A stretch of DNA of 43,723 nt. Source: Thalassotalea sp. 42_200_T64. Its GTDB lineage: Bacteria; Pseudomonadota; Gammaproteobacteria; Enterobacterales; Alteromonadaceae. The first letter of the stretch is position 1. Each line of letters starts with the position of its first letter. This document shows positions 1-43,723 of this stretch, in pieces. Both the position numbers and the translations under genes were made by a program. The notes beneath the pieces are model-generated. The model searched no databases. It was not told the origin of the DNA and was given only the letters and a program-made list of their open reading frames with translations. The stretch covers positions 1 through 43,723 of the forward strand of contig MABC01000084.1 of NCBI GenBank assembly GCA_002162925.1. Reading direction: 5' to 3'.

Positions 1-75
1 TGGGATCATATTAAAGAAGTTCATCTCAACCCTGAAAAAGGAAAATCAGAGATAAAGGAAAGCAAGGCGGCATAA
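1..75 (+). CDS. C-terminal end of an unidentified upstream gene (partial)
   Basis: Frame 1 is open from the window edge to a TAA at 73-75 and gives 24 residues rich in Lys and Glu, ending in KESKAA. The charged, hydrophilic composition would suit the tail of a soluble protein. The stretch is too short to assign a family, and chance is a real alternative because an open stretch of 24 codons is not rare. No terminator-like hairpin follows it. Confidence 0.25.
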   Translation, partial: WDHIKEVHLNPEKGKSEIKESKAA

Positions 76-389
76 ATTTAAACTTTAGGCGACAACTAGC
101 TTGAAAAACGCCGCTCATCAAGATAACTCTACTAGCGCTAGCCTTACTATTTGTTGCCTAAATCCTAAATTCAAATCTCAGTTCTTTATTGCCTAAACCC
201 GAATAAAGATTAAAAAGCTAACTTGTGGGAAATTTTAAACATCAAACAAATCTCTGAAAAAAACCGTCATTACTGTTGGTTTTTATGAGCAAAAGTTCCC
301 CGGCCAGTTCAGAGGGCGACAAATTTAATGCTATTCTTGTAAGGTATATAATTAGCTTTTAACCAAGCAGATAGACAATTGAGAAACCT
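76..389. other. Non-coding gap before the DUF4239 gene
   Basis: No convincing reading frame or strong hairpin is visible in this AT-rich stretch. It presumably holds the promoter of the membrane-protein gene starting at 390, but I could not single out a clear -35/-10 pair. A GAGAAA purine stretch at 381-386 lies just upstream of that ATG and is the likely ribosome-binding site. Confidence 0.4.
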
Positions 390-1196
390 ATGAATTTCGG
401 AATGTTCGAAACCTTGCCTATAATCGTTGTGTTCTTTTGTGTAGTGCTGGCCATGTTGGTTTCTTGCGAAGTTGGTTACCAGCTAGGTAAGCATTTTCAG
501 ACGAGGAAAGATAGATATGCGATGATCTCTTTAGGCCCGATGGTCGTGGGGTTGTTGGGAATGCTGGCTTTTGTTCTTGCCTTCACGTTTTCCATGGCAG
601 CTTCACATCACAATCTCAGAAAAACATATGTTATCGATGAAGCTAATGTTGTCGGCACTGCATACCTGCGTGCCGATTTGCTACAAATGCAATACAAAAA
701 AGAAGTGAAGCGCCTATTGCGAAAATATGTAGACATTCGCTTGCAGGCAGTCGTAGACATTCGCTTGAAGGGAGTAAGTGGCACCCATTTTGATGCTGCA
801 TTTTCGAATTCAATAGAGATCCATCAGCTTTTATGGACTCAGGTGTCGACAGCAGCGGCAAAGGCCCCCAGTTTAAATACCTCATTAATGATTAAATCAA
901 TCAACAACGTCATTGAAATGAACGAAAAGCGAGTGACGGCTGGGTTACACAATCGAATTCCCAGCAGTATCTGGATCGCAGTATTAGTTATTTGCATCCT
1001 CACGATGATAACCATGGGGATACAGATTGGACTTACGGGAAAGCGAAGACTAATTGCAGTGATCCCTTTATCAATGGCTTTTGCAGCACTATTTGTGCTC
1101 GTTGTGGATCTTGATCGTCCTCAAACAGGATTAATAATGGTAGGGCAGCAGGCGATGATCAATCTTCAGAGCAACATGGATCGTGAATCAAACTAG
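390..1196 (+). CDS. DUF4239 (bestrophin-like domain) membrane protein
   Basis: The 268-residue protein has two N-terminal hydrophobic segments (about residues 8-30 and 48-70), a soluble middle of about 120 residues, and two C-terminal segments (about 193-212 and 222-241). The middle carries the family signature of DUF4239: a DEANVVGTAYLRADLL stretch (about 84-99) followed by a basic LLRKYVDIRL helix. DUF4239 proteins are integral membrane proteins of unknown function that resemble bestrophin channels in prediction only. The gene stands alone. The start is supported by a purine-rich GAGAAA stretch just upstream. An oddity is a 24-bp near-perfect tandem duplication (729-776) giving two consecutive VDIRL repeats. 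The family call is recognition of the motif; transport function is not shown. Confidence 0.75.
   Translation: MNFGMFETLPIIVVFFCVVLAMLVSCEVGYQLGKHFQTRKDRYAMISLGPMVVGLLGMLAFVLAFTFSMAASHHNLRKTYVIDEANVVGTAYLRADLLQMQYKKEVKRLLRKYVDIRLQAVVDIRLKGVSGTHFDAAFSNSIEIHQLLWTQVSTAAAKAPSLNTSLMIKSINNVIEMNEKRVTAGLHNRIPSSIWIAVLVICILTMITMGIQIGLTGKRRLIAVIPLSMAFAALFVLVVDLDRPQTGLIMVGQQAMINLQSNMDRESN
729..776 (+). repeat. In-frame 24-bp tandem duplication inside the DUF4239 gene
   Basis: Two adjacent 24-bp units (729-752 and 753-776) match at 21 of 24 positions and share the core GTAGACATTCGCTTG. They encode VDIRLQAV followed by VDIRLKGV, so the duplication adds eight residues without changing frame. It lengthens the soluble region between the two membrane pairs. 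Confidence 0.85.
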
Positions 1197-1672
1197 CTAA
1201 GTCTAGATTGTACCAATCCCACATGAGATAATTCGGCTCAAACATGTCAGATAGAATCGCGACTAATCCATCTAAAGCGGTTAACACCAAGCGACTTTGT
1301 CGTATCTTAATTACCAAGCGATTCTGTCGACTGAAAAAATGTTTAACACCGCTTAAAACTCTTTTAACATCGCCTTTGTGGCATAACAAAGCCACGATAA
1401 CGGCTCAAAATTTAAATTTAAATTTAAATTTAATTTTAATTGTTCATGATCGTTTGATAAGTACTGAGTTAATTTATCGTTGGCGGCCGTGCCGCTATAT
1501 TTGGATCTGAGCCAAAATGGATTAGGAATTAGGAATTAGGAATCGAGGGGGGAGAAGTGTGTGGATATGCCGTATTAAAGCAGGTTGGCACTAAAATACG
1601 GCATAAGTTGGGAACTCTTTAACTTGAATTCGAGATATTGAATAGATACTGTTTATCCCGAGTTCAGTTTAT
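1197..1672. other. Non-coding gap with simple-sequence runs
   Basis: Open frames here are low-complexity and unconvincing. Visible structure includes an AAATTT-type AT run at 1407-1440, three tandem copies of the heptamer ATTAGGA at 1521-1541, and two imperfect copies of an ACCAAGCGA..TGTCG motif around 1287-1330. I see no RNA gene or clear terminator. The stretch lies between the ends of two genes that converge, so promoters are not expected. Confidence 0.45.
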
Positions 1673-2891
1673 TTAGAAATAATAACCTATATTGATGTTC
1701 AAACGATTGTTGGTTTCGTCAGAATCACCGGCCATGGTGCCGCGATAAATGGTTGGTTTTTCGCCATGATGTAATCAACGTAGGCGTAAATTCCACCGGC
1801 GCTAATGGCAACACCAGTCACGTTCATCATCGTATCTTCTTCATAAGAACCCGACTTGTCAGTCATCAAGTTGTAGTCGTTATAAAAGGTAAGGTTGGTA
1901 ATTGGGCCAAACGTTACGTCTTTTGAATACGACAAGTTAAGATTATATAACGTCGCTTCTGCAGGAATCGTATCGTGGAAGCTATAAGCACCAACAACAA
2001 CTGAATCACTGTTATCGTCTAAGTCATATTCGTACGTGGTGTATTCAAACATCACCCCAAATTTGCCAATATTACTTTTAAGATGTACGGCATAGGCATT
2101 ATGATCACCAACTGAACAGCCAGAACCCTCTAAATCACCAGAGAGTAGTGAAGCGCCAATTTCGGTATTGTCGAATTTATAAGCGTAACGTAAATTAATG
2201 GTATTGCTTTCAGCAATCCCCATCCCATCTCCTACAGAATCATAAATGCCTTCGTCTTCACCACGAACACCAATCACATCTAAGAATAACGATCGGTTCT
2301 ATTATCCACATAACCGTCTAAACCACCGAGTTCATCATTGACGAAATAGGCGATGCGAATGTCATGATTATCATACTTACCGATAAATGATAAGCCAGTA
2401 TCATAATCATCCTCGAGTCCGGTGTAATACGCCGAGCTAAAGAAGAAACTGTTAGAGTTATAATTTAAATTACCAAAAGGCACTTGGGTGATACCTACCT
2501 GGCCTTCCCCGTTCTCGTTAAAGTCATAAGCGGCATAGGCATGATGCACAACATCCATATACTGGTACCAGCGATATTGCGCAGAAACTCTAACATCCCC
2601 AATGCTGCCATTCACGTCGAGACGGAAGGTGTCAAAATCAAAGTCGCCACCCCTGTCTTTATTGTCATCATCATAGTCTTCATAGCTATATTGAAAACGC
2701 ACGGCGCCGCCAATTTTAATTTTAGGAGTTAAATCTGCGCTGCTTTTGGTATTGGCGTTAACTTCCTTTTTAAGCTCAGCAATTTGTTGCTCAAGTTGTT
2801 CTAGTCTCTGTGTTTTATCATCTGCTTGGGCCGTCCAGGCCGTGGTCGAGCTTGCTAATAATAAACCTAATAAAGGGGTGGATACTTTCAT
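1673..2891 (-). pseudogene. Outer-membrane porin, broken by two frameshifts
   Basis: Reading from 2891 down, the product starts with a signal peptide (MKVSTPLLGLLLASSTTAWTA), then a coiled-coil segment (QRLEQLEQQIAELKKEV) like that of trimeric porins, then beta-strand-rich sequence with many Asp/Tyr residues. The first frame stops after TDRYS near 2281. Restoring one T there gives RYSLDVIGVRGEDE in the next frame. That frame goes astray near 1740. Restoring one G gives IAGTMAGDSDE and a new C-terminus INIGYYF with stop at 1673-1675, the expected aromatic end of an outer-membrane barrel. The repaired protein would be about 406 residues. Both lesions are single-base deletions. The role would have been passive uptake across the outer membrane; the substrate is unknown. 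Sequencing error is the alternative explanation. Confidence 0.8.
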
Positions 2892-3248
2892 TCGTTATTC
2901 TCCAGTGGGTAATTCGCCGTTTCTTTTTTGTGTTAGTTTCATGTTGTTGTTCTGTTTCGAACAATTTTCAACCATTCAAGTTTAGAACGTTAATCATAGA
3001 TGCAACTAAGCCATTTACGACCTTAAACGGGCAACCACCGTCGTTTAAAAAGCAATTCGTTGGCTTATTTTATTAATTCTATTGCTTATGCTTATAGCGC
3101 CAATGGAGCAATAAGTTATATAAAAATAGTTATCTGAGTACAAAAATAGTCATATACAACAGTCAGTTCTTAAGGCAAAATAGCCGCCTATAATTTAAAT
3201 GCACAGCAGTGCACAACGCCCTGAAAACGCAGTGAGTGAGGAAAACCA
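2892..3248. promoter_or_regulatory. Divergent promoter region between porin and glyA
   Basis: A perfect TATAAT at 3189-3194 is a plausible -10 element for glyA, with no good -35 match at 17 bp. Just downstream, TGCAC-AGCA-GTGCA (3200-3213) is a perfect 5-bp inverted repeat placed where an operator or 5'-UTR hairpin would sit. Two AAAAATAGT direct repeats lie near 3122-3150. Nothing in the stretch looks coding. Confidence 0.4.
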
Positions 3249-4505
3249 ATGCTTAAACGTGATATGAATATTGCTGATTTTGATGCTGAACTTTATCAAG
3301 CAATGACCAAAGAAGTTGAACGCCAAGAACACCATATTGAATTAATTGCATCTGAAAACTATTGTAGCCCTCGCGTTCTTGAAGCTCAAGGTTCTCAATT
3401 AACCAATAAATACGCTGAAGGTTACCCGGGTAAGCGTTACTACGGTGGTTGTGAATACGTTGATATTGCTGAGCAATTAGCAATAGACCGTGCTAAAGAA
3501 TTATTTGGTGCAACATACGCTAACGTACAACCGCATGCTGGTTCTCAAGCAAATGCTGCTGTATTCCAAGCCCTAGTTACCCCTGGTGGAAAAGTATTGG
3601 GTATGAGCTTGGCTCATGGTGGTCATTTAACTCATGGCTCACACGTAAATTTTTCTGGTAAATCTTACGAAGCATTTCAATATGGTCTTAACCCAGAAAC
3701 TGGTGATATAGACTATGAAGAACTTGAGCGTTTAGCGTTTGAACACAAGCCTGAAATGATCATTGGTGGTTTTTCTGCATTCTCTGGTGTTGTTGATTGG
3801 GCAAGAATGCGTGAAATCGCTGATAAAGTAGATGCCTACTTTATGGTTGATATGGCTCATGTTGCAGGTCTTATTGCAGCAGGCTTATATCCTAACCCAG
3901 TACCACATGCACACGTTGTTACGACAACAACGCATAAAACCTTAGCGGGCCCTCGTGGTGGTTTAATTATTTCGGGTTGTAATGACGAAACTATCGAGAA
4001 AAAATTAAATTCGGCAGTTTTTCCTGGTGGTCAAGGTGGTCCGTTAATGCATATTATCGCAGCGAAAGCGGTAGCATTTAAAGAAGCGTTACAACCAGAG
4101 TTTAAAGTGTACCAACAAAAAGTGTTAGATAACGCCAAAACTATGGTGTCGGTATTACAAAACCGTGGTTACAAAGTCGTATCAAATGGTACTGAAAACC
4201 ATTTATTACTTCTTGATCTGATCGACAAAGACATTACTGGTAAAGACGCAGATGCTGCGCTTGGTAAAGCGTATATCACAGTAAACAAAAACTCGGTTCC
4301 AAACGACCCGCGGTCTCCGTTTGTTACCTCTGGTCTACGTTTAGGTACGCCAGCGATTTCTCGTCGTGGTTTTGGCACTGAAGAAACTACTGCATTAACT
4401 GGTTGGATTTGTGACATTCTTGATGACTTAGCAAATGAAGACACGATTGCAACAGTCCGTGAAAACGTTAAAGAGCTTTGTGCTCGCTTCCCTGTTTACG
4501 CATAA
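3249..4505 (+). CDS. glyA: Serine hydroxymethyltransferase
   Basis: This enzyme interconverts serine plus tetrahydrofolate with glycine plus 5,10-methylene-tetrahydrofolate, the main source of one-carbon units, in the cytoplasm with PLP. The 418-residue length is the usual one. Visible signatures are the N-terminal [20 protein letters not shown] motif and the PLP-lysine motif [14 protein letters not shown] with Lys230. The start is supported by GAGGA about 7 nt upstream and by the family's MLKR(D/E)MNIAD beginning. It is a single-gene unit closed by a strong terminator at 4529-4556. The codon sense is intact, in contrast to the neighbouring porin. Confidence 0.98.
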
Positions 4506-4528
4506 TATAGTCGTTAAAAAAAATCATG

Positions 4529-4556
4529 AATGGTCGCGCAAGCGGCCATTTTTTTT
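4529..4556 (+). terminator. Rho-independent terminator after glyA
   Basis: AATGGTCGC and GCGGCCATT form a 9-bp stem (one G-T wobble) around a GCAA loop, followed by a run of T residues. It lies 23 nt after the glyA stop. Confidence 0.85.
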
Positions 4557-4581
4557 ACCTCAGGGATGAAGGAATGCAAAT

Positions 4582-4709
4582 GGTTTCCGGGGTTTAAACC
4601 TCGCGTAATTACCCCAGGTAAACTAAAGTGGCTATCGCCATAACGCGAGAATGAATTCCCGGCAACCGACTCCGTACCCGGTTGGCGGGGGTTCAACCTC
4701 GCGTAATTG
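4582..4709. repeat. 86-bp palindromic intergenic repeat plus an adjoining half copy
   Basis: The element 4582-4667 has 24-25 bp imperfect inverted arms (GGTTTCCGGGG... and ...CCCGGCAACC) enclosing two small inner hairpins (TTACC..GGTAA and TGGC-TATC-GCCA). A second, truncated copy of the left arm follows at 4680-4709 in the same orientation. A full relative of the same 86-bp length occurs at 17190-17275. The conserved arms and variable interior resemble REP/MITE-like non-coding elements. Confidence 0.75.
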
Positions 4710-4835
4710 CAAGTAAATGATAAAATTAATATCGATAATCCTAAGATGGTGGAGCCGTTCGGATTGATATATAATCAGTGAAAATTATCTAAATAATAAA
4801 AAATATCAATTTATTAGCATAACATCGAGAGGCTT

Positions 4836-5291
4836 ATGTATTGTCCATTCTGTTCCGCTACTGATACCAAAGTCATCGACTCACGACTGGTTTCAGACGG
4901 TCATCAAGTTAGACGCCGCCGAGAGTGTCTGCAGTGTCACGAACGTTATACTACTTTTGAATCGGCAGAATTAGTCATGCCGAGGATCATCAAGCGTGAT
5001 GGCTCACGTGAACCCTTCAATGAAGAGAAGATGCGCAATGGCTTATTACGCGCATTAGAAAAGCGTCCGGTGAGTATCGAAAAAATAGAGTTATCGATTA
5101 ATACCTTAAAATCGAAATTACGAGCGACAGGTGAGCGCGAGATCTCTAGTGAAATGCTTGGCAACCTCATTATGGATGAATTGAAAGCCTTGGATAAAGT
5201 GGCTTATGTTCGTTTTGCCTCGGTATATCGCTCATTTGAAGACATTCGTGAATTTGGCGAAGAAATTGCCCGCTTAGGCGATGATGATTAG
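4836..5291 (+). CDS. nrdR: Transcriptional repressor NrdR
   Basis: NrdR represses ribonucleotide reductase operons in response to dATP/ATP. The 151-residue protein has the family layout: an N-terminal zinc ribbon with CPFC (Cys3, Cys6) and CLQC (Cys31, Cys34), an Arg-rich linker (VRRRREC), then an ATP-cone domain from about residue 46 ([14 protein letters not shown]). GAGAGG upstream of the ATG serves as ribosome-binding site. It is first in the conserved nrdR-ribD-ribE-ribBA cluster, 50 bp before ribD. A TATAAT at 4770-4775 may be its -10 element, with a weak -35. Confidence 0.97.
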
Positions 5292-5341
5292 TTTCGCCAT
5301 CAATATCAACGATACTATTATCACTGCTGCAGGAAAACGTT

Positions 5342-6499
5342 GTGGATAAACAGCAACACATTGATGAACACTTTATGCAAAGAGCTATTGCTCTGGCAAA
5401 AAAGGGTGAATACACCACGTCACCTAACCCTGCCGTGGGCTGCGTATTGGTAAAAGATAATATCGTGATTGGTGAAGGCTGGCATCAAAAAGCAGGCGAA
5501 GGTCATGCCGAAGTTAATGCCTTAAAAGCCGCAGGTAGCGCCGCTAAAGACGCAACCGCCTATGTGACTTTAGAGCCCTGTAGTCACTTTGGTCGTACAC
5601 CACCCTGCGCCAAAGGATTAATTGAGGCGGGCGTAAGCCACGTGGTTATTGGCATGCAAGACCCAAACCCTTTGGTTTCTGGTCGTGGTATCAAAATGTT
5701 GGAAGATGCCGGTATCAGTACTAAGGTGGCAGTGCTTGAACAAGCTGCGAAAGCGTTAAACCCTGGTTTTATCAAACGCATGCAAACCGGTATGCCATTA
5801 GTTCGTTGCAAAATGGCGGCAAGCCTTGATGGTAAAACGGCAATGAGTAACGGTGAAAGTAAATGGATCACCGGTAGCGAGGCTCGTCAGGACGTACAAA
5901 GGTTTCGCGCCAAGAGTTGCGCGATAATTAGCGGTGCCGATACGGTGATCACCGATAATGCCAATTTAAATGTGCGTTATCACGAGTTGGGATTCGCCGC
6001 AAATGACATTGAAGAGCAACAAGTTAGGCAACCAGTACGTGTGATCATTGACACGCAAAACCGGCTAACACCAGAGTTGGCGTTATTCAATCAAACTACA
6101 TCGATAATTTTAGTTCGCACAGCCCTTGAAAATATCCATGAGTGGCCGCATTTTGTAAAACAGCTAGTCGTTAAAGAAAGTAACGTTGCTGAAACTAAGG
6201 GCAAGGCCGATTTAACCGAATTGGTAAAACAGCTTGCCGATATGGGCTTTAACAACTTGTGGTTAGAAAGTGGTGCACGCCTGGCGGGTGCATTTCTTCA
6301 ATCAGGATTAGTTGATGAACTGATATTGTATCAAGCACCTAAACTAATGGGTGAAAATGCCTTGGGTTTATTTGATATCAAATCATTAAACCATTTAGTC
6401 GATGCCATCGCACTTGAAATTCAAGATGTACGTATGATCGGTAAAGACATACGTATTATCAGTAACGTTGAAAACACAAATAAAATACAAAGGCACTAA
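5342..6499 (+). CDS. ribD: Bifunctional riboflavin biosynthesis deaminase/reductase RibD
   Basis: RibD performs the second and third steps of riboflavin synthesis after GTP cyclohydrolase II: deamination of the diaminopyrimidine and NADPH-dependent reduction of the ribose chain. The 385-residue protein has the zinc deaminase motif HAEVNAL (His55, Glu57) with PCSHFGRTPPC (Cys80, Cys89), then a reductase domain from about residue 150 (RCKMAASLDGKTA). The start is GTG at 5342, supported by AGGA at 5331-5334 seven bases upstream; the next in-frame ATG (5375) lies inside the conserved fold. The gene is 4 bp ahead of ribE, so the two are co-transcribed. Confidence 0.96.
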   Translation: MDKQQHIDEHFMQRAIALAKKGEYTTSPNPAVGCVLVKDNIVIGEGWHQKAGEGHAEVNALKAAGSAAKDATAYVTLEPCSHFGRTPPCAKGLIEAGVSHVVIGMQDPNPLVSGRGIKMLEDAGISTKVAVLEQAAKALNPGFIKRMQTGMPLVRCKMAASLDGKTAMSNGESKWITGSEARQDVQRFRAKSCAIISGADTVITDNANLNVRYHELGFAANDIEEQQVRQPVRVIIDTQNRLTPELALFNQTTSIILVRTALENIHEWPHFVKQLVVKESNVAETKGKADLTELVKQLADMGFNNLWLESGARLAGAFLQSGLVDELILYQAPKLMGENALGLFDIKSLNHLVDAIALEIQDVRMIGKDIRIISNVENTNKIQRH

Positions 6500-6503
6500 G
6501 TAA

Positions 6504-7169
6504 ATGTTTACCGGAATTATTGAAGCAGTAGGCAAAGTAAAATCGATCAAACTGAACGCGTCAGGTGCTCGAGTTATGATCGCCAGTGGCAACTTAGATC
6601 TCAGTGATGTTAAGTTGGGCGACTCTATCGCTACCAACGGCATCTGTTTAACGGTTGTAGATATAGATGGCGCAAGTTACAGCGCCGACGTTTCAAAAGA
6701 AACGTTAACCCGTACTGGATTTACCCATTATTCATCTGGCACCAGGGTAAACCTTGAAAAAGCCATGCTACCCACCACTCGTTTTGGTGGTCATATGATC
6801 AGTGGTCATGTTGATGGTATTGGGAAAATAACAGCAATAAACCCTGTGGGTAATTCGATTGAATATTGGATCGAATTAGCCGATAACCTAAAGCAATATG
6901 TGGCAGAGAAAGGTTCTATTACCGTAGATGGCACGTCACTTACGGTGAACAGTGTTGATGAAAACAAGTTTCGTTTAACCATAGTGCCACACACCACAGA
7001 ACAAACTATTATTAGTACATACAAAGTAGGGCAGTTGGTTAATTTAGAAGTCGATTTAATTGCTCGTTATATAGAAAGGTTATTATTTTGTCGCGAACAG
7101 GACAGCAATCAAGCTACCAGTTCCGGTATAAGTAAAGAGTTGTTATTAAATAGCGGTTTTATCAAATAA
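6504..7169 (+). CDS. ribE: Riboflavin synthase, alpha subunit
   Basis: This enzyme dismutates two molecules of 6,7-dimethyl-8-ribityllumazine to riboflavin. The 221-residue protein shows the two tandem lumazine-binding barrels: the first begins [12 protein letters not shown] and the second [15 protein letters not shown] near residue 93. Its C-terminal tail after the second barrel is a little extended ([10 protein letters not shown]...). The start lies 4 bp after the ribD stop. It is the middle gene of the riboflavin cluster, 13 bp before ribBA. Confidence 0.96.
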
Positions 7170-7182
7170 ATTAGAGGTTCAA

Positions 7183-8292
7183 ATGAAATTAAATACCCCA
7201 CAAGAGATCATTGCAGATATCGCGTTAGGTAAAATGGTTATCTTGATGGATGATGAAGATCGTGAAAATGAAGGCGATTTCATCATGGCTGCTGAAAAAG
7301 TAACGCCTGAAGCGATTAACTTTATGGCAACACATGGCCGCGGCTTAATTTGTATGCCTATGTCTCGTGAAAAATGTGAGACGTTAGATTTACCATTAAT
7401 GGTAGATAAAAATGATGCGCAATTTACGACAAACTTCACCGTGTCAATTGAAGCCGCTCGTGGTGTTACCACAGGTATTTCGGCAGCAGACCGAGCAACT
7501 ACCGTATTAGCGGCTTGTGATAAAGATGCCGATAAGCGCTCCATTGTCCAACCGGGTCATATTTTCCCTCTTATTGCCAAAGACGGCGGTGTACTTAACC
7601 GCGCCGGCCACACCGAAGCTGGTGTTGATTTGGCTAGTATGGCAGGTTGTGAACCCGCAGCGGTAATTGTTGAAATTCTGAATGAAGATGGCACCATGGC
7701 GCGCCGTCCCGATTTAGAAATCATCGCCAAAAAACACGATGTGAAAATGGGCACCATTGCCGATTTAATTGAATATCGTAATGCCACCGAAACTACCATT
7801 GCTCGGGTAAGCGAATGCAAACTGCCAACTCAATTTGGTGAGTTTGATTTAGTATCGTTCACCGATACCATTGACGGTCAAACGCATTTTGCCTTAACTA
7901 AAGGTGAGATCAAAGCTGATCAGCCAACGCTAGTTAGAGTGCATTTAGAAAACACTTTCCGTGACTTATTGTTCTCAACTCGTGACAATAAAAACACTTG
8001 GCCAATTGGTCATGCCCTGGAAAAAATAGGCAAAGAAGGTGGTGTTTTGGTGTTACTAGGTAAGCATGAAACACCACAACAGCTAATTCAGCAAGTTGAG
8101 AAGTATGCCAAGCAAGACGAAGGTATTGAAATCAGCGAAGTTGAAAAACACGTTGGCTCAAGAAATGTAGGTGTTGGTTCACAAATTCTAGCAAACCTTG
8201 GCGTACACAAAATGCGTTTACTGAGCTCGCAAACCAAATACCACTCATTATCAGGCTTTGGCTTAGAGATAGTGGAATACATCTCTGAATAA
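7183..8292 (+). CDS. ribBA: 3,4-dihydroxy-2-butanone-4-phosphate synthase with a degenerate RibA-like domain
   Basis: The N-terminal 200 residues are RibB, which makes dihydroxybutanone phosphate from ribulose 5-phosphate: [22 protein letters not shown] and [12 protein letters not shown] are intact. The C-terminal 165 residues align with GTP cyclohydrolase II in outline, but the zinc/catalytic stretch (normally a Cys-x-TGD...RCDC pattern) reads [20 protein letters not shown] and has no cysteine. The second domain is therefore unlikely to hydrolyse GTP, as known for several gammaproteobacterial RibBA proteins. A GAGG ribosome-binding site precedes the ATG. It is the last gene of the operon and is followed by a terminator; ribH does not follow. 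Confidence 0.93.
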
Positions 8293-8324
8293 GTTTGTTT
8301 AACTTCAAGCGGCTCTAAACACAC

Positions 8325-8353
8325 AAACCCGAATATTTATGTTCGGGTTTTTA
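8325..8353 (+). terminator. Rho-independent terminator after ribBA
   Basis: AAACCCGAA (8325-8333) pairs perfectly with TTCGGGTTT (8342-8350) around an 8-nt loop, followed by TTAATT. It ends the nrdR-ribD-ribE-ribBA transcript. The 276 bp from the ribBA stop to 8568 hold no other clear feature. Confidence 0.8.
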
Positions 8354-8568
8354 ATTCAGGGAATAATTAACTTAGAATTGCCAAGGATATGGTTTAAATT
8401 CTGTTTGTCAAATTTGAATCTTAACTGATACTTAATCTAATCAGTTTCAAGTTGCCGCTCAGAGCTAATCTGCGACCATTATGAAATTAAGAAAACCATA
8501 ATTCCAAACTTATGTTGGAATCATCTTGAACGTGTCAAATGTGCCAATTGCCGACAGTCGATAATAGC

Positions 8569-8988
8569 CTAATCCCTGAATATTTTATTTACACAGCTTT
8601 TGATAAAGCCACCTTCATGATAGACCAATATATCTTCTAGTTTTTCAATAGTTATGTACGGGCTTTCTTTATAAAAAGTGCCGATTATTAATAGCTCTTT
8701 GTTAAAACAATCAATTAGGTTTAAATTATAACTCTCAGATTGCTTTCCAAATAAATGAATTGCTTCTTTACGCGTATCTTCGATTGAATGCTCTTCGTTT
8801 CTATATATAAAATATGCCCAGCTTTTTCCATCATTCATAGTTTCAGACCTAATATATCCATAAAATCTCAATTGGTCTGTAGAACTTTTTTTAGCTATTT
8901 CATAGGTTTTATCAAAACTTAAAATATCTTCATCGCTAGCTATCGCATCAAAATTGGTAAGTAAAAGAAGGAGGAACAGTCTAATCAT
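8569..8988 (-). CDS. Small secreted/periplasmic protein of unknown function
   Basis: I do not recognise this 139-residue protein. It begins with a short signal-peptide-like segment (MIRLFLLLLLTNFDAIAS), after which the mature part is hydrophilic, contains two cysteines (in LIDCFN and IKSCVN) that could form a disulphide, and ends with KIFRD. The sequence reads smoothly with amphipathic periodicity and sits alone, which supports a real gene. Low GC and Lys/Ile-rich codon use differ from the flanking housekeeping genes, in keeping with an accessory region. An AGG triplet lies upstream of the ATG. Confidence 0.55.
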   Translation of the reverse strand: MIRLFLLLLLTNFDAIASDEDILSFDKTYEIAKKSSTDQLRFYGYIRSETMNDGKSWAYFIYRNEEHSIEDTRKEAIHLFGKQSESYNLNLIDCFNKELLIIGTFYKESPYITIEKLEDILVYHEGGFIKSCVNKIFRD

Positions 8989-9048
8989 AATGATGCCTAT
9001 TACATTTTAAATTTTGAGTCATTCAGCGTCCACTGCTCGCAGCAGACA

Positions 9049-9375
9049 TCAGGCTGTTGCGAATCCATTTATTACTATTGAAAGAAATCCCAAAAATCCA
9101 AATAATAATTGGTATCGAAAAAACTTTCGTGCATTTAATAATTCGTTTTTTAGTGCAAGGTCTTCAACCTTATCTATAGATATTCCCAACCATAGCTCAT
9201 TTAGAAAAGTAATATTGCTACGCATTTGAGATGCTGTCTTATATTTCATTTGAAATATTTCCAACTGATGTTGGTTGCTTATATCCTGCACTTTATTAAT
9301 GGACTGGTTAAATTGGTATTTAAAATATAAAGCAACAATAACCAGTGATATGAATATAACAACTACCACAAACAA
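9049..9375 (-). CDS. Small membrane protein of unknown function
   Basis: The 108-residue product has a strong N-terminal membrane segment (MFVVVVIFISLVIVALYF), a central hydrophilic helical part with Gln/Lys/Glu-rich heptad-like spacing (about residues 22-85), and a C-terminal hydrophobic segment (YQLLFGFLGFLSIVINGF). This gives a two-TM hairpin with a soluble loop. No family is recognised. It lies on the same strand as the secreted protein that follows at 8988, 60 bp away, so the two may be expressed together. Confidence 0.5.
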   Translation of the reverse strand: MFVVVVIFISLVIVALYFKYQFNQSINKVQDISNQHQLEIFQMKYKTASQMRSNITFLNELWLGISIDKVEDLALKNELLNARKFFRYQLLFGFLGFLSIVINGFATA

Positions 9376-9650
9376 CCCTTATTTACTTTGCTAGTCAACG
9401 ACCGCTGCTCGCTCAAAGCGGAAGTACATCACCGCTTACTTAAGTTCATCCTAATGATATTCATGCACTTGTCAAATTACTACTGAAAATGATTTGTAGG
9501 ATAAATGGAGCCGATAAAGAATCGTTCGGCGTCGAGGGGGTGGAATATTTGACATCACCCACACTAGAATGGAACATAGCCTATTATTTACAGTTGTTTT
9601 AGCAATATGAAATAGTTTCAGCAAAAAATAGGAATATTTAAAAATAATTT
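9376..9650. other. Gap with a GCTGCTCGCTC-containing hairpin
   Basis: No gene is visible. CCGCT (9402-9406) and AGCGG (9417-9421) form a small hairpin around GCTCGCTCAA. The same CTGCTCGCTC string recurs at 10296-10305, and related strings occur near 9033 and 31641. These may be remnants of a dispersed intergenic repeat. Confidence 0.35.
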
Positions 9651-10097
9651 ATGAACATAATCGAAAAAGATATAGAAGACTGGGCAAGATCTTCAATCCC
9701 TGCATACCAATTTATGGATGTTACGGTGATTAGCGTATCAAATGGCTTATATAAATGCGTTATTCCCCTAAACAAAAACACAGGCAACCATATCAATACT
9801 GTTCATGCTGCATTTCAATGGGCTGCCGCAGAAATGTTAGGCGGCTTGATCGTATTGACGAAGCGTTCAAGCAAGCAATATGTGCCAGTAATACGAAGCT
9901 TGGACATTGAATTTATGCGGCCCGCGTTTACAGATATTAGTTCTGAAGCTTTCTTTTCAGAACAAGATGTTGAGAAGATGAACTCGGCCATGAAAAATAA
10001 TGGTCGTTATGACTTTGAGCTAAGTTCTACGATAAAAAATACTGATGGTGAAGTTGTCGCGAAGGCTAAAGGTACGTATGCCGTTAGAATCATGTAG
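9651..10097 (+). CDS. Hotdog-fold thioesterase-like protein (DUF4442/PaaI type)
   Basis: The 148-residue length and pattern fit a single hotdog domain: an N-terminal helix (DIEDWARSSIPAYQFMDV), a strand, then the central helix motif NHINTVHAAFQWAAAEMLGG (about residues 44-63) typical of YiiD-C/DUF4442 thioesterases, and strands with PVIRSLDIEFMRPAF. Such proteins hydrolyse acyl-CoA or related thioesters or act as acyl binders. The substrate is unknown. The protein sits 330 bp upstream of a PlsC-like gene on the same strand, so a link to acyl-lipid metabolism is possible. Identification rests on the motif pattern only. Confidence 0.6.
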   Translation: MNIIEKDIEDWARSSIPAYQFMDVTVISVSNGLYKCVIPLNKNTGNHINTVHAAFQWAAAEMLGGLIVLTKRSSKQYVPVIRSLDIEFMRPAFTDISSEAFFSEQDVEKMNSAMKNNGRYDFELSSTIKNTDGEVVAKAKGTYAVRIM

Positions 10098-10425
10098 TAA
10101 GGCAAGAGAAAAGGCTTTTTGTTACTATCTTGGGGTTCTGTCACACTTAGTTTTATGAGGCATGAACATTTGAAAAAAAATATATAGGATGAATTTCGTC
10201 GTCAAATCATCACTGATTAGAGGCAAACTTCAAAAACCTAACAACTTGATTCAGTGGCATTAGCTGCCAAAAATAATCTATTGAGCCAACGGCTGCTGCT
10301 CGCTCTTTTGAGACCTTAACCTTTTCAGTAGCTTATGGTCAAGTCAGTGCCAATAGCGAAAGTTGAATAATCAGAGACACTTTGCTTTAATTAACACTAG
10401 TTTACTCACAATGGCTAGTTAAAGT
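10098..10425. other. Non-coding gap
   Basis: Apart from the CTGCTCGCTC string at 10296-10305 I see no gene, strong hairpin or clear promoter. The region is AT-rich and probably contains the promoter of the acyltransferase gene at 10426. Confidence 0.35.
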
Positions 10426-11148
10426 ATGGATAAATTAAGAGGGGTTTGTTTCTTATTCTTTTTCTTTGGTGCTGCCTTTGTTGGATCAATAATTATTCTC
10501 GTACGTAGGTGTGATAGCCGTGAAGCCTTAGATGTTTTTAAAAGGCTATCCCAAAAGGGATTAAGTGTAGTAAATATTAAAGTTGAAGTAGATGGAGATG
10601 AAAACCTTTCTATGAGTGATGGATATGTTGCTGTGTACAATGAAACTTCATGGCCAGATGTTATAGCTTTACAAGCTGCATTGTATAATGACTATATTGA
10701 CCATTCGGCTGTAGCAAATGAATATGCTTTGATTCCTTTTATGAAAAAAGCTTGTAAAGTTGCTGGAATAGCTCTTGTTCCAAGAGGTGATCGAGCAGGA
10801 GTAGATCTAGTATTACATGACTTAACTAATTCACTAAAAAGTGGGAAACGTGTAATTTGGGGTGGAGAAGGGCGCTTATCTGGTATTGATGGGGTATCAC
10901 GATTTAAGGTTGGTAGCGCGTTATTAGCTATTCGATCGAAAAAGCCATTAATACCTATAGCATTTCATGGTGGGCAAAAACTTATGCCACTCAAATCAAT
11001 TTCTCTTAAACCTGGCACTATTCGTATTCGAATTGGCACTCCTATATCTACAAAAGGTTTAACTGAGGATAACTCTCGTGAATTAGCTGATAAAGCACAA
11101 CTAGCAGTGTCTGTTCTTTACGAAGAATTATCACATATAAAAAGTTAA
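10426..11148 (+). CDS. PlsC-like lysophospholipid acyltransferase with altered catalytic motif
   Basis: The 240-residue protein has an N-terminal membrane anchor (about residues 6-26), then the LPLAT/PlsC fold used for acylating lysophosphatidic acid or related acceptors at the inner membrane. Motif III appears as GGEGRLSG (about 155-162) and motif IV as KPLIPIAFHGG. Motif I, normally NHxSxxD, reads NETSWPD at residues 72-78: Glu73 replaces the catalytic His of HX4D, while Asp78 is kept. The fold is recognisable but ordinary acyl transfer is doubtful. Codon use is AT-rich like the neighbouring accessory genes. It may be a specialised or inactive paralogue. Confidence 0.7.
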   Translation: MDKLRGVCFLFFFFGAAFVGSIIILVRRCDSREALDVFKRLSQKGLSVVNIKVEVDGDENLSMSDGYVAVYNETSWPDVIALQAALYNDYIDHSAVANEYALIPFMKKACKVAGIALVPRGDRAGVDLVLHDLTNSLKSGKRVIWGGEGRLSGIDGVSRFKVGSALLAIRSKKPLIPIAFHGGQKLMPLKSISLKPGTIRIRIGTPISTKGLTEDNSRELADKAQLAVSVLYEELSHIKS

Positions 11149-11319
11149 GCCTCTTTACTTTATGAAAGTTAATCACTTTAAAAACCTAATGACCGTTTTG
11201 CTCCCAGTTGCCATTACAGGCATTAAACTTAAGGTCAGCTTTAACGAAACGGTGAACGTAAAGAGTAATCAATAGCGAATGCCATCAATGCACAATATAA
11301 CTTCTAATTGGTTAGTTAT

Positions 11320-11351
11320 GACCGTCTCTTGATCGCTCATCAGAGACAGTC
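11320..11351. repeat. Imperfect inverted repeat between PlsC-like and DUF808 genes
   Basis: GTCTC(T)TGAT and ATCAGAGAC pair around CGCTC with one bulged base, and outer GAC/GTC extend the stem. No T tract follows, so it is a hairpin rather than a clear terminator. The rest of 11149-11420 shows no gene. Confidence 0.5.
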
Positions 11352-11420
11352 AGAAAATCCCTAATTCAGTTCTAGAAGGTAGGTTTTTCTTGATTTTATG
11401 GTGGTAGGCTCAAGTTAAAT

Positions 11421-12356
11421 TTACTTAGGCCGAAGGTTAAATAACTTACTAAAAGCTAAAACTACAACTAAAGCTACAGCGCCACAAATGACACCAATTA
11501 CGCCACTAAATATAGGGGCTGTTACCCACGATAAGGCATCAATGGTTATGCTATTTTCAAAGCTTTCTGCCCAGTGATGTAAAAATGGTAAGCCATGGAC
11601 AATAATTCCACCACCGACTAAAAACATTGCCGCAGTGCCAACAATGGCGAGTGTTTTCATCAACTTTGGGGCAAAGCCCAATAACATTTTTCCAAAAAAT
11701 TGCTTAACTGTACTGAAACTATTTTCGATAGGTTGTTTAATTAAATATAAGCCCAAATCGTCAAGTTTAACGATAGCGGCAACTAAACCATAGACACCAA
11801 CTGTCATTAATATCGCGATAAGTGATACCACACTGGTTTGCTCCAATATCGATTTATCTTGCACCGTGCCTAACGCGATAACGATGATTTCAGCGGACAA
11901 GATGAAGTCAGTTTTAATTGCACCTTTGACTTTTTCTTGTTCGTATTCAAGCATATCAATCTGTGGGTCAGTCAACGCTTCGAGATCTTGTTGGTGTTCC
12001 GCTTCTTTATCTTCTTTTGAGGTAAAAAAGCTGTGGGCAATTTTTTCAACCCCTTCGAAACACAAATACAAACCGCCAATCATTAACAAAGGTGTGATCA
12101 GCCAAGGAATGAAAGCACTAATAAGCAGGGCGGAGGGAACAAGAATAAGCTTATTGATAAAAGAGCCTTTGGCGACGGCCCAAACTACCGGTAACTCCCT
12201 ATCGGCATTAACGCCTTGCACTTGTTGGGCATTTAACGCTAAGTCATCACCAAGTACCCCCGCGGTTTTCTTCGCCGCAATTTTGGTCATCAATGCAACG
12301 TCATCTAGTGCGACCGCTATTTTGTCTATTAATGCAAACAGGCTAGAACCGGCCAT
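11421..12356 (-). CDS. DUF808 (YedI-like) inner-membrane protein
   Basis: The 311-residue protein matches the DUF808 family (E. coli YedI): it starts MAGSSLFALIDKIAVALDDVALMTKIAAKKTAGVLGDDLA, which is the strongly conserved N-terminal region, and then has hydrophobic segments near residues 70-95, 155-175, 180-200, 235-255 and 280-305. The role of the family is unknown. The gene is a single unit: a shared hairpin at 12375-12405 separates it from dxs upstream, and the region after its stop is non-coding. Confidence 0.85.
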   Translation of the reverse strand: MAGSSLFALIDKIAVALDDVALMTKIAAKKTAGVLGDDLALNAQQVQGVNADRELPVVWAVAKGSFINKLILVPSALLISAFIPWLITPLLMIGGLYLCFEGVEKIAHSFFTSKEDKEAEHQQDLEALTDPQIDMLEYEQEKVKGAIKTDFILSAEIIVIALGTVQDKSILEQTSVVSLIAILMTVGVYGLVAAIVKLDDLGLYLIKQPIENSFSTVKQFFGKMLLGFAPKLMKTLAIVGTAAMFLVGGGIIVHGLPFLHHWAESFENSITIDALSWVTAPIFSGVIGVICGAVALVVVLAFSKLFNLRPK

Positions 12357-12372
12357 TACCTTTCCTTTTATT

Positions 12373-12412
12373 AAAAAGCCCTGATAATCATCATATCAGG
12401 GCTTTCTTTTTT
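12373..12412. terminator. Terminator hairpin between dxs and the DUF808 gene
   Basis: A perfect 12-bp inverted repeat (12375-12386 and 12394-12405; core GCCCTGATA) has a 7-nt loop. Reading on the minus strand it is followed by TTAAT, ending the dxs operon; reading on the plus strand it is followed by CTTTTTTT. It therefore can act in both directions. Confidence 0.85.
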
Positions 12413-12466
12413 TGGTATATGTTTTGTAAATTCCTTTGCTTCGCTTGTTTTCGCATAGTGAAACGA

Positions 12467-14329
12467 TTAACCAATAAATTGCTTCGCTTTTACTAATATA
12501 CCAGCGCTATCAAGGGCAAGTTCGCGATGAATTTCATCTTGCGTGCCATGTTTAATGAACTCATCCGGCAAGCCGATATTTAATAATTTAACATCTAACT
12601 GTTTGGCCAGAACAAACTCATTCACTGCAGAGCCGGCGCCACCAGCTATGGCATTATCTTCAACGGTAATAAAGTGGCTATGCGTTTTGGCAAGCTCAAT
12701 AAGTAAACTTTGATCGAGTGGTTTAACAAAGCGCATATCCACTAAAGTCGCATTTAATTCGCTAGCCGTTTGTTCAGCCGCCGTTAACATGGTGCCAAAC
12801 GATAAAATGGCCAGCTTTTCGCCGTGATTGATAATTTTACCTTTACCAATTTCGATAGTGTCTTCAACACTCGGTAAATCAACGCCGGTACCATTGCCAC
12901 GGGGGTAACGCACCGCTGCCGGTCCATTGTGCTTATGGCCAGTACTCAGCATTAACCGACACTCGGCTTCGTTGGATGGAGACATGATCACCAAATTAGG
13001 AATGCAGCGCATAAAGGATAAATCGAAAGCACCCTGGTGGGTTGCGCCATCCGCACCAACAACGCCGGCACGATCGATGGCAAATAACACGGGTAAATTT
13101 TGTATGGCAACGTCGTGGATCAACTGATCATAAGCACGCTGCAAAAAGCTTGAATAAATCGCGACTACCGGATTGTTACCACCAATGGCAAGACCAGCAG
13201 CAAAAGTAACGGCATGCTGCTCGGCAATGGCAACGTCAAAATATTTATCTGGGAAACGTCTACTGAACTCCACCATGCCTGAACCTTCACGCATCGCCGG
13301 AGTAATAGCCACTAATTTGTCGTCGATTTGGACCATGTCACAAAGCCAATTGCCAAAAATGTTCGAGTAACTGGGTAAACTTGGCGCACTTTTTGGCAAG
13401 CTTTCGCTGCTTGGGTCAAATTTTGGCACCGCATGGTATTTGATCGGGTCTTGCTCGGCCTGTTCGTAGCCTTTACCTTTGGTGGTAATTACGTGCAGAA
13501 TTTGCGGACCTTTTAAGGTACTCATATTGCGGATGGTATCTACCATAGAGTCAACATCGTGACCGTCAATTGGGCCGATGTAATTAAAACCAAGTTCTTC
13601 AAAAAACGTCGATGGTACTACCATGCCTTTCAAATGTTCTTCGGCCTTTGACGCTAATTCTTTAATTGGTGGAATGGAACCAAGTATGCGTTTCGATTTT
13701 TCTCTAAGGCCAGTGTACAAGCTGCCAGAGAGTAATTTGGCTAAATGATTATTTAATGCGCCGACGTTTTCTGAAATCGACATATCGTTATCGTTGAGCA
13801 CGATAAGCATATCTTTGTGGATATCACCGCCGTGGTTTAACGCTTCAAATGCCATACCCGCAGTCATCGCGCCATCACCAATAACCGCCACGGTTTTACG
13901 ATTTTTGTTTTCTTTATCCGCGGCAACGGCCATGCCTAACGCAGCTGAAATTGACGTGCTTGAATGACCTACGCTAAGTACGTCGTATTCACTTTCTTCA
14001 CGCCACGGAAATGGGTGTAAGCCTTCTTTTTGGCGTATGCTTTGCATTTGATCACGACGACCGGTTAAAATTTTGTGTGGGTAAGCCTGATGACCAACAT
14101 CCCAAATTAAATTATCAAACGGCGTGTTGTATACGTAATGCAGGGCAACGGTTAATTCAATGGTGCCTAATCCCGAAGCAAAGTGACCACTACTTTTACT
14201 CACCGAATTTAATAAGTAAGAGCGAAGTTCATCGCTAACTGCTTTCAGTTTGTCTTGTGGTAAATCTCGCAATTGCTCTGGCTTATCAATTTGCGCGAGT
14301 AGGGGATAGTGAGACAGCTCTGTAGTCAT
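12467..14329 (-). CDS. dxs: 1-deoxy-D-xylulose-5-phosphate synthase
   Basis: DXS condenses pyruvate and glyceraldehyde 3-phosphate, the first step of the MEP isoprenoid pathway and also a source for thiamine and pyridoxal. The 620-residue protein shows the thiamine diphosphate site GDGAMTAG, the [12 protein letters not shown] segment, the transketolase pyrimidine-binding part ([15 protein letters not shown]) and [15 protein letters not shown]. It lies 12 bp downstream of ispA in an xseB-ispA-dxs operon. It is followed by a strong terminator. Confidence 0.97.
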
Positions 14330-14341
14330 AAAAAACCAGTG

Positions 14342-15232
14342 TTAGTGTGCACGTTTAATGATAAACGTCGAAAAATTAGATAAGTTGCGTGTATTGTAGG
14401 GTAAAGTTTCTAAAGCTGAAAGGGCTTGTTGAAATAACTGCTGTTCTTTTTGCATCGCCCCTTCTAAACCTAACAACGCAGGATATGTGGATTTATTGGC
14501 ATCAACATCTGAGCCAGCTGGTTTGCCTAAGGTTTCTTCGCTACTGGTGATGTCGATGATATCGTCATGCACCTGATAAGCTAAACCAATTTGCTGAGCA
14601 AACTCTTGTAAACCGTGAAACGTAGGTTCAGGCAAGTCTTCACGACATTTTGCCGGCATTAAAATAGCGGCTTGTAATAACGCGCCGGTTTTTAATTTAT
14701 GGATGGTTTGTAACTGCTCTAACGGGACTTGTTTGTCGGTCGCCGCCAAGTCCATCGCCTGACCGCCACACATACCTTGATAGCCAGCGGCTTTACTGAG
14801 CATCTGAATTAACTGGATCTGAGTCTTGGCGCTGACATGATTAAATGGATGATTTGAAATAATATCAAAGGCGAGGCTTTGTAAACTATCGCCGGCCAAA
14901 ATTGCCGTCGCTTCATCAAACTTAACATGGCAAGTGGCTTGCCCGCGACGCAAATCATCATCGTCCATGGCGGGTAAATCATCGTGCAATAATGAATAAG
15001 CATGAATGCATTCTAACGCCGCGGCTATGGGATCAATGTCATCAAGATCCAGCTCTAACATTTCTGCCGTTACATAAGTCAAATAGGGACGCATGCGCTT
15101 GCCGCCGATGAGTAACCCGTAGCTCATGGCATCAAATAATCGTTGATCGTTAATGGCTATTTCGGCGAGTTTTTGCTTAAGAAACTTATCAATTCGCTGC
15201 TGAAAGGTAGCAAGGTTTTCAAGTTGAAACAC
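14342..15232 (-). CDS. ispA: (2E,6E)-farnesyl diphosphate synthase
   Basis: IspA makes farnesyl diphosphate from dimethylallyl/geranyl diphosphate and isopentenyl diphosphate in the cytoplasm. The 296-residue protein has the first Asp-rich motif DDLPAMDDDDLRRG and the second motif HDDIID, both complete. The start is GTG at 15232, sharing its G with the xseB stop TAG, so the two genes are translationally coupled. The alternative ORF in another frame here is a shadow. Confidence 0.96.
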   Translation of the reverse strand: MFQLENLATFQQRIDKFLKQKLAEIAINDQRLFDAMSYGLLIGGKRMRPYLTYVTAEMLELDLDDIDPIAAALECIHAYSLLHDDLPAMDDDDLRRGQATCHVKFDEATAILAGDSLQSLAFDIISNHPFNHVSAKTQIQLIQMLSKAAGYQGMCGGQAMDLAATDKQVPLEQLQTIHKLKTGALLQAAILMPAKCREDLPEPTFHGLQEFAQQIGLAYQVHDDIIDITSSEETLGKPAGSDVDANKSTYPALLGLEGAMQKEQQLFQQALSALETLPYNTRNLSNFSTFIIKRAH

Positions 15233-15474
15233 TATCGTTGGCTCTCACTGTCGTCAAAATCGGCAAGTTGTTGTTCACCATTTTTGTTTAACAAAATTTG
15301 GATTTTTTGTTCCGCCTGACTCAGTTTGCTTTGGCTAACCTGGCTTAATGATAAACCACGCTCAAATAACTTCATCGAATCTTCGAGTGATAAATCACCC
15401 TGTTCAAGGTTTTCTACAATGTTTTCAAGCTCATTCATTGACTCTTCAAAGCTTTGATTTTCAGGTTTTTTCAC
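15232..15474 (-). CDS. xseB: Exodeoxyribonuclease VII small subunit
   Basis: XseB is the small subunit of exonuclease VII, which degrades single-stranded DNA. The 80-residue protein has the family core FEESMNELENIVENLEQG and SLEDSMKLFERGLSL, an amphipathic coiled-coil-type helix pair. It begins with GTG at 15474, with AGG nine bases upstream. It is first in the operon with ispA and dxs, the classic arrangement. Confidence 0.95.
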   Translation of the reverse strand: MKKPENQSFEESMNELENIVENLEQGDLSLEDSMKLFERGLSLSQVSQSKLSQAEQKIQILLNKNGEQQLADFDDSESQR

Positions 15475-15687
15475 GATATATCGCCTAAACTAAAATGCCT
15501 TCTGCTGGAGTTTATCATGTAGACAAACGCTAAATGCAGATTTATGTCGCTTGGTATAATTATATTTGTTGAGCCATTTTACCTTGAATTTTAAAGAATT
15601 GGTATACACTTAAATATTTCAAATTGCATTACTTCATCGCCTGATTGTTGTATAATGCGCCGGTTTTTTATTTAAATGGTTTTATTG
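15475..15687. promoter_or_regulatory. Divergent promoter region between xseB and thiI
   Basis: A perfect TATAAT at 15651-15656 lies 31 bp before the thiI ATG and is the likely -10 element; no -35 with ideal spacing is evident. GGTATA strings at 15550 and 15601 are seen without a clear partner. Promoters for the minus-strand xseB operon must lie in the same stretch. Confidence 0.45.
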
Positions 15688-17151
15688 ATGAAATTTATCG
15701 TTAAGTTGCAATCTGAAATTACTATCAAGTCACGCCCGGTACGTAAGCGTTTCACTAAAATTTTAGAGTCAAACATTAAAAATGTACTGCGCCGTGTAGA
15801 CGAAGAAGTGCGCACTAAAATGAACTGGGACAGCATAGAAGTTACCAGTAAAAATACCAGTGAAGAAAATCGTTTGGCGTTAATTGAATCGCTCAAATGC
15901 ATTCCCGGTATTCCGCACTTTTTGGAAGTACAACAGTTTGAATTTACCGATTTGCACGATATTTTTGAAAAAACCTTAGCGGTTCATAAAGAAACTATTG
16001 TCAATAAAAGCTTTTGTGTTCGCGCCAAACGCGTCGGTGAACACGACTTTACCTCATTAGAGATAGAGCAATACGTTGGTGGCGGTTTGAATCAAAACGT
16101 TGAATCGGCCCGGGTGCAACTGAAGAAGCCAGATGTGACCGTTCGCGTTGATGTCAACAAAGACATTTTATACATCATCACTGAGCGCCATGAAGCCCTG
16201 GGTGGTTTTCCAATTGCCACCCAAGAAGATGTATTATCCTTGATGTCTGGTGGCTTTGACTCAGCCGTTGCCAGCTACCAAATGATTAAAAAAGGGGCGC
16301 GTACCCATTACTGTTTCTTTAACTTAGGTGGCTCGGCCCATGAGTTAGGGGTGAAGCAAATTAGTCACTATTTATGGAATAAGTTTGGCGCTTCACATCG
16401 GATTAAGTTTTTCGCCGTGGATTTTGAGCCGGTGGTTGCTGAAATTCTTGAAAAAGTGGAGAACGGCCAGATGGGTGTGGTGTTAAAGCGTATGATGATG
16501 CGTGCCGCAGCAACCATTGCTGAGAAACGTGGCATACAAGCACTGGTTACCGGGGAAGCATTAGGTCAGGTGTCTAGCCAAACGCTGACCAACTTGAATG
16601 TGATTGACCGAGTCACTGAAACGCTTATTCTGCGCCCGTTAGCGGCTTATGACAAACAAGATATCATCGATATTGCCCGTAAAATTGGTACTGAAGAGTT
16701 CTCCAAAACCATCCCTGAATACTGTGGTGTGATCTCGAAAAAGCCAACCGTAAAAGCGGTATTGAAAAAAATTGAAGCCGAAGAAGCCAACTTTGATATG
16801 AGCATTCTAGATGGAGTGGTAGAAAACACTCGTATGCTCGATATTCGTGACATTGGTGATGAGGCGGAACAAGAAGTAAATACCGTATCCAGTGTTGAAA
16901 CGGTAGACAGTGCCGGTCATGACAATGTGATTATCGATATTCGCAGCCCGGAAGAAGAGGATGCTAACCCGCTAGAGCTTGATCAGATTGATGTAAAGCA
17001 CATCCCATTTTATAAACTTGCCACCCAATTTGGTGATTTGCCGAAAGATAAAACCTATCTGTTATATTGCGACCGTGGCGTAATGAGTAAGCTACAAGCG
17101 TTATATCTACACGACAATGGTTTTAGTAACGTCAAGGTTTACCGCCCATAA
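15688..17151 (+). CDS. thiI: tRNA uridine 4-sulfurtransferase / thiamine sulfur carrier thiolase ThiI
   Basis: ThiI transfers sulfur to U8 of tRNA (4-thiouridine) and supports thiazole synthesis. From the preferred start ([10 protein letters not shown], 15688; an ATG four codons upstream at 15676 is less typical of the family) the protein is 487 residues: N-terminal ferredoxin-like and THUMP domains (to about 165), the adenylating PP-loop SGGFDS at 187-192, a conserved Cys346 ([11 protein letters not shown]) and a C-terminal rhodanese domain with Cys461 in YCDRGVMSK. These correspond to the catalytic Cys pair of E. coli ThiI. It is transcribed away from the xseB operon. Confidence 0.97.
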
Positions 17152-17170
17152 GATTTAGCGCCAGAAAAAC

Positions 17171-17188
17171 AGCGCTATTTATAGCGCT
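17171..17188. repeat. Hairpin directly after thiI
   Basis: AGCGCTA and TAGCGCT pair perfectly around TTTA. It abuts the 86-bp palindromic repeat that begins at 17190 and lacks a T tract, so termination is possible but unproven. Confidence 0.5.
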
Positions 17189-17189
17189 A

Positions 17190-17275
17190 GGTTGGCGGGG
17201 GTTCAACCTCGCACAGTTACCGCAGGTAATCTGAAGTGGCTTTCGCCTTAATGCGAGACTAAAGTCCCGCCAACC
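17190..17275. repeat. 86-bp palindromic intergenic repeat, second copy
   Basis: The outer arms GGTTGGCGGG and CCCGCCAACC are perfectly complementary, and the inner arms ACCTCGCA/TGCGAGACT continue the stem. The interior has GTTACC..GGTAAT and AAGTGGC..GCC hairpins. It matches the copy at 4582-4667 in length and layout. It lies in the convergent gap between thiI and the peptidase gene, 12 bp from the latter's stop. Confidence 0.75.
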
Positions 17276-17287
17276 GGTTACTTCAGT

Positions 17288-18940
17288 TTATAAATCTAAT
17301 ACCATCTTGCCTTGCTTAAAGACAATATCTACCGGTATCTTAGCCGCTTCTAACTTAGCCAAATCGGTAGCTAAGTTTTCACGGATAACACCCATCTCGG
17401 CAACTAGTTTAGCGACGCCCTCATAATCACCATTACCTTGTAGGGTAAGGATCAGTTCAGATAATGAATCAATGGCTTTGGTCATTTTTTTCAAGTCCAC
17501 TTTGTAAAGACCATTGTCATCTAGAGTGAACGCGCCATTATCGGCGAAATAATTAAACCGCACCATATTCGCTTTACCATGAGCGCTGGATGCACCAAAG
17601 CGAACGGAACGGAAAATACCGGCCATAAAAGTGGTGTAATAATCTTTTAGTACCCCTTCACTGATCTCGCCTTTTTCTAATAATTGGCGGATCATATACA
17701 AACCTAGAATGTCGGCTTTGCCTTCTTCTAACGCGGAAGCGTGTTCTTTTAACGCCTGACGTACCGTGCCTTTATCATTAATGGTGTTCTTAATGCCTAA
17801 ACCGTGAGCCACTTCATGAAACATGGTATTGGCAAAAAACGCAGTAAAGGTAACGTGTTTACGATCCTCAACGCTAATCAGCTGTTCGGCAATGGGTAGC
17901 ATAATGGCATCGAACTTGGCTTGCATGGCATTTTTTAGCTGTAAACGACGTGTGCCTTTTTCCAGTTGCACTTGTTCATCATTGGGTAAGTTAATGGCAA
18001 TGGTTTTGCTGCCCGCATTGGAATGACCGGCGTAATAAATGACATCATAGGCATTTAAGTCGGCATCTGAGCCGGGCACTTCGGCTTTGTATTTTTTGTT
18101 CACCTGTAAGCCTTTTTGCAGTTCCGGCAAAAACGCGGTGTACTTGGCCAGGCGTTCGCTCCAGCTTAAATCTTTGATCAGTACATAACTCTCAAAACCG
18201 GCACGGTAGCCATAAAGCAAGTCTTCATAAGTTTCAATGGGGCCAATTACTACGTCAATGGGGTTATTTTTCATATCCATCCAGGCAAAATCTGACGCCT
18301 GGTAGTCATCAGTTCTAAACGCTTCGGCCCGCATGGTTAAGTAGTTGGCAAACTCTTTATTATCGGCAAAGGTTGCCGCTTTTTCCAACAGTGCTGCCGC
18401 TCTTTCCAAAGGCTTTGCAAAAGCTTCTGAATAAGGAATGGCATATAACTTGCCTTGTTCGTTGCGCTTAATCATCGAATAGAGCGACGTGTTACCGGCA
18501 AATTCAGTTTTTTCAAATTCGACTTTACTCATATCTTCTGGATAAAACTGTGCGCCTAATGGCTTTTCGGTAATATTGGTTAATAATGGCTTGTCGCCAT
18601 TCAATCGGTCCCAGGGGCCGTAGTTAATTTCGACAAAGCGACGAGTCGCCGGATCGTTAATGCTGGCTAGAAACTGTTTTTTATTATCGCCAAACGCTTG
18701 TTGCCAAAATAAGTCATCAATGACTTTTGATGCATCGATTAATAACGATAGCATCTGCTTTTGATTGCTACTTAGATGGCTTAAATCGGCATTTAAGGTA
18801 ACTTCTTTATAGATGTTTAACCGATGTTGCGCTTCTGGTAACAGGCTGTGTTGTTGGGCGCTATCTGATATTGTGTCGCCACAACCGGTAATTAACGTTG
18901 ACGTTAATACCAGCGCAGCAGCAATTTTTGTTAGTTTCAT
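17288..18940 (-). CDS. M49-like (dipeptidyl-peptidase III family) zinc peptidase lipoprotein
   Basis: The 550-residue protein starts with a lipoprotein signal (LITG-Cys20), so it should sit on the outer or inner membrane facing the periplasm. The zinc site is HEVAH (His375, Glu376, His379) with the third ligand in LEEGKADI about 30 residues on. Dipeptidyl-peptidases III classically carry HEXXGH, one residue longer; this bacterial subgroup uses plain HEXXH. It probably trims peptides. The start is supported by the signal peptide. A perfect 11-bp inverted repeat lies 12 bp upstream. It converges with thiI. Confidence 0.75.
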   Translation of the reverse strand: MKLTKIAAALVLTSTLITGCGDTISDSAQQHSLLPEAQHRLNIYKEVTLNADLSHLSSNQKQMLSLLIDASKVIDDLFWQQAFGDNKKQFLASINDPATRRFVEINYGPWDRLNGDKPLLTNITEKPLGAQFYPEDMSKVEFEKTEFAGNTSLYSMIKRNEQGKLYAIPYSEAFAKPLERAAALLEKAATFADNKEFANYLTMRAEAFRTDDYQASDFAWMDMKNNPIDVVIGPIETYEDLLYGYRAGFESYVLIKDLSWSERLAKYTAFLPELQKGLQVNKKYKAEVPGSDADLNAYDVIYYAGHSNAGSKTIAINLPNDEQVQLEKGTRRLQLKNAMQAKFDAIMLPIAEQLISVEDRKHVTFTAFFANTMFHEVAHGLGIKNTINDKGTVRQALKEHASALEEGKADILGLYMIRQLLEKGEISEGVLKDYYTTFMAGIFRSVRFGASSAHGKANMVRFNYFADNGAFTLDDNGLYKVDLKKMTKAIDSLSELILTLQGNGDYEGVAKLVAEMGVIRENLATDLAKLEAAKIPVDIVFKQGKMVLDL

Positions 18941-18952
18941 AATATTCCTTGT

Positions 18953-18979
18953 AATACCATTTAGGTATTAAATGGTATT
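18953..18979. promoter_or_regulatory. Perfect inverted repeat in the leader of the M49-like peptidase gene
   Basis: AATACCATTTA (18953-18963) and TAAATGGTATT (18969-18979) are perfectly complementary around GGTAT. It lies just before the minus-strand start at 18940, so it can be an operator or a 5'-UTR hairpin close to the ribosome-binding site. Confidence 0.55.
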
Positions 18980-19185
18980 TATGCATCAAGACTAAAAAAT
19001 ATTTGTCGTTTAAGCAATTATTTAATTCACTAATGCGAAAGTCTTTGCGCTAGCACAAATGCTCTGTTATTAATTAAGTAAGTTAAGCAAATGACGCGGT
19101 TAAATATTTTCAATAAGTACTACACTTAAACCTATTACCATTAACCTAATCGTTATCAATGTATTCAGCATCAAGGGGATGATTT

Positions 19186-19683
19186 ATGAGACATGCAGTA
19201 ATTTCTTTTTTGGGTAAAGATCGTCCAGGTATCGTCGACAATTTAGCGACTATTATCAAGCAGCATAACGGTAACTGGCAAACCAGTAACTTGCGTCATT
19301 TGTCCGGTTTTTTTGCGGGCATTGTTGAAGTACTGGTGAGTGAAGAAAATGCAGAAGCATTAGTGACTGACATTAAAAAAATTGATGGTTTAGACGTGAA
19401 TGTTGGCGTTACTCACCCATCACAGTACGACGATAAAACCATTTCATTAGAGCTTACCGCCAACGATCGGCAAGGCATTGTTGGCGAAATTTCGGCGGTG
19501 ATCCATAAACAACATGGCAATCTGATTAAATTGGCAAGTAGTCAGGGCAGTGCTCCTGATTTTGGCCAAACTATTTTTAAAGCATCAGCAATCATTGCTA
19601 TCAACGGTGAAGAGAAAATTGATAACTTAATTGCCGCATTAGAAAGCATCTCTGACGATTTAATGGTTGATATAAACGTATAA
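19186..19683 (+). CDS. ACT-domain protein, GcvR-like regulator
   Basis: The 165-residue protein contains two ACT domains in tandem: the first opens with VISFLGKDRPGIVDNLATII and the second with LELTANDRQGIVGEISAVI near residue 85. This is the architecture of GcvR, which modulates GcvA control of the glycine cleavage system, and of similar amino-acid-binding regulators. The start has AAGGGGA upstream. It stands alone, facing the minus-strand antiporter gene with a 25-bp gap. I give no symbol because several ACT-ACT paralogues occur in this group. Confidence 0.8.
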   Translation: MRHAVISFLGKDRPGIVDNLATIIKQHNGNWQTSNLRHLSGFFAGIVEVLVSEENAEALVTDIKKIDGLDVNVGVTHPSQYDDKTISLELTANDRQGIVGEISAVIHKQHGNLIKLASSQGSAPDFGQTIFKASAIIAINGEEKIDNLIAALESISDDLMVDINV

Positions 19684-19708
19684 TTAATCGCAATTACATT
19701 AATCTGTA

Positions 19709-21469
19709 TTAAGCAAATACCAGCACAGTTAACGTCCATAAGATTGCGGCAAGGAAGGCCGCCAAAGAGGCCGGGACTATTTGTGACTTCACATGATCCA
19801 TTAAATCACAACCTGTGGTCATCGCACTGAGTATGGTAGTGTCAGAAATTGGCGAGCATTGATCGCCATAAACGCTGCCATTAAGCACGGTGGCAAAACA
19901 CACCGCCATAAATAGCTCTGGGTTCGCCAACCCTTGCGATTGACAGATTGCCCAGGCTAAGGGCATGGCAAGTGGAAAGGCGATTGCGTATGTGCCCCAG
20001 CTGGTGCCGGTAGAAAAGGCAATCACCATAGTCATCAATTGTAAAATAACCGGCAATAACCAAAACGGCAGTTGCTCACCCAATTGCGAAACCAAAAACA
20101 GTCCGCCACCTATCTCTTTACTGATATTGCCAATGATCACTGCTAGCATCAAAATTACCGAGGCGACAACAACCCCTTTTAAGCCGGTGCCAAAGCCATC
20201 GACAACATTGGTAAGCGACATGCCTTTGCCTAAAGCGATAAAAATTGACAATAAAAGGGCGCCGCCAAAGGCCCAGTTTACCTGCGGCGAGCCGTAAGCG
20301 ATAAATGTGATTACTGCAATGGCAATTAGGCTGAGCAGAGGGATGAAAAACTCCAGCACATGTGGCTGGTAGCCCTCAGGCACATGACAGTGCTGTAATT
20401 CTTTGGCACTTAGCGGTGTTGCGTTAGCGCCATCCAACTCACCCGTTGTTGCGGCTCGCTGATGCGCCGCTCTAATTCTTTTTCCGGAAAATTTAGTGAT
20501 GTTCAGGCTTAATAACAAGGTGCCGATCACCGCGAGTATGCCGTAAAAACTGAACGGTATACTGCTAAAAAAGAATTTTAAACGATCAGTTTCCGTCGCT
20601 AGAAAAGCCACTCCAGGGACAAATATTAACGCTTGGATATAGGCGGGCCAGGCATTTAGGGCTATCACTGAGGCAATGGGAGACGCAGTAGAGTCGACAA
20701 TGTAACTCATTTCTTCATGACTGACTCCCGCTTTATCTGCCAGCGGCCTTACCGTAGTGCCAACCAGAACCGTACTCATGGTACCGCCTTGAAAAAATAA
20801 AATACCCAGCAGCCAGGTTACCATTTTGGCCGATCTTGGGCCTCTGACAAAGTGCCGGGTCATGTAATCGGCAAACGCCTGTGCGGCTCCTGTTTTTGTC
20901 CAAACCCCCAATAAGCCGCCCAATAACCATAAATACAGCAATAAAATGGCCGCGGTTCCTTCTTTGGCAAGATTTGGAATTATCACATTATCGGTAAGGT
21001 TGTACTCTCCCAACATAACCGCGCCCACCACTACGCCGCTAAACAAGGCGGTAATCGGTTCGCGGGTTAACAAACACAAGGCAATAGTGATAAACGCCGG
21101 CAATAATGACCAAAGGCTAAAATGAAACGCCGGCTTTAGCAGAGTTAATTGTTGGTTATCGTCAACCACCCACTGCTGCTTTAGTTCGGGCGGTGGTTGT
21201 CGGTTGTTTAAATTTTCCTGGCTCAGTAACGATTGCTCGTAAGGTACGCTGTTAGTGATAACAATTTCCTGACCTTTATATTTATAAGCTGGCAGACCTG
21301 AGGCGGAGGTGTATATGTTGTAAATATAAGATTGTTCTACCCAGGTTTTGCTGACATTTTTATCGATGTAAAGGGCGCAACAAAGACCGACTGCAAAAAT
21401 GAACAGGGCAACATGATTGTGACGTTCCGTGATTAATTTCATTGCATTTTTCCATTGGAATTGCATCAT
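19709..21469 (-). CDS. NhaC-family Na+/H+ antiporter
   Basis: The 586-residue membrane protein has about a dozen hydrophobic segments. Family features include [62 protein letters not shown], and the C-terminal [24 protein letters not shown]. These belong to the NhaC/IT superfamily that exchanges sodium for protons or amino-acid-linked ions. A periplasmic loop of about 80 residues follows the first segment. The start could also be the internal Met10 (AATGCAATGAAATT, with GGA upstream). It lies next to the C45/nitrilase pair but 193 bp separates them. Confidence 0.9.
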
Positions 21470-21662
21470 TTAGCCGTTCAATTAAGTCGCTAAATGCTGT
21501 GGATATTCGTTGAGATAATATCTATCTATACAGCAAAAATGCAGAAAAGAGAACGCTTAATTAATCGGCTTGAAGTCGAAGTGATGTAGGTTAATGCAGT
21601 TATCCTATCGACGTTAGATTAGGCTACCACATCGACTTTATACCAAGTCGGTAGAATTGGCA

Positions 21663-22655
21663 TTAAAGGTATGCTGGTGAACTGACGCTAATATCGCCTT
21701 CAATAAAGTGTTCAAAACTTTGTCGCAAAATTTGACCATCGGGCCAGTGTAATTCTACCACGCCCAGTAATGGCTGATAGCGAGCCGTGTATAACGTTCC
21801 CCAGCCATGCCAGTCGCTGGACTTTCTTAACAATGGCGGTTGCAGAAATAAATTAACCAAGGAGTTTTTTGCTTCCCTGGGGTCGGCGATGCGAGCGGAC
21901 AAATACTGCGCCCGAATGTAGCTATCGGCAATGGCGTCAATGTTTTCGATGGCGCTGCCGTCTTGATGGTTGGTAGCAAAGGCAAGGGAGTTAACCTGAA
22001 CTTTTTCGCCAGGGCAAATGACAACGGTTTTGTTGTCGCCTTGTCTATCGACTACGGTGACGTTATACGGCATATGAATAGGTACATGGGTTAACACTTC
22101 AACGGCTTCAACGGTGGTGCGACAGAACTCTAAAATGTAGCGCAGCACAATAGTAATGGCAAAACCGTCACCATGCGCCTGAAGGCCACCGTAGGCCAGC
22201 GAAACCGCTAAGCCATGCTCATTCATGCCATCAATGACTCCCCACAAACAATCGGTCATTGCAATTACCCGGGTGCCATTCCAATGGGTATGCAGCAATA
22301 AGCGATCACATAATTGTGATGGGAAATCATAATTGCGCACCAGTTCAATACCGTAATTTGTTTTGCAGGCTTGTGAACAACCAGAGCGAAAAACAGGTGG
22401 TTTATATAAACATAAAAATGCACAGGTTTGCTCATTGGCACCAAAGGCATGGCATAAACCATCGTAGGTGGTGAGCAACTTGGGCATATATTGCTGTATT
22501 TTTTCTCGACCTTCTTGAGCACTAACACGTTCTGGGGCTCGGCTTAACCAGCGATGATAAGCTGGCCAGGTTTGGGCGTAGGTTACAGCCAGATTTTCAC
22601 CGAGAAAGTGTTCTTGTTGTGAAGAAAACCCCAGTGTGGGGATTTGTTCGATCAT
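21663..22655 (-). CDS. C45-family autoproteolytic acyltransferase/amidohydrolase
   Basis: The 330-residue protein fits the Ntn-hydrolase family typified by acyl-CoA:6-aminopenicillanic acid acyltransferase. A precursor of this type is cut before a Cys that becomes the N-terminal nucleophile: here FRSG-Cys93-SQACKT, followed by a typical YGIELVRNYDFP strand and the GVIDGMNEHGLAVSLAYGG segment. The substrate is an amide or acyl-amine, identity unknown. Its ATG overlaps the stop of the upstream nitrilase-family gene by four bases (ATGA), indicating translational coupling and a shared pathway. Confidence 0.8.
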   Translation of the reverse strand: MIEQIPTLGFSSQQEHFLGENLAVTYAQTWPAYHRWLSRAPERVSAQEGREKIQQYMPKLLTTYDGLCHAFGANEQTCAFLCLYKPPVFRSGCSQACKTNYGIELVRNYDFPSQLCDRLLLHTHWNGTRVIAMTDCLWGVIDGMNEHGLAVSLAYGGLQAHGDGFAITIVLRYILEFCRTTVEAVEVLTHVPIHMPYNVTVVDRQGDNKTVVICPGEKVQVNSLAFATNHQDGSAIENIDAIADSYIRAQYLSARIADPREAKNSLVNLFLQPPLLRKSSDWHGWGTLYTARYQPLLGVVELHWPDGQILRQSFEHFIEGDISVSSPAYL

Positions 22656-23866
22656 GACTTTATGTATTGTTTAAACTGCGCCGAGGCTTCTTTAAGCCAT
22701 TTAAGGTTGCCGTTTCCTGACTCTGAAACTGTACTATTTTTATCGCTCTCCATCTTCACACTCTCAGTCACTTTTGTCATTGCCGATAAATCAAGGGTTT
22801 TCTTGGCGGCTGTGGTTAAGTTCAGCTGAGTTTGTTGCTCAATTGCTGCAGATGGGATTTCAGTAGCATGATCTATGGCCAAATTGCCATATTCAGCAGC
22901 ATCCGGATAGGTGCCTAGTTCACCTATCTCGTGATGAATAAGTGGTTCTGCGACATCTGTGTTAGCCACATCATTGTTAACCGTTAAGCCCGGCACGGTT
23001 GCCATCCTGGCTTTGCTTTCTCGTGTCGGTTTTTGCAAGGGGCCCAAGCTATCAAGGTAGCTATTTTGTCGCTGTTCTTTGTTGTAAACGGTAAAGTTAA
23101 TTTTGCTGTCGCGAAAACTTTTTAGCGGTTGGCCAAGGTTACGCAAACCCACTTCTCGTTGGCGGCGAACCATATCGAAATCAAGTTCGGTAACCAAAAA
23201 CTCATCGGTGGTACCTGCTTGATGTATCACTCGGCCAGAAGGGTCTACGAAACAAGACTGACCGACACCGCCAACACCTAAACCATTGATATCAATGATG
23301 TAGCTTTGAAAAATAGCGCCGCTACTGCGGGCCAGATTTAATTCAATCTCGCGGTCATTGGTGCCGGTTAATATCGGATGTAAAATGACTTCGGCCCCCA
23401 TCGAGGTCAGGGTTCGAAGCACTTCCGGAAACCACATGTCATAACAAATGCACAAGCCAAATCGACCAGCGCCGGGCACGTCAAACACCACGAATTCGTC
23501 TCCGGCTTCTACCCCTTCTTCAAAAGGACAAAATGGGAATAGCTTTCTATGTCGGGCAATCACTTGCCCTTGGGGATTGATCACGGGTGTGGTATTAAAA
23601 ACTGCGTTATTTCGTTGTTCAAAAAAAGAGCCGGGAATTAACCAGATGTTGTGTTTTTGTGCCATCGCACAAAAACGATCTTCAGTGTGCCCTGGCATGG
23701 GTTCGGCATAACTGTGTAAAGGACCATGAGCGGCCAGTTCACTGATAATTACCATTTCTACCCAAGGGTATAAGCTCATCAGTACATTAATCTTGTCTTC
23801 AATCGCGTCTACATTGCTACCATGCTGCAAATTCATTTGTATGCCAGCTATACCAAATGGCGTCAT
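22652..23866 (-). CDS. Carbon-nitrogen hydrolase (nitrilase superfamily) with a long C-terminal tail
   Basis: The first 260-270 residues form the amidase fold with the complete Glu-Lys-Cys triad: Glu43 (ISELAAHG), Lys108 (HRKLFPF) and Cys141 (CICYDMWFPE). Relatives include N-carbamoylputrescine amidase and aliphatic amidases, which cut small amides. The remaining approximately 130 residues (after SLGPLQKPT) are polar, low in hydrophobics and probably disordered, ending in a short amphipathic helix LKWLKEASAQFKQYIKS. It is upstream partner of the C45 gene (ATGA overlap) and diverges from the decarboxylase/ATP-grasp pair. Confidence 0.85.
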   Translation of the reverse strand: MTPFGIAGIQMNLQHGSNVDAIEDKINVLMSLYPWVEMVIISELAAHGPLHSYAEPMPGHTEDRFCAMAQKHNIWLIPGSFFEQRNNAVFNTTPVINPQGQVIARHRKLFPFCPFEEGVEAGDEFVVFDVPGAGRFGLCICYDMWFPEVLRTLTSMGAEVILHPILTGTNDREIELNLARSSGAIFQSYIIDINGLGVGGVGQSCFVDPSGRVIHQAGTTDEFLVTELDFDMVRRQREVGLRNLGQPLKSFRDSKINFTVYNKEQRQNSYLDSLGPLQKPTRESKARMATVPGLTVNNDVANTDVAEPLIHHEIGELGTYPDAAEYGNLAIDHATEIPSAAIEQQTQLNLTTAAKKTLDLSAMTKVTESVKMESDKNSTVSESGNGNLKWLKEASAQFKQYIKS

Positions 23867-24554
23867 AATTAGTGTGTCTTGATTTATTGATTATTATGTG
23901 GAAAGCCTTTGACTTCATCATAGCCTAACTTTGTGTGGGAAGTGTGCTGGCTATTAGCAAAAGCAATATTTTTGTTCTGCATCAAAATTTATCAAACTTT
24001 GTTGATAATTTGAAACACCTAGGTATAGCTTTTTATCACTTGTACATAACATAAAGTTAATCATAAGTGCTGCCCAAGGCTGGTTAGTGACCAGATTCGG
24101 CTGTATTTTAAGCGCTTATCCACAGTATCAGTATTGCGTTGCAACAACCTGTAACAGCTCACACTCAGTATTGAAATAAGTAAAAAACACAATTAATTCA
24201 ACTGGGTATAGGTTAAGTCTAGTTTATCTCCATACATTGGCTAGCGGCTTGCGATTAGCTTTAGCTGCTCCTGTAATTACCAACAAATATTTATTAACGC
24301 CACTATCGGTAGTCAAATTCAGCCACTGACATTCTATAACTCTAGGTTATTAAATCCCCAAGAATCGGAATGCTGAAAATGCTGTGCTTACATTTTTTCT
24401 AGGTATATTAAGACTTTAGATTTAATGATTTCGCTTATAAATAATTCTCTTATCTGCTGGTGGGTAAATCCGCTGAAATGCAAATGACGGATCATTTATA
24501 TAGGGCTATTGGTAAACCTTGATTTTTATATGAACGAATATTGGAAAACTACAT
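23867..24554. promoter_or_regulatory. Long divergent intergenic region
   Basis: These 688 bp between two divergent operons hold no convincing gene. Visible elements are a small inverted repeat CTGGT-TAGTG-ACCAG at 24080-24094 and a single TTATCCACA string (24116-24124) matching a DnaA box. Promoters for both operons must lie here, but I cannot assign them with confidence. Its length is unusual for a promoter region alone. Confidence 0.45.
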
Positions 24555-27434
24555 ATGAGTAACGTTGAAAATAAAAAAACTCAGGAAATGATCGGGTTTT
24601 ACCATCAGCTTAATAATAAGCGGCAAGATACCTGGGTAAAATTAAAAAAGTATACCTTCCACCTTTCAACCAGCAGTCGCAGCAGTAAAGGCCATAATCG
24701 GTTAAAGAAAGCGCTCGAACTTTCATTAACTTCACTGGAAAGTATTGAGGATTATACCGCATTTCCTTCGAAAGAAGACTTTCGTTATTTGTGGATCCAA
24801 TTTGAACAGAAAGATTATGTTGGTTTGACCCATTCGGTCGCACAAATTCATTATTTTTTAGAAAATGGTACTTATCGGCGCAAAGACGTTGATTTATCAC
24901 TTTCAACCACGGAGTCAAAAGCCAATTTAGAAGCGGATGATGACAATCCACATAGTATTCAAGGAGCGAACAAATCCCGCTAAAGACCATATTTTGAAGT
25001 GTTGATCGTCGATGATTTACTCATTGATGCGGAAAACCAATTGCTCAACGCGATGCGAACTATGCGTCATCGCGATGATCAGTTCACCTACAACACCATC
25101 GTTGTGCCTACTTTTGAAGATGCCATTATCGCGGTGTTAATTAACCCTAATATTCAAGCGTGTATCTTACGACCCAGCTTTCCGATGAAATCGAAACGCA
25201 ATAGTGGTCTTATCACTCATGTGGTGGCGGCAATCGACGAAAAATTGCGTAAATATGTTTATAACAGTAAAAATCAGGGCAGCGAACTGGGCCGGTTGAT
25301 CAATTATTTACGACCAGAGTTAGATTTATACTTGATCTCGGACATGGCGATGGAAACCGGCAACCAAGATGATGACGATTATTTCAAACGGGTATTTTAT
25401 AGTGAAAATTCCAACTTAGATATGCACCACAGTCTTTTGGGTGGGGTTGCCGAACGTTTTGATACGCCATTCTTTTCTGCTCTAAAAAAATACAGCCGTA
25501 AACCTACCGGTATTTTTCATGCGTTGCCAATTTCTCGAGCAAAATCGATAGAAAAGTCAAACTGGATTGGCGATATGCTCGACTTTTACGGGGCGAATAT
25601 ATTTCTTGCTGAAACCTCCACCACATCCGGTGGTTTAGATTCTTTACTGCAACCTAAAGGGCCACTGAAAAAAGCTCAGGAGTATGCCTCCAGAGCTTAT
25701 GGTTCGCGCAGCTCTTATTTTGTCACCAATGGCACATCAACCGCGAATAAAATAGTCGTACAAGCGTTAGTTCAGCCTGGTGATATTATTTTGGTCGACC
25801 GAGATTGTCATAAATCACATCACTACGGCATGGTGCTATCTGGCGCGCATGTAAAGTATTTGGACTCTTATCCGATACATGATCTTTCCATTTATGGCGG
25901 TGTGCCATTGAAAGAGATAAAACGTAACTTATTAAAATACAAAGAGATGGGCCAGCTTGATCGAGTTAAAATGTTGCTGCTAACCAATTGTACTTTTGAT
26001 GGCGTGGTATAACGTACGTCGGGTTATGGAAGAATGTTTGGCGATAAAACCTGATCTGGTGTTTTTATGGGATGAAGCCTGGTTTGCGTTTGCCAGCTTT
26101 AACCCGATTTATCGAACGCGTACGGCAATGTTTTCCGCCGCATCGTTAACCAGACGGTTTAAACGCACTAAATATCGTAAAAAATATGAAGCTTATCAGC
26201 AACAACTTGCCCAGGTAGCAGCAAACGAGCAAAGCGCCTGGATGTTGGAAAATAAGCTGATCCCCAATCCCGATGTGGCAAGGATTCGTACCTATACCAC
26301 GCAATCAACTCACAAAACATTAACCTCGTTACGGCAAGGTTCGATGATCCACATTTTTGACCAGGATTTTCGTCGAAAAGTCGAAAGCACGTTTAACGAA
26401 GCGTATATGACACATACGTCGACCTCGCCCAATTATCAAATTTTGGCATCCTTAGATATTGGCCGCCGACAAGCCGAACTTGAAGGCTACGAAATGGTCA
26501 ACAAGCAGCTTGCATTGTCGATGACCCTGCGTCAATCGGCGTATCAGAGCGACCGCTTAAAAAAATACTTTGATGTGTTAGTCAATAAAGACCTGGTTCC
26601 GGCAGAATTTCGCGAGTCAGGGGTTGAACCTACTTTAACGTTGACACCGGGTTTAGCCAAATGGAAGAAGCCTGGGCCAATGATGAGTTTGTCGTCGATC
26701 CAAGCCGGATCACCGTACATATTGGTAAAACCGGGATAGATGGTAATACCTTCAAAGATAAATATTTGATGGACAAATATGGCATCCAAATTAATAAAAC
26801 CTCGTGAAATACCATTCTTTTCATGGTCAATATTGGTACCTCACGTAGCTCGATCATGTATCTATTAAATTGCTTATACAAAACCGTCAATGAATTAGAA
26901 ATACGTGATGAAGAAATGAGCCCGGCTGAGCGGGCGATCCATCAAAAACGGGTAATTTCATTAACCAAAGAGTTACCCCCGTTACCAGACTTTAGTTGCT
27001 TTCATAGTGCGTTTCGTCCGGGCAAAGCCCTAGGCACAGGCGAAGGCGATATTCGTAAAGCCTATTTCTTATCTTATGATTGTGAAAATTATGAATACAT
27101 AAACTTAGATAGCGGTGAACTTGAGCGGGAAATGCAAGCAGGAAGAGAGCTTGTTTCAAGTACCTTCATCATTCCTTATCCGCCAGGCTTCCCTATTTTG
27201 GTGCCTGGACAAGTGATTAGCCAGGAAATCTTGGAATACATGTAAGCACTCGATGTGAAAGAAATTCATGGTTGTAACCCTGAACTTGGTTTAAGTGTTT
27301 TTACTGAACAAGCATTAAACCGACTTGAACAAAAAGTGACACCCGAATTGGCAGCAATCAGGCCGATTAATGACACCAAAAAAGCTGTCGCAACAGCAAC
27401 TAAACGAAAACAAAAAGTACCCGCAATCAAGTAA
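24555..27434 (+). pseudogene. Orn/Lys/Arg-type PLP decarboxylase, disrupted at five places
   Basis: Pieced together, the gene encodes about 960 residues: a Lys-rich N-terminal extension, a receiver-like wing (RPYFEVLIVDDLLID), the PLP fold (SYFVTNGTSTANKIV, VDRDCHKSHHYG, LWDEAWFAF) with the cofactor lysine in STHKTL (codon 26314-26316), and a C-terminal domain ending near PAIK. Lesions are: in-frame TAA at 24981; a 2-bp loss near 26007 in a TA-rich string, where VVYNVRR is expected; a 1-bp loss near 26629 (PYFNVDTGF expected); TGA at 26805 (in KTS-stop-NTILF); and TAA at 27243 (EYM-stop-ALDVKEIHG). Such enzymes decarboxylate basic amino acids to polyamines. The reading continues homologous after each lesion, so decay is recent or the sequence has errors. 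An intact ATP-grasp gene follows. Confidence 0.85.
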
Positions 27435-27484
27435 GAGGTTGTTACTTTATTGCTAACAAACCCACTAGTGCGTAGCTAAGTGGA

Positions 27485-27514
27485 AAAAGCAAAAGCAAAA
27501 GCAAAAGCAAAAGC
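27485..27514 (+). repeat. Hexanucleotide microsatellite (AAAAGC)5
   Basis: Five perfect tandem copies of AAAAGC lie 43 bp upstream of the ATP-grasp start codon and 50 bp after the end of the decarboxylase remnant. Being in the leader of the downstream gene, copy-number change could alter spacing or message structure; in frame it would read Lys-Ala repeats. Confidence 0.9.
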
Positions 27515-27557
27515 ATCATCATTACAACACTAATCAGACCCAAAAGAGAACACAGCT

Positions 27558-29003
27558 ATGAAAAAACTCAATGGTTTAACGGAAATATACAAATTCTTTC
27601 GGACCTACAAAAAACCGATATATTTTGTTTCAGCATCGCCTTTTAATATTTTAGGATTAGGCCAATTAGTGCCTTCGCTGACCTATGTTAACTATTTTGA
27701 TTGTTTTGATGGAGTTCATCACCGGGTATTTACCCCAAAAGATCGTGGCGCGCCAGAATTCACCTGTTTAGAGGATGTGGTTAACTACCTGTTAGCACAT
27801 AACGAAGCCAAAGACTATATGGCCAAACAAGGCCGTGGTGGTCATATGATGGCGGTAATGTTTGATCAAAAAACAGAACAGCTTGCCAAAAGCATGGGCA
27901 TTAATGTGGCGATGCCTTCGTACGAATTGCGTAACCATTTAGACTCGAAAATTGTCACCACACAAATGGCCAATGAAGCCGGAGTGGCCAGTGTGCCGAA
28001 TGTGTTGGGGGAAGCCGAAAGCTATGAGCAGTTAATGGACTTGGCCAAATCGGGCAAGTTAGGTAAAGATTTGGTGGTGCAAACACCGTACGGTGATTCG
28101 GGAAAAACCACGTTTTTTATCGCCTCGAAAAAAGATTGGCTGCTATATGATAAATTAATCATTGGCCAAGAAATTAAAGTGATGAAACGCATTGCCCCTC
28201 GTTGCGGTACCGTAGAAGCGGTTGCGACCAAGCATGGCACCATAGTAGGACCTATTTTAACTGAGCTTGTTGGTCATAAAGAGCTGACGCCATTTAAAGG
28301 TGGCTGGAGTGGTAATGAAGGTTTTGTTAATGTGCTTGATGACAAAGCACGTACCAAATTAGAACGTATGGTGAAAAAATTTGGTGATCGTCTGTATCAA
28401 GAAGGCTATAAAGGTACCTTCTGTATTGATTATTTGATCGATAAAAAAGATGGCCGCATGTATCTGGGCGAATTAAACCCGCGTATTAGTGGCGCATCGC
28501 CGATCACCAATTTACTGACGCAAAAATATGGTGGCGTGCCATTATTGATGTTCCATTTACTCGAACATATGGGCATTGATTATGACATCAATATTCGCGA
28601 GATCCAAAAACGCTGGCGTGATTTTGATACCTGGTCTCAGGTGGTTTTCAAACATACCGGCGACGATGTCCGATTACTCAAGCAAGTGCCACGTTCTGGC
28701 ATTTGGCGAACCACCGACAACAATGATGTTGAACTGGTGCGCCGTACTGCCGACTGGAGTAATGTATCCGGCATGAATGAAGCGTTCTTCCTGCGTATCT
28801 TAGGGCCGGGAGAGTATATCTATAAAGGCGCAGATATGGGGGTGTTGCTGGTACGTGGGCATTTGCAAACCAAAAATGACAAACTCACGCCTCGGGCCAA
28901 AAACTGGGTTGCGGCGATGAAATCGCAATTTCAATCGGCCAGTCTCGAGACTGAAATTCACCCAAGTTTGTCCGATACTGACATTCACGGTAAGGTTTTT
29001 TAA
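27558..29003 (+). CDS. ATP-grasp ligase (biotin-carboxylase-like)
   Basis: The 481-residue protein has an ATP-grasp core: a pre-ATP region, then QTPYGDSGKTTFFI (phosphate-binding loop region), then the metal-binding signature MYLGELNPRISGASPITN typical of the superfamily, and a C-terminal part of about 150 residues. ATP-grasp enzymes join a carboxylate to an amine, thiol or carboxyl donor through an acyl-phosphate. The partner substrate is unknown. AAGAGAA serves as ribosome-binding site. The position directly after a PLP decarboxylase suggests the decarboxylation product, or its precursor, is the amine substrate. It is intact although its upstream partner is broken. Confidence 0.8.
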   Translation: MKKLNGLTEIYKFFRTYKKPIYFVSASPFNILGLGQLVPSLTYVNYFDCFDGVHHRVFTPKDRGAPEFTCLEDVVNYLLAHNEAKDYMAKQGRGGHMMAVMFDQKTEQLAKSMGINVAMPSYELRNHLDSKIVTTQMANEAGVASVPNVLGEAESYEQLMDLAKSGKLGKDLVVQTPYGDSGKTTFFIASKKDWLLYDKLIIGQEIKVMKRIAPRCGTVEAVATKHGTIVGPILTELVGHKELTPFKGGWSGNEGFVNVLDDKARTKLERMVKKFGDRLYQEGYKGTFCIDYLIDKKDGRMYLGELNPRISGASPITNLLTQKYGGVPLLMFHLLEHMGIDYDINIREIQKRWRDFDTWSQVVFKHTGDDVRLLKQVPRSGIWRTTDNNDVELVRRTADWSNVSGMNEAFFLRILGPGEYIYKGADMGVLLVRGHLQTKNDKLTPRAKNWVAAMKSQFQSASLETEIHPSLSDTDIHGKVF

Positions 29004-29019
29004 TAACCTTTTAAGATTA

Positions 29020-29057
29020 ACCATCAGTACCTGGGGAATAACTCTGGTACTGATGGT
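29020..29057. terminator. Hairpin after the ATP-grasp gene
   Basis: ACCATCAGTACC (29020-29031) pairs perfectly with GGTACTGATGGT (29046-29057). No long T tract follows. A shorter hairpin AAGGTT..AACCTTTT just before it (about 28992-29010) is more terminator-like. Another palindrome, AGCGACATC..GATGTCGCT at 29214-29237, lies between this and the converging channel gene. Confidence 0.55.
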
Positions 29058-29260
29058 AACCCTAGTCAGTCCAATCCACTTTCTCTGTCTATTTTAGCGA
29101 ATTAACACCACGGTTTTGGCAAATCTATCGAGTGTTAAAGAGTGAAACTTGGGCAGAACATGGATGGTGATTTCATGTTTGTTATTGGCATTAACGCCTT
29201 AGGCAAAGCAAGCAGCGACATCTAGGTTGATGTCGCTAAAACTGGCGTTTTGAGGTGACC

Positions 29261-30352
29261 TTACTTGCCCATGTATTTCTCAAGTTTTACATTCCAATTA
29301 TCGCTGCGCACAATTCGCAGTAAAATTCGATTTAACGGTTCTCTTAATTGGCTATTCTCTGGCACGGCAAAACCATAATCCTGACGCTCAAAAGTGACCG
29401 GCGATATTTCTATCAGGCCCTGAAACTCTTCCTGAACAAAATAACGCAGTAGCGGCGCGTCGTAGACCATGGCATCAATTTTACCATTGGCCACCGCACT
29501 GATGCCATCGCTAACACTAGGGAACTCGTGAGTCATGTAGCCGTTATTTTTTAAAAATCTTTCGCTGGTTGAACCGGGAACAGTGGCGATCTGCACCTTG
29601 CTTAAGTTGTTGATATTATTGACGTTAGAGCTAATTTTCTGTAATGTTAAGATGCTCGAAAATGCCGCGATAAAACTGGCGACAATGATCAATGCGGTAA
29701 ACATCCAGACAACGCCAAGGGCGCGACCGGTTGTGGTTAATGGGGTTTTGTCGCCATAACCCACCGTGGTCATGGTTGCGGCGGCCCACCAAAAGCCTTC
29801 ACTTACCCGCCGTATGGTATGGCTGTCGTCACTTTTTGCTTCGTGTTTGTGCTCAACCAGCCACATCAGCCAACCGACGGCAAACAGCAGACCAAACAAT
29901 GAAGCGACCACTTGAAAGAATTGCAAAGAGAATAATTGTTGAAAAGTGGAAAGCCATAGATTGGTCTGTTCATCAGATTTTGTCGCAATGGCAAAGCCGG
30001 TGGAGTGAATGGGGTGGGTGAAATCCATCAACGACTCACGCTCTTCGGTAATGGTAATTGCTGCTACTGCGGCATGCAAACTGCCATCATTAACGCCATC
30101 GAGTAAGCCTTGCAGCGAATGCTCTTCAAATTGATAGCTGAGGTTTAAATCCTTTGCCATCGCTTGCCATAACTCGATGCTGATACCCGACCAGCTGCCA
30201 TCGGGGGCTTTAATGGCAAATGGCGGAGCATGCATGGTACCAATGCGAAGTACTGGTTTATCAGGCTGCGAATTTGTCGTGCCTTTTGCCAACACCATTT
30301 TGCTGGCTAGTAGCCAACAGCAACACAGGATGAAAATCAAATTCCTCAGCAT
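29261..30352 (-). CDS. GluR0-like prokaryotic glutamate-receptor potassium channel
   Basis: The 363-residue protein combines a signal peptide (about 1-22), a periplasmic bilobed amino-acid-binding domain split in two, and a potassium-channel pore between the halves. Binding-lobe signs are RIGTMHAPPFA and EERESLMDFT with Arg105, the conserved ligand-carboxylate arginine, and in the second lobe GKIDAMVYDAPLL. The pore has a first membrane helix (about 144-164), a P-loop WWAAATMTTVGYGDKTP with the filter TVGYGD at 196-201, and a second helix (about 212-235). This is the layout of Synechocystis GluR0, a glutamate-gated potassium channel. It starts 14 bp after the glutamate symporter gene, so they share an operon. 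Glutamate as ligand is inference. Confidence 0.88.
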   Translation of the reverse strand: MLRNLIFILCCCWLLASKMVLAKGTTNSQPDKPVLRIGTMHAPPFAIKAPDGSWSGISIELWQAMAKDLNLSYQFEEHSLQGLLDGVNDGSLHAAVAAITITEERESLMDFTHPIHSTGFAIATKSDEQTNLWLSTFQQLFSLQFFQVVASLFGLLFAVGWLMWLVEHKHEAKSDDSHTIRRVSEGFWWAAATMTTVGYGDKTPLTTTGRALGVVWMFTALIIVASFIAAFSSILTLQKISSNVNNINNLSKVQIATVPGSTSERFLKNNGYMTHEFPSVSDGISAVANGKIDAMVYDAPLLRYFVQEEFQGLIEISPVTFERQDYGFAVPENSQLREPLNRILLRIVRSDNWNVKLEKYMGK

Positions 30353-30366
30353 GGCTTGTCTCTTTG

Positions 30367-31578
30367 TTAACTCGCTACAAATGGTAAACTCAAATAAAAC
30401 TGGATGACCAAGGCATTGGTGATATCAATAAAGAATGCGCCCACCAATGGCACCACTAAAAAGGCTTGTGGCGAAGGGCCATGGCGAGCTACCAATGCTT
30501 CCATATTCGCGACTGCGGTTGGGGTTGCACCTAAGCCAAAGCCACAATGACCTCCCGCCATTATCGCCGCATCATAATTTTTACCCATGATGCGGAAAGT
30601 AATAAAGTAAGCAAAAGTCATTAATACCGCCGTTTGCGCGAAAATGATAAACACCATTGGCCCGGCTAAACTTGCCAGCTCCCAAACTTTTAACGACATT
30701 AACGCCATAGCCAAAAATATCGACAACGCCATGGTGCCCCATAAATCGACACAGGCACGGCTGACTGTATAGACTTTAGAAAATTCACAAAAATTGGTGG
30801 CAACCACGCCAAACAATAGTGGGATCAAAAACGACGGTAATACTATGCCCATTTCTTTTAAGCCGACATAACCAAAGTGGCCGACAACCATACACAACAA
30901 AATAATGAACAGGGTTTCCATCATATTTTTTGGCGTAACCAAATCATGATCTTCAGGGTTAAAGGTAACGGTATCATCCAGCTCTTCGTGATATTCGTCA
31001 GCTTTTAAATTATAGCGCTTAATCAAGCGTTTGCTTACCGGCCCTCCAACTAAACCACCGAGCACCAGTCCCATGGTGGCGGCAGCCATGGCCAATTCAA
31101 ATACCCCACCAGGCATATTGTACTCAGCGATAAATAAATCAGCATAAGTGGCACCGTTGCCATGACCACCCGATAAAGTGACAGAACCACCAATAAGGCC
31201 CATTAACGGATTCATATCGGTTGCTAAGGCTAACGAGACACCAACGGCATTTTGTAAAATTAAATACATTGAGGTGACGAGCAGAAACAGTACAACTTTC
31301 GGGCCGCCCTTAAGCAGTAACTTAAAGCTTGCACCAAGACCTACTGTGGTAAAAAATATCGTCATGAACGGCGTTTTAAAGCTCATATCAAACAGCAGGT
31401 TAAGATCAAAAGCAATATGGCCGATAGCGGCTAATATCGAGAACACGATGCCACCGACAACTGGCTCAGGAATATTATTGTTGCGCAAAAATGCGATTTT
31501 AGAATTGCAGTAATAACCAGCAAAAAGGATCACCAGGGCGACTAATAACGTTTCAATAAGACCAATTTCAATATCCAT
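30367..31578 (-). CDS. gltS: Sodium/glutamate symporter GltS
   Basis: GltS imports glutamate with sodium across the inner membrane. The product is about 403 residues from the preferred start (MDIEIGLIETLL, ATG at 31578), supported by AAGGTGA about 10 nt upstream; a farther ATG at 31641 would add 21 hydrophilic residues and seems less likely. Family features are the GGSVTLSGGHGNGATYADLF segment and the repeat-half copy MAGGHCGFGLGATPTAVANM, which are the two pseudosymmetric re-entrant loops. It lies between a fold-III decarboxylase and a glutamate-receptor channel on the same strand. Confidence 0.93.
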   Translation of the reverse strand: MDIEIGLIETLLVALVILFAGYYCNSKIAFLRNNNIPEPVVGGIVFSILAAIGHIAFDLNLLFDMSFKTPFMTIFFTTVGLGASFKLLLKGGPKVVLFLLVTSMYLILQNAVGVSLALATDMNPLMGLIGGSVTLSGGHGNGATYADLFIAEYNMPGGVFELAMAAATMGLVLGGLVGGPVSKRLIKRYNLKADEYHEELDDTVTFNPEDHDLVTPKNMMETLFIILLCMVVGHFGYVGLKEMGIVLPSFLIPLLFGVVATNFCEFSKVYTVSRACVDLWGTMALSIFLAMALMSLKVWELASLAGPMVFIIFAQTAVLMTFAYFITFRIMGKNYDAAIMAGGHCGFGLGATPTAVANMEALVARHGPSPQAFLVVPLVGAFFIDITNALVIQFYLSLPFVAS

Positions 31579-31650
31579 AAGAAAATGTTCACCTTTAATT
31601 GTTTTAATTTTATTCGCCAAGCTAATGGCGTTGGTAGGCACTCGCTGCTC

Positions 31651-31702
31651 ATACCAATCCGTATAAGTATATAGTCAACTCAGTGCTTATGCTGATTGGT
31701 AT
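31651..31702. repeat. 52-bp palindromic repeat with ATACCAATC ends
   Basis: ATACCAATC (31651-31659) and GATTGGTAT (31694-31702) are perfect inverted ends, with TAAG/CTTA as inner pair. It lies in the gap between the fold-III decarboxylase and GltS genes. Repeats with such ends are common and dispersed in Shewanella, Colwellia and Pseudoalteromonas genomes and look like MITE- or REP-type elements. Confidence 0.7.
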
Positions 31703-31731
31703 TAATATAATAAAACGATATTCAACCAGTA

Positions 31732-33009
31732 CTACATTTTATTTAACACATCTTCAATAGTATCTGCGCGGCGGATACATTCAAACTGTAAATTATCATC
31801 ATTACCCGATACTGCATACACTCCAACTCGAGGTAAGCTATTGTAATCAAAATGATTACTAAAATAATAACCACCGGTATCGTGCACCAGAACATAGTCA
31901 TTTGGTGCCAGTTCAGGCAATTGTTGGTTAACACAAATTAAATCGCCAGCGAAACAACATGGTCCGGCGACGTCGGTGGTGACCACTTCAGAGTTTTCTG
32001 GGGTCTTTTCAATGCCATCGGCCGAAAACCCGCTAACCCGTAGCGGCCAGGATTTAGGTAAGAATGCCGTTCGTGTTAAAATTTGCGCACCGGCATGAGT
32101 GGTTGCGATATGTCGGCCACCGGAATTTTTGGTATATTCAACTCGGGTGATTATTACCCCATTTTTTGCTGCTATCGCACGACCAAATTCAGTTTTCACC
32201 TGGTATTTACCGGTAAAAATTAATGGTACTGCCGCCTCCAGTACATCGGCATACTCTTTAAATGTTGGGGTAACTTCTTCTGAACTGAAGTTAACCGGTA
32301 AACCACCACCAATATCTAAACGCTCGATTTGTTGATGGCCAATACTGTCATTTATTTCTTCCGCTAACTCGGTGATGGCCTTAACGCCACGTGCCATCAG
32401 TTCTAGCTCACAACCTTGCGAACCGGTATGAGTGTGCAGGCTTTTTAACCAGGGACGCTGTTTGTATATGTTTATCAGCTCTTGTCTATTATTGCCATCG
32501 GCTAAGGCGTAACCAAATTTAGACGTTGCCGTTGCGGTGCTGGTTGAACTTATTTTGCCGCCACCAATTTGTGGGTTTATGCGAAACCCAATAATAGACT
32601 TTGACTCAGGGTATTCACTCATTAATTTATCGATACGAGCAAGTTCTTGCAAATTGTCAATATTCAGTGAAATGTCATTTTTAATACAAGTGTGCAAATC
32701 ATCAAGAGTTTTAGCCGGTGAATCAAAAATAATCTGCTCGCTGCTGTAACCTGCTTGCAAGGCGATTAATAATTCCCCCGGGCTGGCCACTTCAGCGCCC
32801 ATGCCATATTCTTTTAGCGCCTTTAATACTTGTACTAACGCATTGGCTTTAACGGCAAAGGTATGGAAAAAATTCGATGGGAAGGCTGCATAGGCATCAT
32901 CTACGGTGGTTTTCAAACTATCGAAATCCATAATGCCGACAGCGGTCAGGTTACTGTCGATAACGTTAGCAGCTATGGCTCTTTGAATTATCTTTTGCTT
33001 TCTAATCAT
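31732..33009 (-). CDS. Type III PLP-dependent decarboxylase (Orn/DAP/Arg decarboxylase family)
   Basis: The 425-residue protein has the alanine-racemase-type barrel and C-terminal beta domain of the diaminopimelate/ornithine decarboxylase superfamily. The PLP lysine is Lys54 in HTFAVKANALV; other marks are LHTHTGSQG, DIGGGLPVNF (PLP phosphate), TEFGRAIAAK, the active-site Cys motif AGPCCFAGD and HDTGGYYFSNHF with the C-terminal Tyr. It decarboxylates an amino acid, probably a diamino acid or glutamate-related compound; substrate unknown. It begins the minus-strand run with GltS and the channel, separated from GltS by a palindromic repeat, and diverges from the glutamate dehydrogenase gene. 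Confidence 0.83.
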   Translation of the reverse strand: MIRKQKIIQRAIAANVIDSNLTAVGIMDFDSLKTTVDDAYAAFPSNFFHTFAVKANALVQVLKALKEYGMGAEVASPGELLIALQAGYSSEQIIFDSPAKTLDDLHTCIKNDISLNIDNLQELARIDKLMSEYPESKSIIGFRINPQIGGGKISSTSTATATSKFGYALADGNNRQELINIYKQRPWLKSLHTHTGSQGCELELMARGVKAITELAEEINDSIGHQQIERLDIGGGLPVNFSSEEVTPTFKEYADVLEAAVPLIFTGKYQVKTEFGRAIAAKNGVIITRVEYTKNSGGRHIATTHAGAQILTRTAFLPKSWPLRVSGFSADGIEKTPENSEVVTTDVAGPCCFAGDLICVNQQLPELAPNDYVLVHDTGGYYFSNHFDYNSLPRVGVYAVSGNDDNLQFECIRRADTIEDVLNKM

Positions 33010-33266
33010 TTGGCATCTCTAGTTTTGTTTTTAAAAAATTGATGCCTTTAAGATAAAGGACTGATAACAGTAACGATATTAATAAGTGTTGAGTCATTAA
33101 TAACTTTTGGTTATGGCTGCCGCTTTAATACAACTCTGGGTTATACCTTTACTATCTAAATGAATTTGTCGTAGATATTTGAGCTAGATATCATTTTTAA
33201 AAATACCAAAGCTATCTAAATGGCAATGCTTTAGATGGATTTCAATTTAAAATGAAGGTGATAATA
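33010..33266. promoter_or_regulatory. Divergent promoter region with repeated CTATCTAAATG
   Basis: CTATCTAAATG occurs at 33152-33162 and 33212-33222, 60 bp apart in the same orientation. A third, inverted relative (GCTTTAGATGG, 33228-33238) creates the hairpin ATCTAAA..TTTAGAT with the second. Such phased repeats between two divergent genes suggest a transcription-factor site. A further TATCTAAATG string is near 40580. Confidence 0.5.
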
Positions 33267-36200
33267 ATGTCTACAGGTGTTTCTCAAGATTTAAACCGTT
33301 ATATCAATAACAATTACAAGGAAGCGAATGTCAGTCAATTTATCGAGTTTTCGCAACAACTGCTGGAATCTTCATTAAATGACGAAATTCAACACCTTGC
33401 AATTGAGCGACGTTTTGATTTGGCATCATCACTTTGGCAGAGTGCTAGCAGTCGTCAGGGCCATGCAAATAAAGTAGAACTGCAAACCATAAGACAAGGT
33501 GATGAAAACGTAACTAGCTTGCATATTATCAGTGATGATCAGCCGTTTATCGTTGATTCGATAACAAACTTGTTACTCGCTGAAGGCTATTTAATAAAAT
33601 TTTGTTTACACCCGGTACTGACTGAAAACAACACATCAACAGCTAAAGAGTTTCAACAAAGTGTTGATGTTTCTGTTATTTATTTCCAATTGGGCAGCCA
33701 ATTAAGTGACAAGGTTGCACAAGCGTTAACCGAAAAAATACTTGCCTTGCTGATTGAAATAAAATCGGTAACCGATGATTGGCCAGCAATGCTTAACAAA
33801 GCAAAAGTACTGGGTGAAGGCCAAAACAATGGCTCAAACATTGAACAATTGCATGACTTTATGCAATGGCTTTGCCAGGATAATTTCACTTTTCTTGGTT
33901 ACTACCCGTTTTCACTTGCGCAAGGAGAGCCGAACAATGCTGACCAAGAAAGTTTAGGGGTTTTTAAGCAAACCGTTGATCCATCCGCCTTGAATAAATC
34001 ATCATTGAAGATGAAAAGTAAAGAATTACAGCACTTCATTGACTCAGAACTCACCCTGTTAATTTCTAAATCGACAATACGGGAAAAAATTCATCGCCAT
34101 GATCATTATGATCAAGTCAGTGTTAAGCAGTACTCTGAACAGGGCGAGGTCATTGCCATTCATCGATTTATTGGTTTATTTACTCAGGCAGCGAATAACC
34201 AAAATCCGATAAAAATCCCTTACCTACAAAGTAAATTAGCCGCAGTTTTGCAGCGTATTAATTACAAAGAAGAAAGCCATAACTATAAAAAGTTTCGTCA
34301 TATTTTAAAGGAGCTGCCAAAAAGAGAAATTTTTGAGAGCAATACGGCCGATCTTTTTACTTTAGCGAAAGGTATTTATAACCTTAACTCGCAAAGTAAA
34401 TGCGGCACTTTTATCCGTGAAAATAATTTTAATCAACAAGTCTCGGCGTTGGTATTTGTCTCTAAAGAGGCTTTTTGTACCGATTTACGTGATGAAATAG
34501 AAAGCGAGTTGTGCCAATTTTATGACGGTGAAATTTTATCTCGTTGCTCAATGCTCAATGACAATTATCTGGCGCAATGGCATTTTACTTTGGTAAAAGG
34601 TGAGCCACCTTCGAATCATCCAAACCTTGATTCGCTGATTGCCCGCATTGAAGAAAAAACCCAAAGCTGGATGGAAAGCCTGAGTACATTAATTTGTGAC
34701 CGTTGGGGCGATACTCAAGGCACAACGTTAATACAAAAATACCGCAATAGTTTTTCAAAAAGTTATCGTGAAAAATTCTCGGTGTTATCTGCGCTTAAAG
34801 ATATTGAACATTTTGAAAAACTTAACTCGGACAGTAAATATCAATTTCAAATTTACCGCAACGAGCAAGACCAGAACAACTTGTTGCGGTTAAACATTTA
34901 TTCATTGGGAGCAGGTATCGCCTTGAGCGACTCCATTCCAATATTGGAAAAGCTGGGGTTTCGTCCTCTGGATGAATTTAGTTTTAAAGTACTGGCGGAT
35001 ATTAGCTCTGCCAATGATTTGTATAGCTATACCCTTGAGTGTCCTGCCGGTAAAGATCTCGATTTGAAGCAAGTAAAAGCAAAGCTTGAACAAGCGTTGA
35101 CCGATATCTGGGCGCAGAAAATCGAAAATGACGGTTACAATAAATTATTATTAACCGCCAATATCAATATCAGACAAACGGTTATTATCCGTGCTTATGG
35201 CAAATATTTGCGTCAGCTTGGTTTGGGGTATTCTGAGGAGTATTTTCAACAGGCGTTGATCGCCTACCCAGACATCGTTGCCGATTTAATTGCGCTATTT
35301 GAGCAGCGCTTTTCCATAAATGGCAGCTCCATGGCCAAACGCATGCAAGTGGCGAGTGATATATCGAAAGCCTTGTTTGTTAAGTTAAATCATGTGGCTA
35401 AAATCGATCACGACCGTATTTTGCGTAATTTTATCGACGCCATTTCGGCGACGGTGAGAACCAATTTTTATTAACAATCAAAAACCGGTCAGCAAAAATT
35501 TTATTGTTCATTTAAAATTTTAAGTGGTGAAATTGAAGATGCACCCCAGCCTCGCCCTTACGTTGAAACGTTCGTGTATTCGCCAAGAGTAGAAGGTGTT
35601 CACCTGCGCTATAGCGCGGTTTCCCGTGGTGGGTTGCGTTGGTCTGAGCGACAGGAAGATTTTCGCACTGAGATTTTAGGCTTGGTAAAAGCCCAACAAG
35701 TTAAAAATGTGGTGATAGTGCCGCAAGGCGCGAAAGGTGGCTTTGTACCAAAGCAGCTACCGAGTGATGGCTCTCGTGAGCAAATCACCAATGAAGCGAT
35801 TGAGTGCTATAAAATATTTATATCCGCTTTGCTTGATATCACCGACAACAATACTCAGCAAGGCATAGTAAAACCACAGCAAGTGGTGTGTTTTGATGGT
35901 GATGACAGTTATCTAGTGGTCGCCGCGGATAAAGGTACGGCAACGTTTTCGGACATTGCTAATGAACTTGCCGAGCAATATGGTTTTTGGCTTGGCGATG
36001 CATTTGCCTCAGGGGGTAGCGTTGGCTATGATCATAAAAAAATGGGCATCACCGCAAAGGGGGCCTGGGTGTCTGTACAAAGGCACTTTCGCGAAACGGG
36101 TGTAGATGTTCAGCAGGATGAAATTAGCGCGATTGGTATTGGCGACATGTCTGGCGATGTGTTTGGCAATGGCATGCTGTCATCGAAGACCATTAAACTG

Positions 36201-38015
36201 GTGGCGGCGTTTGATCATCGCGACATTTTTATCGATCCCGAGCCCGATCCTGCAATAAGTTATCAAGAGCGGCAACGGTTGTATGACTTACCGCGTTCAT
36301 CGTGGGTAGATTATAACTGCGAGTTGATGTCGGCCGGTGGTGGTGTATTTAGTCGTAGTCTTAAAACCATACCGCTATCAGCACAAATTAAGCAGTTGTT
36401 GAATATTAGCGACAACGTGGCAACGTTATCGCCCAATCAACTGATAGAATATATTCTTAAGGCGAAAGTCGATTTACTCTGGTTTGGCGGTATTGGTACC
36501 TACGTAAAAGCGGCGGCGGAAAATAATAATGACGTTGGCGATAAAGGCAACGATGCACTGCGAGTTAATTCGGCACAGTTACAATGTAAAGTGATAGGCG
36601 AGGGCGGTAACTTAGGGTGTACGCAATTGGCACGAATTGAATTTGCCAAAGCCGGTGGTAGAGTGAATACCGATGCGGTGGATAATTCTGCTGGGGTAAA
36701 TTGTTCTGATAATGAAGTGAACATCAAAATATTGCTTAATCGCTTGCTCAGTGAAGGAAAAATGAGCCAGGTTGAGCGTGATTCATTATTGGCAGAGATG
36801 ACCGAAGACGTTAGCAAGATGGTGTTACTGAACAACTATTATCAAGTGCAAGCGCTGAGTTTGGATGAAGCCAATTCCCATAGCCATTTTGACAGTTTCA
36901 CCCGCTTAACCCATTACCTTGTCGATAATGTGCAACTAAATCGTGAACTCGAATACCTGCCCGATGAAGATGAATTACAAGGGCGTAGCCTGATCAAAAA
37001 GGGGCTTACTCGACCTGAACTCGCGGTATTAATGGCGTATTCAAAAATGGATGTGAATAATGACTTACTGGAACAACAAAGCTTGCTTGATGACGCTTAC
37101 TTTGAAAAGTACTTATTGGCGGCGTTTCCATCATTACTGCAGCAGAAATACTCAGGGTTTATTGTTGAACATCCATTAGCGAAGCAAATTATCGCGACCG
37201 CGGTTGCCAATGAAATTTTCAATCGCGGTGGCATTCATGCGGTGCGCGAGCAAACGGGCGCAACCACCGCCGAGATAGTAAAAGCGTTTATCGTCACTAA
37301 AGAAGTGTTTCATCTGGATAGCATTTGGCAGGAAATTGAATCTTTAGAAGGCATGGTTTCGGCTGAAATTCAAATTAAGATGATGGTTGAAGTGCAACGT
37401 TTTTATCGCTTAATGGCGATTTGGTTCATCAACAATGATGATGCTGATCTGAGTATCGATACCATAGTTGAAAAATATGCCCCCGGTATTGGCATGTTGC
37501 AGCAACTGAGCGATGACGAAATCACTTTGCCGTTTACCCCGGTGGCTAAATCTCTATATCAATTGCAAGCGGGAGAGCACAGTCGTGGCATTGTTGATAA
37601 AATTCATCAATTGAAAGTCACCAGCGTGGTATTTTGTGACATAGTTAAAACTGCGGAAGAATTAAATCAATCGGTTGAACTGGTATTACAGAGTTATCAA
37701 AAAGTCAGTAAAACCATTGGCATTTCCTGGTTGATTGAACAAACCGAACAGGTGGAAACGTCGGATCATTGGTCGCGGTTATCACTATTTTCGTTGTTAC
37801 TCGATTTGCTCGAGTTAAGAGAAAAATTAGTGTTGAAAATCAACCATAGCTATAGTCAATTAGCCCCTGATGCCGCCATTGATAAATGGGCAGAGTCAAA
37901 ACGTTCTGACTTGAATCGGGTTGAGCGGGTCATTAGTGATCTTAAAACGACAGGCGCGCTTACTATCGATAAGTTGTATTTTGCCAATAGGCAGATGCGC
38001 ACCTTACTGAGTTAA
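33267..38015 (+). pseudogene. Large NAD-dependent glutamate dehydrogenase (GDH-180 type) interrupted by one in-frame TAA
   Basis: The frame is continuous for about 1,580 codons, the usual length of this enzyme, except for one TAA at 35472-35474 (codon 736) between RTNFY and QSKTGQQKFYCSF; no base shift is needed. The N-terminal half has ACT-like regulatory repeats; the second half holds the catalytic core (VYSPRVEGVHLRYSAVSRGG, GGFVPKQ, DAFASGGSVGYDHKKMGI, GIGDMSGDVFGNG). It oxidises glutamate to 2-oxoglutarate and ammonia. The preferred start is ATG 33267 (MSTGVSQ), because GAAGGTGA at 33254-33261 is the ribosome-binding site; an earlier in-frame ATG (33252) overlaps that site. A CAA-to-TAA change explains the stop. 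Error or translational readthrough are alternatives. Confidence 0.85.
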
Positions 38016-38026
38016 TAGTTGAGTTA

Positions 38027-38070
38027 ACCTGAAAAAGGGATAAGCAGCACTGCTTATCCCTTTTTCAGGT
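38027..38070. terminator. Bidirectional terminator between glutamate dehydrogenase and LysR remnant
   Basis: A perfect 21-bp inverted repeat (38027-38047 and 38050-38070) with a 2-nt centre has A-rich and T-rich tracts inside its arms. It lies 12 bp after the dehydrogenase stop and its last base is the end of the LysR stop codon, so it can terminate both converging messages. Confidence 0.8.
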
Positions 38071-38635
38071 CAGAATACATCGGTTAAATAAGGAATGAAT
38101 TCCTGCACAACTTTTGGCAAGCCTTTGTTTTCCAGATGCAATCCTTTGATAGTAATATTCAACGGCGGATCAAAAGAAGCAATGCAGATATTCTCAGTTA
38201 AATTACTTTCTGCGGTAAATCTATCAACGATACAAATCCCTAAGCCTTGGGCTACTAGGCGGGCGGCAATAAAATAAGTTTGCACCTTAATCGAAGAACG
38301 TGGCGCAATTTTTTCTTCGATTAGCCGCTTCCAGGCAATGTCTCCCAATGGACCGCTGCTGGTGATATCAATAAATTCAAACTCTGCAACATCGCTCAGT
38401 TTTAGGCTATCCGGTCAATGGGGGAATAATTTTTTCGGGTACACTAAGACTAATTCCGAGGTGGTAAAATCTATGGTTTTTACCCCTGGCATTTCTTCGG
38501 GGGAGAATAACACCGCTAAATCACACTTGTGTTCCATCAATGCTTGCTGCACCGAATCATTATGAATGGTGGTGATATTGAATTCGACATTGGGAAATTT
38601 TTTGTGGAAATTGGCCGGTGGCGTTTGTGCCGATA
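38070..38635 (-). pseudogene. LysR-family regulator, 3' remnant
   Basis: Only the effector-binding domain is left: reading from about 38635, LSAQTPPANFHKKFPNVEF, then NDSVQQALMEHKCDLAVLF, LVLVYPKKLFPH, an in-frame TGA at 38415-38417, PDSLKLSDVAEFEFIDITSSG, VAQGLGICIVDRF, and the end at LTDVF. The helix-turn-helix half is missing. The 5' edge meets a TonB-dependent receptor fragment on the opposite strand. In intact loci the LysR gene would be the divergent regulator of that receptor. The junction position is approximate because both fragments read plausibly over about 30 bp. Confidence 0.8.
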
Positions 38636-38639
38636 GCGG

Positions 38640-40551
38640 TAGCTTCCCACGCGATCTTCGCTTTGACCGCGGTACTACGCGTTCATTATCTTCCGATGTT
38701 GATCGTTTAAATTTTTATGGTTACTTCACCCATGAGTTAAGCGATGATTTGGAGTTTTTCTCAGAAGCAATTTATTACAGTGCCACTGCTGAACGTACTC
38801 GTGAGCAAACTCACAACTTAAGTGCTCAGCGTTTCAAAATTTCAGCCGATGCTGCTTATAACCCCTTTGGTGAAGAAGTAATGTTGCGTGCCTACCGTGC
38901 CATAGACACCGGCCCAAGAAATATTGAAGTGGATGATACCAGTTTTCGTATACTAGGTGGTCTTCGTGGCATGTGGGGCGATTGGGATTGGGAATCGGCG
39001 GTATTTTACACCGAAGCAGAAACCAATGATGTTGCCAATCGTATTCAAGCCAGTAAGTTCCAGGCAGCGATCAATAGCACAAATCCAGATACGGCATACA
39101 ATCTCTTTACGGGTGGTGATTTAAATAACTTAAACTCTGGTGATTCTACGTTAAATCCGCAAAGCGTTATCGATCAATTTATGGTCAATGTGTCAAGAGA
39201 TTCAAAAACCAGCCTGGCACAAGTGGACTTTAAAGTGAGTAATGGCGGTATTTTTGAACTTCCTGCTGGTGATGTGGGTATTGCTATGGGGGTTGAGTTT
39301 CGTCATGAAACCTATGAAGATGATCGTGATGACTTGTTAGATGGTTCTAGCCCATTTGTTGATGCGATTACTAGCGTTGAGCTTTCAGGAAGTGACGTAT
39401 TAGGCTCTAGCCCGACTCCGGATTCTAAAGCCGACCGTGATATTATGTCAGTTTATGCGGAATTTTTAGTGCCATTATTAGACGTGGGTGACCAATACGT
39501 TGAACTACAGCTTGCCGCTCGTTATGAAGATTATTCTGATGTTGGTGATGCCTTTAAACCAAAAGTGGCATTGTTCTGGGAAGCGGCACCATGGTTAAGC
39601 TTTAGAGCATCATATTCAGAAGGATTCCGTGCACCTGGTTTGCCACAAGTTAGTGCCGAAGGCGTTCCACGGAGTAATGCCCTTTATGACCCTGTCCTTG
39701 ATGAAACCTATGCGATTGTCGATGTTCGCAGCGGTAATAATGATCTAGACCCAGAAGATGATGTAAACACCTCGTTTGGTATTGTGTTACAACCGGCTGA
39801 AGATTTAACCATTACCTTTGATACCTGGACCATAGAGCAAAAAGAGCTGGTAGGTATTTTACCTGGGGCTTCACATTTGCTGTACGACTCATTATTGCGT
39901 AGCCAAGGCTCAAGTAACGAAGCGGTTATTCGCGACCCTGAAACTGGCGAAGTTATTCTAATTAACAACGATTACAAAAACTTAGGTATTCGTAATATTG
40001 AAGGCTTTGATGTTAGTGTAGTTTACGATTTCGATACATCATTTGGTGACTTTGGCTTTACCTTAAATGCGGCAAAACTGACCAAGTTTGATCAAGAGCC
40101 AGATCCTATTTCGCAAATGTTACTCGATGCGCAAGCTGCCGGCGACCCTTCAGTGCCAGCGGACAGAACCATTGCTGGTGCCGGTGATTTAATCAAAGAA
40201 AATGGTCGTCCAGAATGGCGTGCCCGCGTGGCGCTTGATTGGGATATGAACCAATGGGGTGCAGGTATCAATGCCAATTATGTGAGTGAAGTGATTGACA
40301 CCAGTACAACGGCAACCATTGATGGTGAAGTAGTACAATTGCCGGTTGATAGTTTTACCACGGTTAATTTGTATGGCGAATATCGTTTTGCTGACGATGG
40401 CTTCCTTGATGGCAGCAAAATTCGCTTAACGGTTCGTAATATTGAAGACCAAGATCCATCACTTGCTGATGAATTAGCACATGGTTACTTTGGCGGCCTT
40501 CATTCAAACCGTGGTCGTTACTTTAAATTAAGCTTTAGTAAAGAGTTTTAA
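38640..40551 (+). pseudogene. TonB-dependent receptor, 5'-truncated
   Basis: About 637 residues of a TonB-dependent receptor remain, starting near RDLRFDRGTTRSLSSDVDRL and running through barrel strands (RASYSEGFRAPGLPQ, IRLTVRNIEDQDPS) to the C-terminal FKLSFSKEF with the aromatic last residue needed for barrel assembly. Signal peptide, TonB box, plug domain and first strands are absent; the open frame extends to 38566 only because antisense LysR sequence happens to be open. Full receptors of this kind run to 900-1,000 residues, so roughly a third is lost. It would have taken up a peptide or similar substrate for the peptidases encoded downstream. Confidence 0.85.
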
Positions 40552-40590
40552 TTAGTACGACTTCGAAATGATTGAATTTATCTAAATGTA

Positions 40591-40631
40591 AATATGGTTC
40601 GACTCGTTAATCTAGTCGGGCCATATTTTTT
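40591..40631 (+). terminator. Rho-independent terminator after the receptor
   Basis: AATATGGTTCGACT and AGTCGGGCCATATT form a 14-bp stem (two wobble pairs) around a 9-nt loop, followed by a T run. It separates the receptor fragment from the peptidase operon. Confidence 0.85.
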
Positions 40632-40676
40632 CCACTCCTTAGTTATTTAATAACTACCCAAGATAAAGTTAAGATT

Positions 40677-41858
40677 ATGAAAAAACTATTGTTTACTTGC
40701 TCATTATTATTTACGACTGCATTACTCACCTCATGCGCAACCAGTGAAAGTGATAATGCGCAAGCGTGTAATGCCGGTAACGTAAAATTAACCACAGAGT
40801 TTGCTACTGCTCGTATGGACAGTTGTAAGCGGACAGCTGATAACGAATACTTGATCACCCTAAAACCGGAAAATACGCCGATTAATTCTAGCCCTTGGTA
40901 TGCCTTTAAAGTAGAAGCTGATCAGCCTACCACGATTAAAGTCACTATGCTGGTAAAAGGCGATGAGCACAGATACCCGCCGAAAATCAGCCAGGACGGT
41001 AAAACCTGGAAACTGCAGCCTTACAAACTTAAAGGCGAACGTTTGGTGATGAATATCGCAGCATCGAATGACCCGGTATTCATTGCCGGACAGGAAATTA
41101 TCAATAACCAGTACTACATCGACTGGGCCAATAAATTAATGAACACAAACGCCGGCAATGCTATGCTCAGTTACGATTTACTGGGTAATTCAACTCAAGG
41201 TCGGCCTATCTATAAAATAGAAAGTAAAGGCCAAGGTAATGAGTGGTTGGTGATATTAGGCCGTCAGCATCCACCGGAAATCACTGGCGCACTGGCACTC
41301 TTCCCATTTGTTGAAACTTTACTTTCAAACAGTGAACTTGCGGCAACATTTCGCGACAAATACAATATTTTAGTGATCCCGAATATTAACCCCGATGGGG
41401 TGCAAGCTGGTAATTGGCGCCATAACGCCAATGGTGTTGATTTAAATCGTGATTGGAATGACTTTAAGCAAATTGAAACCAAACAAATCAATGGGTATTT
41501 AGAGCAGTTGGTGGCGAATGGCCAAAAAATTAAATTCGCCGTCGATTTCCACTCCACCAAAAGCAATGTGTTTTATACTATGCCGATAGATTATGGCGTT
41601 GAAGATGCGTATTTTGTAAGACATTGGTTAGGCGATCTTGATCAAAAAATGCCAGACGTTGAAGTGGTGTTAAAACCTGGTAACAACCCAGGCTTAGGGG
41701 TTTCTAAGCAATATTTCTCGGATAAATTTGGTGTTCATGCGATCACCTATGAAATGGGTGATAACACCGACCGACAAGAAATCAAAGATATCGCCTTTAA
41801 TGCATCGAATTTGTTAATGGCAAATATGTTGTCAGATGTTGACCACAATAAAGAATAG
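40677..41858 (+). CDS. M14-family zinc carboxypeptidase, lipoprotein
   Basis: The 393-residue protein begins with a lipoprotein signal peptide ending LLTS-Cys20. An N-terminal beta-rich domain (to about residue 150) precedes the M14 fold. Zinc ligands are in GRQHPPEITG (HxxE) and VDFHSTKSNVF (His); substrate-binding RDWNDF carries Asn-Arg-type residues and the catalytic Glu is in ITYEMGDNTDR. This arrangement is that of M14 enzymes related to cytosolic carboxypeptidases with the extra beta domain. It probably removes C-terminal residues from peptides at the envelope. It is 15 bp ahead of the D-aminoacylase gene, so they form an operon. Confidence 0.85.
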   Translation: MKKLLFTCSLLFTTALLTSCATSESDNAQACNAGNVKLTTEFATARMDSCKRTADNEYLITLKPENTPINSSPWYAFKVEADQPTTIKVTMLVKGDEHRYPPKISQDGKTWKLQPYKLKGERLVMNIAASNDPVFIAGQEIINNQYYIDWANKLMNTNAGNAMLSYDLLGNSTQGRPIYKIESKGQGNEWLVILGRQHPPEITGALALFPFVETLLSNSELAATFRDKYNILVIPNINPDGVQAGNWRHNANGVDLNRDWNDFKQIETKQINGYLEQLVANGQKIKFAVDFHSTKSNVFYTMPIDYGVEDAYFVRHWLGDLDQKMPDVEVVLKPGNNPGLGVSKQYFSDKFGVHAITYEMGDNTDRQEIKDIAFNASNLLMANMLSDVDHNKE

Positions 41859-41873
41859 GACATAGCGCTTACC

Positions 41874-43475
41874 ATGAAAAAAATTAACCAAGGTCTGTTA
41901 ATGGCCAAAGGCCTGTTAATAGCTGCCACCAGCGTTATGCTCTTAACCGCTTGCTCTGCGGATAAAGATGAGCAAACAATAGCGTTAAAGGCTGATTTGT
42001 TGATTAAAAATGGTACCGTTTATACTGGTGACAACCTACAGCCACAAACCTTAGATATTGCCATTTGTGGGCAAGTTATTTGCGGTGTATTTGCTACCGA
42101 TGAACGCAAGACAAATACGGTTAACGCGAAAAAAATCATCGACGCCAAAGGTAAAATTGTGAGTCCCGGCTTTATTGACCCGCACACGCATTCGTTGGCG
42201 GAATTACGCAGCAAAGATAAAAATCATAATCTAAATTATTTAACCCAAGGCGTTACTACCGTGGTTAATGGCAATGATGGTGAAGGCCCGGTAGACATTG
42301 TCGGCACCGCCAATGCGCTGGAAGCAAATGGTATTGGTACCAATGTCGCGTTATTTGTTGGCCATGGTAGCGTGCGTCAGCAAGTGATGGGGCGTGAACG
42401 ACGAATTGCCACAGACGCCGAGTTAGTTGAAATGTCGGCGTTGGTTGAAAAGGCGATGCAAGATGGCGCCGTAGGCTTATCCAGTGGCTTGTATTATGTA
42501 CCGGGCAGCTATGCCAATACCGAAGAAGTGATCACCCTGGCAAAGGTGGCCAGTAAATACAATGGCATTTATGATACCCATTTGCGCGATGAAAGTACCT
42601 TTAATATCGGATTTTTGGCGGCTATTGATGAAGCCATAGAAGTGGCCGAACAAGCGGATATTCATTTGCACCTGGCCCATATTAAAGCCTTAGGCGTAGA
42701 TGTTTGGGGACAAAGTGAGCCAGCGATAGCAAAAGTGGAAGCGGCGCAAGAGCGTGGTGTGAGTATTTCTGCGGATCAATATCCATGGCTTGCATCGGGC
42801 ACTAAGTTGCACAGTGCGGTGATGCCAAAATGGGTGATGGCCGACTCTGAAACCGCGTTTCATCAACGCTTAAATGATGCCACACTTGCCGAAAAGCTCA
42901 ATGCACAAATCAGTGAAAACATACGTCGCCGAGGCGGACCTGAGTCGTTATTAGTCACCGCTTTTAAAGACAAGGCCTTGGTTGGCCTTAATTTACAGCA
43001 AATTGCTGAACAGCGTAATTTAACCCCGGTGGACACGGCCAAGCAACTGGTACAAGAAGGGGCGGTAAGAGTGGCATCTTTTAATATGTCACCAGCCGAT
43101 GTCGAACGCTTTATGGTGAAACCTTGGGTAGTAACGTCTTCTGACGGCACCAATGGCCATCCGCGCAAGTTTGCCAGCTTTCCGCAGAAATACCAGGACT
43201 ATGTGGTCAATAAAAAATTGTTAACCGTGGGTGAGTTTATCGCTCGCAGTTCAACCGAGACGGCGAAAATATTTGGTTTCACAGATCGAGGTACCATAAA
43301 AACCGGTTATAAAGCCGATGTGATCATCTTTGATGCCAAAAAGTTTGTGCCAAAAGCTAATTTCTCACAATGGAATGTGTATTCGCAAGGTATCGACACT
43401 GTGGTTCTTAATGGTGAAATAGTTGTGGAAAATGAAGTTTATCAGGACAAGCTTGCCGGCAAGTTTATTCATTAA
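41874..43475 (+). CDS. N-acyl-D-amino-acid deacylase (D-aminoacylase family) lipoprotein
   Basis: Amidohydrolase-superfamily enzyme that deacylates N-acyl-D-amino acids. It has ADLLIKNGTVYTGD, the metal motif PGFIDPHTHS, YDTHLRDES, LHLAHIKALG and TSSDGTNGHPRKF with the late catalytic Asp. A lipoprotein signal ends LLTA-Cys; the ATG at 41874 gives 533 residues, but ATG 41901 has a better AAGG site seven bases upstream and a more typical 17-residue lipoprotein signal, so the start is uncertain. It forms an operon with the M14 carboxypeptidase and ends at 43475. The two would process peptides with D-residues after import. Confidence 0.85.
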   Translation: MKKINQGLLMAKGLLIAATSVMLLTACSADKDEQTIALKADLLIKNGTVYTGDNLQPQTLDIAICGQVICGVFATDERKTNTVNAKKIIDAKGKIVSPGFIDPHTHSLAELRSKDKNHNLNYLTQGVTTVVNGNDGEGPVDIVGTANALEANGIGTNVALFVGHGSVRQQVMGRERRIATDAELVEMSALVEKAMQDGAVGLSSGLYYVPGSYANTEEVITLAKVASKYNGIYDTHLRDESTFNIGFLAAIDEAIEVAEQADIHLHLAHIKALGVDVWGQSEPAIAKVEAAQERGVSISADQYPWLASGTKLHSAVMPKWVMADSETAFHQRLNDATLAEKLNAQISENIRRRGGPESLLVTAFKDKALVGLNLQQIAEQRNLTPVDTAKQLVQEGAVRVASFNMSPADVERFMVKPWVVTSSDGTNGHPRKFASFPQKYQDYVVNKKLLTVGEFIARSSTETAKIFGFTDRGTIKTGYKADVIIFDAKKFVPKANFSQWNVYSQGIDTVVLNGEIVVENEVYQDKLAGKFIH

Positions 43476-43571
43476 AATTTAAGAAACGAGAAACGAGAAA
43501 CGAGAAACGTGGAGTGTTTCTATGCACGTTTTGAATTTAGGAGGTCCCGGCGTTCGCCTAACACCATTCAG
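43476..43571. repeat. Short tandem repeat GAGAAAC in the gap after the D-aminoacylase gene
   Basis: Three perfect GAGAAAC copies plus one AAGAAAC occupy 43481-43508. The rest of the gap shows no gene. A terminator for the deacylase operon is not obvious; the hairpin ACGGTCC..GGGCCGT at 43618-43638 with a following T-rich run would serve, though it lies inside the reading frame of the next feature. Confidence 0.6.
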
Positions 43572-43723
43572 TTAAGAGGATCTCGTTTTAATTGGGTATC
43601 GAGTTTCACTGACTCTAACGGTCCTTTTTTTGGGCCGTTTTCTCTTTTCTGGCAGTATAAACTGTTTGACGTTCTCACGCATAGCCCGAAGCTTTTTCGG
43701 TCTGCTTCCTGGTGTTGCGATAG
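43572..43723 (-). CDS. C-terminal end of an unidentified gene, possibly a transposase (partial)
   Basis: Minus-strand reading from the window edge gives about 50 residues with no stop until TAA at 43572-43574. It is very basic (RENVKQFILPEKRKRPKKR, then SETRYPIKTRSS). Such Lys/Arg-rich tails occur at the C-terminus of some IS4-type transposases, but the fragment is too short to be sure. A hairpin with a T-run on the plus strand (43618-43645) overlaps it. Confidence 0.35.
   Translation of the reverse strand, partial: IATPGSRPKKLRAMRENVKQFILPEKRKRPKKRTVRVSETRYPIKTRSS

Follow-up and report, generated by a model that had tools for sequence, protein, structure and literature searches.

A broken amino acid decarboxylase gene beside intact ATP-grasp and hydrolase genes in a Thalassotalea genome

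Puu-type catabolism of amines employs a ligase, an oxidation step, an aldehyde dehydrogenase, an amide hydrolase and a GABA aminotransferase. The Puu ligase and hydrolase belong to other superfamilies than the enzymes described here. Among amino acid decarboxylases, LdcI/LdcC, AdiA and SpeF (the OKR family) are about 690-760 residues long and have in common with the protein studied here the OKR_DC_1 domain, along with sequence matches to their solved members. An intact relative of our protein has 960 residues and scores at most 223 bits against the NCBIfam models of OKR decarboxylases, whose cut-offs range from 794 to 1310; with scores this far below the cut-offs, substrate assignments are not transferable.

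The best match of the intact relative among solved structures is M. tuberculosis Rv2531c. Its long architecture is the same, and an alignment with an E value of about 1e-243 covers residues 141-928 of the protein from an intact Colwellia relative (locus L109). In its passage on this protein, a 2026 review (PMC12910592) lists Rv2531c as a 'probable amino acid decarboxylase', states that its activity was not clarified, and cites cryo-EM work on its structure (PDB 9n0o). The entries 9n0n and 9n0p carry the same molecule name as 9n0o. Unlike Rv2531c, the gene described here is broken.

The neighboring gene encodes an ATP-grasp protein whose best family match is NF005096 (PRK06524, 'biotin carboxylase'). 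The match spans residues 2-468 and scores 645.1 bits, under the cut-off of 684. The layout in which this gene occurs, together with genes for a decarboxylase, a nitrilase-superfamily protein and a C45 hydrolase, makes a ligase seem more likely than a carboxylase.

In this study, we describe damage to the decarboxylase member of this four-gene set. The pseudogene is of an ordinary kind; what is notable is where it lies, in a widespread gene set one part of which seems to have been lost repeatedly. We found no description of the combination in open-licence PubMed Central, which does not show that it is absent from print. The case serves as a natural experiment: it suggests that a conserved and apparently uncharacterized set can lose its decarboxylase and still retain the ligase and the hydrolases, which limits the possible functions of the set. 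The neighborhood also shows in what genomic surroundings relatives of Rv2531c occur.

Lesions in the decarboxylase gene

The window, i.e., the whole stretch of DNA analyzed (43,723 nucleotides), is an entire contig (C37) of the draft assembly of Thalassotalea sp. 42_200_T64, which comprises 3.62 Mb in 94 contigs and is 87.4% complete. A single decarboxylase gene (Pfam OKR_DC_1) occupies positions 24555-27434 and is broken by three stops in the gene's frame (TAA at 24981, TGA at 26805 and TAA at 27243) and two short deletions. Alignment with the intact genes of three relatives, G011 and G006 from the same genus and G015 from the same family, places the absence of 2 bases near 26007 and of 1 base near 26626. 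The relevant features are as follows.

19709-21469, minus strand: Na+/H+ antiporter family protein (Pfam PF03553), at the left end of a low-divergence block
21663-22655, minus strand: C45 autoproteolytic acyltransferase/hydrolase, intact, 330 aa (NF040521, 144 bits, cut-off 85)
22652-23866, minus strand: nitrilase-superfamily protein (carbon-nitrogen hydrolase), intact, 404 aa (NCBIfam amidase and nitrilase matches, all under their cut-offs)
24555-24983, plus strand: decarboxylase piece 1, an ORF for the N-terminal 142 aa ending at TAA 24981 (no Pfam match)
24984-26012, plus strand: piece 2, the region preceding the PLP domain and the first half of that domain (OKR_DC_1, E 1.9e-42)
25996-26739, plus strand: piece 3, remaining half of the PLP domain, including the motif STHKTL (OKR_DC_1, E 6.7e-22; alignment)
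26628-26807, plus strand: piece 4, back in the original frame and ending at TGA 26805 (alignment to relatives; no Pfam match)
26808-27245, plus strand: piece 5, C-terminal domain ending at TAA 27243 (OKR_DC_1_C, 22.3 bits, cut-off 24.2)
27246-27434, plus strand: piece 6, C-terminal tail to the original stop (alignment to relatives; no Pfam match)
27558-29003, plus strand: ATP-grasp protein, intact, 481 aa, biotin-carboxylase/PurK-like fold, type B (NF005096, 645 bits; tree; structure model)

The pieces remain recognizable. Pieces 2 and 3 score 146 and 78 bits against OKR_DC_1 (cut-off 27), and piece 5 falls short of the curated OKR_DC_1_C cut-off. Piece 1 is 97% and 96% identical to the beginnings of the intact genes in G011 and G006, respectively, piece 2, which ends past the 2-base frame change, is 98% identical to both, and piece 3 follows the relatives as far as the 1-base frame change. 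A first-pass annotation had listed five lesions with their positions, among them two TAA stops and one TGA, and had stated that the PLP-lysine motif STHKTL survives; the lesions are all there, with positions and stop types as listed, and the motif lies in a piece that matches OKR_DC_1. The same annotation placed a lesion-free ATP-grasp gene 123 bp downstream, as is indeed the case (decarboxylase end 27434, ATP-grasp start 27558). The spacer of 123 bases contains a short tandem repeat of AAAAGC at 27480-27515, a form absent from the three aligned relatives.

In G011, G006 and G015, the gene is one open ORF of 960, 960 and 962 aa, respectively, at the same position, and none of the five lesions occurs in these three relatives; against intact orthologues in the same place, the window's gene carries three stops and two deletions. 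More widely, a decarboxylase match was present in 55 of 80 loci from GTDB genomes, each in one frame, some being clipped by contig ends. Stops occur in only four of these matches (L135, L158, L159 and L168), at most 12 residues from the match end, and we do not count them as lesions. The broken gene itself keeps 253 of 254 conserved residues (conserved in at least 95% of 48 family members). The earlier proposal that the decarboxylase was lost recently is thus well supported, by lesions missing from three relatives and by little missense decay.

Substitutions were counted at codons in which two of the three sequences (window, G011, G006) agree and the third does not, with lesion sites excluded and no outgroup polarization. 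Synonymous and nonsynonymous changes in the decarboxylase number 106:15 in the window lineage vs 262:14 in G011 and G006 together (Fisher p = 0.019), and this raised nonsynonymous share indicates that constraint was relaxed only lately. Because the gene is broken before and inside the PLP domain, it could hardly yield a full-length PLP enzyme, as far as can be read from its frames. In our view, the gene is probably a real and recent pseudogene of the ordinary kind, located in a Colwellia-group cluster of a marine gammaproteobacterium.

Genome decay, sequencing error and recoding

To place the damage in the context of the genome, we searched ORFs of G006 against 778 kb sampled from the window's genome; 353 queries gave 113 counted matches (at least 65% identity), and 50 further G006 ORFs that matched only under 65% identity were left out. 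Of these 113 ORFs, 102 were clean and 11 were not. In the reverse comparison, 106 of 111 of the genome's own ORFs were clean in G006, and 45 of 50 G011 ORFs were clean in a smaller sample of the window's genome. Four stops, at residues 5, 5, 23 and 27 of mechanically called G006 ORFs, were dropped as probable start-site effects: three of the ORFs differ solely by one such early stop (residue 5, 23 or 27), right behind which a long open ORF of the window's genome begins. The stricter count also omits a stop 3 residues short of the end of a LysR remnant. After this recount, 8 broken ORFs are left (105/113 clean), and the decarboxylase has the most lesions among them. A G011 ORF with 5 stops in the window's genome and 4 in G006 is probably no gene.

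In the first G011 sampling the overlap was too small for a control (16 ORFs counted out of 304 queries), and syntenic stretches were then compared for contigs C40, C18 and C13; contig C6 was not placed by a probe. Between the two relatives, 70 of 70 G006 ORFs were clean in G011 and 67 of 70 G011 ORFs were clean in G006. The 8 broken ORFs among 113 differ from 0/70 (p = 0.025) but not from 3/70 (p = 0.54). A surplus of broken genes in the window's genome relative to its kin is possible, though not firm.

These figures bear on the idea that the genome is decaying in general, with many genes going at once and the loss of the decarboxylase having no tie to the function of the cluster. Other genes are indeed broken, namely an NAD-dependent glutamate dehydrogenase gene (NAD-GDH, one stop) and the LysR remnant in the window, and, on contig C18, two more genes, both interrupted by two stops and one of them also by a frame change. 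The genome is also smaller, at 3.6 Mb vs 4.8-4.9 Mb in G006 and G011, partly from incompleteness. Yet most matched ORFs are clean, whether 102 or, counting the three start-only differences, 105 of 113 are taken, and two related loci described below (L111 and L112) also have the set with no adjacent decarboxylase, so that the loss recurs in the cluster. We regard general decay as a somewhat unlikely account by itself; it is compatible with a recent pseudogene and may be its background.

A second idea is that the organism has an intact gene and that the draft is wrong at several sites. The first-pass annotation had kept such local errors as its alternative, and part of the evidence agrees with it. 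The assembly is a draft of 94 contigs, and a lone in-frame stop also interrupts NAD-GDH, which can otherwise be aligned end to end at 79-83% identity. The stops in the decarboxylase are, moreover, accompanied by few missense changes: three nonsense changes with no constraint predict about 42-54 missense changes (a ratio of 14-18 to 1), more than were observed (P 0.03-0.13, from small numbers), and this surplus of nonsense over missense counts against the pseudogene reading. The ratio of nonsynonymous to synonymous changes is 0.31 for the window genes and 0.29 for C40, compared with 0.10-0.18 in G011 and G006. This rise may stem from saturation of synonymous changes, since outside the low-divergence block the window's genome is on the whole the longer branch; it could also reflect errors or relaxed selection.

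Against error stands the concentration of the damage. The decarboxylase has 5 lesions vs 7 to 12 in the 112 other matched ORFs, and its neighbors are clean, with zero lesions in the genes 123 bases downstream and 688 bases upstream. Twelve lesions in the other ORFs, the first count, give an expectation of 0.26 for a gene of this size (Poisson P 8e-6 for the 5 seen), and the 7 clearly internal lesions of the stricter count give 0.15 (P 6e-7); both P values assume an even spread over genes, an assumption that pseudogenes break, and both counts leave out two odd rows and plain truncations. Random base error should also add many missense changes, but a single conserved residue out of 254 has changed. 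Since lesions are far fewer in the other matched genes, we favor a local pseudogene over random error and consider misassembly or misreading improbable.

Finally, we reject as extremely improbable that the gene remains functional in a recoded or split form, by readthrough and frameshifting or by separate translation of its pieces: a GTG at 24999 in piece 2, just past the first stop (about residue 143, behind the N-terminal extension), the coincidence of that stop with the start of the match to the solved relative (residue 141) and the apparent constraint on the coding pieces until very recently would agree with it, but five separate recoding events would be required, with one frame change inside the PLP domain, none of the three aligned relatives has any of the lesions and no internal stop was seen in the 55 further decarboxylase matches, and the nonsynonymous share is raised (p = 0.019).

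The gene set in relatives and a tentative pathway

The ATP-grasp gene was used to follow the set through GTDB genomes. Its three best named matches are filed under Colwellia, and the 80 loci considered are the best 80 of 245 with a relative of it; no such relative was found in viral contigs. Nitrilase, decarboxylase, ATP-grasp and C45 genes occur together in 36 of the best 80 loci, in the order nitrilase-decarboxylase-ATP-grasp-C45 in 22, nitrilase-ATP-grasp-C45-decarboxylase in 11 and the window's layout in 3. Within 295 sampled genomes of the family, only four have the ATP-grasp gene (E 1e-60), namely the window's own, G006, G011 and G015, and the same four have the decarboxylase (E 1e-100).

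In a quick ATP-grasp tree with a midpoint root, the 80 loci were joined by the window, G006, G011, G047 and two further type A copies, giving 86 rows. The tree has two sides, which we label 'type A' and 'type B'; ten positions of the protein distinguish the two at 90%, and decarboxylase labels follow the gene content of each locus. Type A has 61 rows, 55 of them with a decarboxylase in the locus; four of the six others start at most 430 bases from a contig end and so give no evidence of absence. Type B has 25 rows, i.e., 19 with no decarboxylase, the window, and five with one (G006, G011, L109, L110 and L113, the last being a contig of G015). At loci L111 and L112 of this side, the nitrilase, C45 and ATP-grasp genes are arranged as in the window. 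Nitrilase and ATP-grasp lie some 440-680 bases apart, and neither a decarboxylase nor a recognizable remnant was found in these loci; a search of the L111 genome found no decarboxylase match, and L112 was checked at the locus only.

Searches of four more type B genomes found a decarboxylase elsewhere in L114, L120 and L124, and none in Amphritea balenae (L115). The L114 gene has no partner gene within the 20 kb read around it. L120 and L124, from the Roseobacter group, combine a type B ATP-grasp/C45 locus with a separate and complete type A nitrilase-decarboxylase-ATP-grasp-C45 operon (L193 and L194). We read this distribution as repeated loss of the decarboxylase in the Colwellia group, with repeated gain as a possible alternative.

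The set may itself have moved between relatives. Within the block from 19.7 to 29.0 kb (19709-29003), synonymous divergence (pS) from G011 is 0.47-0.56, and in the seven genes to its right it is 0.61-0.80; G011 vs G006 has no such step (0.49-0.64 for the block genes and 0.34-0.71 for those to the right). The antiporter is 93% identical to that of G011 and had no match within the G006 stretch compared, and left of the block there was no match in the syntenic stretches compared. Compared with G011 and with G006, the window's genome has an excess of private synonymous changes on C40 and in most of the window's genes that lie beyond the block; inside it there is no excess, except somewhat in ATP-grasp, and outside it NAD-GDH also has none. 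The lower divergence of the block than of its right flank suggests exchange among relatives, probably of the antiporter, C45, nitrilase, decarboxylase and ATP-grasp genes as a unit of about 9 kb.

The partners of the decarboxylase show no break. The nitrilase-superfamily protein keeps 66/66 conserved residues and scores 71.4 bits against the N-carbamoylputrescine amidase model TIGR03381 (cut-off 410); the C45 protein, well above its family cut-off, keeps 48/49. Neither has a rise in nonsynonymous changes (37:5 vs 100:36 for nitrilase, 41:6 vs 106:22 for C45). The ATP-grasp protein belongs to its superfamily by CPSase_L_D2 (22.3 bits, cut-off 19.8), and its model has a mean pLDDT of 86.7. Among the 50 Foldseek matches listed, biotin carboxylases are best, PurK is among the top ones and an L-amino acid ligase ranks 30th; TM scores by query are 0.48-0.60, and with values no higher than 0.60 the reaction cannot be named from structure.

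Whether the ligase is still used, as had also been proposed, is answered in part. In its favor, the ATP-grasp gene has no lesion, keeps all residues conserved in at least 95% of type B proteins except for E104Q, a change present in L111 too, and is retained in relatives with no adjacent decarboxylase. Substitutions lend no support: ATP-grasp has 80:14 in the window lineage vs 109:9 in G011 and G006 (p = 0.12), and the suggested comparison of dN/dS did not separate it from the decarboxylase (106:15 vs 80:14, Fisher p = 0.69). Substitution rates alone do not separate the kept gene from the dropped one, and with patterns so alike the case for continued use rests on the comparison with relatives.

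Recurring neighbors among the best 80 loci, each family named from one representative, include a GABA-type aminotransferase (24), an aldehyde dehydrogenase (20), a MocR/PdxR-like regulator (11), one more family (11), an amidase (8) and an HTH-cupin regulator (8), and they point to amine or amide metabolism. Near some loci a Puu-like logic of ligase, GABA-type aminotransferase, aldehyde dehydrogenase and amide hydrolase can be discerned; unlike in Puu, the aminotransferase and the dehydrogenase accompany only 24/80 and 20/80 of the best loci, and neither was identified in the window.

As a tentative proposal, the four genes would make up an amine-amide pathway that has not been described, with an order of steps suggested by sequence. 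The Rv2531c-like decarboxylase would convert an amino acid, perhaps a basic one, to an amine; the ATP-grasp enzyme would couple this amine to an acid at the expense of ATP, giving an amide; and the C45 and nitrilase hydrolases would cleave such amides to release it. The type B branch would run with no decarboxylase, and the window's lineage would be crossing over. In the assembly, its decarboxylase has three stop mutations and two small deletions and the rest of the block is unbroken; the ligase-hydrolase set would then be fed by an amine from elsewhere, as may hold in relatives that have no decarboxylase.

Other damaged genes

Several further genes show damage. A lone in-frame TAA at 35472 interrupts the NAD-GDH gene (33252-38015), which can be aligned over its full length to its G011 counterpart (1587 aa, 83% identity). 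The LysR-type regulator remnant at 38061-38615 represents only the last 63% of the gene and has an internal stop, and it is abutted by a TonB-dependent receptor ORF (38566-40551) that is 40% identical to its G011 counterpart, only from residue 326 of the latter; a stretch between the LysR and TonB genes, found in G011 and G006, seems to be deleted in the window. At 1699-2891, two neighboring minus-strand ORFs, the upstream one a partial Porin_O_P match and the other with no Pfam match, may be a broken gene. On contig C18 (L197 and L068), comparison with G006 revealed two stops and a frame change at 69381-71968 and two stops at 6302-6994.
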